A model generated the notes under the pieces. The model made no database searches. It was given only the letters and a program-made list of their open reading frames with translations, and was not told the origin of the DNA. A stretch of DNA of 64,000 bases from Rhizophagus irregularis (Eukaryota; Glomeromycota; Glomeromycetes; Glomerales; Glomeraceae). Both the position numbers and the translations under genes were made by a program. The stretch is from assembly GCF_026210795.1 (NCBI RefSeq), contig NC_089441.1, forward strand, positions 1,488,001 to 1,552,000, in the 5' to 3' direction. Positions 1 to 64,000 of this stretch are shown piece by piece. Within the stretch, counting starts at the first letter, position 1. Each line of letters starts with the position of its first letter.

Positions 1-1034
1 AATATATTTAATATTTTCTTTCTTATCAATCCAATTTGAAAAAAGTACAATGTGTTCTCGATTAATTATAACAGAATCAATATTAATATTATTCTTTGAA
101 TGCCTTGGCGTATATATTGGTTTGTATTCAGGGATCATATGAGATTTTAAAATATCATCTCTTAGTTCTTTTGACAAAAGCTTTTCATACGGTTTAACTT
201 TGTTAAAATAATCTCTAGAAGAAATATCATAAAATCTAATTAAAGGAATAAACTTATAAAGAACTCTTTTGAAGATATTAATATCATCCTTACTCCATTT
301 AGAGATGTCTTGATTAAGTACTTGTTCTTGTGCTAATCCCCATTTAATTAAATTTTCCCAAATTTTAATTTCTTCTAAATTTAAGTCATCACGTTTTAAA
401 ATAATTTCCAATAAAGGAGCAGGTAATTGAGTGAATTTATCAGAGTTGAATAAAATTTCTGGTTCAGAACAAATCATATCCAAACAATATTCTTGTAAAT
501 TAGCAAGTGATTTACGATAATAAATAATTTGAAAAATTCCGATTGGGTCATTTTGCAAGAATTGTTGTTGATTTTCAATAATAAAATCTTCGATAAATTT
601 AGTCAGATTTTTTAACATTAGTTCATTAGAAACAATCATAAAATTCAAAAGCTCAGTTCCAGTTTTATCAGTAATATCAATTTGACTGGTATAAAGGTAC
701 CTAAAATTTAAAAAGAAAAAATAAGTAAGTTTGTAAAAAAAAAGTTTGAAAATCTTCATAATTTACTATCAATTTCTTACTTAAGAATAGCATTAAAATC
801 TTGAGGAGAAATATTTTGTTTCTTAATTAAATATTTTCCATCCTTCTTCTCGATATTTTCAGCAGATAATATTTTATCAAAATATTCGGACCTACAGCGT
901 AAAATATTAGAATGTGCATGAAATTCCTTAAAATTAGGTCCTTCTCCAATATGAATGATGACGTTATAATCCGTTTCTATTTTGAGTAATTGTCCAAGCG
1001 CTTTAGATAATTCGGATTCATAATTATATGGCAT
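1..1034 (-). CDS. BTB-BACK-TLDc protein, 3' end cut by the window edge
   Basis: Two exons are visible: 781-1034 (BTB, starts ATG at 1034) and 1-700, joined over an 80-nt GTAAG...TTTTAG intron in phase 2. Exon 1 encodes about 84 residues with the family signature DYNVII..GE..NFKEFHAHS. Exon 2 continues with LYTSQIDITDK, the BACK helices (FLQNDPIGI, LLEIILKRDDLNLEE, LIKWGLAQEQ) and enters the TLDc domain at FSNWIDKKEN, where the window ends. BTB and BACK domains usually dimerise and hold Cullin-3, and TLDc is a fold of unknown catalytic status linked to oxidative stress responses. A Cullin-3 adaptor role is inferred from architecture. No stop or frameshift is seen in the visible part. The promoter carries a CGG-N10-CCG dyad at 1126-1141. 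Confidence 0.9.
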
Positions 1035-1125
1035 TTTTTTTTACTCGCAATATTTTATTTATTTTTTTTTTTAAAAGAAATCCGCACCCTTTTTATGTAG
1101 ATCTATATTTAATAAAGCAAAATTA

Positions 1126-1148
1126 CGGACAAAATTCTCCGAACCAAT
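1126..1148 (-). promoter_or_regulatory. CGG-N10-CCG dyad plus inverted CCAAT box
   Basis: CGG at 1126-1128 and CCG at 1139-1141 are separated by exactly ten bases, followed by CCAAT at 1144-1148. This lies about 105 bp upstream of the ATG at 1034. The same layout precedes four other BTB-BACK-TLDc genes of the window. CGG/CCG dyads are the usual target of fungal Zn2Cys6 factors; assignment to one is inference. Confidence 0.5.
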
Positions 1149-1149
1149 T

Positions 1150-1693
1150 AGGGCTGTTGATGATTAGTGACTGTGGAGTCCGATTGATCGAGTACAATCA
1201 TGTGAAGTATTACGAAAATGTTAATTTGTATAACAAATAATATTTGTTACACTAGATGATTGAAGTTTTATGTTATTTTTATGATAATTTTTTTATAAGA
1301 CGTCCTCGTATAGGCAGAGTAAGTAAATGAGTTCGTAATTATGATAGCAAATTAATTTCTGTTAAACTTTCTTACCTTAATTTATAGAACGAACCTCCAC
1401 TTGTACCTTATACAATTCCAATTTTTGGATACGTATAATTATTTATTTAATACAAAAAAAAATCATTAAAGAATGTAAAGGACAGGTAATCTTTAGACAT
1501 TTAATCTTTTTGAAAAAAAGGAAAAGAAAAATATTTTTTTTGAAAAAGCTTATACTTTGGAGTTCGGACTTACAAAACGCGTTCTCAAATAATAATCAAT
1601 GATATATATAATCAATAAGTTTAATGTAAACCTCTCCAAAAAATCGTTTTACATTTATTATATTTACTTCTTTCACGAATATCTTTGGCAGCT
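1150..1693. other. Intergenic, nothing recognised
   Basis: AT-rich sequence between the promoter of the first BTB gene and a small ORF at 1694. No open frame, repeat or element end was recognised. Confidence 0.5.
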
Positions 1694-1849
1694 ATGTCTG
1701 AATTTTACAAAATTATTGGCAGCCTTGAACTTGAGGGAGAAAAGATGGATAGACTACATATATATCTAATCAAAAATTATGAAGAAGAAGGGAGACTTTT
1801 TTCGGCCCTTATAAGATATAAAGCAAAAGAATCTCAACAAAGATTTTAA
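1694..1849 (+). CDS. Small ORF of unknown function, 51 aa
   Basis: ATG at 1694 to TAA at 1847-1849. The product is rich in charged residues (contains GSLELEGEKMDRL and KNYEEEGRLF) and has no recognised domain. It ends about 100 bp before the first crinkler-like homology and could be a relic exon of that locus or of another gene. The protein-like composition is better than that of the antisense frames nearby, but there is no homology or splice evidence, so it is listed with low confidence. Confidence 0.25.
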   Translation: MSEFYKIIGSLELEGEKMDRLHIYLIKNYEEEGRLFSALIRYKAKESQQRF

Positions 1850-1949
1850 AGAGTTTTCTTAAAAGTATATACGGTATGTTAGATAAAATATTTGCCGTTA
1901 TTTTTGTTTGACGCTACGACTAAATCTTTTTTTTCGATAATCTAACCCA

Positions 1950-3300
1950 ATTTAGATGGACATCAAGGCAAGCCTTAGCGTTGTAATGATTAGTCAACAC
2001 GAACGTGATGCGCTAGCTTTTTGAACGGCCCAACTGGGTGGAATACACCGCCAAGGATACTTGCCGCCTGCGTTGGTCAAAATCCTCAATATTAAATATT
2101 TGAGCCTGCATCACGTAATGAATTCAAATTGCAACTAGACAACATAGAATTATGCAATATAATCACACTGCCTTTGCTTGTACAATCACCAAAACGTTGA
2201 GAAGGTTATCAGAGAATGCCGTTCCTAGTAACGGATCAAATGGTAGAAGTATGGAAAGAACTCGCAAGTAACAGTAGTAGCTCAATAAAAAGAGTCTTAG
2301 CAGGCCCAATAATGGGCGTCGGAAAGTCATACCTTGCATACTTTCTTGTTTCCAAAGCATATTCAGAAGGTTGGCTCTTACTACTATACGTTTCGGATAC
2401 GAACAATTTGGTTTGTGAAACCAGTTACGATATACCATTAGAAATTTGTGCTCGCATTCTTGCCATTAATAAGGACATTCTAACGGTTAATGACTTTGAA
2501 CTGGACATTTCATTAATGACGAAGATGTGATAGTAAATGCAGTAACTTTATCATTAACCACCTGTTCCAACAAGAGGAAAAAACTCTGATGATAGTCGAC
2601 AAACATGGCGCACTCTTTGAATCTAACGTCCGAAACCCAAGTCCATCCACTTCTTAACCCTATGATGCAACTCAGCGCATTGAGGCGCCGCTAGACATGC
2701 TCTTCTATAATTTTACAAGAAGATTCCAATTCCTCGAGATGTAGTATTTTGTACGATGTCGCCTATGCAATTTGAAGATGTTTTTTTTCAACAGCTATTA
2801 CGCTTTCCAGATGTGACTCTTAATGCAACTAACTTTGTGGGTGAACAAATAATCCTGTGGTCATTAAGTTTAAATATGTCAAAATGCTACAAAATCCTCC
2901 CGTTCTGAACAAAGATAATGTTCTGTTACGATGTTTCCAGAGACATCCACGATTCGATTTCATTCTCGGACGCACATTCATCCAACTTTCGATTTTGATT
3001 TTACCACACACAACAAAGATTCAGCAAATATCGAGAACGCTCCTCACCTGCCTACAAAACACGTTCACATGACCCGAGAAACCTAATCGAAAAATATCTG
3101 GATAGTACTTTTAGTGGCACTCATAAAGCTGAAATCGACTCGTCCAAGAAATTCGTGGTCATTAAAGACGGTGAACTTGTAGAGGACTTCCACATTGTGT
3201 ATATCTGCGGTAAATCTGGTGCCCCAAATCATACGGGTAAAATCAAAGATGTTCCTGATATATTTATTACACATGAACTTCAAAAAAAATTATTTTTGAT
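1950..3300 (+). pseudogene. Crinkler-like (CRN) ATPase-type protein relic
   Basis: Blocks of protein-like sequence occur in changing frames along the plus strand. Near 2000 the reading gives ERDALAF followed after a frameshift by GPTGWNTP. At 2216-2530 an open stretch carries a Walker A P-loop (GPIMGVGKSYLAYFL). Near 2760 there is FEDVFFQQLLRFPDVTLNA. At 2857-3072 and 3083-3290 there are further coding-like blocks, including RNLIEKYLDSTFSGTHK. Stops and frame changes separate them, so the locus cannot make one protein. The P-loop context and the block order resemble the large crinkler family of Rhizophagus, in which a P-loop NTPase region is common. The assignment rests on my recollection of that family, not on a search. 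The base composition is richer in G+C than the surroundings, as expected for decayed coding sequence. Confidence 0.6.
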
Positions 3301-3764
3301 TTGTTAATAGAATAAAACTAGTTTATATAGTTTGCTTTGCATCATTTATTTACGTAATTTTATGAAATGTAGTAATGTCGGGATTATAGAAAAATGGTAG
3401 AATAGATACAATATTTTCCGAATCATGATTTATGTCTGCGAAATGAATGAAATTTTAATCATAATCTTTATTGCTACCTTGCCCATATAAAAAACACTGC
3501 TGAAGCAACATACAAATAAAATCATATCCTTGATTATTGTTTGGATAAAATCGATTATGTACTGTACTAAGGCACCTTTCCTCCATTTTTGATCAATAAA
3601 GTCTCACCATACATCCGATCTGCAGATGTAAAATAATCATTTTATTATATTTATATTAAATAAATAAAAAAATGCTAAGGTACTATTATGTTATTTAATA
3701 TCACAAATAAGTAAATAAATAAAAAATATTGGTTAATCGCTTGATCATATGTCTTAATACAACC
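3301..3764. other. Intergenic, nothing recognised
   Basis: AT-rich sequence downstream of the crinkler-like relic and downstream of the next BTB gene. No coding potential or element ends were seen. Confidence 0.5.
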
Positions 3765-5313
3765 CTATTTAATATGAACTTGAAATACTTCATAATCCTC
3801 TATTTTAAATATGCTTGGCAAATTTAGTGATGGATAAGAACATACACTAGCACGCCAAGAATCAATAGTGGGAATATAAGCCGCATGTAAATCAGTACCA
3901 AATACAGGACCCCATTGTGAATAAGATCGTATAGAATTCAGATCACCTTTACTGTAAACTACTTTTGCGCTTTGAAGATCATTTTTGTCCGTAAATGAGA
4001 ATAGAAAACTATTTTTCGTAGAATTACAACTATTACTTGAATCCCAAAAAAGTGGATTATACCCTCCAACTATTTGTTTTGAATTTTTGACCCTTGCTAT
4101 TATTATAGTAGCTCCCTTGTTATCACATTTAGCATGAAATACTGATGGTGTATTGCCATCTCTGCTAGCTCTATATAAAAGATTAAGTTTATATTTATTC
4201 TTTCCTCTTTTTTTATCAATCCAACTTACTATTAGTGCAATGTGCCTTCGATTAACTAAAACAGATTCTAAGAGATCGGTTGATATTAAGTCGGTTATTT
4301 GTTTACGTCCAGGAATCTTGTAATTTCTTAATATCTCATCTCTTAATTCTTGAGATAAAATTTCTTCATAAGGTTTTACTTTACTAATATAATCTTCATT
4401 AGAAATTTCATGAAATTTAATTAAAGGAATGAATTTGTAAAGAATCCTTTTAAGGATATTAATATGATCCATGTTCCATTTAGAGACGTCTTGACTAAGT
4501 ATCTGATCTTGTGCTAATCCCCATTTAATTATATATCTCCAAATTTCAATTTCTCTTAAATTCAGGTCATCCCGTTTTAAAACAATTTCCAGTAAAGGGG
4601 CAGATAGTTGAGTAAATTTATCAGAGTTGAATAAAAGTTTTGGTCTAGAACAAATTTTATTCAAACAAAAGTTTCGTAAATTATCAAATACTTCACGATA
4701 ATGTACAATTTGAAGAATTTCAACTGGGTCATTTTGTAAGAATTGTCGATAGTTATAAATAAAGGAATTTTCGACAAGTTTGGTTAAGCTTTCTAACATT
4801 AATTCATCAGCAACAATCATAAAATTCAAAAGTTCAGTTCCAGTTTTATCAGAAATATTAATTCGATCAGTATAAAGATACCTAAAAAAAAAAAATAAGA
4901 GAATAAATTTATTTATTTATTTATTTAATTTTTTATTTTTAAAGAAAAAAATATGTATATAATTTTTATTTTAAAAATAAAAATATATATATAATTTTAT
5001 TTTAAAGGGAAATATATATATATATAATGGTCAAGAAATTTGGTAACGTGGTTACTTACTTAAGAATATCATCAAACATTCGAGAAGAAATATTTGGTTT
5101 CTTTATTACATATTTTCCATCTTTTTTTTCAATATTTTCATCAGAAAGTATTTTATTAAAATATCTTGACCTACAGCATAAGATAATAGAATGCGCATGA
5201 AATTCCTTAAAATTAAATCCTTCTCCTACTTGAATGATAACATTATAATCCGTTCCAATTTTAAGTAATTGTCCAAGAGCTTCTGATAAATTAGATTTAA
5301 AATTGTATGACAT
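3765..5313 (-). CDS. BTB-BACK-TLDc protein, 456 aa
   Basis: Exons 5060-5313 and 3765-4881, with a 178-nt phase-2 intron (the longest in this family here). The intron contains a simple TTTA repeat and an ATAT run. The start is the ATG at 5313 (MSYNF), because that aligns with all paralogues; an in-frame ATG-like extension further upstream lies in the 5' untranslated region. The BTB domain covers residues about 15-95 (TDYNVIIQVGEG, FHAHSIILCCRS), BACK about 105-225, and TLDc about 298-453 with WIDKKRG, RASRDGNTPSVFHAKC, GGYNPLFWDSSN and DYEVFQVHIK. The frame is intact from start to stop (1371 nt). It probably acts as a cytoplasmic Cullin-3 adaptor, by analogy only. The promoter has a CGG-N5-CCG variant of the shared dyad. 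Confidence 0.9.
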
Positions 5314-5443
5314 TTTTAACCGAACTTTTCTCAATATTGGAATATTTTTTTTTTTTCTTTCTTTTGTTTTAAAATGAATTTTATGCAAGAAATAATTACA
5401 ATAATAATGGACATTGAAGATCTAATATATTTAAAGTAAATTC

Positions 5444-5461
5444 CGGACAATCCGAACCAAT
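5444..5461 (-). promoter_or_regulatory. CGG-N5-CCG dyad plus inverted CCAAT
   Basis: CGG at 5444-5446 and CCG at 5452-5454 are separated by five bases and followed by CCAAT at 5457-5461. The site is about 130 bp upstream of the ATG at 5313. The flanks match the promoters of the other BTB genes, so this looks like the N10 site with five bases lost. Confidence 0.45.
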
Positions 5462-5971
5462 CAGAATTTTACCTAATTTATGATGAACCAAACTTAATTT
5501 CAGCCAAAATTTTTTTTTATAAGATTTACGGCGAATAAAATGTTTATCAAGACCTTTCCTAATATGATGTAATGTGGATGCCACTTTTATGTTACACGCA
5601 GCTAAACACCAGACCGTATATTCGCTTCACAGATAAATAATTATTGATTTTCCTTATATTTATTTATTTATGAAATAAAAGAACGATTTCACCAATAAAA
5701 TAGTTTTTCTTTTATAATATATTTAAAATGAATAATAGTACTTTAATGTAAATTTAAAATATAGAAACCAAATAAAATAAATATAATTCCAAGCTTTCTA
5801 TAACCTAATTTGAATATTTCTTATCCAATAAAAAAATTAAGCACAGGGAATGACATCATTTTACTAAAAGTAACAGTTTGAAATATAAATTTTATTCTAA
5901 ATAAAGAAAAAAATTTACTTATAAAAGAACATAATTATGTTTATTCTCTTCCTATTTATCACCCAGTAAAA

Positions 5972-6139
5972 AAAGTCGATCCGTTTTTTATATTCCATCT
6001 TTTTTTCCGTAAAAGACTCATATTTCCGGAATTAGTAACCTTACATCACGGAATTTATCGAATTATTTTCATTCTCCGCGAATGAATCCGTGAAAGGCTG
6101 GAGTTTTTACAAAAATGACAGGTAAAATTTTTTATAGGG
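5972..6139. mobile_element. Short element with CCC(T)RTAAAAA inverted ends
   Basis: The left end reads CCCAGTAAAAAAAGTCG and the right end AAATTTTTTATAGGG, which is the reverse complement of CCCTATAAAAAATTT. The interior shares more than 100 bp with 14064-14197. There is no coding capacity. It belongs to the same terminal-repeat group as 13547-13679, 26775-26973 and 53053-54516. Confidence 0.55.
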
Positions 6140-6693
6140 TCATATTTGCAAAAAAAAGTCATTTTTTTTGGATACAAAAATGAAAAATATTAAACCAAAA
6201 ATATAATAACAAGAATAAGGTTGAAAATGCGAATAACGATATAATTGATATAATTGATCAATTTATCCATCTTTATTCTCTTTATCTGTTAATTTTATTA
6301 ATTGTCTCAAAACGCTTGCGTATTCTTTGATCGGGACCCGAGCAGAAGATCGGCAACATTCAGGGCCAGCAATGCATAATTCTGGTCAGAATTATTTAAA
6401 AAAAAAGAAAATTTACATGATAATTCTGGCGAACTTCCTAATTATTTAACAATGAGTTACTTTAAATCTTTAATAATGTATTGTATACTTTTGTAATACT
6501 ACAGCTTGCAGCTCTCACAAGATTTTGTCTTTGTACTTTTGTTCAAAATAATAATAACTTCTTGATTAGCTCGGAACCAAATTTTCTTTTTTTTAACGAG
6601 AACAAAATTAAGCATTAGAAGCTCAAGAGTTATAAAAGAAAATCTGTTTTTACAATAAAAAAAAAAAAATTTTTTTTAATAACTTTAATTAAT
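6140..6693. other. Intergenic, nothing firm
   Basis: AT-rich. It includes a degenerate copy of the dispersed palindromic string AATTCTGGCCAGAATTA near 6390-6405, and no gene. Confidence 0.4.
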
Positions 6694-7100
6694 ATGCAAA
6701 CTACTATTTTCAACATCAACTTTTCGATCTTCGATAAAAAATTTATCCCTGAATTTATTACACAAAATGAACATTCTCATACTGTTGACATTGGCCAGAA
6801 ACTAGATGGTAACGAATTCTGGCCTAAACAATATAAATCACCTAATAAGGTCAAAAAGGTCTTCTCCAAGTCTCTTAAAATTTTGAAACGTAAATTCACT
6901 TGTAAAATTTGCGAAAGTAAAAATACAGTTATAGCCGAAGAATCAATGATTTCAAAAATTGCTTGTAGTACGAAAACTTCAACCGACAAGAGTATAGCAG
7001 AAATTATTGATTTTTGATAATTGTTGATAGCGAAATTCCAGAATGTTTACAGCTTTATTCTGTTTATGGCGGGATGAAAGTGATTCTTTTATAACGAACT
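6694..7100 (+). pseudogene. Unknown small protein with a one-base frameshift
   Basis: ATG at 6694 opens 107 codons ending at 7017. Just before that stop, a shift of one base in the T5 run at 7011-7015 opens the next frame for a further 27 or so codons (LIIVDSEIPECLQL then YSVYGGMKVILL) to a TAA near 7097. The natural continuation across a homopolymer suggests either a recent one-base deletion or a sequence error. The product has many Lys and one CKIC motif (KFTCKICESKN), a possible half zinc site, but no recognised domain. No intron signals are evident. If the shift is a sequencing error the protein would be about 135 aa. Confidence 0.45.
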
Positions 7101-8540
7101 CCTAATATTTCAATGTTTCATGAAAATTTTTTAAAATTCTATGATTTTAGTGTTTTTAAATCAAGACTAATGTATCATTGTTAATAATTATATATACTTG
7201 TATACTTTTGTAAAAAAAAAAGATATGTAAAATATAAAATTATTCAAATTTCAGCTACATAGTGTAATTAATAAATATTGTATGATTGATAATTTATTTT
7301 TTTAATACGTGAATGGAGTTTACAATATCTATTTGCAATATCCTTGCTTACAAAGAAATTTTTGATGTTTTGTCTAAATTTTTTTTTGATCTCGCGCTTA
7401 AGTATAACTAAAGCCATTTATAATCTCATAAATCCGCTTCGTTGTGCTACAACAGTATAAGCAAGTACTGTATACCAAGATTTTATACATAGTAAGTTGC
7501 TCATTCCCAAGCTTGTGAATATAAAAATAGTAAATATGTTAAAAATAGCAAACTTCGCAAATTATCATGATATTGCCTATAAAATTAATAATTTTGGAGA
7601 AATTTATGTTCAATACTAAAGTTTTCCAATGCTGAATATGACCAATAAAAAAAATGATTATCTGAAAATCAAATGATTTATATTTCGTGAATATTTTATT
7701 TTTTTTTACGAAATTAAACGCCCAATATGAGAACCTTGTTTGCGTGGCCGGAATTATATAATAAAATGCAAAACAATAAGTTTTTTTTCATATTTAATTC
7801 ATAGTGATCCATAAAATTATGTCCATATTCGTAAAATCTAATTTTTTTTCTTTAGATATTGAAATTCCATAATGGCATGACAATAATCTAACATGAAAAA
7901 AGAATTTTAAGTTTAAGAAATTTGAAAAAAAGAAACTCCTCAGTTCGTTATATGCAGAATGTAATGTATACTTACTTTAGTCAAATACCGAACCATTTCT
8001 AGGAAAGTTTCAAGGGCAACATGAGAGAAGCTGCAAAAAAAAGTGGTCTTAGTATGGTTAAAAATCATACTAATATTTCCTATAATAGGAGAAAGGTAAG
8101 CTAACCCTCCTCAAGGAAAGCCAGTTTCTCCTTAATGTCCCTCACTAGTCCGTTACTATCCATTATTACTATATTAAACTAAATAAAAGACAAAAAAAAA
8201 TATACAAATAACCTATACTAAACTAATTAAAAAACAAAGAAAAAAATACAAATAACGACAAATAACAAAAATAAAATACAACAAAAATACAACATATTAT
8301 GGATAATCTGTGGTACCCCTAGTAAGGCGACAATTATCATAGAAAGTAAGTCGCTGGTTTTCAACTTACCACTATAGCGAAGAAATTCAATATTATCAAT
8401 ATCCGTTCAAATTTATTTCCAATTTTTAAATTCGTTATACGCTGAATGTAAATTCTAAATAAACCGTTAGAAAATATCCAAAAAAAATTTATATTTCATC
8501 ATCAGAATATACGACATTATCATCAATATATTAAATATAA
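7101..8540. other. Intergenic, low-complexity
   Basis: AT-rich, without coding signs. At 8185-8300 there is an A-rich stretch with recurring CAAATAAC and AAACTAA words. No element ends were identified. Confidence 0.4.
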
Positions 8541-9046
8541 ACTAGAAAACACTTCATACCATGATACTTATTTTTTTTTTTTAGCGAAAATATCAAAAAT
8601 TTTAGGAAGAAGGCCTTAAGCCCTTTTCTTTACGTCTTTCTTTAGGTATGTGGGTTGTTGTGTGTGGGTTTGTGCGTAGGTGGTGTATGTTTTTGTATTT
8701 CCTTGCTCTTTCCCTTCCCGATCGTAATATTAAAAAGGAGTAAATAAGAATATACTAAAAGACACTTTATATCATGATACTTTTGTTTTTAGCGAAAATA
8801 TCAAAATTTTAGGAGAGGTGATCGTAAATATTAAAAGGAAGTAAATAGAATAAACTAAAAGACACTTTATATCATGATACTTTGCGAAAATATCAAAAGT
8901 TTTGAGAGAGGTGTTCGTAAATATTAAAAGGAAGTAAATAGATTAAACTAAAAGGCACTTTATACCATGATACTTTTTTTTTTTTAGCGAAAATATCAAA
9001 AGTTTTGAGAGAGGTGTTCGTAAATATTGAAAAGAAGTAAATAAGT
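8541..9046. repeat. Minisatellite, four units of about 93-100 bp (first one split)
   Basis: Units begin at 8541, 8754, 8854 and 8947 with ACTARAARRCACTT, followed by a CATGATACTT block, a T-run, AGCGAAAATATCAAAA, a GAGAGGTGTTCG block and GGAAGTAAATA. Units 2-4 are 93-100 bp long. The first unit carries about 110 bp of extra sequence between TTTTAGG and GATCG (roughly 8606-8720), containing a GT-rich run. Unit 3 lacks the T-run present in the others. Confidence 0.75.
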
Positions 9047-9519
9047 AAGTATATTTTTAAAAAGAAGTTTGAAGTTTGAGAGAGCTTTTGAGGTATATTT
9101 ATATCTTTTGAATTAACTCCAGATTTATCAGCGTAGTAAAAAAAGCAAAAAAAAAAACCAGTATCAGTAAAGGTTTATGCAAAAAAAAAAATAATAACCA
9201 GTATTGTGATTGCAATCTACCTTTTTATGGCAAGCTTTGGATGAGTCATTATGAAGAAAAAGATGTATGGATAGATAAATTAGTAATTATTGAGTTTCAA
9301 TTAAACTATTAAACTATTATTTGTATTTACTGAGATAAAACATGCATGATCTCGATATTGATCATCTTTATTGATATTTTTGACAACCAGATCAATGGCG
9401 CAAGCCACATCGGACTTTATTAATTCTCAATTGTGACTTCAACAACAAGTTTCTTTAAAATATTAATAGTATAATGACTGATATAACAAAATTTAATGTC
9501 TTTCAATGAAACTATCAAC

Positions 9520-9720
9520 AGGACCCAGAAATATATATAGGGGTCAGGTGATGAAAAAATTTTTTACTATGAGCTGTACGCATTTTTTCAGGGCCGGAAT
9601 TATGATAATGTCAGCCGGTTACTATAATAGGAATAAAATTCTGACTGGCATTATCAAAAATTATCTAAAATACGTAAACTCAAACCTGACCCTTATATAC
9701 TGTATATATTTCTGGGTCCT
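9520..9720. mobile_element. hAT-like MITE, copy 1
   Basis: 201 bp, starting AGGACCCAGAAATATATA and ending TATATATTTCTGGGTCCT. A second inverted block (GGGTCAGGT / ACCTGACCC-like) lies just inside the ends, and the interior contains CAGGGCCGGAATTA. It is homologous along its length to 14242-14454. No clear target duplication flanks this copy, so it may be old. A frame reading through it on the plus strand is accidental. Confidence 0.7.
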
Positions 9721-11115
9721 TGATAAATTGGTACACGTTCTGGTTAACGAGCTAACTCAAATCAAATACCATAATATAGAGTCCCACGGTAAAGCGTCCT
9801 TCTATCATAGCTTCGCCTTTTCAAACGTACAAAACGTTCACATATACTGTATATCGGTCCACGTTATTAACAACATAATTTGCCAAAAATTTAACTTTCC
9901 CATCAAATACTCATCTAATACACAAATCCCACTCTAACACTATTTCTTATAATGCGTCTAATTCAAAGTAACAAACTTCAACTTCACAGCTCCTTATCTC
10001 AACCACAATCGTCTAATAATCTCTCTCCACAATTCATCTCATAGCATCTTTTTTTATTACTTCCACTTTAATTTTGGATAAGCTAGCTAAAAAACATTTC
10101 GACTCAATTCAATCTAGTAAAGTAATCGACGTATATACGAATGGTTTGCTCATACATAATTAATTTACAATGAATTAAAATTGTAAATCATTTTATAGTT
10201 ATCAGCAAAATGGGTGAATTTTTTCGAAAAAGTAAATATACTGTATTTATCAAAAAATCATCATTAAAAAAATATTTACAAATACTTATTAACGTTAATC
10301 AAAATTAAATTTTTAGATTTTGCTAACAGATCAAACAGGTAGGATTTAATGAAATTTGATCTAATTTTGCTCAAATCCTTCAGGGCAGGGAATGCTCTTT
10401 CTCTTTTGAGAGTGGGACAACATAAAGGGAATCAGATTAAATAACAATTTAAAGAAAATTGGTCTGTTGTTTTTTTGGTTCAATTCAAATCTGATCTGTG
10501 ATACGAATCAGAAAATTTTTAAATACCTCTTTAAAGAACGGCAGTTAATTGAATGGTATGACTAACACTATATCGATTGTTATGCATTTCTTTGCCTTTT
10601 TCCTTCTTGAATCGATTATATAGTAGCTGCTTGATTGATTTTCTTGTTTTGATCTTTATAAAATTTGGGTCACATTTTTATGGGCAAATGAGTTTGACTA
10701 TGTTGTAATCTTTTAATATATATATCGCTGTGGGTAGATCCGTCGACGGTGATTATAACGTAATTTTATGTTGTTGGTAAAACTAATTATTGGTGTTTAT
10801 AAAACTGTAACAAGTAATATCTTGCTTTTTTGGTATTTTACAGGTACCATTCTTTTTAGGATGATAAGCAATATCAATTAGGCAATACACACCGAATATC
10901 TACTATACACCATCCAATTATCGTTACAAGTGATACATTACGATATGTACATTATTGTTGTCATATCGTCTGAATTCTAATATTCTATATTAAAATAAAA
11001 AATGATCAAATTAAATGAAATGATCCGTGTCAGTATATATCAAAATTTATTAATCAAAAACATCTTTATTTAAGTTGTCTGAATTAGTACATAAGTAAAT
11101 ACAAAAATAATTATC
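9721..11115. other. Intergenic; right part belongs to a tandem duplication
   Basis: No gene recognised. From about 10800 to 11115 the sequence matches 13290-13540 plus 14513-14675, showing that the duplicated segment around the two twin BTB genes begins here. Confidence 0.5.
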
Positions 11116-12557
11116 TTATTTTTTGATAACTTGAAATACTTCATAGTCATCAACATTCATACGATCAGGTAAATTAAGTGTAGGATAAGACCTTCTAAAT
11201 TCAGTTTGCCAAACATAAGAAAAGGCATAATTTGTATATAAATCGCCATAACCAAAGAATGGACCACAGTGTCTATAACATCGTATAGAATATTGATCTT
11301 CTTTACTGTAAGCTACTTTCGCAGTCCGAAAATTATTCTTATTTGTGAATGAGAATATAAAACTATCTTTGTTGACTTACTACAGTTATTTGAATCCCAT
11401 TCAAGTGGATTATAACCTCCAACTATTTGTTCTGAATTTGTAATTTTTGCTACAACTATAGTAGCTCCTTTACAATCACATTTAGCATGAAATGCTTCTG
11501 CTGTATCACCATCTCTGCTAGCTCTGTATAAAAGATTAAACTTGTAATTCAATTTACCCCTTTCTTTATCAATCCAACTTGCAAAAATTGTGAAGTGTTT
11601 TCGATTAGCTAAATTAGAATCAATATTATATCTTGGTAATAAAAGATTGAATGTCGGTTTATATCCGGGAATTTGGTGAAATTTTGAGATTTCTTCTCGT
11701 AATTCTTTAGGTAAAATTTCTTCATAAGGTTTTACTTTATCAAAGTAATCCTTATTAGATATTCCATAAAATCTAATTAAAGGAATAAATTTATTAAGAA
11801 TCTTTTTAAAGATATTAAAATCCTCTTGATTCCATTTAGAAACATCTTTATTAAGTTCTTGATCTTGTGCTAATCCCCATTTAATTAAACCTTCCCAAAT
11901 TTCAATCTCACTTAAATTCAAATCATGCTGTTTTAAAAGGAATTCCAATAATGGTGCTTCTAGACTGGTGAATTTATCAGAGTCAAATATAATTTCAATT
12001 TCAATAAAACAAAAATTCAATAAACTTATAAATAATTCATTTTGATAAAATGTTTGAAAAATATCCATAAGATTTTCTTGTAAAAATTCATAATGATCTT
12101 TAATTAAATACTTTTGGATACAGAATATTAATGTTGGAACGTTAAGTTCATCCGCTACCATTGAAAGTTTTAACATTTCGGGACCTTGCAAGTTTTTCAA
12201 ATCAATTTTTCCACAATAAATGAATCTAAAAATAAAAAAATGTTGTATTGAATTTTCATCGCATTTAGTATGTATAACGCTTCATTTTATTCATTTTAAT
12301 TACCTTAAAATAATTTCAAATAAATTTGAAGAAATGTTAGGTTTTTTAAAAATAAACTTTCCATTTTCTTTCTTGACCAAATTATTACAGAATGTTGTAT
12401 TAAAATATTGAGACCTAGTACGTAGAATGAGTGAATGTGCATGAATTTCTTTTAAATTTTCATTTTCACCAGCATATATAACTACATCATATCCTTTTTT
12501 ATTTTCAAATAATTTTTCATAATCATTACTAATCTCTTGAGAATATTCAAATGACAT
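11116..12557 (-). pseudogene. BTB-BACK-TLDc gene with a one-base deletion (twin A)
   Basis: Exons 12304-12557 and 11116-12225, with an intron from GTAATT to TTTTTAG. It is almost identical to the gene at 14676-16118. The difference that matters is one missing T at about 11368-11370: the twin has TATCTTTTGTTGAC and this copy has TATCTTTGTTGAC. After the deletion the frame leaves the TLDc domain at KSTK and stops at 11313, so the last third of TLDc is lost. The original frame downstream still matches the twin up to FQVIKK and its TAA at 11116-11118, so the damage is recent. A truncated product of about 387 aa may still be made. This branch differs from the other BTB genes (YDVVIYAGENENLKEIHAHS, FIYCGKIDL). 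Confidence 0.85.
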
Positions 12558-12828
12558 TTTTTTTTAAATTTCAGGTAGGTAAGATTAGTAATGTCCAAAT
12601 GTTGTGTGAAACGTTGATCGGACTATTAATTCCAAAATTACCAAAGTGTAACATATTCAATTTTACAAGTGAACCTTCATTTATGGTTAAACAAATTACC
12701 GTATTAATAATAATATCATGCTGTACAATGCAAATAAAAAGTATATTTCTGAAATAGAGAATGTGGTGAGCACGTGAAATTGACATAGTAATTACATACC
12801 GCTACCAGAATTAGAGTATTAATATTTC

Positions 12829-13189
12829 TTTACTAAAAATGGCCAATTTTTTGAAATGATTTTGTAATAATTTTAAAATACTACAAAAATACATTTAATA
12901 TATCAAAATGTTTTTATTATATTTTTGTTATTATTTTGTAATTATATTGTATTTAGGTCTATAAAAATAACTCAAAATAATATCACAAAAATTTTTTAAT
13001 GTTTTTGTTATTATTTTATTATTATAATATAATTAACTTTGATATTATTTTAATATTTTAATCTCAAAAATACCTTAAATATATCTTGATATATTTTAAA
13101 AATTTTACAAAATAATTGCACAATTGTTTTGATAGCCATTGTATCTAGGTCTATAAAAATATTTCAAAAAATTGGCCATTTTTAGTAAA
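12829..13189. mobile_element. 361-bp element with perfect 29-bp inverted ends
   Basis: The two ends (TTTACTAAAAATGGCC... and ...GGCCATTTTTAGTAAA) are exact reverse complements for 29 bp. The interior is AT-rich and holds two copies of AGGTCTATAAAAATA. It lies in the duplicated segment of twin A, and the corresponding place in twin B (near 16390) lacks it, so the insertion is a polymorphism between the duplicates. No transposase is encoded. Confidence 0.75.
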
Positions 13190-13545
13190 GTTGTTAATGC
13201 TGATCAATGCGCGGTGATTTTCTGGACATTTTCTTACATATAAATAAAAGAATAAAGGAATAGGTGTAACAATGAATGTAGCAAATAATATCTTACATTT
13301 TTGGTATTGTACAGCGTATCACTGCAAAATTCATTTGCCTTCGGGTCTTTTTCGGATGATAAATAATATCAATTAGGACAATACACACCAGATATCCACT
13401 ACACACCGTCCAATTATTGTTGATAAAGCACGGTGTAGTAGTACAAGTGCATTACAATATGCTAGATACATCGCCGCTTTTTAATCAAAAAATATTCTAT
13501 ATTAAAGTGAAAAATGATCAAATTAAATGAAATGTTCTTTACTTA
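13190..13545. other. Left flank of twin B duplication
   Basis: Homologous to 10800-11025 with scattered differences. No coding sequence. Confidence 0.5.
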
Positions 13546-13546
13546 T

Positions 13547-13679
13547 ATCCCTATAAAAACTAAATGTGTTGAATTTGTTTTATATTTGTGCTCACGTGTA
13601 ATAAATGTCTTCTTTAGACATTTATTACTCATGAGCACGAATTTAAAATAAATTTAACACATTTCGTTTTTATAGGGAT
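13547..13679. mobile_element. Foldback element (near-perfect palindrome)
   Basis: About 133 bp beginning ATCCCTATAAAAAC and ending GTTTTTATAGGGAT. Both arms run to the centre near 13612 with few mismatches, so the whole piece can fold into one long hairpin. The arms include CTCACGTGTAATAAATGTC and its complement. It interrupts the duplicated segment of twin B, because twin A continues directly from AATGAAATG to the GTCAGTATATATC block. Confidence 0.7.
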
Positions 13680-14063
13680 TAATAGCAAAGGGATTAGAAG
13701 ATATGATAGCCCTTTTTCATGTCTCATGGTTAATAAAACTTGGTGTGAAATAATAGTTCCATTTTATGGAAAAATCCTTTGAAATACCAGAAACGTCAGA
13801 GTGTGCTAATGACGGAATGTAATTATTACATATTTACCAGATGAATTAAAGAGTCAAGGAAACAAAACCTGTATTTTATAATTATATTAGTTTTTGTAAA
13901 CATTTAGATTTATATTATCGATTAAATGTACTTAGTAGTTATTATAATAATAGATAATATTAGTAAGGAAATTGATGAAAAATCTAAAACTCTATATTTA
14001 TTTATTAAAATTGAAATATTTAATCTTTTTTATTATTAACGAAAATGTTAGATTAACGAATCT

Positions 14064-14197
14064 CCCTGTAAAAAAAGTCGATTCGTTTTTTATATTCCAT
14101 CTTTTTTTCCATAAAAGGCTCATATTTCTGGAATTAACAATAATTTCATATCACGGAATTTATCGAATTATTTACATTTTCCGTGAATGCAATTCGT
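14064..14197. mobile_element. Partial copy of the 5972-6139 element
   Basis: Starts CCCTGTAAAAAAAGTCG and matches 5972-6100 closely (TATTCCATCTTTTTTTCC, CACGGAATTTATCG). The right inverted end is missing and a hAT-like MITE lies shortly downstream. Confidence 0.5.
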
Positions 14198-14241
14198 TTC
14201 CAAATCGATCGATACTATTGAAAAATCGAGTTAAGCAGAGT

Positions 14242-14454
14242 AGGACCCCGAAATATATATGTAGAGGTCAGGTCCAGAAGTGGTCCAAAATACGCATTCT
14301 TTCAGGGCCGGAATTACGATAATTTCAGCCATTATCTAAATTAGGAAATATTATTTTGGCTGGGATTATCCATAAAAGGAATGATCTACATGATTTTTTT
14401 GACTCATTATACGCAAACTCTGACCTGACCCTTTTATGCATATTTCGGGGTCCT
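14242..14454. mobile_element. hAT-like MITE, copy 2, with 8-bp target duplication
   Basis: 213 bp starting AGGACCCCGAAATATATA and ending CATATTTCGGGGTCCT. It is flanked on both sides by AGCAGAGT (14234-14241 and 14455-14462). An 8-bp duplication is typical of the hAT superfamily. Internal inverted blocks are AGGTCAGGT near the left and ACCTGACCC near the right. It is a homologue of 9520-9720. It has no coding capacity, so it would depend on a transposase elsewhere; a hAT transposase-like gene lies at the right edge of the window. Confidence 0.8.
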
Positions 14455-14675
14455 AGCAGAGTCAAACCGAAAAACCGGTTCGGTTCCATAATCGATTCTT
14501 GTCACTTTAGTCCAGATCCTAGTCAGTATATATCAAAATTTATTAAACCCGATTTGGGACCCGAATGAAACGATAAAAGTTTCATTTTGTTTTTAAAAAC
14601 ATAACTTTATTTAAATTGTCTGAATTACATCGGTGAATACATAAATAAATATTTATATAATTAACACAATTTATC

Positions 14676-16118
14676 TTACTTTTTGATAACTTGAAATACT
14701 TCATAGTCATCAACATTCATACTATCAGGTAAATCAAGTGTAGGATAAGACCTTCTAAATTCAGTTTTCCAAACATTAGAAAAGGCATAATTTGTATATA
14801 AATCACCAAAACCAAAGAATGGACCACAATATTCATAACATCGTACAGAATGTTGATCTTCTTTACTGTAAACTACTTTCGCAGTCCGAAAATTATTCTT
14901 ATTTGTGAATGAGAATATAAAACTATCTTTTGTTGACTTACTACAGTTATTTGAATCCCATTCAAGTGGATTATAACCCCCAACTATTTGTTCTGAATTT
15001 GTAATTTTTGCTACAACTATAGTAGCTCCCTTGTTATCACATTTAGCATGAAAAGCTGCAGCTGTATCACCATCTCTACTAGCTCTATATAAAAGATTAA
15101 ACTTGTAATTCAATTTACCCCTTTCTTTATCAATCCAACTTGCAAAAACTGTAAAGTGTTTTCGAATAGCTAAATTAGAATCAATACTATATCTCGGTAA
15201 TAAAAGATTAAATGACGGTTTATATCCGAGAATTAGGTGAAATTTTGAGATTTCTTCTCGTAATTCTTTAGGTAAAATTTCTTCATAAGGTTTTACTTTA
15301 TCAAAGTAATCCTCACTAGATATTCCACAAAATCTAATTAAAGGGATAAATTTATTAAGAATCTTTTTAAAGATATTAAAATCCTCTTGATTCCATTTAG
15401 AAACATCTTTATTAAGTTCTTGATCTTGTGCTAATCCCCATTTAATTAAACCTTCCCAAATTTCAATCTCACTTAAATTCAAATCATCCTGTTTTAAAAG
15501 GAATTCCAATAATGGTGCTTCTAGACTGGTGAATTTATCAGAGTCAAATATAATTTCAATTTCAATAAAACAAAAATTCAATAAACTTATAAATAATTCA
15601 TTTTGATAAAATGTTTGAAAAATATCCATAAGATTTTCTTGTAAAAATTCATAATGATCTTTAATTAAATACTTTTGGATACAGAATATTAATGTTGGAA
15701 CGTTAAGTTCATCCGCTACCATTGAAAGTTTTAACATTTCGGGACCTTGCAAGTTTTTCAAATCAATTTTTCCACAATAAATGAATCTAAAAATAAAAAA
15801 ATGTTGTATTGAATTTTCATCGCATTTAATATGTATAACGCTTCATTTTATTCATTTTAATTACCTTAAAATAATTTCAAATAAATTTGAAGAAATGTTA
15901 GGTTTTTTAAAAATAAACTTTCCATTTTCTTTCTTGACCAAATTATTACAGAATGTTGTATTAAAATATTGAGACCTAGTACGTAGAATGAGTGAATGTG
16001 CATGAATTTCTTTTAAATTTTCATTTTCACCAGCATATATAATTACATCATATCCTTTTTTATTTTCAAATAATTTTTCATAATCATTACTAATCTCTTG
16101 AGAATATTCAAATGACAT
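14676..16118 (-). CDS. BTB-BACK-TLDc protein, 454 aa (twin B, intact)
   Basis: Exons 15865-16118 and 14676-15786, with a 78-nt phase-2 intron. The coding length is 1365 nt with no interruption. BTB covers residues about 10-95 (YEKLFENKKGYDVIIYAG, HAHSLILRTRSQYF). The BACK part contains IYCGKIDLKNLQGPEMLKL, MDIFQTFYQNELF and LLEFLLKQDDLNLSEIE. TLDc covers about 295-452 (FASWIDKERGK, RASRDGDTAAAFHAKC, GGYNPLEWDSNNCS, DYEVFQVIKK). It is the head-to-tail duplicate of 11116-12557, repeating at a period of about 3.56 kb, and keeps the frame that the twin lost. It lacks the canonical CGG-N10-CCG promoter dyad: a CGG sits about 100 bp upstream of the ATG, but the matching CCG is degenerate. Confidence 0.92.
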
Positions 16119-17181
16119 TTTTTTTAAATTTCAGGTAGATAAAATTAGTAATGTCCAAATGTTGTGTGAAACGTTGATCGGACTTTTAATTCAAAAATTA
16201 CCGAAGTGTAACAAACATTTAATTTTGCAAATGAACCTTCATTTATAGTTAAATGAAATACTATATTAATAATAATATCATGCAGGTGGACACGTGAAAT
16301 TGACATATAATTACATACCGCTAATGATTGTTACCTTACCAGAATTAGAATATAATTATGGGTAGAATTAAAAATGGCATGGAACTCCGCCCATTAATAT
16401 TTGCTAATGTTGGTGAGATGATAACCGCGCGATGATTTTTGACGTTTTCTTACATATTTCGAGAAATTAAATAAGAGAATGAATGAAATGCCTCTATATC
16501 TTCCCTTGCTTATTAATAGAAAATTCCTTTGCTTAATAATCTTGTAATATCATGTATTTGTGCAAGACCCATTTTCGACAAATAATTCCGATCGAATAAT
16601 AATTACTGACTATTCAAGTACTTTCATTAGTCTCTATCGGAATGATTAATTTATCGAAACTATTTTTTTCGGTAATTCCGTGCGTGGATTTGTAAATAAC
16701 AAGCAGTTTGGTAAATTCTTATAACAACATTATTGACGATAAATCTCATGTTGTGTACTGTATGGAATCGAAAAAAATGAAATTTTATTTTTAAATTATT
16801 TATTACTTTTTACGAAAAATTGATTTGACAAATTTTAAGGCCTACAGCAGGATAAAGTTGTCGAACATATATAGAATGTTTACTAATAATACTCAGATGA
16901 ATGAATAAATAAGATTCATTCGATAATGATACTACAATGGATTTAAAATAAATAAAATCTTTATAATTTTTTTGGAATTTTAGCAAGTTAAAAGTTTTTC
17001 AATTTTTATTTAAGTGAAATTTTTTAAGTGAAATTTTTATTTCAAAGTTAAAATCATTTAAATCATGATCAAATCTAATAATTTTTTATTTCATCACTTT
17101 GTCAAGTAGCCTGAATTCAACTTCTCAACCCATTAAAAATCTATATAATAATAACTACAGAAATACTATAAATCATGCTAG
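16119..17181. other. Intergenic, nothing recognised
   Basis: The first 250 bp match the flank of twin A (12558-12830). The rest is AT-rich without coding signs. Confidence 0.5.
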
Positions 17182-18642
17182 TTATTTTTTAATAACTTGA
17201 AACACTTCGTAATCATCCATACTCATATTTTTTGGTAAATTAAGCGTAGGATAAGAATATACACTATTATGGTACCAAATATTTGGGCTATTATCATAAT
17301 TTAAAAGTAAGTCATTACCAAATACTGGACCCCAACGTGAATGAGTTCGAATAGAATATTGATCACCATTACTATAAACTATATTTGCACTTTGAAGGTC
17401 ATTTTTATCAGTAAATGAGAATATAAAACTATCCTTTGTTGACTTACTACAGTTATTTGAATCCCATTCAAGTGGATTATATCCTCCAATTATTTGATTC
17501 GAATTTGTGATTTTTATTACAACTATAGTAGCTTCCTTATTATCACATCTATTATGAAATGCTGCAGCTGTATTGCCATCTTTGCTACCTCTATATAAAA
17601 GATTAAATTTATATGGAATATTATTAATATCATTAATATTCATTTTCTCTTTTTTGTCGATCCAATTTGAAAAAAGTGCGATGTGTTTTCGTTTAATTAT
17701 AATAGAATTAGAATTAAATCTTGGATTTCTTTGTGGTTTATATCCAGAAATCATGTAAAATTTTAAAATATCATCTCTCAATTCTTTAGATAAAATTTCT
17801 TCATAAGGTTTAATTTTGTTGAAGTAATCTTCAATAAAGATTTCATAAAATCTAATTAAAGGAATGAACTTGTAAAGTATCCTTTTAAAGATATTAATAT
17901 CATCTTGGTTCCATTTAGTGATATCTTGATTACGTACTTGTTCTTGAGCTAAACCCCATTTAATTAAATTTTCCCAAATTTCAACTTCTTTTAAATTCAA
18001 GTCATCACGTTTTAAAATAATTTCTAATAAAGAAGCAGGTAATTGATTGAATTTATCAGAGTTGAATAAAATTTCTGGTTCAGAACAAATTTTATTCAAA
18101 CAATATTCTTGTAAATTAATAAGTGGTTTACAATATTGAATGATTTGAAGAATTCCGATAGGATCATTTTGTAAGAATTTTTGTTGATTTTGAATAATAA
18201 AATCTTCAGTAAGTTTAGTTAATTTTTTCAACATTAATTCATCAGAAGCAATCATAAAATTCAATAGTTCGGTTCCAGTTTTATTAGTGATATCGATTTG
18301 ATCGGTATAAAGATACCTAAAAAAAAAATACGAAAGTGTTAAAATAAATTAATTTATAAATTTTGTTTAACGTTTTTTTATAACTACTTACTTAAGGATC
18401 ATATCAAAAGCTTGAGGAGAAATATTTGATTTCTTAATTATATACATTCCATCTTTTTTTTCGATATTTTCTGTAAATATTTTATTAAAATATTCGGATC
18501 TACAACGTAAAATATTAGAATGTGTATGAAATTCTTTAAAATTAGGTTCTTCTCCAATCTGAATGATAACATTATAATCCGTCTCTATTTTTAATAGTTG
18601 GCCAAAAGCTTCAGATAAATTAGATTCAAAATTATATAGCAT
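17182..18642 (-). CDS. BTB-BACK-TLDc protein, 461 aa
   Basis: Exons 18392-18642 and 17182-18316, with a 75-nt phase-2 intron; the coding length is 1386 nt, intact. The product starts MLYNFESNLSEAFGQLL. BTB shows DYNVIIQIGEEPNFKEFHTHS and is one residue shorter than its paralogues before ENIEKKDG. BACK contains FLQNDPIGILQIIQY and LIKWGLAQEQV. TLDc has an insertion-like linker (KEKMNINDINNIPYKFN) before YRGSKDGNTAAAFHNRC, then GGYNPLEWDSNN and the end DYEVFQVIKK. The promoter has the N10 dyad. Confidence 0.92.
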
Positions 18643-18796
18643 TTTTTTTTCAAAATTTTTAAAAATGATTTTTTCGTAGGGATAGAAATGATCTTTAAAT
18701 AGTTTTTTTTACGAACGCAAATAATGGAATTAATGAGTTTTTTACAACAATGAAATTTTAAATTTGAAAATCTATTTTTAACAATGTATAAATTAA

Positions 18797-18812
18797 CGGA
18801 AAGAATATTCCG
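18797..18812 (-). promoter_or_regulatory. CGG-N10-CCG dyad
   Basis: CGG at 18797-18799 and CCG at 18810-18812 with ten bases between, about 155 bp upstream of the ATG at 18642. The CCAAT box seen in the other promoters is not obvious. A CACGTG hexamer follows at 18851. Confidence 0.45.
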
Positions 18813-18904
18813 ATTACGCCCCACTATATGGGGAGAAGCGGCGTGAAAGTCACGTGAATTGCAATGTCAGTTAATGCTAAGCGGCCTAAGCCATTTATTA
18901 AAGG

Positions 18905-19262
18905 ATGTTGAAATTAGAGCTTGGAACCGGTCTGAAAAACCTTAATCGGTTATTAAAACCAGTCAATTAACCAGTTAAAGAGTTTCTTAACCGGAAAACT
19001 TGATTCTGACCGGAATTAAAAATTTGACCGGAGTTAATACATTTTAAATTAAGATCCAATATAGTTAATAATGAATTTTTTTTCACTTGTTGAAGTGTAA
19101 AAAAATATGAAAATCATTAATTCTATAAATAACTATTAAAATGATTATAATCTGCATGATTTACATTTTAACCATTTTTAACCGAATAAATTAACCGGTT
19201 AACTTAGCCATTTTTAAACGGGTAAATAGATGTCTTAACTGGTTAACCATCTTACTGGCTCT
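18905..19262. repeat. Repeat rich in TTAACCGGTTAA-type words
   Basis: Copies and near-copies of AACCGGT, CCAGTTAA, TTAACCGGTTAA and TTAACTGGTTAACC fill both ends, around a central AT-rich part. The two ends (GAGCTTGGAACCGGT... and ...TTACTGGCTC) are loosely inverted, which suggests a decayed terminal-repeat element. Confidence 0.45.
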
Positions 19263-19826
19263 TATTTTATTTAAGTAAATAAAGGAACAAACTATGCCAT
19301 TAATTATTTGAATAATTTTTATCTTAATATTATCATTATCGCCTATTACTCATGGCAAATGTCTTTCTTTTCTATAAATTCAAATCATGACTCGTTTGTT
19401 TCACCATCTTTACTCAGTTTCTGGATTGTTCCATTTCTTAATACCGGATTCTGAAAACAACACTTTTGGCAACTGAAAATGAATAATTAATACTAATATT
19501 ATTTTTTATCAGTAAAAAAAAAAATTTTTATTAATTGTAAAAGATATGATCGTTCTTAGGAAATTGTTTAAAAAAAAAAAATAAACTCTATCTAATTCTT
19601 CAAATTCGCTTTTTAACGATATTTATATTTTTTGGGGGATTTATTCGTACAAAATAATACACATCTCAAACGTTAGGCCACCAAGAATATTATAATTTAA
19701 TGATGACTTTTAATTATTTGTCTATAAAAATATATTATAGTATTGTCTTATGAAAATTCTATGGATAAAAATATATGGTAAATATAAAGATGAAAATTAA
19801 ATATTATAATAAAGTATAGATAAAAT
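19263..19826. other. Intergenic, nothing recognised
   Basis: AT-rich, with no open frame or element ends supported. Confidence 0.4.
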
Positions 19827-21480
19827 TTATCTTTTTCCTTTAAATAAAGAAATTAAAGGACTTTTTTTATTTTCCGATTTTAAAATCTCTTCACTGCCCG
19901 AATTTTTAACATTTTCTATTTGAGGTATTTCAATTTCCTTTTCTAAAAAAGAACTCGATCTTCTAGTATCTGTAACTTGAAAAACTTCATAATCATCAGC
20001 ACGAAAATTTGATGGTATATCAACTCGAGAATAAGAATTCGGATTTTTACTTTTCCAATTACCATTATTATGGAAAACCAAATCACTATTATTACCACCA
20101 AAAAATGGACCATTATTTGAAAAACAACCTATAGAATGTGAATCACCATTACTATAACCTACTTTTGCACTCTGAAGAGAATTTCTATTTGTAAATGAGA
20201 ATATAAAACTGTCTTTTGTAGATTTATGATTATTACTTGAATCCCATTCAAGTGGATTATATCCTCCAATTACTTGTTCCGAATTTTTAATCTTTACTAC
20301 AATTATAGTTGCTCTCTTATAATCACATTTTTCATGAAAATCTGTAGGTTTCCATCCATCTCTAGTTGCACGATAAATAAGATTAAATTCATAAGGAATA
20401 GTTTTAATATACCTACTGGAATTTTTTCCTTTTTGATCAATCCAATTTGCAAAAAGTATAGTATGTTGTTGATTAATTATTTTAGAATCAATAAAAATTC
20501 TTGAATATCTTGGTTTTAAATTATTAAGAGTTGGTTTATATTCAGGAATCATATAATATTTAAGTAAATCATCTTTCAATTCCTTTGGTAAAACTTCTTC
20601 ATAAGGTTTAACTTTAATAATATAATCTTTAGAAGAAATACCATAAAATCTTATTAATGGAACAAATGTATATATAATTTCTTTAAAAATATTAGTGTCT
20701 TCTTGATTCCAATTAGATACATCTTGATTAAGAGTTTGAACTTGTGCTAATCCCCATTTAATTAAATTTTCCCAAATTTCAATTTCATCTAATTTCAAAT
20801 CATTCCGTTTTAAAATAATTCCCAATAAATGAGCGGATAATTGAGTAAATTTATCAGAGTTGAATAAAATTTTTGGTTCAATACAAATCGTTTCCAAATA
20901 AACTTCTTTTATTTTATCAAAAATTTTATGATCACTAACAATTTGTAGTATTCCAACCGGATCATTTCTTAATAAATGATTATTTTCAGTTATAAGACAT
21001 TTTTCAGTGAATTTAGATAATAATTCCAATTTTAATTCATTAGAAGCGATCATGATATTAAAAAGTTCAATTCCAGTTTCATTTTTTATATAACCAGTAT
21101 AAAGGTACCTTTTCAAAATAAAATAAAATAAATAAAAGAAAAAAGAAAAATTATTATGAAAAATTTTAAAAAATTTCATATAATAATAAAAATTTTTTTT
21201 AAATATTTTAAACTTACTCAAGAATAACATCAAAAGATTTTGGCGTAAAATTTGGTTTCTTAATTATATATTTTCCGTCAATTTTTTCTATATCATCAGC
21301 GGAAAGTATTTCATTAAAATGATCGCATCTACTTCGTAAGATATTAGAATGTGCATGAAATTCTTTAAAATCAGGTTCTTCTCCGATATAAATAATAACG
21401 TTATAATCCGTTTCATTTCTGAGGATTCCTTCAAGAGCTTTAATAACATTGATTATTTCAGTTTCGATATTATATGACAT
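19827..21480 (-). CDS. BTB-BACK-TLDc protein with C-terminal tail, 514 aa
   Basis: Exons 21218-21480 and 19827-21108, with a 109-nt phase-2 intron ending GAAAAG; the coding length is 1545 nt, intact. The BTB part carries a few extra residues (IINVIKALEGILRNETDY). BACK contains LLRNDPVGILQIVSD, LLGIILKRNDLKLDEIE and LIKWGLAQVQT. TLDc contains FANWIDQKGKNSS, YRATRDGWKPTDFHEKC and GGYNPLEWDSSNNHK. Unlike its neighbours, it does not stop after DYEVFQV. It adds about 48 residues rich in Ser, Glu and Lys (TDTRRSSSFLEKEIE ... SLFKGKR), probably disordered and basic at the very end. The tail is the only new feature and could be a targeting or partner-binding extension. The gene has no N10 dyad upstream. 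Confidence 0.9.
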
Positions 21481-22531
21481 AATTTAATTAAATAGTAAAA
21501 TCAGAAATTTAATTATTTTTTTTTTAAAAAAAATAAATAAATAAATAAATAAAACAAAAAAACTATTAAAAAAAAATATTTTTTTTTTTTTAAGAAAGGA
21601 AACTTTGTAAAACGTAAGTAAAACGTCAATAAATTCTTTATTTAGGTATTAAGTGTATGAAATTCCTTAAGTGTCACAGCATCAAAGGGTACAAGTGACT
21701 CAATGAATCACAACATAAAAAAATTTGTTTTTTTGAAGTACAAGATTGTCTCGTTTCACCAACTGCGCATTGTAGCTGATTACCGGCTTCAGCCAAAATT
21801 ATAGATAATTTTGACTGGAATTATATGATGCACGATTGCTGAATTAGTCTTAAATTAGTTAATGTGTAACCTTATGTAATACAAAATTATTTTCTGAATC
21901 GGGAAATCAAAATTGCATATCATTGTGAAAAAAAAGTCGAATCGATGAGGTTTTTATAATTTAATTTATTGCCATAATTATTATAATTATTTACTTACCA
22001 GCCAGTAAACAGTTATTTATTAGGAAAAAAAAAAATTTATAATTGAAAATAAAATTTTGAATTTAATTTTAATTTTGATTATTTTGATTATTAATTCGAT
22101 AAAATAAATAAAAAGGATATTTTATAGTTGTTCGCTTTAATGGCCCGGAGCGTCGCGAAGTACTATCTTTACCTATTATTGAATTAGTAAATTGAGTTTT
22201 AACCCCTGATTTTGTTCCGGTCCCATCATTCTTTTTATTGTGTAACACTTTTCTGGATGATCACACGGGTTTGTGCGACGAAATAAACTAGTAAGCAGTA
22301 TCGAATTAACTTAAATAAAATAGGACAAGCGATCGAAATTTAATTTTCTCGTGATCTGCTTATGTTATTAAAAGATATATATGATATGAGAAAATAAAAA
22401 TTTTTTCTTGGGCCATCATCACTGCGTTAAGTTATTTCTACTTTCGAAGATGCACTATTTTCTGTAACGAGAATATAAAACTAGTACTTTTCGTTGGACC
22501 TCAACTACTATATAATAATTATTGCCACGCT
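21481..22531. other. Intergenic, nothing recognised
   Basis: Includes an AATA simple repeat near 21528-21552 and long A/T runs. No gene. Confidence 0.4.
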
Positions 22532-22665
22532 TATTAGTCAGAGTATAACGTAGGACTACATATTCTACGCTAGGTGATACAAAATGTCCGGATGTTCACT
22601 TGCGTGTCGATGCTGATTGATGTCCCTCCACAATAATTTTAGGTCTTTGTTCCGGACTTAACAAC
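22532..22665. mobile_element. Small element with TTAGTC / GACTTAA ends, copy 1
   Basis: About 134 bp from ATTAGTCAGAGTATAACG to TTCCGGACTTAACAACG. It shares the blocks GATGTCC(R)GATGT, TGCTGATTG and CCGGACTTAACAAC with 26557-26697. The ends are short imperfect inverted repeats. Confidence 0.45.
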
Positions 22666-23363
22666 GATTCCGTTTCACTTTTCTAACATTGTAAACAGAC
22701 ATCTCGGCAAAGGATGTTTACATTCTGAAATCATGTAAAATTTCAACATTCTTCCGTAATCGTAAAGCCTAACTTTGTTAATATATAAAAATATTTTATA
22801 TTTTGGAAAAAAATAATACATTATATCTATCCGATTTTAAATATATAATTTAATTCTGTGTTACGCCTCAACAAACTCAGTAACAGCATTTGCTTTCTCT
22901 GTACTTATTCTGCAACAGGACCTGAATCAAACATAAACGGGTTTATAGAGATTTTCTTAAGTTTTGCTATTATATAAATAAATAATTTTTAATTGTATTG
23001 TCTTCTTTCTTACAGTGCAGTTGATGATCTACATCACTTTTCGTATTATGAAATAATTTACGTCAATTTTACGTATTATTTTTTACTATGATGGTTTTAC
23101 ATCATTCTTACGCTAATTTCACGTTCATTTTTTTAGATCTATTTTTCCAACATAATATTTAATTCGCTGTTCAAAAATAAAGAAAATTTTGAGCTTAAAT
23201 CTTTGTTGAAACGTTTGAAAAATATTTAACGACTTTACAACAAATTGATATTGTACAAGTTCTTAGCGTTCTTTTCTTATAGATCATTATTTCTATATAC
23301 CTTTTATGTAAAAATAATTTTAAAAAAAGGAGTATATTAGTATTGAAAATTCCGGTTAAAAAT
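22666..23363. other. Intergenic upstream of the plus-strand BTB gene
   Basis: AT-rich. No N10 dyad was found in the 250 bp before the ATG at 23364, unlike in five of the paralogues. Confidence 0.4.
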
Positions 23364-24840
23364 ATGTCATATAATTTTGAATATGAAATACTCGAAGCGA
23401 TTAGAAATTTACTTAAAACAGAAACGGATTATAATGTTATTATTCAAGTTGGAGAAAAACCTAATTTTAAAGAATTTCATGCGCATTCTATTATATTACG
23501 TTGTAGGTCCAAATATTTTGATATAATATTTTCTGATAAAAATATTGAGAGAAAAGATGGAAAATATTTAATTAAGAAACCAAATATTTCTCCTCAAGCT
23601 TTTAACACTATTCTTAGGTGAGTTATTACATTACTAAAACAGTAAAAAATTTTTTTTGCAAGCTGACTTTGTTCGGTTAAATCGACATATTTATATTTTC
23701 TTTAGTTACCTTTATACTGGTCAATTTAATATTACTAATAAGACCGGAATTGAACTTTTGGATTTCATGATTATTTCTGATAGAATGATGTTGAAAAATT
23801 TAACAAATCTTACTGAAGATTATATAGTTAAAAATCATCAACGATTCATGCAAAATGATCCAGTTAAAATTCTCCAAGTTATTTATTATCATAAATTTGT
23901 AAATTTACAAGAATTTTATTTGAGTAAAATTTGTGCTGAACCAAAAATTTTATTCGGTTCTGATAAATTCGTTAAATTATCCGCTCCTTTATTGGAAATT
24001 ATTTTAAAGCGCGATGATTTAAATTTAGAAGAAATTGAAATCTGGGAAAATTTAATTAAATGGGGTTTAGCACAAGAACAAGTACGTAATCAAGATGTCA
24101 CTAAATGGAACCAAGATGATATTAGTATCTTCAAAGGGGTTCTTTATAAATTTATCCCTTTAATTAGATTTTATGAAATATCTACTAGAGATTATTTCAA
24201 CAAAATTAAACCCTACGAAGAAATTTTACCTAAAGAATTAAAAGATGATATTTTAAAATCTTATATGGTTCCCGAATACAAACCTATATATACGCCAAGG
24301 AATCTTAATACTGACTCTACTGACTCTATTATGATTAATCGGGAACATCTTAGACTCTTTTCAAATTGGATAGATAGAAAAAAAGAAAAGGTTAACTATA
24401 AATTTAATCTTTTATATAGAGCTAGCAGGGATAGTAATACAGCTGCAGCTTTTCATGCTAAATGTGATAACAAGGGAGCTACTATAGTTGTAGCAAAAAT
24501 TAATTGCTCAAATCAAATAGTTGGAGGATATAATCCATTTTCTTGGGATTCAAGTGACACTAATATGGCTTCAAAAGATAGTTTTGTGTTCTCAATTGCA
24601 GATAAGAATAATATTCAAGGTGCAAATGTTGTTTACAGCAATGGTAATCATTATTCCATACGAAGTTATTCGCTATTTGGACCAGCATTTGGGTATGAAG
24701 ATTTATTTCTAAATTATAATACTGGTCGGAATATTTGGAATCATTATTATAATCACGTACATAGTTCTTATCCTACATTTTACCTACCAAAACGTATGAA
24801 AGTAGATGATTACGAAGTATTTCAAGTTATTAAAAAATAA
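23364..24840 (+). CDS. BTB-BACK-TLDc protein, 462 aa
   Basis: Exons 23364-23617 and 23706-24840, with an 88-nt intron (GTGAGT...TTTAG) in phase 2. Coding length 1389 nt. The start is the ATG at 23364 (MSYNFEYEI), which aligns with the paralogues. BTB contains DYNVIIQVGEKPNFKEFHAH. BACK contains FMQNDPVKILQVIYY and LLEIILKRDDLNLEEIE. TLDc contains FSNWIDRKKEK, RASRDSNTAAAFHAKC, GGYNPFSWDSSD and YEVFQVIKK. It is the first of the cluster on the plus strand and stands tail to tail with nothing nearby. The reading frame is fully intact, and a 63-codon overlapping frame inside it is not a gene. Confidence 0.92.
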
Positions 24841-25249
24841 CCATATTGATTGCGTGTACCATATTTCTTATTTGGTAAAGTTTATATAACAATTATATTT
24901 TATTATATAGGTGAATAATGTGAAGGTATTATTGTCAGTATTCATTAAATTAATAATAAAATTTCGAATTTTTTGATAAATTATACTACAGATTTTATAT
25001 AACATAATATTATTTGCAAGATATAACCTGTACAATTTCCAGTTCAAAGCACGTTGTCCTGAGTATACTGTATACCAGTAAAATAATTAAAAACGAATAT
25101 AAACAATTACTATGATTTTCTTAGAGATCGGCCACCATAAAACGCACTAAATAAAAAAAGGTTTCTTGAGCATAATACATTGTAAAACATTTTTAATATT
25201 TTTAATTAAAATTAAAAAAAAAATTACAATTTTAATTACTATTATTAAT
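24841..25249. other. Intergenic, nothing recognised
   Basis: AT-rich downstream region of the preceding gene. Confidence 0.4.
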
Positions 25250-25560
25250 ATACCTCATTTAAATAATCAGCCGAAATATTATTTAATCTTTTCAAAGCTA
25301 CTTTTATAGGTTCAGATTCTTTTTCTATCATTTTGTTTAACATCTTTTACTTCACTGTTCAATCCAAGTTGCAGAGTACACTTTGACGGCAAATCCACAT
25401 TCACTAATTTGTTTAAATTTAAGAAATAATGGGTATTTCTCACCAACATACATAATAACAACTATTTTGAATTATAAATTGTATCCTTGATAAATTCATT
25501 TATATAATTATTCCCATTGGTCCATCCTTCAATCAACAACGAGGAACACATTCTTTACAC
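25250..25560 (-). pseudogene. Kinase exon 1 relic
   Basis: On the minus strand this segment matches block by block the first exon of the kinase gene at 50035-51503. Matching blocks are the donor-side TACCTCATTTAAATA, GAAATATT, ATAGGTTCAG, AAATAATGGGTA, AAATTGTATCCTTGATAAAT and GTCCATCCTTCAATCA. Indels break the frame, and the exon 2 catalytic part is absent. It ends at the border of a CACTG-ended element that starts at 25608. It is probably a truncated duplicate carried to or left at this site. Confidence 0.7.
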
Positions 25561-26556
25561 CATGGATTACAATTATTATGATCTATATATACTAAATTTG
25601 AATCATTCACTGGTCGAAGTGGGGGGGATCTGCATGAAATTTATAGCTCGGAAATTGCCAGCACATTTACTCATTTTGAGCGCCATTAAGAAATTTCCAT
25701 TAAATTAGACTTACGGATTGAAATGGTGAAATTTATCGTAAATTTAATAAGTGGAAATCCAATTGATTGATTTATAGTGTATAAATTTCAAATAAATCTT
25801 TAACAAATTTAACAATAAAATTTAACATCATTTATTTAAATATGATAACTCTTTATTATGTAAAGTGTTTATTGAGAACCACAAATTTTTATTGGTGTGT
25901 GTACATGTGACATGACAGAGAAACACCTATTGCGTAGGCTCCTTTGCTTCGCTTTAGCCAATCAGATTATTCAATAAATTCATTAATGAAATAAACTCCT
26001 TTACTCCTTTTTTAACTTATTGTATTTAATAGTGGAGAAACTTTTCTATTGTTAGATTAATATAGGAATGATCGGCATTCGTTCACGATATAATCGATAT
26101 ATATCTTTTAAAATTTAAATTAAACAAACTTTTATTCTCTTTCTCATAAAAACACAAAAATTTGATTAAATAATAAAATATCAACATTAACTTTCTTGTT
26201 AATATTTATATTGAAATTTATAAAGTTATGTGACAAATGCAAAAGTGCGCTTGTCTCAAGAAAAACATTTTGTCGTTAAGAATTATTCTATTGTGAAGTC
26301 CACGATGTCATCAGCTTTATTTACTGCAAAGATAAACGCAAAATAATTAAGCAGCACATGAAAAATTCATTACTTTGCTTTTTTCTAATTAATTACTTTT
26401 CTAGGTCTTCAGTTTGGTCACACGGGTCAGTTGTACAGACTGATTTTAATGACAATTGCTTCTTTTAGGTCCTTTCACATGGTTTCTCCTGGAAATGATA
26501 AGTAGCGCCAAAGTTGAATATAATTTTTTTACTAATTTTATTTCTAGCGATTTTTA

Positions 26557-26697
26557 TTAGTCCGGGGTATAGCGAAGGACTATATAATTCTACGCAGTAT
26601 AACTCAAGATGTCCAGATGTCCGCCCACTTGATAATTTAGTCTATGCTGATTGGCTGCATAAAAAGTCACTTGGTAGGTTACTCCGGACTTAACAAC
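26557..26697. mobile_element. Small element with TTAGTCCGG ends, copy 2
   Basis: From TTAGTCCGGGGTATAGCG to ACTCCGGACTTAAC. The terminal TTAGTCCGG and CCGGACTTAA are inverted copies. It is related to 22532-22665 and is nested in the CACTG element. Confidence 0.5.
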
Positions 26698-26774
26698 AGT
26701 TTCCGTTCCCTAGTTTATTTAAACTAATTATTTCCTTTATTACTAATTACTAATTATTTTTTTATTTTTTTTTT

Positions 26775-26973
26775 CCCTATAAAAAATTTTTATCCGAATA
26801 TTTCCATTATTTCTCCATGTCTTTCGTAAAAATTCCGTGAAAATGATACATTCACAGATATCCGTGTTAGCGAGATGAAAATTTCCATGATTTAAGGCTA
26901 TTAATTCCATGAAAATGATACATTCATGGAAAAAACATGGAAAGATAAAACACGGATCAGATTTTTTACAGGG
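26775..26973. mobile_element. 199-bp element with CCCTATAAAAAA inverted ends
   Basis: The left end is CCCTATAAAAAATTTTTATC and the right end GATCAGATTTTTTACAGGG. The interior repeats CCATGAAAATGATACATTCA-like words in both directions. No coding capacity. It shares its terminal motif with 5972-6139 and 53053-54516. Confidence 0.6.
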
Positions 26974-26999
26974 TTTGTAACGCATTTCTTTATTAATTT

Positions 27000-27440
27000 A
27001 GGATAGTCACATCAATTTACAGAAATACCTAGATTCATTCGTGCAACACAAAATGCCTCTATAACAAAAAATAATCTATCCTAATACAAAAATTCACAAA
27101 AAACACTACAAACCTATAACTAATCTCTCCAAACCAATATAGGCGAATCCCCTCAGTAAAACGGAAACACTGACTAAGTCTAACGAAAGATTCCTACTCG
27201 TTAACGGGTAGCCCGACCTTTTCCAACCTCAAGGACCCGCAACCCTTCCGACCTATAAAATCAAATATTAGTAAATTCCCCGATCCACTCCTACGTTCTT
27301 CATCCAAACCAATGAGATCCGACAGGGCACCTAAATTTGTTTCTCGAAAAAATTTTTTCATGCAAGCACGAGACTTGAGAATAAGGTTCCCTGATCGTCA
27401 CTCTTACGTTCCCAAAGCACTCCTACACCTAACCAATTCC
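27000..27440. repeat. C-rich, unassigned dispersed-repeat-like segment
   Basis: This stretch inside the CACTG element is richer in C and G than its flanks and shows recurring CACTCCTAC and CTCTTACG words. It contains no long open frame in either direction. It may be an inserted retroelement remnant. No family was recognised. Confidence 0.3.
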
Positions 27441-29309
27441 TACTAATTACTAATTATTAATTTTTTTCCCTTCTTAATTCAATTACCAAGTATTACTGAT
27501 TTCTAATTATTTATTAAATTTCCTCTGTCTTAGGTTCACGCAGAAACGCATTAAATTTAATTATGAAACTTTTGAATATATCTTAGGTTCGTTTTCTCTT
27601 GGGTTTGAAATGAATAATCATTTGTTTTAGTGATGCAGTAGCTTGGTAAAGTGTAAGTTTTTCTTTTCATGAATTTAATACGTTCTAAAGTAAACTATGT
27701 AATTTTACTCATACTAATTTTGTATGTTTAATTAAGATTTAATTCCGCCATGAGATTCTAGGAGAATAGCAAATGTGAGAAGTGGAACTTCGCTATTATT
27801 CTTTTTTTAGTTTTAGTTTGTGTCTTTATGGAAAAGATAAGTTATCTTACTTATTTTGGCTTTTTTTTTTGTTTTTTGTTCTATCGTTCACATGATTTTT
27901 AATCGTGAAGATTCTTCACACCAGTTGCATCTATGATGCAGATGCAATGCGATCTCTGTGTGACATTTTATTTTGCTACAGTAAATGAACCGGTACCTCT
28001 ATTTATTTTTCCAAAATAAATGTGAGAAAAAATGCCTAAGAACAATCAATAATATCAAACTGTTATGAAGACATGAAAACTTTGCAATTCTAAGATCGTC
28101 AGGAATTAGATGTTTCGCAAAAAGAGATCACCAAACAAAAAAGGTTTGCCACTCACTCAAGAAAATGTATTTAAAAATAAAAAAATGGCAAAACATCACT
28201 TTCAATTGTTTCATTATTCTTAGTGGTCAGTTTAATTCTATAGCTCATGAATGGACCAGTTAACACGCTTCAAACTGCAAGCTGCTGGGATCGCTAATTA
28301 ACAACATTCCTCTTGATATTCAATAGGCGTATGCAATCACAGGCCATTTATTTCAATGGGGATCCTTCTGAAGATTTATATCATATTATCGCATACCACC
28401 ACCAGTTAAAATTTTTTTCTCAGTCGCACAGATTGATTAGTTGATCGGTTACGCCGTGAATAGTTTCAATTGCATTGGTTCGTGATCACGATACTTATAC
28501 TAGATATTGATATATAGAGAATATATTATACTGTATATTTATTATATCTATTATTAATTGACTTCGTTAGTATTCCTTAATTATATTTCAAATATAAATG
28601 GAATTTTATTGACATTTCTTTATAGTGTAATAATAATTTCTAATACATTTATTATTAATATATCAACTACATATTCGCAAATACAAATTGAATTTCATTT
28701 ATATTTCCTTATGATTTATAAAATTGCGCCTCAATATACCATAAATGTAAATGACATATAAACAAAATTTATTGTAATTTCAAGTGAATTTATTATTGTG
28801 GAAATTTGCTAATTTCAAATGGTATATAAATCCTATGGAAATTGGACAAGTTTACAACTAATTTCCATGACATAAATTCTTATTAGATTTAATTGAAATT
28901 GCTGGTAAATGGGCCATGTATATAAAATTTCTCGGTTGTAAATTTCATGCAGATCCCCTCATTTCGACCAGTGATTGTCAGAAAAATTTAGTTATTAATT
29001 CAGATTCTACTTGAATTTCATTATTTATACTAATTATTAGATTTATATTTTGAAATACTTTGTGGTTTGCTACAAAAAAAAAAAATTGGCATAATTTTTT
29101 ATATACTGTACCTTATGTCAACGAGGATAAAAAATTTAATAATGTAAGATGATATAATATTAAGATGATATAATATTAATTAATTTCGATATATAAATCT
29201 CGTACATCGGTGCCTCTTTAAGAAGAAATTACAATTTTCTTTTTAATTTATAATAATAAAATTAACTTTTTTTTATTTACATATAATAGTTTAAATCTCA
29301 AAATAGGTT

Positions 29310-29550
29310 GTCAAGATTCTTCCATTGAAATTCTTCAAAAGGTTTGTTATCTCAAATCTCTTAAATTTTTTAATAATTTAAAAGAATTTTGTTTGATAAC
29401 GATCTGTTTTAAACCTGAAATATTATGACTCTGCCAATTTTGCAAATTGTATAGATAGAAAAAAGGAAAGCTTAACTACTAATTTGATCTTAGTAAAGAT
29501 GGCAATACAGCTGCAACATTTATTTCATGCTAAATATCTTTTATAATATT
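29310..29550 (+). pseudogene. BACK-TLDc relic of the BTB gene family
   Basis: The plus strand reads IEILQKV, LKEFCLITICFKPEIL (BACK helices), then, after loss of sequence and in other frames, FANCIDRKKGKLNY and SKDGNTAA with FHAK, which are the start of TLDc. Stops and gaps lie between the blocks, and BTB and the TLDc end are missing. It is a clearly dead member of the family, about 650 bp upstream of a live one. Confidence 0.7.
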
Positions 29551-30195
29551 TAATATATATATATTATATATATTCAGTTATAATAAATCTATTAACAAAA
29601 ATATAAATCAAATAATTACTTTGGACAATTTTTAAAATGAAATTTTTATCTTGCAAGAAAGATCAAATTTAGCGATGGACTTATAAAAATTTCCTTTAAG
29701 TTTATCAAAAAATTAGTTAATGCCAAATGATCGAATATCATTTAATATTTGACTATCATTGAATTTTGCCATTTTGATCATTACTAATTTACTGTTAGGA
29801 ATGAATTATGATAAATATAACTTAATAAAATATACAAGAAACTTTCAGAATAAACTAATAACAACATTTATTTTAGAATTCGCATTACATACAGTAAGAC
29901 TATTATTTTTTTTTACTAATGCGATAGCGAGATACGCTTACACTTAAATATAAGTAACAAACATTATTATTAAATCTTTTTGCATTATTTGCGAATAATT
30001 CTATAACTCCATCAATTATAGTGCAACAATTAAATGATTCAGAATTTTAAGGATTTGTTGAGGTTTCGCATAGTCACATGATTATGGTTTCGAAGAAAAC
30101 TTTATTAGATAGAGCAAAAGAAATATATCTTAGGCTGAATTTAAGCCGATCGGAAATTATAGAATTATTAATTATTATAATCATTCTAATTGGTT

Positions 30196-30211
30196 CGGAG
30201 AGTTTTATCCG
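30196..30211 (+). promoter_or_regulatory. CGG-N10-CCG dyad after ATTGG
   Basis: ATTGG at 30189-30193 (inverted CCAAT), CGG at 30196-30198 and CCG at 30209-30211, ten bases apart, about 120-130 bp before the ATG at 30328. It is followed by ATTTAACTTTATTAATATAG, which is also found in the promoter of the gene at 40684-42184. Confidence 0.5.
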
Positions 30212-30327
30212 GGATTTAACTTTATTAATATAGATCTTCAATTTCATTGTCTCAACTCCTTCTTGCGTAAAAAAAAAAATTTTTTTTAAAAAAAAATTTT
30301 GATATTAAGGAATTTCAATTTAAAAAT

Positions 30328-31785
30328 ATGTCGCATAATTTTATATCTAAAGTAACTGAAGCGCTTGGACAATTACTTGTAACAGAAACGGATTATAATG
30401 TTATTGTTCACATTGGAAAAGAACCTAATTCAAAAGAATTTCATGCGCATTCTATTATCTTACGCTGTAGGTCCGAATATTTCAATAACCTGTTTTCTAC
30501 AAAAAATATTGAAGAAAGTGATGGAAAATATATAATTAAGAGACCAAATATTTCTCCTCAAGCTTTTGACATTATTCTTAAGTGAGTAGCTGCATGTCTC
30601 TAAAAATAAAATTTTTATAATAGACTTATTTCTATTACTTCATATAGGTACTTTTATACCGGTAAAATTAACATTACTAACGAAACTGGAACCGAACTTT
30701 TAGATCTTATGATTGCTTCTGATGAATGTATGTTGGAAAAATTATCTAAACTTACCGAAGACTTTATTGTTAAAGAACAACAACAATTTTTGCAAAATGA
30801 CCCAGTCGGAATTCTTCAAATTATTTATTGTCGTAAAACATTTGTTGAGTTGCAAAAATATTGTTTGGATAGAATCTGTTCTGATTCAAATAATTTATTC
30901 GAATCTGATAAATTCACTCAATTACCTGCTCCTTTATTGGAAATTATTTTAAAGCGTGATGACTTGAAATTAGAAGAAATTGAAATTTGGGATAATTTAA
31001 TCAAATGGGGATTGGCGCAAGAACAAACTCTTAATAAAAACGTCACTAGATGGAACCAAAATGATATTAATACCTTTAAAAAGATTCTTGACAAATTTAT
31101 TCCTTTAATTAGATTTTACGATATATCCGCTAGAGATTACTTCAATAAAGTTAAACCCTACGAAGAAATTTTACCTAAAGAATTAAGAGATGATATTTTA
31201 AAATCTTATATGATTTCTGAATACAAACCTATATATACGCCAAGACATCTTTATATTGACTCCATTATGATCAATCGGAAACAGCTTACAATTTTTGCAA
31301 ATTGGATTGATAAAATGAAAGAAAACGTCACATATATTAATGATATTCCTTATAAATTTAATCTTTTATATAGAGCTAGCAGAGATGGAAATACAGCTGC
31401 AGCATTTCACGCTAAATGTGATGATAAAGGAGCTACTATAGTTGTAGTAAAAATTACTAATTCAGAACAAATAGTTGGAGGATATAATCCACTTAAATGG
31501 GATTCAAGTAATAGTAGAAAGCAAACAAATGATAGTTTTATTTTTTCATTTTCATATAGAAGTAACCTTCAGACTGCAAATGTAGTTTACAGTCAAAATA
31601 ATGATCATTCTATTCAATGTTATTCATATTGTGGTCCAGTATTTGGTTTAAATGATTTATATATAAATTATGATGATGATCCTTACAATTGGTACCATGA
31701 TGGATCATCATCTTATCCTACAATTAACATACCGAACTGTACAAATGTAGATGATTATGAAGTATTTCAGGTTATTAAAATATAA
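30328..31785 (+). CDS. BTB-BACK-TLDc protein, 463 aa
   Basis: Exons 30328-30581 and 30648-31785, with a 66-nt phase-2 intron. Coding length 1392 nt. BTB contains DYNVIVHIGKEPNSKEFHAH. BACK contains FLQNDPVGILQIIYC and LLEIILKRDDLKLEEIE. TLDc contains FANWIDKMKENVTY, RASRDGNTAAAFHAKC, GGYNPLKWDSSNSR and DYEVFQVIKI. It is the closest visible relative of the gene at 40684-42184: not only the coding regions but also about 170 bp of promoter and 5' leader match, and the two genes face each other. This suggests an inverted duplication later split by transposons. Confidence 0.92.
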
Positions 31786-32064
31786 TCAGTATTTTGGTAT
31801 TTATTATATACATAAATAGGCCTAAGAAAAATGTTTTTTTTTTTAATACCTGTTATATTTAATGGACCCAAATGCATGCCAAAAAACCTACTACTGATGT
31901 GCTTATATTCAGGACTTTATGATAGTATAATATTATAAAGTAGTATAGATTACTGAAACCACTTATTTATATAAAATACGCACAACTTTTTTAGACCCAT
32001 ATAATTTTTCTAAGTGTAAATATACAAAATTGTATATTTAGTTATCTACAGATTTTTTTCAAGT

Positions 32065-33430
32065 TATTTTTATTATTATTATTTTTTTTATGCTTCCGAG
32101 TGTATAAACTGAATAACTACGTCTCCCTAAGACCACTTTATACCAAATAAAGTGCCAGTTGACTCACTGGAATCTAAAGACGGTTTGCAAGAAAGAAAGA
32201 AAGAAAGAAAAATAAACTAAATATATAAAAAAACAAAAATCCTATATATATTGTATAAAAAATAAAATTAAATAGTAAAATTTGATAAAATTTCATTGTA
32301 AGAAAAAGAATCTATTGTTATATTGTGATCGTCGAACAACAATGCATCTCTATAAGAAAACCAACTACCTGAATGCAAAAAATTTGACGAGTACCATCTA
32401 ATATGGGCCTGTGTGTCGAAGTAGTTATCGTGGTCCTTAATACTGTATATGCCGGAGGAAATCACCAGCATCCTTTTTTTGTGAGACGGGTATTGAGATC
32501 CATAATTAATTTTTTTTTTTGTGATATTCATACTCTTTTCCTAGTTTTGAACGCTGTCTGGCATTTATGCCATGTCGCCTCTTGTAGGTCTTTGTGAAAA
32601 AAGTAGATATATTGAAGAAAAATCTTTGTACATAATTTGTGTTTACCAAAATAGTTGTGGAATAAGAAAGATAATATGTTGGTATTATATGGTGAATTAA
32701 TAGGAATACTGGGTGATCGTGATCAAAGATCGGTCATTCATTAGATGCCTCGTTAATATTCTTAAACAATGATGAATTATTGACTCGGTAGGGTATGTCT
32801 GATGTGAATGAGCTGTCACTATTGTTTGTCAAAATATTTTTTAATATTTCTTCGTATTTGTTAAAACTTGGATAATCTCGTGCTTAGAGAGGGTATTACT
32901 CCATGTTCTGACATTTCTGTCAATAATATATAAATTGTCCTATTGTCTGTAGTTAGACATTCTTTTTTTTGCCAGTTGGTCAGCTTCATTGTTGTAATTA
33001 TCATTGGCGAGCGCTTGGACTTTATATAGAGATATGAATATATGATAAGGTTGTTTTGTTGAATAAGTAAAAATATGAGTTTCCATATTAAAAAATTATT
33101 AATTTTTAATTGTCATCTGGTACTAATATTTGATGTGTGATATATTTGTTGAATGCATGTATACAATTTGCGGAATCACTATATATGCCTGTGAGGAGTG
33201 TAATTATTAATTAAGGCGGTGAGATTCAGATTTCGTTGATGATGGTAAGAATTTAGTACTTCCGTTGAATGAAATTTTTGGTGCCGATGGGCTTGTTTGT
33301 ATCCATCCTAAACCTGATCTACAATCTGCAGAACCTACAGTATGTTTTAATTTGTAGTTTGTTGTCATCGCATGAGTTTGATACAGTCTTTGAGGCACAG
33401 GTGCGATAATGCTGTGCTTCAATTTGTATG
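32065..33430 (-). mobile_element. LINE 3' part with RNase H domain (degraded)
   Basis: Minus-strand reading gives an RNase H fold. SADCRSGLGWIQT marks the first strand, STKSES the Glu region, GIYSDSANCIHAF the third acidic motif, and KVQALANDNYNNEADQLA the final helix (Asn-x-x-Ala-Asp). Frameshifts separate these blocks. A C-terminal open stretch follows at 32268-32531 (NFLHSGSWFSYRDALLF). Beyond its stop come a GAAA/TTTC simple repeat at 32190-32211, a 3' untranslated-like part and, near 32065-32095, an A-rich tail with AATAAT repeats on the minus strand. This order fits the 3' end of a non-LTR retrotransposon with RNase H. No intact reverse transcriptase is seen. Confidence 0.75.
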
Positions 33431-33677
33431 AGTGGAATGCAATAAATTTGAGACTGTGTAAAGGTTTGCAGAGACTTGGAAAGGTTTGTCAATTCGTTGC
33501 TTGAAGTATTTGTATTCAGTAGAACTTCTGTTGAAGATTCTAAATAATAATAAATTCTTAGTGATCACGCATTTAGGGTGCAAAATTGTGCAGATAGTAT
33601 GAGTTTAAATGGCAACCATTGCATTTGGTTAAGTTATCACGGCGTGGTGTTTGGATTAGTATAATTTTGATTGTGTT

Positions 33678-34800
33678 CTATATGTGTGATTGACAAATCA
33701 CTTGTGGAGTCTTGTGATAGAGATTTCCCATGATGAGACCATTCATTTGTCGGAAATAAAGTTTTTGTTGGATTTTAATTTGGGTGATTTGTGGTTTTGA
33801 AGTCGAATAACTGGTGGTCACAAAGCGGTTTTGATAATCTTCGGTGGTTGCTGAGAATATGGTTTTCTTCAAGTTCCATGAACCATGAAGGGATTTTATC
33901 CTTATAATTGCGTTTGTTATTGATTTTGATTTCTTTCCATGTAAGCAAGTAACATCCATCACTTGTCGCAAGTTTGATCCATGTATAAAATATTCTTTTT
34001 CTTTAGAGATTCTATTTGAGTAAGATTTTGTAAAAGGTTCTAACTGGTGTATTGCCCTCACGTAATGTCTTCTATATATAGAGTTGAACGTTTCAGATAA
34101 CATTGTCTGAGTTGTATAGTTTCCAATATCTGTAGTTGTACTGAGTGATAGAGCTGACGTCAAAACGGCATCTTGGTTTATAGTCAAAGAGATTGATATT
34201 GTAAGTATCACGATAATAGAAAAAAGGGTTGCCAGAAGTACCTGGAGGTAAAAGAGGTAGAGATTTTTTCTTTTTATTACACTTTTTCAATATGGTGCAA
34301 CCAGTTTTCGCTTGTTGTTTGTCTTTTTTGAATTCACCGAGCCAATACCTATAATATAATAGTTGTCATTTGTAGCCTAATATGTATTTCTGTGGTAAAT
34401 GTTGAATCTGTTTAAAACAGTAGGGTTGGGTAGATGTGATGTTGGGCTATTTAAGATATAGGGTTTGAGATTTCCCCAGTGGTTTTCTTGTTTGAGTACG
34501 CTTTGTGTGAGACAGTTCCATCGTGTTGTTTGTTAAGGTAATCTAACAATATCGAATTTAAGTTTGGAGTATTTTTTGTAATAAATACGTCCTGTTCTAA
34601 TGTTGTCTTTATCAGTAGGATTGACTATAATTTTTTTTAACTCAGAGTTATGATCTCCTAAACTAGAGTTATATTTTCTGGTGTAACTAATCCCTAGGCA
34701 GTTACAATGAATTTCTTTGGCATTTTTCTAATTCCTTGTCTAACACTCCTATTTATACCCTTTCACGTATGGCAATTCACCATATAACTTTCTGATCTAA
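33678..34800 (-). pseudogene. Unknown multi-copy ORF family, copy A (decayed)
   Basis: Minus-strand blocks LPPGTSGNPFFYYRDTYNIN and RCRFDVSSITQYNY match copy B (35755-37041) at NFNGNPCSYYHQTYNIN and RRRFDVSSISHFNY. Upstream, GISYTRKYN and IRTGRIYYKKYSKLKFD match GITYDVSIK and SKTRLYYKEYDNFKVN of copy B. The part nearest the LINE (33678-34100; RLSKPLCDHQLF) has no counterpart in copy B. Many frameshifts. Function not recognised. Confidence 0.5.
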
Positions 34801-35433
34801 ATAAAATGTCAAATTATTTCTATAATTTCAAATTAGAAATATTTACTTAACCAATAATTTACAAAAATAGTTTTACGTCATTGCGGACCACATTAATTCC
34901 AAATAAACCCTATTTGATGATATTGATGGTATTGACGATAGTTTAAGGTCAATTCCGGACTGCAGTAAATAAAAAAAACTTAAAAATTTATACACTTAAA
35001 TAAATATAATACTGCACCCCACAATTAATAAATTCACTAGATTTATTTATTTATTTTTTGTGAAGTTTGGATAGATAATTAAACAGGATATATACCCTCG
35101 AAAGGGATTTTATCCTACTTCTTACTATCATCCATTACATAATGGACCCGAACTTCTATATAAAAAGTATCTAGTTTAATCCTATGCTACTACCAACATG
35201 GGAATAAACGATGAATTCAAGGATGAACAAAACAAAAAAAGGAGTTCAAGTCTATCACCATTTTTCTTTTAACTAACAAATACTAGTTATTGTATGTAAA
35301 TACTGTCATATACAAAATAATGTAATATATATAGGTCCATGATTGTTTTTTAAGTATAAGAACAAATAATAAAAAAAAAGACGAACAAAAAATACTACTA
35401 TATGTATATGTTTAAAAAAAAAAATTATAAAAG

Positions 35434-35733
35434 TTAATATTGCCCAGGCGTGGGTGGAGTATACTCATTTCTCGATCGAGGCCGTACAATAGGCTTTGGA
35501 GTAAAATCACAATTAGGTCTGATAGGTTCTGGTGGAGGAGTCTCAAGACAAAGACGAGTATTGTCTTGATTCAAAGTACTCATATTAGTTGTTGAGGGAT
35601 TAATTAGAACTTGCCCAAATGTAGGCGCGAAAATATTTCTTCTTTTTTGAATTCGCACTATGGGACGTGAGGTGAAATCCTTGTATGATTCGTTAGGATC
35701 AGTAGACAGTATGACATTAGAAGAAGCATTCAT
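35434..35733 (-). CDS. Unknown protein, 99 aa, two-fold repeat
   Basis: ATG at 35733 to TAA at 35434. The product contains two copies of a Pro-rich unit, DFTSRPIVRIQKRRN...FGQ and DFTPKPIVRPRSRNE...PGQY, about 60 residues apart. No domain was recognised. It starts 22 bp after the last stop of the copy B family ORF and may be the end of the same former gene. It could be a real small gene or a surviving fragment. Confidence 0.35.
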   Translation of the reverse strand: MNASSNVILSTDPNESYKDFTSRPIVRIQKRRNIFAPTFGQVLINPSTTNMSTLNQDNTRLCLETPPPEPIRPNCDFTPKPIVRPRSRNEYTPPTPGQY

Positions 35734-35754
35734 TTCTTTAATATAGAGTCTTAC

Positions 35755-37041
35755 TTAGCTATCTGGAAGAGCGGTAAGAAATTTGTCGTCAAATCTTTTT
35801 TGATGTAGAAGATTCGCAACAGGAGGATTAGAACGTAGATATTTTTGATGTCTGTTATAGAGCTTCTTGGCTTTTGAATAACCGTAATTGAAATGAGAGA
35901 TACTGGATACGTCAAATCGGCGTCTCACTTTGTAAGCATATAAGTTGATGTTATATGTTTGATGATAATAAGAACAGGGGTTTCCATTGAAGTTTGGTGG
36001 TAAGTCAGGTAAATGTTTCTTGAGTTTATTATGCTTTTTAATGTGGCGAGCCCAATTTTTGGCCAGTTTCTGAGTGTGTTTTTTAATCCTTTTGTCCAAA
36101 TCGGACTTATGGAAGGGGTACAGTCCACTAAATGGACTAATTTCTTAAACACCATAGAATTATCTTTTAACAAAAGAGTCGCAGGCCAGTAATAATAATA
36201 TTGTTCTAAATCAGTGGCCAGTTTCTTTAAACGAGTCCAACGTTTCACTTGTTGTGGGTTCTAACATCATTGACCTTAAAGTTGTCATATTCTTTGTAGT
36301 AAAGGCGTGTTTTAGATATGCCATCTTTTGTAGTCTTGGTGGTAGGTTCCATTACTTGTTTCAAATAAGGGTCTTTCCCTCTCCATTCATTGTATCGTTT
36401 AATGGAGACATCATAGGTAATACCTAAGCGTGTTGAAAAAACTGATTTCCCATGATTATAAGGCACGTGACTTAAATTTTGATAATAAAAACTAGGATTT
36501 TGAGGAAGTTTTCCTTCTCGTTGTTTGCCTTTATTAGGTGTATGTCTTGATAGAAGGCCAAGATGGTTATTGCATTTCCATCGATTTTGTAAAAGAATAA
36601 AGGCCGCCAGTTGGTTACAATGACTATCGCAGGGAAAATAATATCCTAAGTCACGTGAGCTCCAGAACTAAAACGAATAAAAGTTTTAGTTTGTCTATTT
36701 TTAGTTTTCTGAGAAATTCTATTTTTAATCGCCAACATTTTATTTAATAATAGTTGGCATAAGCGTTTGAAATATTTTTTTACAACAGCTGGTGCAAATT
36801 GTCGATTAATAGCAAAGACGAAGGTGAGGTAGGTCCCTATTAAGTAATTGAGGTTCACTTTTTTACTGGTTGAATTGAAGATCCTTTGGTGATCATTAGT
36901 CATTTCACTATCATTGGTGCAGACGTTGAAAAAACTTTCCTTTGTTAGATTGAGATCAGCATTTGGTGCTAGCTGAAGAAGGAAGTATCTACTTCTCTTA
37001 GTGTTATACAGAGTGCCACTACCACGTGTGTCCCTAACCAC
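35755..37041 (-). pseudogene. Unknown multi-copy ORF family, copy B, frameshifted
   Basis: Four overlapping frames read in order as one former protein of more than 400 residues. RDTRGSGTLYNTKRSRYFLL (about 37020) is followed by a frame with CDSHCNQLAAFILLQNRW and NHGKSVFSTRLGITYD, then KRWTRLKKLATDLEQYYYYW, then KKHLPDLPPNFNGNP and FDVSSISHFNYGYSKAKKLY up to a stop at 35755. Neighbouring frames overlap by a few codons, as expected from single-base indels. The start resembles copy C. No known domain was recognised; a small Cys/His cluster (CDSHC...CNNH) is visible. Confidence 0.5.
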
Positions 37042-37199
37042 GTATGGGTTGATTCGTTTGGTATTGAAAGAATAAGCGTAAATATTACCACGCTGGTTTA
37101 TAAAATTTGTATTCGCTAACTATTACTGTTAAATAAAAATAAAAAATAAAAATATTACCACGCTGGTAATAATAAATTCACTAGATAGATTCATATTGC

Positions 37200-37628
37200 A
37201 ACGGTAATAAAATCAGAGGTAAATCACGTGCTTTCCAGAACTGAACCGGATAAAAGTTTTAGTTCTGCAGTAATTATCTGCTTCAGATGTAAGTTCTATT
37301 TTTGAGAACCCAATAGCGTATTTGATTGAAATATTTGGTAACTATTTCTTTTGAGAATTGACGATTGATGGAAAAGACAGATGTCCCTATTATGTGATTG
37401 AGATTGGGTTTATTAGCGATAATAATTCTGTACAGACAGCGAACTAATTTTATGCGACAGGGGTAGATCTGTGGTGATGGTTAAATGTAAAAGGCAATAT
37501 CTTGCTTTTTTGAAGTCATACAGTGTGCCGCTTCCACGTTTATCACACTTTGTGTAAGGGCAAAGTCTTGTGACGATATATAGTCGAAGGAGGCCTCTGT
37601 TGGCTTTAGACTTGGTATCTTCGGACAT
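37200..37628 (-). pseudogene. Unknown multi-copy ORF family, copy C (5' part only)
   Basis: ATG at 37628 gives SEDTKSKANRGLLRLYIVT followed by KRGSGTLYDFKKARYCLLHL, which matches RGSGTLYNTKRSRYFLLQL of copy B. The frame stops at 37413, and weaker homology (FQN/CFPEL region near 37230, repeating the TCACGTG context of copy B at 36650) continues. This copy preserves what looks like the true N-terminus of the family. Upstream there is no shared promoter feature. Confidence 0.45.
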
Positions 37629-38006
37629 AAGAAACTTCGGGAGGACTTCGTGTAGCTGTTAGGAAAGAAGAAATGGTTCTATAATGGTAATAGCACCGAG
37701 AAAGTCAAAGATTGTTCTTAACTTTTAGGCACGAAGAGCAACAGGAAGAAAAATATGGCAAAGAAAATATAAAGTAGTGTGGGTGGTTGTGAAAAATCAT
37801 AAAATATGTTGTAGTTATGTTAAAATCCTTCTAGTTTAATGAAAACGAAAGTTTTTGTTATATTTAATGGTAAAATAAACGACCAACTTCGTTAAGGAAA
37901 GAGTTTTTTGTACTTTGTATTCCAAGTGAATGATTCATTTTTTTATAGTCACGTGGTTTGAGTTGGTTTGTGTTAGAGTTGTCTCTTCCACCGTACTAAT
38001 TAAATA

Positions 38007-38497
38007 CACCACCTGGACAAAAGTAACGGGACTCTAATTACTCAAAAACATAATAATATTATTTCAAATTTTAATATATAATAAAACAAGCACTAAAAAA
38101 CATATATACAAAGTTTCATATTGCTAACTTCAATATAATTATATTTATTAAAAATTAAAAAATTATACATTTTTGATATTGGCTTAAAAAAATTTAATAA
38201 TTTTATTATTTTTTTAATTACTAATTTTCTAGGAAAGGTAAAAATATAATAATTCACATGCCTATTCTCCAAAACAATTGCTTTCATATTGAGAAAATTA
38301 TAAACCTTTTATTAATTTAGATAAACATTAAAAAAATATGTTTCTATAACTTTTAATTAATATACTGTAGTTGTATGAAAATTAGCAAATTCTTTAATGC
38401 TTAATTTATTATAGATTAAAATTCAAGTAATATTGTTATGTATGTTATCGAGCAATTAATAAAAAAATAAGGTCTACTCATTTTTGTCTAGGTAGTG
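38007..38497. mobile_element. Tc1/mariner-type MITE, 491 bp
   Basis: The left end is CACCACCTGGACAAAAGTAA and the right end is the inverted relative (CATTTTTGTCTAGGTAGTG). Both ends are flanked by TA (38005-38006 and 38498-38499), the target duplication of Tc1/mariner elements. The interior is AT-rich with no transposase. It sits at the point where LINE endonuclease homology stops. Confidence 0.65.
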
Positions 38498-38499
38498 TA

Positions 38500-39420
38500 T
38501 TTTTATCGTTTTTGAAGAAAAAGGAACGGTCGGTTTGCGTTGTTATTATTTTATAATCCGTTAAAAATTCTGTTGTTGAGATGTATTGCAGAATTGGTAC
38601 TGTGTTTGATGAGTAAGCGGTGGATCGTTTTCAAAATGATGATGTAACGATTTATATAATTTAAATTGGATTTGTCTTTGTTGTGGCAATTAAAGTCCCA
38701 ATGATAATGTTATAGTCATTATTTTTATTATTGTTGATGATTTGTGATGTAATTATATTTGATAGTTCTTTAGTACAATCGATTTGAAGTTTAGAATCTT
38801 TAGTGTTAACCGGCAAGTAACAGGGAAATAATATTTAACTATTTTTCTTTTTGAATCCTAATGTAATAGTTAGAATTCGCCAACGTGTGAGTATAATTTA
38901 TTTGTAAGTATGATGGCTACTCCTGATCCTTTGTTGCAACCATTATTATCGTGAATAATAATAATTTGTTTTTGGTTATGTGTAAGTATGAGTGTGTTGT
39001 CCGCATATGTTACAAATGTTGCCTTTGAATTTGTTAGGATATATGTATAATGTATTGTTGAAAAGGTGGTTTTTCTGATTTTATCATCTTTTGCATTGGT
39101 ATTCGACTATTCGTCGATTTAGTACATAATAATCTGTTTGTTTGGGTAAAGGTACAGGTTTGTCCTTTAACGTATTGGATTATTGGTCCCAAATCCCGTG
39201 CATCTGCGTTTAAAGGTATTCGGTATTCCAGTGGTTTTATATGAATATGTTGTTTCTTTTTGTATTCTAGGTGGTTTATGTTACCTGGGACAATTCTTAC
39301 GTAAAAATTTTCTATCAATAAAGCTCCATTTATCTGTGTTGCATAAATAATCAACAGTCGTTTTGTCTTCGAAGTGTATGATTGCTAGTTTGTATACCCT
39401 TCCTTTTTTTCATATTAAAA
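38500..39420 (-). mobile_element. LINE 5' part with endonuclease domain (degraded)
   Basis: Minus-strand blocks HDNNGCNKGSGVAIILTNKL and YSHVGEF, then YLPVNTKDSKLQIDCTKEL and NNNKNNDYNIIIG, have the order and spacing of the apurinic-type endonuclease of non-LTR retrotransposons. Stops and shifts lie between them. Upstream (39034-39354) are further coding-like stretches. It has the same orientation as the RNase H part at 32065-33430. The two could be halves of one element split by insertions, or separate copies. Confidence 0.65.
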
Positions 39421-40683
39421 TATTTTTAAAAAAAACTTATGCATAGAATATTGTTGCAAATGTATACACTTTTTATTGTTACAATAAACTCATTTTTTGT
39501 TGATTTTATAGTACACTCTAGTTTTATAATGAATCTTATTTTAATAAGGCTTTTGTACCGAAATTCTGCTATGAAAATGCCCATTTATTAATATTGGTTT
39601 TAAAACATATTGCAAAATGGATATTTGTTTAATAAATTAACTTTCATTTATTTTCAATTTTATTGCGTAATTTCAGTACTTTAGTTGAATGAAATAGGTC
39701 TAGAAAGCTTAAGTAAAATTGTTTAGTCCTTACAGCATAATTTTAGCACTTTTATTAAATAAAACAACTTAGATATTAATTTTTTATCAAGCTATGATAT
39801 CTTGAATTATTTTCTTTCTTGTATATTTGTTTATTAAATTTAATAAAATGTATCTTTTAAATGTACTTATTGTAACTTTATTTCTATGAATTTTTAATAA
39901 AATGATCACTTGTTCTTTTTCGTTCTTTTTTCAAAAATATATGTTACGCGAAACTGAACCAAAATTTAGACGTCACAAAAAAATACGTGGATGAAATTGT
40001 TAATTTTACTGGATATACGATAAACACCTGTGACCGCAATATATCTTCGTTCAAGTAAAAAACTTCAAATTTTTTACTCACGAATTTTTATGAATATAGA
40101 TTATTGTAATGTTGTTACAATACTTTGCAACTCATTTCGTAATCTCTGCCATTTTATTTCAAAGTACACAGTAATTTAAATTCTTAAACTAAACTATTTA
40201 TCAGCATAAATTATGAATTATCGTATGTGTTTTATTCGTTTATTCAGAAAATAAACAATGATAAATAATTATTATGACGATAGATAAACCAACGTGAAAG
40301 GACGTTGAAGTGGTCAACATAAAAAGGCGTAGCTGGTTATAAGAATAAACCGTTACTTTCTGGCAACATTGTTAACAGAAAGAATTAAATTAAAATAACT
40401 GATAAAAATATTGTAATATTGTGGGATTTTAATATTTAATATCATAATACAAATTTCCGTTAAAATTTGCTAGATGATAAAAAATTTTCATCTTTCTGCT
40501 GTATTCTATTAAACTAGACAGAGACATTGCATCAAAAATAACTGCTTAATCAAGTATTCAACTAAATATATTCATGAAAACGATTCGAAAGAATAAGAAT
40601 TTCATTCTTTTTTCTCAACTCATTAAAGCGTTGAGTCTTAAGTCTTAGTGAATAAAACATTTAAACTTAACTTTTTTATACAA
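39421..40683. other. Intergenic, nothing recognised
   Basis: AT-rich without coding signs or clear element ends. Confidence 0.45.
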
Positions 40684-42184
40684 TCAATCTAATGATTTTT
40701 TAATAACCTGAAATACTTCATAATCATCTACACTCATAGTGTTTGGTAAATTAATTGTAGGATAGCAAGATGTAACACTATACCAAACGCTAGGTTCTCT
40801 TACATAATTTACATATAAGTCACCATAACCGAATCCTGGACCATTTATTGGACTACTATATACGGATCTTCGCCAATTGTTACTATATGCCACATTCGCA
40901 CGCCGAAGGCCGTTTTCATTCGTAAATGAGAATATAAAACTACCACCTACATAAGTACCTATATAACTTGAATCATCTGAATCCCAAAAAAGAGGATTAT
41001 ATCCTCCAACTATTCGTTCTGAATTTGCGATTCTTACTACAACTATAGTAGCTCCTTTTCTATCACATTTGGCGTGAAATGCTGCAGCTGTATTTCCATC
41101 TCTACTAGATCTATATAAAAGAATAAATTCATAAGGGATATCAATATAATTGGTGTTTTCTTCCTCTCTATCAATCCAATTTGCAAAAGTTGTAAAATGT
41201 TCTTGACCAATAATAATAGAGCCATTAATATATCTAGGATTCCTTGGTGTATATACAGGTTTGTATTCAGGAACCATATAAAATTTTAAAATATCATCTC
41301 TTAATTCTTTAGATAAAATTTCTTCGTAGGGTTTAACTTTATTGAAGTAATCTCTGGTGGAAATATCATAAAATCTAATTAAAGGAATAAATTTGTCAAC
41401 AATCTTTTTAAAGGTATTAATATCATTTTGGTTCCATCTAGTGACATCCCGATTAAAAACATGTTCTTGCGCTAATCCCCATTTGATCAAACTTTCCCAA
41501 ATTTCAATTTCTTTTAAGTTTAAGTCATCACGCTTTAAAATAATTTCCAATAAAGGAACGGATAGTTGAGTGAATTTATTAGAACTGAATAAAATTTTTG
41601 GTTCAGAACAGATTTTATTCAAACAATATTCTTGCAACCTAGCAAATATTTTATAGCAGTAAATAATTTGAAGAATTCCGACTGGATCGTCTTGCAAAAA
41701 TTGTTGTTGGCTTCTAAACATAAAGTCTTCGGTAAATTTAGTCAAATCATTCAACATACATTCACCAAAAGCAATCATAAAATCTATAAGATCGGCTCCA
41801 GTTTTATCAGTAATGTCAAATTGACCGGTATAAAGGTACCTAATATGAAAGTGATAGAAATAAGTCTATTTATGTATAAAAAAAGAGTATAAAAATTTTA
41901 TTTTCAATAACGTACAGCAGCTATACTCACTTAATAATAATATCAAAAGCTTGAGGAGAAATATTTGGTCTCTTAATTATATATTTTCCATCTCTTTTTT
42001 CAATATTTTCTGTAGAAAACAGGTTATTGAAATATTCGGACCTGCAGCGTAAGATAATAGAGTGCACATGAAATTCTTTAAAATTAGGTTCTTCTCCAGT
42101 GTGAATAATAACATTATAATCCATTTCTGTTTCAAGTAATCGTTCAAGCGCTTCAGGTACCTCAGATTCAAAATTATACAACAT
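40684..42184 (-). CDS. BTB-BACK-TLDc protein, 469 aa
   Basis: Exons 41931-42184 and 40684-41839, with a 91-nt phase-2 intron (GTGAGT...ATTAG). Coding length 1410 nt. The start is the ATG at 42184 (MLYNFESEVPEALERLL), aligned with the family; the open frame continues upstream into the leader without support. BTB contains DYNVIIHTGEEPNFKEFHVH. BACK contains FLQDDPVGILQIIYC and LLEIILKRDDLNLKEIE. TLDc contains FANWIDREEENTNY, RSSRDGNTAAAFHAKC, GGYNPLFWDSDDSS and a longer loop (YIGTYVGGSF) than its relatives. It ends DYEVFQVIKKSLD. It is the inverted partner of 30328-31785. Confidence 0.92.
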
Positions 42185-42298
42185 AATTTTAAATTGAAAT
42201 TTCTTAATATCAAAATTTTTTACAAAAAAAATTTTTTTTTTACGCAAGAAAGAATAGAGACAATGAAATTGAAGATCTATATTAATAAAGTTAAATCT

Positions 42299-42321
42299 CG
42301 GATAAAACTTTCCGAACCAAT
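42299..42321 (-). promoter_or_regulatory. CGG-N10-CCG dyad plus inverted CCAAT
   Basis: CGG at 42299-42301, ten bases, CCG at 42312-42314, then CCAAT at 42317-42321, about 115-130 bp upstream of the ATG at 42184. The site and its flanks mirror those at 30189-30211. Confidence 0.5.
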
Positions 42322-42920
42322 TAGAATAACTATAGTAATCCGATCGGCTTAAATTTAGTATATTTATATTTATATGCATAGTTTTTGCTTTACCTATCAA
42401 AATTTTTCATCGTAATCATGATCACGTGGCCATACAGGACCTGGATATGAGTTACCGGTTCGTATACTTAGTAATTTTAGAGAAATTTCATGCATCATCT
42501 CACTAATAATATCAAATAAAATTAAAGGAGAATATTTTAGGCTCACATTTATCAGTTAAAGTTTCATTATGTCGGTTGAAATATACAGTAACTTCATTTA
42601 AAAATGGTTTGAATTTGCCCGTCTACCTTAGTTTAAAAAATTTATTTGCAATTATATTTTCTTACTCGGAATAAAAGTTATCAAATTGTAAATTGAAAAT
42701 TTTCACTAAGTCTTGTTGGTAAACCATTGTGTTTAGAATAAGACTTAAATCAAACATAGTAGTAATATAAAATGGTTTTTTGAATGAGCCGAGAATACAA
42801 TAATCGTTGCGAGGAACACAATTCAAAACTAGGGTCAAGATCAGATTCTGCCAAAATAAGAATTTTAATTATTAACAAAAGAAGTTAGTTTTTGAAAAAC
42901 AATCGAAAAAGCACGAAAAA

Positions 42921-43242
42921 AATGGGAGTTTATATATCAAAAGAAGATTTTATCGCGCTAGAAGGTTTCGGAAAGAAAGGATCTGGAGAATAAGTAGAAA
43001 TTTTACATAGAGCTCTCTTCAAAAAACCCAACTATCAAAAAGTCAACACGATGATAATCACCCTTAGACATCACAACAGAGACCTCTTCGCACTAGGATT
43101 CAAAACAAAAAACCACAATTGTAATCACCAAGATCTATACATACGCTTGAAGCTTCTTCATACTTTTTTATCGAGGTCTGTCAACCCACGTGATAATCAT
43201 CTAATACAATCGTTTTATCTTTTATATTTATTTAAAATATAA
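42921..43242 (+). pseudogene. Possible relic ORF of unknown type
   Basis: From an ATG near 42921 the frame reads GVYISKEDFIALEGFGKKG, meets one TAA near 42991, and continues open (VEILHRALFKKPNYQ, HHNRDLFALGFKTKNHN) to 43242. The composition before and after the stop looks protein-like. No family was recognised. It could equally be chance in a less AT-rich patch. Confidence 0.25.
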
Positions 43243-43660
43243 TTTGTATATAATATATATAATATATATATTCTATATTTTTAACTTGAAATTTGAAAAA
43301 CTTGAAAAACTTCGATATTATTAAATTATAATTGTTTGCAAATTAATAAAATTAACATCATCGTATATATAACGTAAATAATAGCTTCCAAATTCAACTT
43401 AATTATTTGTGCATATTTACTATACCTCTGTTATCGTAAGCGCTAATTAAATTACAAAAATGCAATATTGTCTCGTAGTTATATGATAACTGTCATCAGG
43501 AGATATTCACGTTTAGTAAATAAAAATCTTCATCAAGAGTTTATTCAAAAATATAGATTTATTCAAATTTAAATAATCTTATAAAGAATCGATAAGGTTA
43601 AGTAAAATTTTATAATAAGGATTTTGCGGAACAAACATTCGAAGAATTATAATTTATTTG

Positions 43661-44842
43661 GGAATTGCTAAACATCGCCTGGGCGATCGCCTGGTTTTTT
43701 TTTCAAATATATCACATGATGTACAATATATAGAGTAAATTTATTTAATCGGCTGATGGCTGATTTTTTTAACTTAGCTAATTTTTGATCGGTTAAACTT
43801 AAAATTTTATCGCAAAAAATATTTTAAAAAAAATTTTTTTGCAAATATATTATAATCTTATCTAATGAAATTTTATTAAAATTTAAATCACTCATTTACG
43901 ATTTTAAAAGAAAAAAATCACCGTATTTATTTTAATGAAGTGATACAAATAAAAGAAACAATAACAATAAATAAAAAAGATAAGTAAATTACAATGATCA
44001 AGGAGAAAGATGCTAATAAAAAAATGAAATAACAATGGAGTAATGAAAGTAATAGAAGATAAAAGGGAGTAAAAAAGAGTAATGAGAAGTGATAGGAACA
44101 AAAAAGAGAAATAGGACATGATAGGAGTGATAAGAGACGAAAGAAGTGATGGGAAGATGAAGTGGAGTGATGGAAATGATGGGAGACGAAAAGGAGTGAT
44201 GAGAGACGAAAGAGTGATGGGAGACAAAAAGAAGTGATGGGGCGTAAACAGGAGAGAAAAAGAGATAATGGAAAATGAAAAGATGTAACAGAAAATAATG
44301 AGAGACGAAAAGGGCGGAATAATGAGAAATAATAGGAGGTGAAAATGAAGAGAGATAAAAAATAAAAAAATAACCATGATAGGTTGGGTAATGATAGTAA
44401 ACCAAGTAAAAAAATAAAACCATAAAGTAAAAAAAAAAATGAAGTTAGTAAGAAACAAAATACAAGATAGAAACGAAATAAAAATAAATAAATAAAAAAT
44501 AAAAAACATACCTTTATTAATTATAGATTCGAAAGAACTTTAAAAAAAATAAATAAAATTAGTGAAAACCGAAATATGAAACAGAAACAAACGTAAAGTG
44601 AAAAACAACTGAACCTTAATTGCAGAACCGGAAGGACTATAGGACCTAAAAATAATGAAATAGAGTTAGTAAGAAACAAAGTGTAAGAATGTAAGTTAAA
44701 AATAAAATAAAAGAAAAAAGGAAAAATACCTTGAGACCGAAAGGATCAAGTGGTCAATCTTAATCAAAAATATTGAATCTGTCACGTGATCGAAGACACC
44801 CCAGGCAGCCAGGCTACAATCGCCCCGATGTTTAGCAATTCC
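43661..44842. mobile_element. 1.2-kb element with GGAATTGCTAAACATCG inverted ends
   Basis: The left end GGAATTGCTAAACATCG (43661) continues with GGGCGATCGCCTGG. The right end is the inverted copy (CCAGGC...ATCGCCCCGATG and TTTAGCAATTCC, to 44842). The core is a purine tract on the plus strand (43980-44500). On the minus strand, exon-like pieces with T-tract-AG and GTATGT/GTATTT edges occur at about 44514-44545, 44600-44645 and 44731-44790. The long minus-strand open frame (43904-44509) is a by-product of the tract. Confidence 0.6.
44030..44350. repeat. Polypurine minisatellite-like tract
   Basis: Degenerate repeats of GGAGTGATGGGAGACGAAAA and shorter relatives (19-24 bp), almost pure purine on the plus strand over more than 300 bp. 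Such tracts can adopt triplex or slipped structures. It lies inside the 43661-44842 element. Confidence 0.6.
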
Positions 44843-45562
44843 TATTTAATTTTATAGTGTAAAAATTGTAAATATCAAATATACTAATAAGTAAATTATA
44901 AATTAAATTTAACTTAACGTCATACATAATTAAAAATAGAATGAGTATTGGTAGTGATAACGTCATATTTGAAATTTTATAATCGGATGCTGAATAAACG
45001 AAAATTAGTAAAATGACAATATTATGCGTTGATCGAATCCAAATATGGTTAACATTTTTTCACGAGACACACGAGATAATGGCAATCTTTATCTTAAGCT
45101 CACCTTCAAGAAATAAAATTTCGAGATCATAAAACTTTTTATTGCATAAATAACGTGACCACATAATAGAAAAGTGTAAAGAACTTCGTAACGAATAAAA
45201 ATTTGAGGTGAATCATATTTTATATTTAGGGATTATCTTAAAATATGGATTTTACATAAATCAATGTCCTATCCTAATAAACCAGGAATAATTAAACCAA
45301 TTTACTTAATGAAAATTCTCGCTTATTTTTTGTAAATTTAATTTTAAACTTATTTATAGCTTATTTTTAAACTAATTTACTTTAAACTTATTTATACTTT
45401 AAACTAATTTATAACTTATTTTAAACTTATTTCAATCTTATTTAAACCTTATTTTTAACTTCTTTAACCTTATTTTAAGTCTAAATTTGAACTTATTTAT
45501 GCTTAATTAAATCTTAAATCTTAAAAAATTCTAACGGTTTTAGCCTATTCCACAATATTGCT
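44843..45562. other. Intergenic with a TTTAAACTTATTTATA-type repeat
   Basis: At 45336-45510 a degenerate repeat of about 16 bp (ACTTATTTATA, TTTAAACT and variants) occurs ten or so times just downstream of the HMG-box gene. The rest is AT-rich without features. Confidence 0.5.
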
Positions 45563-45994
45563 TTAAGGCAAAATCCAGTCCTGAAGCATCTCTTGGTTAA
45601 TAAATTCGTCAAAAAGTTTATTACATTGATCGTCTATGTTTTCGTTTAGGACGAGTTTATTGTATTGGTCGTTTATGTTCTCGTTTAGGACGTGTTTATT
45701 ATATTGATTGTCTCCGTTCTCGTTTAGAACGAATATAATTTCATTGCGTGGGTTGCAATTTACTCTACTTCTTAGATGTTCGTATTGGCAATAATATGGG
45801 ATCTTATCTTGTGCCGACATAGAGTCCCAGACTAATTTGGCCCGCTTCATGGCTATTGTTCTTTTAGTTTTATTGATTCGATAATATTTATCGTAAAATT
45901 TATTCGAAAAAATAATAAAGGCGTTGGGGATTTTACACCCAGATTTCGAAAGTTTACGAGAGCGAATGGATTTTTGCTTTAAAGTTTTACCCAT
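45563..45994 (-). CDS. HMG-box (MATA_HMG-like) protein, 143 aa
   Basis: Single exon. The start is the ATG at 45994 (MGKTLKQKSIRSRKLSKSG); an in-frame TTG just upstream is not needed. Residues about 24-80 form an HMG box: KIPNAFIIFSNKFYDKYY, then KRAKLVWDSMSAQDKIPYY. HMG boxes of this type bind and bend DNA in the nucleus and are widely expanded in Rhizophagus, including around the mating-type-like locus. The C-terminal part has three copies of a 14-residue repeat (VLNENxxDQYNKL), encoded by a 42-bp tandem repeat, which can vary in number. The protein ends EMLQDWILP. The promoter holds three further tandem repeats of about 65 bp. Confidence 0.85.
   Translation of the reverse strand: MGKTLKQKSIRSRKLSKSGCKIPNAFIIFSNKFYDKYYRINKTKRTIAMKRAKLVWDSMSAQDKIPYYCQYEHLRSRVNCNPRNEIIFVLNENGDNQYNKHVLNENINDQYNKLVLNENIDDQCNKLFDEFINQEMLQDWILP
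45618..45735 (-). repeat. 42-bp coding tandem repeat, three copies
   Basis: Three near-identical copies with the core TCGTTTAGGACG/AACG, each followed by a TTTATT...TTGGTCGT-like part, encode the VLNENxxDQYNKL repeats of the HMG-box protein. The length is divisible by three, so gain or loss of units keeps the frame. Confidence 0.8.
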
Positions 45995-46098
45995 TATATC
46001 CAAGAAAACTTTGATTTGAAATAATTTGATTTCGTTTTTTTTACTGAGGAAGCTTTCTTTTTTATAGTTTTTTTTTCATTATTCGAGAAATTTTTTTT

Positions 46099-46294
46099 GA
46101 TTATATAAATTTTATTATCATAGGAAATTTAATACCCGAATCTTTCATCCTAAACGTTACGACATTGATTATATAAGTTATCATAGGAAATTTAATACCC
46201 GAATCTTTCATCCTAAACGTTGCGACATTGATTATATAAATTTGTTATCAGGAAATTTAATACTCGAATCTTTCATCCTAAACGTTACGACATT
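46099..46294. repeat. Promoter tandem repeat of the HMG-box gene, three units
   Basis: Units at 46099-46166, 46167-46229 and 46230-46294 each contain GATTATATAA, GGAAATTTAATACYCG, AATCTTTCATCC and TAAACGTTRCGACATT. A fourth partial word (TTCGTTCATCCTTTAAA) follows near 46320. They lie 105-300 bp upstream of the ATG at 45994 and could multiply a binding site, for example around AAACGTTACGAC. Confidence 0.75.
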
Positions 46295-46344
46295 AGTATG
46301 TAATTTAATTGTAATAGGATTCGTTCATCCTTTAAATTCTTTTA

Positions 46345-49300
46345 CATCATATGAAAGAAAGTAATTAAAAATAGAATATATTGAAATCTTATTTCAGTAA
46401 TTTTTAAATTTATTAATAATTTTTTTTTTTCTTGAAACATGTTCTTTTTTTCATGATTCTTGTGATGAAAGTTAAGTTAGTCGTCATAAAAATTCGGAAA
46501 CTATTATCCTAAATAAAGCATGAATGTAATAATCATATTTTTTATGCAAAAAAAAAAATATATATATATTTCAAAGTATTTTAAACATATAAAGTAAATT
46601 TATAATCGTTTAAATTATTTTACTTTTAAATAATGAAGATTTATGATGACATAAAAATAATTCGTAATTAATTTTTATAAATGGAATTCAAATTATTGTT
46701 CACGTCTTAATATTAAGAAAGAAATCACGTATAATTAAATTCAAACAATTAATTATCATAAAGATCTAACTACTTTAATATAATAGTTTTCTCAGTTATT
46801 ACTACTTATGTATAAGTCTTTCTTTTTTTAATTGTCCGCTCGATGTTTTAATTCCACGCAACTAACTGACGTTGTAAATTTTTTCCTTATCATAAAAAAA
46901 TGGTTGATTTAATATTATTATTGTCTTGTAACCGTTTCACGCATAATTTTTCCTCAAAAATATTGAAAAATCCCGTTTTTTTCACCAAAAATTACTATAA
47001 AGGTTTTTAAAAAAATGTAAAAAAGTTACACACATTTTCAATGTTGCTACAATTGTTCATGTAACACGATACCTAAAATAGAATCAAAGATTAATAATAT
47101 GAGTAAAAAAATTTCTCATTGTTTCCTTGCGGTCCGAGTTTAAGCAGTTATTGGTAAATGAAAAAACTATTATAAGAAAAATTCGGGGTACGATTCCAGT
47201 ACTTGGCCGCAGCCAAGTTAATTTAATTGGCCTGATCGACAAATCTCGACTGCCAAAATTGATTGTCATTGGGTTACTTGATACCTTTGAAACTAAATTT
47301 GGACAAAATGATTTCAAATTTTCTACTTAAATTGTTACAGTAACACAAAAATTTTATCAAGTTTTTATCGGAACATGTCCTATCTTTTATTGAAGTATTA
47401 TTAAAGAAACAGATGCCTGGCGATTTTACTTATTGGTCTCCAACCAGTAGTTAGTACCCAGAACACAAAGAATTATCGAGCCTATCGGAAAGTGTCCTAT
47501 CGGATTATAGGGTCAGGATATTTGATACATCAGCTGCAAAGGATCTGAAATCTGGTGTGGCGTCAAATAAAAGTAAAAATTATATGAAAAAATTATTTGA
47601 AACTTTGGGATAAATATTATGTATTAAAATATGTTAGTATCGAATGGATATATCGTCATTTTCAAAATGAAGTACGCGAAAAAAATTCATCAAAAAAAAA
47701 TTATTTGCAAACCCCGAGATTTCGTAAAATGAGGTGGCAAACGGTATTTATTAAACCATTTTAAAAGATAAGGAATAGAAGAAGCGTAAAAATTGAATTT
47801 TTTTATTTTTTATATGGATAATTCATCATCTATTGACTAGTTTCAAAAAAAAAAAATGATTAATAACGATAAGTATATGAAAATTCAATCTAACAGGTTT
47901 ATTATTACAAATAGGTGGAAAATATAGTAGTCTTAAGAGTTTTGTTTCATTTTTAATTAGAAATCAGAGCTGACCTATCAAATTGGGTCATACCTAAATA
48001 GAATAAATGGTTATCCATGTGTACGAAATCACGAAGCTCAAAATCCCGAAAATCCCGAACCGCGCAGCATTATGCGCCGGCCAATTTTTCGAGATTTCGT
48101 ACCATTCGAGATTTTGACATTCGAGATTTTGTATGGATCTCGTACAAAGCAGTGTAAGCACATACACAACGAAGTGAACCTAATTCTGGCAGGCATTAAA
48201 AAATTTGGCCAAAATAATACAATATTGTCACAAAAATGAAAATATCCACCACTTAGCTTTATTTTATTACCATTAATTTGATTGAGAATACGAACCAAAT
48301 AATGGAGTTATATGACGATAACGATAACCAATCGTTAAAGGGTCTTTCGGTTAACACGAACAATGCCATATTTTTATTCATTTTAGTAAGCGTGAAGGCA
48401 ATCACGATCTTAAAAAACACCGTATATAAGAAATTGGCATTTTTTTTCAAAGCTATTTTAATTGTCCAAAGCGTAAGCGTAGGACACTTATGATTAGGTG
48501 ATTAGGTACACTCCATTTTAGGTTCTTGTCTGACCGTATATTCTAATATATTGTGTCAATAAATATTATTTTTTAACACGCGTGAGTGCGATGTAAACAA
48601 AACCAAATTAATTTTATTTATACATTAATGATCATGTGATTATACCGCTCCAACAGTTCCTGTTACCTAGTTTCATTTGCTAACTTCAACTTTATAGGCT
48701 ATTCGTAATTTCGAAAGGAACTTTTTAAGAACATTTTATTATTTAATTAACTATGCTTAAGGATACTTTGTTAAATATTAACCATTTGGAAACATTTTAT
48801 GCGCTATTTGACGAATCACCATAATATATAACTGGTTGTAGATAGATTTGTTCCCGATTTAGTTTTGAATTTATTTAGTTCATTTAATTTGATTTAAAAA
48901 ACTTTCTAAAAGGTAGTAATTATTTCTCAATTCATTTACCATTTACTGAATTTGTTACAGATGATCGGGTTACTAAGTAATTTGAAATTTAAATCATATA
49001 ATGAATTACTAGTCATATTCATTTTTGAAAGTTATTAACTATTATGTATTAGAGACTTTGAACTTTCTATATAAATGTTTTTGTAAGTAATTAATTTTAA
49101 TAATACTGGATCGATTTCTTCAGTTGTTCCTTCTTCATAATCACAAGTTCTACATACATATATCAAAGAATTAGCTTTCTTCGTCTTCCACCGTTAAAAC
49201 TTGTGACATTTCTGAGTTTGTGAATGTTATATATTATATGTAAGAACGTAAGTAACAAATTATATTTCTATCCGAACAGGCAGTTGGCAATAGTGAGATA

Positions 49301-50034
49301 TTATATTAAAGCAAAAATTTTTAAAATATAATAATACAAAGAAATAGTTTAAATGTAATTTAGTAATTTCTATAAAACAATACTTTCACCCGATAATAGC
49401 GACATAGAGATCAATTAGAAAAGTATATTTGATTTCATCCATCTTGTTATTTTTGGATTATACTCATTATTGCTAACTTGTAATATTAAAATCAACGCTC
49501 GTATAAAAATACAAAAACGAAAAATTCTTTTATTAATTGAATTAATTAATATAAAGAATTAAATTACATTTATTGTATTGATTTTGATCATTTCTTTTAT
49601 TTTTAATTTTTTCCTAAATATTATTATGAATTCAATGGAAGGATTAATCTATTTTTTTTTTAAATCGTAATATAAATTGGAATTTTTCTAATGTAATTAC
49701 CGCTCAATTTTACGGGGTCCACGCATTTATTAATATATAATTTGTTAAATTGCTACTTTCTTATTTATTTTAATCAAATTATATATGCTGTAAATATAAG
49801 TAATAATTAAATAAAATCACAACAAATACAAGGATTATAAAAGAAATAAAATATTGAGTATAATTATAATTCAGCCGATTGAGAATATGGGGGATTTTAT
49901 TAACCGATAATTTATGAGACATCCAATATTGAAATCAGTACTAGTAGCTATTGGCCATTGCAGTATTTTAATGACTGAACTATAACTCAGTTATTGGATG
50001 GGGATATCGGTCAAATGTCTCCAATAACTATTTA
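46345..50034. other. Gene-poor 3.7 kb
   Basis: Mostly AT-rich with no supported gene. At 47127-47330 there is a 67-codon open stretch (NEKTIIRKIRGTIPVLG) with no ATG at its head and no recognised domain. At 48010-48150 a less AT-rich patch has repeated GAGATTT and CGAAAT words and a GCGC/GGCC cluster. At 48461-48487 the string AATTGTCCAAAGCG with TAGGACACTT recurs at 51897-51926. Confidence 0.4.
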
Positions 50035-51503
50035 TTAGTTAGGAATTTCTAAATCAAATAATTTAGAATCTTGAGAATCTATTGATATGATAAGAAATTA
50101 GTAATTATGGGTTAATCTTATAGTGTAATAGCCATAATAATAAAAAAATATTACCTTTATTGTCATCTTCATCATTAAGATATGAAGTAATAACTGATGA
50201 ATTAACGGGTTTTGGTAAATTATTAAACGTGAATACTCTACTAGCGTATATTGCGTCGGGGTTCTTTTCATATAAAGTTGAGATATTTGGTATCTCTTTA
50301 TCAGCCTCGTCAAACATAGCTTTAATCTTTTCTCCTTTATAACCGAATCTTTCTTCTTCCTGATAATAATTATTATCATCATAAGAATAATACCAAAAAT
50401 TTAATGTTTCATTTAATTCATCCGATGTTGGTCTTTGATCAGGATTAGCATCCATACATCTATAGGCTAATTTCTTATAAACGTCAGGAGTTCCTTTTCC
50501 AAATTCTGGTCTAGTACCATTACATATTTCTAATACTAAGCTAACATCATGTTTCCTTTTAAAAAAAGGCGGTTTTCCAGACGATAATTCTGTCATAACT
50601 ACGCCAAAACTATAAACATCAGATGATAATGTATATGGTCCTCCATTCAAAACTTCTGGAGCAATATATGGTAATACTCCACATATTTTATTATCTGATT
50701 TTTGTTCATTTGATGGCCCGGATAATCCAAAATCTGAAATAAAAGAAAACTCATCGTTTTGTAATATATTTCCACTATGAAAGTCTTTATGAAAATATCC
50801 CAATTGATGTAAATTTTTAAGGTCAAATGCAATATAATATAATGAAAATAATTTAAAATCCCATGAAAGATTATTAAAATTATTTGAAAGAACATGTCTC
50901 AAATTTCCTTGATTTGCTAATTGTATTATCATCATAAATTCTTTTGTTTCTGTATCTTTGGTTATTCCAAAAAATTTTAAAGAATAACTTTCAAGTTGTA
51001 CAAGCTCCAATGTGCTTTAAGCTATTATACAAAATTATAATTAAAAAAAAAAATGATTTAAAACCGATATAACAAAAACATATGTATAAAATAAAATATA
51101 CCTCATTTAAATATTCAGCTGAAATATTTTGTGATCCATTTAATTTTTTCATAGCAATTTTCATAGGTTCAGGCTCGAGTTTTTTCCAGTTTCCATCATT
51201 TTGCCTAAAATATTTTGCTTTACCGTCAATCCATGTTGCAGAGTATACTTTGGAAAATCCACCTTCCCCGATTTGTTTTATATCTTCAAATCTATCAAAT
51301 GGTATCCATTCAAGAAATAATGGGTACTTATGATATTTATCATACATTGCATTATAAATTGTATCCTTGATAAATTCATCAATATCATCATTTCCACTAG
51401 TCCATCCTTCAATCATGCAATGCGGAACACATTCTTTACACCATAATTTGGCATGCTCTGGTTTATAACAATTTTTATGATTAATATGTGAATTTCTACT
51501 CAT
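50035..51503 (-). pseudogene. TKL-like protein kinase with a one-base frameshift
   Basis: Exons: 51102-51503, 50155-51021 and 50035-50078 (DSQDSKLFDLEIPN, stop at 50035). Introns are GT-AG. Exon 1 encodes a Cys-rich leader (CYKPEHAKLWCKEC), WTSGNDDIDEFI, the Gly loop IGEGGFSKVYSATW and the ATP lysine in IAMKKL. Exon 2 holds the catalytic HKDFHSGNIL (HKD in place of HRD), SDFGLSG, APEVLNGG, SSDVYSFGVVM and the helix-I arginine (DQRPTSDEL). With the natural splice sites, exon 2 opens as LKAHWSLY and then changes frame before LESYSLKFFGI. The exon lengths sum to one base short of a multiple of three, so one base is missing near 50995. All kinase motifs are otherwise kept, so the damage is recent, or an error. 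The family (large in Rhizophagus) phosphorylates Ser/Thr or Tyr; substrates are unknown. Confidence 0.8.
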
Positions 51504-52189
51504 TTTTGTTTTCTAATTAATAGAAAGGAACGTCCTGCAATTATATAGGGATAAAAATGCTGTCGTATCATAGTAATACAGGTTATAGTAATACAGAATT
51601 GTAAGGGGTTATTTTGATCAGCGATACGGGAATGCAGTATATTAATTAAATTCACAAGTTTGTGCTACGTTGCTACGTTTTGACGAACAAATTATAATAA
51701 TTTAATCTAAACTATTATTAGTATATATAAAATTTGATAAATAAGTTGGTAAAAATTTTTTTTTTTTGCTCTGGACTTATAATGGTTTTCGTCCGTCCTC
51801 TCAAATTTAGTTTATAAATACTATAATCAATGCAATGAAATTACTGTTCTGTACATTTATAAAAAATAGTTTGAAAATTTGATTTGTAGATTCGGTAATT
51901 GTCCGAAGCGTATGCGTAGGACACTTCTATTCTACTGCAAACCATGCATGTGTTGACGCGTGCATGAACCAATATAATAAATATAATTAGAATCAGGTGT
52001 AACTTTAGATTTGTTTACGTGTAATACTTTTCGTTTATGTCCCTGATTTAAAATTTCTTAAAAATTTTTATAGCATTTAAAAAATAACATAAAATTTTAA
52101 TTTCTTAAAAATTTTACATGCTTTTTAATTTGTATTCATTTTTTTTAAAATAGAAATAAATAAAAAATAAAGTAAAATAAATCCTGATT
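51504..52189. other. Intergenic upstream of the kinase
   Basis: No gene. The hairpin-prone string GTCCGAAGCG followed by TATGCGTAGGAC at 51901-51921 recurs at 48464-48485. Confidence 0.4.
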
Positions 52190-53000
52190 AGGTCCAAATG
52201 CTGGTCCATTATTACTATAACAATATATTGACCTAGTTGCATTCTTGACTCGACTAATTATTGCAGTACTTATGTAGTTTTTATCTTCAAATGAAATTAT
52301 AAAACTATCTTTTGTTGTTTTATTGAATTATTCGAATCCCATACAAGCGGATTGTATCCGCCAATTATTTGGTTCGTTCCTTTAACTTTTGCAATTTATA
52401 CAATAGTTGCTCCTCTGTTATCACATTTATTATGAAAATTACTAACATGAGTTCCATCCCTACTAGTTGCACGATAAAGTAATTTAAAATTATAACAGAA
52501 TTATAATTTAAATTATCTTTCTTATCAATCCAGCTGACAAACAACACGAAATGATGAAATTCAATAAGGGATGAACCCAATAGTTTTGGCTTCCTCGGAG
52601 GTTGTATACTAGTAGTTAATGTTTACCTAAAACTCACATTATACTCTGTAATCTCATAAACTAATTGTTTATATATATATATATATATACAGTATATATA
52701 ATATAAATTAGGAAACAACTTTTTATTATAAGGTAAACCTTTATAAGAAAAGTCATCTGAAGAAATGTGATAAAATCTTATTAATGTGATATATTTATGA
52801 AGAATCCTTTTCATAGTTGCAAATTGCCTTTTATTCTATTTGTTAACATCTTTAGGAATATTAGGAGCTCGTGTTAGTCGTGTAGGACCATATAATAATC
52901 TCATCCAAAGCAAAATCATCCCGTTTTAAAAGTAATTCTAATAAAGGTGCTTTTAAGTAATTAATAAATTTATCAGAATTGAATTGTTAAAAAAAAGTTA
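52190..53000 (-). pseudogene. BACK-TLDc relic truncated by a foldback element
   Basis: Minus-strand reading gives, from 52985 leftwards, KFIN, LKAPLLELLLKRDDFALDE, KRILHKYITLIRFYHIS and PYNKKLFPN, then PPRKPKLLGSSLIEFHHF and SWIDKKDN, then the TLDc blocks GGYNPLVWDSNN-like, DSFIISFEDKN and SNNGPAFGP. Frames change several times, and a TA repeat (52668-52700) interrupts. It is closest to the gene at 55053-56041. The BTB part is missing, and the sequence stops about 60 bp before the element that begins at 53053. Confidence 0.7.
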
Positions 53001-53052
53001 AAAAAAAGTTAAAAAAAAAAGTTTAAAAAAGAGATCGGAGATCAATATTAAT

Positions 53053-54516
53053 CCCTATAAGAAATATGTATACGGAAAGGATACGTTTTGTATACATTTT
53101 ATGTACGTTTCTATAGATTCCGTATACAAATTCCGTATATTTAATAAGCAATTCATTTTTGAACATTTTTTTAAAAAACTAATGTATACGGAAAAAATTA
53201 ATCATACGGAATGTATACGGAATTTTTAAACTTAATATTTTTAGAAAATAATTTTACAAAAATCTCGTATCATAACACGAGATCACGTGATTGTTTATTG
53301 TTTTGTTATGATACGTTTTTTGTTTTTTATATAAACCCTTACTTTGATGAGTTTGATCTTCCGATCTTCCTTTCTGTCTTTCCCTTCCTTCTCTTTTCTC
53401 TTGTCTTATTTTTGTTATTTTTTCTAAATTTTTCTTCTTTTTTCGTCACCCTCCTTTAAAAAAAAAATATTTTTTTTTCGTACCTCACTTTAAAAATTTT
53501 TTGATTTTATTCTTTTATTCCCACCCTTCTTTTTTTTTAAAAAAAATTTTCTTCTTTCTATTTCTATTTCCTCTTTATAAAAAATTTTTTATTTTTCTAA
53601 CTTTGACGTCCTCCCTTTAAAAAAAAAATTTTTTTTAACTTTCCTAACTTTGTTACCCTCTTTTTAAAAGATATTTTTTATTTATTCTTTATTCCACTTT
53701 CTTTTTTTATTTATATTTATCCCTTTTTTTATTCATAGGCCAGGCCAGCAGATTTTTTTTTGTGGGAAGATTCAGTTTCTTTTTTCTTTTTTGTAGATCA
53801 GTTTGGGAGTCCTTTCCTTTCTTTTTTGTAGGATTGTTCAGGATTTTTTTCTTTTTTTAGGTCAGTTCAAATTTCTTTTTTTTTTTTTTGTAAGTTGGGT
53901 TCAGATTCTTTTCTTTTTGTAGGTTGTTTCAGTTTTGTTGCTTTAGAGTCTTAGGTCAGTTTTGGATTTATTTTGTTGTTTTGGTTTCTTTTTCATCAGA
54001 TGCTTCATAATTCTTTTTATTTATGTAGGTCAGACATTCTGGAGTTCTCTTTCTTTTTTTGTAGGAATGCTGACCTTTGGTGACTTTGACGATTGCAGAT
54101 ACTATATGAAGGAGGGGGGGTTTTTTAGGTTGTTTGACTCCAAATGAACCTGAACTTATAGATAATTTTGGTTGCAATAGGTGGTTTTAATAAGGAGGGA
54201 ATTTTCATAATGTATTTGTATTTTGTTTATTTTTTTTATTTAATTTAATAAAGTAAAATTAGATTTATGTAAATATAATTATAGTAAACTGTAATACAAA
54301 TAGTAAATTCAGTGACCAAATCGTATAAATTTCGTGATAAAATCAGTGATCAAATCATGTAAATTCCATATGAATTCCGTGCAAATTCCGTATCCAAACC
54401 ATATTTTTAGTGATACGGAATTGTGCATTTTTCCGTATCCTATTATGATACGTTATTTCTAAGGAAAAAAATCGTATAAAAACTTTATAAAAAACGTATC
54501 CAATTTTTTTATAGGG
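53053..54516. mobile_element. 1.46-kb element with CCCTATAA inverted ends and T-rich core
   Basis: The left end CCCTATAAGAAATATG and right end TTTTTTTATAGGG are inverted. Subterminal regions on both sides repeat CCGTATAC / GTATACGG words in both directions (53070-53225 and 54370-54500). The core (53340-54180) is pyrimidine-rich and repeats TTTTTTGTAGGTCAG-like strings about eight times, resembling stacked splice acceptors. The open frames there are by-products. No transposase. Confidence 0.6.
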
Positions 54517-54689
54517 AATAATAATATTTCACATGATACAACATACACGTGATATGCAATTTTTGATGTGTTGATCGTTACGTAGGATTTTTGGTAGTAA
54601 AATTTTATTATATTTATTGATAAGGTCAATAATCCAGCTTATATATTTCAGAAAAAGGATAAATGTTAAATGTTACATGAAGAAATATA

Positions 54690-54985
54690 TAATTACTACG
54701 AATTTAGTATATAATTAAAAAAAACCAAAACTGGTACAAATTTAGTATATGGTTCAAAAAAAATTCAAAAATGTGTAATTAATACAAATATAGATATAAA
54801 ACTAGTATAAAACTAAGCAACTAGTACAAATTTAGCATATTACGAGTATAAAATTAAGTGATTAACACAAATTTAGTACGTGATTAAAAATACATAATTA
54901 GTATAAAACCAAGCGAATAGTACAAGTTTAGTACGTTATTAGAAAACAATTTTTTTAAATTTTATTAAGTGCGTGGCTCAAATTT
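54690..54985. repeat. Degenerate repeat of TAGTACAAATTTAGTAY
   Basis: The words ACAAATTTAGTATAT, AACTAGTACAAATTTAGC and ACAAATTTAGTACGTG recur about eight times at irregular 30-45-bp spacing, linked by GATTAAAAA-like stretches. Confidence 0.55.
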
Positions 54986-55052
54986 AGTATATAAAATTAA
55001 CAATATACATAAATTCCAAATGAATACGATATAAATTACAAACGATGACTAT

Positions 55053-56041
55053 TTACTGGGTAAGGGATGAATCAAATTTTAATAATTTTTGTTTCCTAGG
55101 AGGTTGTATGTTAATAGTCAATTTTTTATCCGGAACTATATGATATTCTGAAATCTCATAAACTAGTTGTTTAGGTAACAATTTTTTATAAGGTAAAACT
55201 TTATAAAAAAAGACAAATGAAGGAATTTGATGAAATCTAACTAATGGAATAAATCCATGAAGAATACTTTCCATAATTGTAAATTGCTCTTTACTCCATT
55301 TTTTAACATCTTTTGGTATAGTAGAATTTTGAGCAAGACCCCATTTAATTAAACTTTCCCATATAATAATCTCATCCAAAGCAAAATCATCCCGTTTTAA
55401 AAGCATTTCTAATAAAGGTGCTTTTAAATTAATAAATTTATCGGAATTGATTAATTTTTCAGGTTTTTCACAAGCTATATCAAAACAAAAATTCCATAAA
55501 TCTGTGAATTTTTCATATTGATAAACTATCTCAAGAATTTCTATAGGGTCTTTGTATAAGAAATCAGATTTATTTATAGTTAAGAAGTATTTTTGAATAC
55601 ATGAAATTAAAGGTTGAATATCCAATTCGTCCACTGCAATTAAAAGTTTTAACACTTCAAAACATTGTAATTTTGTTAAATTAACGTCTCCACAATAAAT
55701 GAATCTAATAAAAATTGCGTATATATAATTATTAAATTTTTAATATAATATTTTTTTGAAATATATACAATATATGCCTATTTATAATTTTACCTGAGAA
55801 TAATTTGAAACAGGTTGGATTCAACGTTTGGTTTTTTAAAAATAAGCATTCCGTCTTTTTTCTCAGCCCAGTTGTTTGAGAAAGCTGCGCGAAAGTATTC
55901 GGACCTAGCGCATAAGATAGCTGAATGAGCACGAAATTCTTTTTTATTCTCGCCAGCATATATAATAACATCAGATCCTTCTCTGGTTTCAAGCAATTTT
56001 TCATAATCGTTGATTGCAGCTTCCCAAAATTTATATGACAT
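55053..56041 (-). CDS. BTB-BACK protein without TLDc, 299 aa
   Basis: Exons 55794-56041 and 55053-55704, with an 89-nt phase-2 intron (GTAAAA...TTATTAG). Coding length 900 nt. BTB contains YEKLLETREGSDVIIYAGEN and FRAHSAILCARS. BACK contains IYCGDVNLTKLQCFEVLKL, LYKDPIEILEIVYQY, LLEMLLKRDDFALDEII and GFIPLVRFHQIP. The product ends after PPRKQKLLKFDSSLTQ, exactly where the paralogues enter TLDc. The relic at 52190-53000 continues past the same point (PPRKPKLL) into TLDc, so the TLDc domain here was lost rather than never gained. It could be a functional BTB-BACK protein or an early pseudogene. It belongs to the same branch as the 14676-16118 gene. Confidence 0.8.
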
Positions 56042-57059
56042 TTCTTTTGTTTTTTTGATATTTTTTTTTTAAAAAAAAAGAATCTCGGAATCCAGAAATG
56101 AAATTTACCGAAGTTGTGCGACCTGTATGGAGTCTTCTTTAAATAATAAATACTAGTAATACTGTACGACAATAACAACAATGTTTATGTAAGAAATCAC
56201 TAAACAACTATAGTACACATTTGATGATCTTTTTGTAATTGTGTCGGATGTAAAAAAAACTATTTAAAATTAATTTTAATTGAAAAGATAATATGAAGAA
56301 GTTACATTATTATTATAGAATGTAGATTTGGATTTTTTTTATATACCGTACTACCCTATTATTATATTATTAAGAATTTGCCTAGATCAAGTTTAGTTCG
56401 TATTCTTACAAAATAAAATTATTTTTCTTTATCTGATTAAAACTAAGAAAAAAATGTATGTTCTTCTTACATCTAAGGTTTGTTTTTCCCTTCTCCGATA
56501 ATAATCATAAACATCATTTCATTTACAGTAATTAAAAATAAAATAAAACAAAATTATCTCTTTTCAATAATTTGTAAAATTTTATAAAAAAAGTAGATTT
56601 TAATGCTAGAACAAATGGATGTTTAATTTAATTTTTTAATCACAAGACTAAACATAATCTAATTACTTGTACCTCGTTTTTCAAAAAATTAAATTTAAAA
56701 TATAAGTATTGATTTAATGTGCTACTCGTTGAAAAGTATATAGAGATTGCTTATAGTAGTACAATACAATTATTTACATTATTCGTAATCGTTAAGAGTT
56801 TAAATTAAAATTTTATGCAAGCTCCGCGTATACATTACAGAAACAGGTTAAATTGCGGCTTTGTGGCCACTACACTTCTACTATATATATATTAAAAAGT
56901 AGTAGGCGTACCGCTATTTTATAGTAAATATGGTGTGGCGATGCAGTACTTCCATAGCTAGTATATAGAAAATTAGTATAAATGTAAATTTACCATAATG
57001 TATACATGTAGTAGCGATGTAACAAATTAAAGTAAATGTATGGTAATTATAAGTTCTAA
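56042..57059. other. Intergenic, nothing recognised
   Basis: AT-rich sequence upstream of the BTB-BACK gene. The right end grades into the ACATTTACGGTAA repeat. Confidence 0.4.
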
Positions 57060-57355
57060 TAAAAGTAATTGTGTAGTAAATATAACTTTTATTTGTAGTA
57101 ATTATGTAGTAAAATATAATACATTTACGGTAAACATATAGTACATTTGTGGTAAACATATATTTCATTTGTAGTAAAATATAATACATTTACGGTAAAC
57201 ATATATTACATTTGTAGTAAGCATATAGTACATTTACGGTAAGCATATATTACATTGTAGTAAGCATATAGTACATTTACGGTAAGCATATATTACATTT
57301 GTAGTAAGCATATAGTACATTTACGGTAAACATATAGTACATTTATGGTAAATAA
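57060..57355. repeat. Satellite of about 24-25 bp (ACATTTACGGTAAACATATA)
   Basis: About twelve units, alternating ACATTTACGGTAARCATATA and ACATTTGTAGTAAGCATATA, so that a higher-order unit of about 50 bp is visible (57170-57330). Confidence 0.8.
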
Positions 57356-57399
57356 TACTCAATTATAATTTTATCCTCAAATATTAGTTCCGGACAATT

Positions 57400-59060
57400 C
57401 AAGTTGAAGTTCGTTGTCCAAGTGTTGAATTCCTATAATACAAAGAAATAAATGTCAATTAACATTTCTTTCACCTGTTTAAAAAATCAAATCGCTCATT
57501 CCCTTATTCAATATACCTTTAGGCCGATTTCAACATCCAAGAGGTAATCCTACAAAATAAAGAAATTGGTTAAGTTCTATAAGAATTTACAAGAAGTTAA
57601 AGTGGAAGACCTACAAAGCAAAATTCAAGCAATCAATCAAGTCCAAAGAAGCAAAAATTCCAGTTCAATCCAAGTAACCGAATCCAAAAAAAAGACGCGT
57701 AATAAAGTTCATTAAAAATCTTAGTAAAAAATTCAAAGAAGCACCAACTGAATCTCACATGCCCAAGAAACCAAAGAAACATCTATAAAGAAAAAAAAAA
57801 AGAACTGTTAGTAACAGTTCATTAAATAAATGAATTAAAACTCCCAAAATCTGCATACAAAAATCAAAGAAGCCGCCAACTACGAAAACTCACTGAATCA
57901 AAAAAATTTGTCGTTCCAAGTTCCAATCAAAAAAATCCATGCTCGGACATCTAAAAAAAGGAAGACGCTTTCAAAGATCCGAAGTATAAGCCGTCTAAAA
58001 AAGGGAAAACAAAACATTAGTACTGTTCCATTAAAAAAAAAAGAAATCATAAAGGTTAGTCCCTACCGAAATTCCACGCGTTCTTTAGCCATGATCTGAC
58101 TAAAAATGAAAAAGATGAAATGTTAGATTCGTCAAAACTAACAAAATTAAAAAAAAAGCTTCTGATTTCTCTCACCAAGAAATCCTAGCATCCCGACTAA
58201 AAAAAAGAAAAGGATGAAAGTTAGAAGGTGTTTCATTAAAATAAATAATATTTAAGTATATTTCAACTCACCTGAAATTTACGTTTCAGACACGTTTACG
58301 AAAAATCTTTGATTTCCTACCGAATTTACACATCCAGGCTCGTCTAAATAAAAAAAGAAAAGAACGAAATGTTAGAAACATTTTGTTAAATAAATAAAAT
58401 TAAAAAACATATTCATTTTGCTACCAAAATCTGCATTCTAAACCCGTCAAAGAGAACTTCCAAAATTTAACAAAATTCGTACGTCAAGGCCCATCTAAAA
58501 AAAGAATTAAATTCGAAATGTTAAATATAATTTCCGTTACAATAATAAACTAAAACAGAGAAAAAAAAATCTTACTGAAAGCAAAATTCTGTGCGTCCAA
58601 GATCCCGAAGTACTTGCTGTCTAGGAAAAATGAAAGGACAAAATGTTAGTAAGCGTTTCGTAAAAAGATTCATTTAAAAAATATCCATTTAAAATCTCAC
58701 CTTACGCATCCCAAAAAGTCACCTAAAAAATGAATTAAATTTGAAAATAAATATAGTCCCGATTTCCTTTCCCATGCGACTAGGCCCGTCTAAAAAAAAG
58801 ACAAAGTTTGAAACGTTAAACATACATTTCGTTAAAATAATAGACTATAACAGAGAAAAAAAACTTACCGAAAACAACATCCCGTGCAACCAAAGAGATC
58901 CGAAGAATTGCCTGAAAAAGAAAAAAATGAACTGTGAGTAACTGTTCGTTAAATAAATTAAAGAAAAAAAAAATTTTTTTCTAAAACTTACGAAATGTCG
59001 CATAGGAGACCAAGGGAACCGCCTAAAAAAAGAAAAAAAATTGAAATGTTATAATGTTTC
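57400..59060 (-). repeat. Array of exon-like segments with splice-like edges, minus strand
   Basis: Read on the minus strand, short segments of 20-80 nt are each preceded by a T-tract ending AG and followed by GTAAG or GTGAG. Clear examples are 58992-59022, 58869-58911, 58701-58722 and 58576-58620; others end near 58497, 58343, 58199 and 57951. Upstream of the T-tract there is often a self-complementary stem (GAACTGTTAGTAACAGTTC at 57802-57820 is perfect; later ones are degenerate, with G-T pairs). The segments differ in sequence from each other and keep no common reading frame. The grammar is the same as that of the array at 60590-62300, in opposite orientation. Short open frames seen on the plus strand in this region are accidental. 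Confidence 0.55.
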
Positions 59061-59199
59061 ATTATCGTTATAGAATTTGATTTTTTTTGTGGTTCTCTTC
59101 AACTCTTTTTTAAATAAAACATGATAAAAGATGGAAAGGACGGGGAAAAAAAATTGAAATTTAACTTATTATAAAAAAAATTAAAATATGATGGTTAAA

Positions 59200-59620
59200 A
59201 AAACTGTAAAAAAAAAATTTTTTTTAAATTAACTTTTAACGGAAAAAAAAATTATAGACAGTTTTTTAACATAGAAAATTTTTTTTTAAAAAAAAATAAG
59301 ATATAAAATAATGAAGAGGAGAAGGAACGAAGAGAAAAATGAAGGAAAGAAATGGGAGAATGAAAGGTAAAGAGCGAAAGGGGGATGATTAGTTTCGTTG
59401 ATAAAAAAGTTTAAAAAAGTTAGACTGATCAAACTGCGGGTAGTATATCACGTGAAGCTAATTACCGCTGCGGACTGCGGTATAGCAAAAAAAATTAAGC
59501 TTTTTTTAGCAAAGCTTAATTTTTTTTTGCTTCATTCTCCCCTTCCCTTTCATTTCCCATTACCTTTTCGTCCCATTTTCCCCTTTTACTTTCCCTTTCA
59601 CTTTCCATTTAAAAAAAAAT
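59200..59620. other. Foldback-prone purine/pyrimidine region
   Basis: A purine tract (59305-59395) and a pyrimidine tract (59525-59610) flank a stem of AAATTAAGCTTT and AAAGCTTAATTT around 59490-59530, so the segment can fold on itself. It directly precedes the splice acceptor of the broken BACK-TLDc gene. Confidence 0.5.
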
Positions 59621-59637
59621 CAATTTAATATAATTAG

Positions 59638-60590
59638 GTATATTTATACGGGTGAAGCTGATTTATGTAAGAAATCTGGAGAAGATATTTTCGGAGTTTT
59701 GATCACATCAGCTGAATTTCTTCTCGAAAAATTATTTAATTATGTTCAAGATCATTTAATTAAAAAACAGACGATTTGGATAAAACAAAATTTCGCTTAT
59801 GTTTTTTATACAACTTTTAAACTTGAAAATTGCGAAAAATTGCAGGATTATTGTATGGAATGTATGAGTGAAGATTCACAATTATTTACTTCAAAAAATT
59901 TTCCATCACTTGAAGAAGATATTCTTTATAACTTACTTAAACAAGACGACTTGCAGATCGAAGAAATTGTTGCTTGGGATTTTTTAATTAATTGGGGTAT
60001 TGAACAAATTTCTGGTTTGGGAAGCGATAGAACAGAATGGAGTGAAGATGATTACGAAGCATTAAAGGGAACTATAAGTCAATTTATTCCTCTTATTCGG
60101 TTTATGGATATTTCTCTCGCAGATTTTTACGATAAAGTTCATCCTTATAAAGCTGCTATTCCTCTCCATATTTAAAGAATTCTATTATAAAAAAACTTTG
60201 TCAAAACCCGAAATCTTACCGCCACGAATTGGAAAACTAAAAATCGAATCAAATCTTATAAATTCAAAACTAGCTAATATAATTGCTAGTTGGATCGATA
60301 AAAAAGATTTAAACAATATAACATCCAGTGACAAGTATAATTTTGATCTTCTTTATCGTGGTAGCGAGGATGGAATTAATTCGAAGTCATTTCATGTTAA
60401 ATGTAATTATCGAGGTTCTTGCTTGGTATTAGTTAAAAAAAAAAATCAACAGAAATTTACGGAGGGTATAATCCAATTGGATTTACAAATTCTAATAGAA
60501 AATACCCTGCAAGTGATAGTTTTATATTTTCTTTTGAAAATGGTGAAGATATTCAAAATATGAAAATAAGTCGTGTGAATTAACTTTCTT
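59638..60590 (+). pseudogene. BACK-TLDc gene relic, two frameshifts, BTB exon absent
   Basis: It begins at a family-type acceptor (ATTAG, then GTATATTTATACGG; YIYTGEADLCKKSGEDIF). BACK runs to 60173 (FLINWGIEQ, SQFIPLIRFMDISL) and hits a stop; the next frame resumes without a gap (KEFYYKKTLSKPEILPP). TLDc starts at IIASWIDKKDLNN and YRGSEDGINSKSFHVKC, shifts again in the A11 run near 60437-60447, and continues in another frame (IYGGYNPIGF, DSFIFSFENGED) to KISRVN, where a TAA and the hairpin array begin. The BTB exon and the last 50-60 residues are missing. It is quite diverged from the rest of the cluster. It lies exactly between two divergent hairpin arrays. Confidence 0.75.
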
Positions 60591-62300
60591 TAACGAAACG
60601 TCAAAAAACGTTTCGAAAATAATTTTTTTTTTCATATTTTTTTAATCGGAACGTTGGCTAATGTTCCGATTTTTTTTTATTTTTTCATTCTTTAACGAAA
60701 CGTTTTTTAACGTTTCAAAACATTCTTTTTTTTTTCTTTTTAATCGGAACGTTAGCTAACGTTCTGATTTTTTATTTTATTTCATTTTTTAACGAAACGT
60801 TAAAAAACGTTTCATTTTTTTTTAAATTTTTTTGTTTGTTTTACGAAACGTATCTAACGTTTCGTTTTTTTTTTTTTTTTTAGGACCGCGGCTTTCTGGA
60901 CAGCTCACGGACAGGAATTTTGAAGGTAAACCTTCAAAATTGTTTTAACTTTGTTTTTAACGAAATGTGACTAACGTTTCGTTTTTTTATTTTTTTTAGG
61001 TCTGGATGATTCACGGACGGAATTTCGAAGGTAAACGAAATTCCTAAATTAATTTTTTTTTAATTTATTTTAACGAAACGTGACTAACGTTTCTTTTTTT
61101 ATTTTTGTAGGTCTACGGGTTCCCGGGTAAAATGGTGAGTTTTGCAACGTCCGTTGCGAAACTTTGAATTTTTTTTATTGTTGAAGAAACGTGACTAACG
61201 TTTCTTTCTTTCTCTTTTTGTAGGTATCGGACTTCGGGGTAGTAGAATAGTAAGTTTCGCAACAGATGTTGCGAAACTTTATTTTCTTTAATTTTTTCTT
61301 TAAGAAACGTTCTAACCGAACGTTTCTCTTATTTTTTTTGTAGGTTCAGTCAACTTCGAGATTTAGAGTTTTGGAAAATGGTAAGTTTCGTACGTTTTGT
61401 TACGAAACTTCCGTTTTTTTTGTTTTTTTCCTTTAAGAAACGTTCTAACTGAACGTTTCTCTTTTTTTTTGTAGGTTCGGCCGTTCAGATGTCTTCCGAA
61501 GAACGGAAAAAACCAAGTTTCATAAGTACGAAACTTGGTTTATTTTTTTTTGTTTTTTTTTTGTAATATTATGGAACGGTTACTAATAACCGTTCCCTTC
61601 TTTTTTTAGGTTTCGGTGGGCTTCCGATCTTCGGAAAAAGAGGAACCAAGATTTGTAAGTACGAATGTGAATCTTGGTTTTTGTTTTCTTATTTTTTAAC
61701 ATTACGAACAGTTACTAATAACCGTTCTTTTTTTTTTATAGATTCGGGAAGGCTTCTCAGTTCCGAAGAACGGAAAACCAAGATTCGTAAGTATTCTGAA
61801 TCTTGGTTTTTATTTTTCTTATTTTTTTAACATTACGAACGGTTATTAATAACCGTTCTTTTTTTTTGTTTAGGTTCGGGTGGTCTTCCGAAAATAAGAG
61901 GAACCAAGATTCGTAATTATTCCGAATTTTGATTTTTTTTAATTGTTTTTTATTATTATGAACGGTTTCTAACCATTCTTTTCTTTGATTTTTATAGGAT
62001 CGGGTGGGTTTCCGACGAACGGAAAAAGAGAACCAAGATTCGTACTATGAATCTTGGTTTTATTTTTTATTCTTTTTTTTTAAAAAATACTATGAACGGT
62101 TATTAATAACCGTTCTTTTCTTTTTTATAGGTTCGGGTGATTTCTGACTAATGATGAACCAAGATTCGTAAGGTACGAATATGAATCTTGGTTTTATTAT
62201 TTATTTTTTTTTATTATTATGGAACGGTTTGCTAACCATTCCTTTCATTTTTTTTATAGGGTTTGAGTATAAAAACGGTATTTTCGTAAATTTCACGAAA
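60590..62300 (+). repeat. Hairpin array with 12 exon-like segments, plus strand
   Basis: Six hairpins without exon-like parts (60594-60615, 60644-60671, 60697-60716, 60742-60769, 60794-60813, 60843-60865) are followed by twelve units with a period of about 115-130 bp. Each unit has a stem (for example AACGAAACGT / ACGTTTCGT, later GAACGGTTA / TAACCGTTC), a T-tract ending AG, a 24-47-nt segment, and a GTAAGT-like donor in the loop of a second stem. Segments: 60884-60925, 61000-61030, 61111-61134, 61224-61249, 61344-61380, 61475-61521, 61610-61654, 61742-61786, 61874-61912, 61998-62041, 62131-62167, 62260-62285. In the sixth the donor GT is AT; in the tenth it is GTACTA. Stems differ between units yet remain complementary. 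Segment lengths are not multiples of three, so a conserved protein product is not supported. Confidence 0.8.
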
Positions 62301-63132
62301 TTACCGTATTTTTTTTTATTTGATTGCATTCCCACCTTGTTATGGTTGTGTCACCAGGGGCGCTATGTCAACGGAAATTTAGTATGTTGATCGCTTAAAA
62401 ATCCGCGGCAATCCAATTATAACAAGAGGAATTAATTTTTTGATAAATAAATTTACAATATTTTACAATTAAATTAATTAAATTTTAAAATATATATGTT
62501 AATAATATCAGATATACAATGTTAATAAATACCTTTATACGCCTGTTTAAAACTTCCTGATGATAATATTACAATAAACTGAATTAATCTTTTATTGATT
62601 GATTTAAATTTGCATTTTAATTATTTTAATTAATTTTAAAAAATTATTCAATTGAATTTATTAGCAATTCTAATACTTATTTTTTAATAATTATAGTTTG
62701 ATCGTATAATTTTTTCGAATTATTAGATAAAAATACATTATAATAAAAATTAAAGAAAATATTGCACTATAAAAAATATATAAAAAAAATCATTAAAATT
62801 CTTTATAGCATCTATATAGCTGATGTGTAGTAATGAGAAAGAAACTGAATAGTCAAAACGAAAAATTGCCGCTAGCACGTGATCATATAGTCATGTGATG
62901 GTAACATACAAGCGGCGTAGGGTGTCCAGGATTTGACGTCGTGATAGCCCAAAAATCAGGCGTGAAAAATCACAAAAATCGTGAAAATCGTGATCCATAA
63001 TTTCAGCCAGAATTACCATAATTCTGGCCAGAATTAACATAATTCCAATTATGAAAAACTTTTTAATAATTTATATTCTATACAAATTTTATTTATTTAT
63101 TTACAATTAAGTAATAAATTTATACATTTATA
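62301..63132. other. Intergenic, with a palindromic AATTCTGGCCAGAATTA patch
   Basis: AT-rich. At 62870-63050 a less AT-rich part contains CACGTG, GGCGTAGGGTGTCC and repeated AATTCTGGCCAGAATTA-type palindromes shared in degenerate form with 6390 and 21790. It lies downstream of the hAT gene stop. Confidence 0.45.
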
Positions 63133-64000
63133 TTATTCATAAATCATCAATTCATTATTATAATCATCATTATTACTAAGATTAAAATAAAGAAAATTAA
63201 GCATTTGAATATTTTCTTCTTTAAGCGCTACTCTTCTATCTGATAAAATGCTTTTATAACTAGAAAAACTATGTTCAATATCTACACCAGATACTGGCAA
63301 CCATATATATATTAAAGCCAGTGAACTAAGTTCTGGTAATATATGTCTTTTACCTTGCCAATACAAATCCAAATCATCAAACTCTTCAATAGATTCATTA
63401 AGTCCACAGTAAATAGCCCATTCTTGTATTAAAGTATCAGTAGGAAGATAAAATTCTTTGATAATTCTATAATTTTCCATATTATGATTAGATGAATTAG
63501 ATTGAATAAATCTTGGATCAAAACATTGTATTGCTTTGAAAAATAATAAAGCTGGATGATGAGATATATGTTTCTCACATTTTTCATTTGCCAATATAAA
63601 AGCTCTAGAAAATAATGAAACAAAAGATGCAATATCTTGATTTTCTTCGTTTAATAATTGGAATATTTCATTTGAAATTGGAGGATTCCTGGTTCCTGAT
63701 GATAAAAAAGCTTGAAGAGATACTATTCGTGAATAAACAAATGGAGCTATAGCCTTGTTTCTTATTTTAAAGAATTCCAAATCATTGATTAATCTAAATA
63801 AATAAAGTATTATATTAGTAATATTATTATAAAATTATTAAATCCATTAAATTCACTTACCTTTTGCTATTATATGTAATAAAATATATAAATATTTTAA
63901 CACAAAAAACATGGCTTCTGTTTTGACAAAATGTGTAAAGATCTCGAACAGCTTTTGAATCATGATTAATAGAATATTCTGCAGTAACAAAAGTTATTAA
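63133..64000 (-). CDS. hAT-family transposase-like protein, 3' part (cut by window edge)
   Basis: Exons 63861 to beyond 64000 and 63133-63793, with a 67-nt phase-2 intron (GTAAGT...TTTAG). The frame is continuous across the junction. The visible C-terminal 266 residues contain EYSINHDSKAVRDLYTFC, a Leu/Phe-rich middle, and the hAT dimerisation region LPVSGVDIEHSFSSYKSIL followed by SDRRVALKEENIQMLNFLY, with the family's Ser-Phe-Ser and Arg-Leu-Leu-type spacing. The N-terminal BED finger and RNase H-like catalytic core, if present, lie outside the window. The presence of an intron and an intact frame allows either an active element or a domesticated gene. It is a candidate source of transposase for the 8-bp-duplicating MITEs at 9520 and 14242. 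Confidence 0.85.

Follow-up and report, generated by a model that had tools for sequence, protein, structure and literature searches.

What is a tandem array of small hairpins that frame splice-site-like sequences, and how might such an array be carried in the genome of Rhizophagus irregularis? These questions are raised by a locus near one end of the window, the term used here for the whole stretch of DNA that was analysed (64,000 nucleotides). An earlier note, made from the sequence alone, had proposed an RNA structure that controls splicing, a cluster of introner-like units or a structured satellite transcript. The analysis presented here indicates that the locus is probably a non-autonomous DNA transposon of the cut-and-paste kind, its right end being that of the Plavaka family and its cargo a tandem series of mini-introns and microexons. 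This reading draws on sequence and database comparisons, namely the termini of sister copies with their target duplications, ends common to transposase-bearing elements, splice signals, gene models and a host fragment whose parent lies elsewhere. Our confidence in it is good but not higher, because the gene model assigned to the locus (P0122) is in part computed and because branch points and GT dinucleotides change no more slowly than the rest of the element.

Architecture of the array

The features of the array and of a second array in the window are as follows.

60585–62300, plus strand: hairpin/microexon tandem array, with six leading hairpins, then twelve units of acceptor hairpin, T-tract, AG, microexon and donor hairpin
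60884–60925, plus strand: first microexon; its donor GTAAAC at 60926 is flanked by the arms AATTTTGAAG and CTTCAAAATT; used by the P0122 model
61000–61030, plus strand: second microexon; used by the P0122 model
61224–61249, plus strand: fourth microexon; absent from P0122 but apparently present in the strain A5 model P0121 (exact peptide block of 6 residues, 61235–61252)
61874–61912, plus strand: ninth microexon; donor GTAATT at 61913; P0122 runs through this donor and then ends
57300–59400, minus strand: second, divergent array, with 8 acceptor modules and its own CT-rich start

The branch point of fungal introns is CTAAC or a close variant, and U1 prefers GTAAGT. Acceptor modules were searched for by a script that looks for a hairpin spanning a branch-point-like [CT]TAA[CT], a T-rich stretch and then [CT]AG preceding G or A. 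Within 60501–62400 it recovered 12 modules, in agreement with the twelve units of one grammar described in the earlier note, with intron ends (AG) at 60883, 60999, 61110, 61223, 61343, 61474, 61609, 61741, 61873, 61997, 62130 and 62259. The same script found 7 modules in 58.4 kb from other parts of the window (1–57000 and 62601–64000, both strands), and 200 dinucleotide shuffles of the array gave a mean of 0.30 modules and a maximum of 2. A donor was assigned to 7 of the 12 modules by a strict script and to 10 by a looser one. The six leading hairpins said to lack an exon-like part are visible at 60595 to 60863, the sixth doubling as acceptor hairpin for the first exon, and the series of stem sequences quoted in the note can be read directly in the window. 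The statement that every donor sits in a loop holds less well: most donors lie in or beside hairpin loops, but those at 61135, 61250 and 61381 stand at the stem base. The majority of branch points lie within or adjoining hairpin loops. Over 20 arrays, the median exon length is 47 nt (205 exons) and the median intron length 87 nt (n = 182).

A known structured RNA family was rejected as the identity of the array, since an Rfam scan of the window gave 0 matches above the gathering score, the weak hits (E up to 5) all falling below the cut-off of their families. The minus-strand array has 57 genome matches, counting itself and its duplicate, mostly short pieces of 66–92% identity. This second array, a captured host exon and a transposon right end are features missing from the earlier note.

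Elsewhere in the window, several BTB/BACK/TLDc-like genes in both orientations occupy 3765–31785 and 40684–42406 according to the list of open frames (30610–31782 was checked by Pfam). On the minus strand, the stretch 33681–37119 has a distinct base skew and holds open frames, four of which lack a Pfam family; one of the open frames in this region contains the letters MTNDH, which also begin the array protein P0101. A tandem repeat of 22 bp (GTAAACATATAGTACATTTACG) lies at 57109–57352, and a fragment of a hAT transposase, covering the dimerisation region, at 63133–63834 on the minus strand (Pfam E 6.7e-9).

Copies in the genome and transposon ends

The R. irregularis genome (146,748,485 bases in 32 contigs) was searched with a 681-bp piece of the array, which gave at least 177 matches at no fewer than about 40 sites (sites counted by eye; the best 40 of 329 candidates were scored). 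Twenty array sites were taken with their flanks and compared all against all. The likeness among sister copies ends at common points that are inverted repeats, and both terminal inverted repeats, with at most one mismatch per end, are present in 18 of the 20 loci; L009 and L028 have the right end only. Two groups are apparent. The Plavaka-ended group comprises 8 elements of 3.5–3.8 kb that end in CATCAGCAAGTTT, with 2-bp target duplications in 8/8. The CACTA-like group comprises 11 elements in ten loci that end in CACTAGTCGAAA and measure 1.8–3.6 kb, with 3-bp target duplications in 8/11, the exceptions being L014, L017 and L022. Overall, 16 of the 19 array elements with paired inverted repeats bear target duplications; these element counts refer to the outermost repeat pairs, 8 of 27 rows in which an inner left repeat (or its mirror in L016) was paired having been left out. 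The splice sites recur within transposons of 1.8–3.8 kb, distant from the element ends, and the window array is 75–78% identical in its best alignments to the arrays of CACTA-like loci.

Since the copies lie within elements with sharp ends, a satellite or simple tandem repeat was rejected as an explanation, and the structured satellite transcript gives way to cargo carried by DNA transposons whose ends are Plavaka or CACTA-like. The suggestion of an introner-like cluster fares no better, the copies examined being transposon cargo and not single introners within host genes.

Elements with the same ends encode transposases. The sequence CATCAGCAAGTTTKAAAA occurs exactly at 67 genome sites (reversed control, 0), and the Plavaka transposase domain PF18759 has 123 genome matches, seven of which (C2, C4, C5, C12, C14, C15 and C29) lie by eye about 2.15 kb inward of an end of the CATCAGCAAGTTTKAAAA type. 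L033 is a transposase-bearing Plavaka element (PF18759, E 3.9e-34) whose left 370 bp are common to L019, L025 and L027 at 86–88% identity. No array was found over the 7.5 kb of L033 examined, and conversely blastn of the interiors of L019, L025 and L027 matched L033 at its left end only, so that no transposase was seen in these Plavaka-ended array elements. On the CACTA side, CACTAGTCGAAAWARGG occurs exactly at 73 genome sites; each has the AATAAGG form, and many are paired about 6.8 kb apart. L042, a 3-kb piece between paired CACTAGTCGAAATAAGG repeats, encodes Transposase_21/tnp2 (PF02992, E 1.6e-14), and no array was found in this piece. The ends shared with the CACTA transposase element are those of the 8 CACTA-like elements of AATAAGG form; L011, L012 and L015 have an AAAAAGG form that the CACTAGTCGAAAWARGG pattern does not match, and over 137 bp their right end shows 89% likeness to the AATAAGG form. 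A KDZ transposase (PF18758) was considered as the mover of CACTAGTCG elements and rejected, since, by eye, the listed inverted-repeat pairs enclosed 0 of its 23 matches. Three Plavaka matches (C9, C12 and C30) lie, also by eye, inside wide CACTAGTCG pairs of 16–36 kb, which speaks against a clean split into two families; they are perhaps nested insertions.

The window element and its captured host fragment

The element in the window can be followed from a promoter-like stretch to its right end.

59446–59610, plus strand: promoter-like stretch and CT-rich tract, common to Plavaka-ended array elements
59611–60580, plus strand: captured host fragment of 970 bp, with intron end, acceptor, BACK and the first part of TLDc; frame broken
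62331–62431, plus strand: right subterminal motif of 101 bp, conserved and foldable (RNA fold z −2.2), found in array-bearing and transposase-bearing elements
62550–62562, minus strand: right terminal inverted repeat CATCAGGAAGTTT, with one mismatch to CATCAGCAAGTTT

The stretch 59446–59610 has its best matches, at 78–88% identity, in L018–L020, L023–L027 and L011. The captured fragment sits between this transposon-like CT-rich tract on its left and the array on its right. Searched as two separate pieces, it proved 97.0% identical to C14:1407310–1408291 (L043). In the parent gene on C14 (1.7 kb viewed), a BTB-type first exon precedes the intron and the frame is open through TLDc to the stop. 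The window copy of this BTB/TLDc gene begins within the intron and retains the acceptor and BACK; frame changes break it up, and partway through TLDc it gives way to the array.

At the other side, the 13-base match of CATCAGGAAGTTT could be due to chance if taken alone, but the 30 bases 62533–62562 align with other element ends at about 97%. The motif at 62331–62431 is 96–100% alike in 40 copies (the best 40 of 147 genome candidates) and occurs at the far side of 6 of 7 transposase-bearing Plavaka elements. It matched no Rfam family, and it may serve either as a site to which transposase binds or as a structure at the 3′ end of an RNA. Only the right inverted repeat of the window copy was recognised, and L009 is a 95% segmental duplicate of window 56831–62918. 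The window copy therefore has a Plavaka-type right end, its mobility as an element being putative. A host fragment together with an array was seen at the window locus only, where the right inverted repeat is the only one recognised. No host parent was recognised for the 191-bp last exon of L027, which has 13 matches, 12 of them full length (11 at 99–100% and one at 93%).

Published gene models and the use of splice sites

The isolate DAOM197198 is represented, according to PMC10234402, by an assembly of 146,773,001 bp with gene models refined by Illumina and Nanopore RNA reads. A search of a protein database with the exon chain of L011 matched 137 proteins, and all 120 among the matches listed carry R. 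irregularis names; they include an isoform series (RIR_jg29739.t3,.t4 and.t6). Peptides predicted to span the junctions between microexons were compared with these 120 annotated proteins, in which 138 of 207 occur exactly. The corresponding controls gave 0/207 for unspliced acceptors, 29/207 for unspliced donors and 26/828 for donors shifted by 1–2 bases. L011 is favoured as it was the query (16/16); when it is omitted, the count is 122/191 and the controls 0/191, 22/191 and 24/764. The agreement varies among loci, with 2/9 for the window, 1/7 for L035 and 0/4 for the reverse array of L018.

The exon chain of the window finds P0122 (GLOIN_2v1722037). This model has blocks in the captured TLDc piece at 60370–60384 and 60455–60574, with a donor at 60573 by reading frame, and its microexons follow the AGs at 60883, 60999, 61110, 61343, 61474, 61609, 61741 and 61873. 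The AG and GT sites singled out in the earlier note (60926, 60999, 61031 and 61110) are all four used. Several traits of P0122 are peculiar: a gap leaves out 70 nt of the TLDc piece that are exonic in the parent, as though an intron had been predicted there to get across a frame change; the model closes the third microexon at a donor near 61127, not at 61135, where the hairpin has its donor; the fourth microexon is omitted; two residues lie outside exact blocks; and 96 of 147 seven-residue words match the window. The gene models, P0122 included, may be computed in part. P0123 is a similar model with a better fit to L009, and P0133, a metagenome prediction, reads through two introns. Pfam recognised no family in 10 annotated array proteins or in P0122 and P0123. 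In P0063 and P0064, which are likewise without a Pfam family, the array peptides follow an acidic N-terminal part that presumably resembles the start of a CACTA-type transposase. As to an RNA structure that controls splicing, the splicing half of the proposal is borne out insofar as many of the AG and GT sites are spliced in published gene models, while selection for pairing, its other half, is unsupported, as shown below.

Covariation and pairing of the stems

Both arms of the stems change together, as had been noticed, when unit classes are compared. In acceptor stems (255 sites), 70 double changes keep Watson–Crick pairing and 16 do not, against a mean of 13.3 and a maximum of 27 pair-keeping changes with shuffled arms; in donor stems (208 sites), the values are 58 and 11, against a mean of 11.5 and a maximum of 25, all of these counts being inflated by relatedness and by the mixing of unit classes. 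When only distinct arm pairs are taken, 34 are found in acceptor stems against a mean of 17.0 and a maximum of 31 (59 pairs), and 17 in donor stems against a mean of 7.2 and a maximum of 15 (40 pairs). The search was confined to arrays, a looser version (up to 3 mismatches in 8–9 bases) having been dropped as it caught unrelated sites.

Single-arm transitions give a different view. A C to T change in a stem keeps a G-U pair and a G to A change breaks the pair, yet the former number 85 (46 acceptor, 39 donor) and the latter 83 (43 acceptor, 40 donor); with distinct arm pairs the numbers are 40 and 38 overall. This equality argues against present selection on RNA pairing. The idea that the joint changes of the arms reflect such selection is accordingly not upheld, much of the covariation being between whole unit classes. 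Between the window and its duplicate L009, 52 of 66 differences are transitions, many of them at CG, and there is one G-C to A-T double change (62098/62111), in which both positions are CG sites and may have changed independently. In folding predictions for 122 units, picked partly by their hairpins, donors are unpaired with a value of 0.63 versus 0.43 with scrambled arms, and branch points with 0.70 versus 0.54.

Constraint within the elements

Rates of change were compared among labelled parts of the elements. The larger CACTA-like group shows, in substitutions per site, 0.016 for AG, 0.035 for the T-tract, 0.046 for the branch point and 0.051 for GT, with 0.044 for the rest of the element, 0.069 for donor positions +3 to +6, 0.066–0.077 for the stems, 0.081 for the spacer, 0.108 for the donor loop and 0.144 for the exon core. 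Among the parts of the arrays in this group, the exon cores evolve quickly and the splice signals slowly, but branch point and GT change at least as fast as the remainder of the element. The other groups differ in detail. Group 1B has 0.000 for AG, 0.008 for the branch point, 0.028 for GT, 0.033 for the spacer and 0.041 for the exon, its GT being no slower than the rest of the element (0.026). Group 1A has 0.000 for AG, branch point and GT, 0.009 for the spacer, 0.029 for the exon, 0.043 for the acceptor stems and 0.060 for the rest. Group 3 has 0.000 for AG, 0.012 for GT, 0.074 for the branch point, 0.058–0.083 for the stems, 0.124 for the spacer, 0.134 for the exon and 0.014 for the rest.

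Alternative explanations

A sizeable minority chance is given to the idea that the hairpins act as DNA, namely as palindromes, with template switching at quasi-palindromes keeping their arms alike and unequal exchange spreading them, splicing being independent of them. It accommodates the equal numbers of C to T and G to A changes in stems, the predominance of transitions, many at CG, between the window and its duplicate, the shift of both arms together as whole classes and the existence of leading hairpins without an exon. It leaves unexplained, however, that AG is the slowest-changing part within arrays and that gene models use the sites. It is compatible with the transposon and splicing parts of the preferred reading. 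Far less room is left for a host gene family near which transposons have fallen, the array not being their cargo: although several R. irregularis gene sets list the arrays as genes, paired inverted repeats enclose 18 of the 20 examined, target duplications flank 16 of 19 such elements and the likeness of sister copies ends at the repeats, which makes this account very improbable.

Coding use of the microexons is possible, but a chiefly protein-coding role appears unlikely; in that view the array would encode a rapidly evolving repeat protein, with one and the same exon serving in different frames. Annotated array proteins reach 425 residues, one chain of 18 exons is open for 271 codons (P 0.005 versus random chains), and chains are open beyond chance (P < 0.05) in 4 of 21 arrays; stops in 175 distinct exons number 196 versus 231.7 (sd 9.5) in shuffles, a test that relatedness makes overstate the effect. 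Against this, 17 of the 21 arrays miss P 0.05, exon lengths leave remainders of 0, 1 and 2 in 81, 52 and 72 cases, the exon cores are the fastest-changing labelled part in the larger CACTA-like group, and the window chain has at least three stops in each frame.

The reading retained is thus that of a non-autonomous transposon carrying mini-introns and microexons. On this basis, transcription would start near the CT-rich tract, the hairpins would help U1 and U2 to gain access to donor and branch point, and the array would make the RNA of the element resemble a normally spliced mRNA and link captured host exons with series of microexons. Unequal exchange or slippage between units is the probable source of new ones. 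A bolder version, in which the array is a selected splicing device shared or exchanged by Plavaka and CACTA elements, whose hairpins frame every donor and branch point and whose frame-tolerant microexons turn an upstream host exon into alternatively spliced chimeric mRNAs and so into a source of new genes, is offered tentatively and seems unlikely.

Relation to known systems

Exon-capturing transposons and introns riding on transposons are already known. The array elements resemble Pack-TYPE and Pack-CACTA transposons (as presented in PMC8903248) in being non-autonomous, in having the ends of autonomous families and, at the window locus, in having host gene sequence beside the array. They differ in that those elements are described there in plants, whereas the common cargo here is a tandem intron–microexon array; in the main text of that paper the words 'intron' and 'fungi' have 0 occurrences. 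In Tgm-Express1, a soybean CACTA transposon, gene fragments inside the element are, according to the abstract of PMC1947982, likewise spliced as exons in many combinations, but they are five unrelated host gene fragments within the intron of one gene, and that abstract makes no mention of tandem hairpin units. Introners are also introns on DNA elements, and many of their families have inverted repeats or target duplications (PMC9860276). In the usual sense of the term, an introner is a single intron that enters a gene and is then removed by splicing, whereas here up to 18 units lie within one larger transposon. Finally, the ends and the right subterminal motif are as in the transposase-bearing copies of this genome, like the R. 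irregularis Plavaka transposons treated in PMC11075540, the main text of which has 0 occurrences of 'intron' and 'tandem'; unlike autonomous Plavaka elements, the array elements compared have no transposase that was found.

Among the matches listed, titles and abstract openings on R. irregularis introns, introners, Plavaka splicing and Pack-TYPE/CACTA elements did not describe such arrays. Nor did they mention a mobile element, known with the ends of two transposase families, that carries up to 18 concatenated mini-intron units whose splice sites are framed by hairpins.

Significance for R. irregularis

More than 100 unnamed or uncharacterized proteins of R. irregularis (137 were matched by the L011 chain) may be transposon arrays. 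A transposon with tiny exons joined to a host fragment suggests how mobile DNA might assemble new spliced genes and, if splicing is confirmed in reads, would point to a way, open to testing, in which an obligate symbiont could gain new multi-exon genes.
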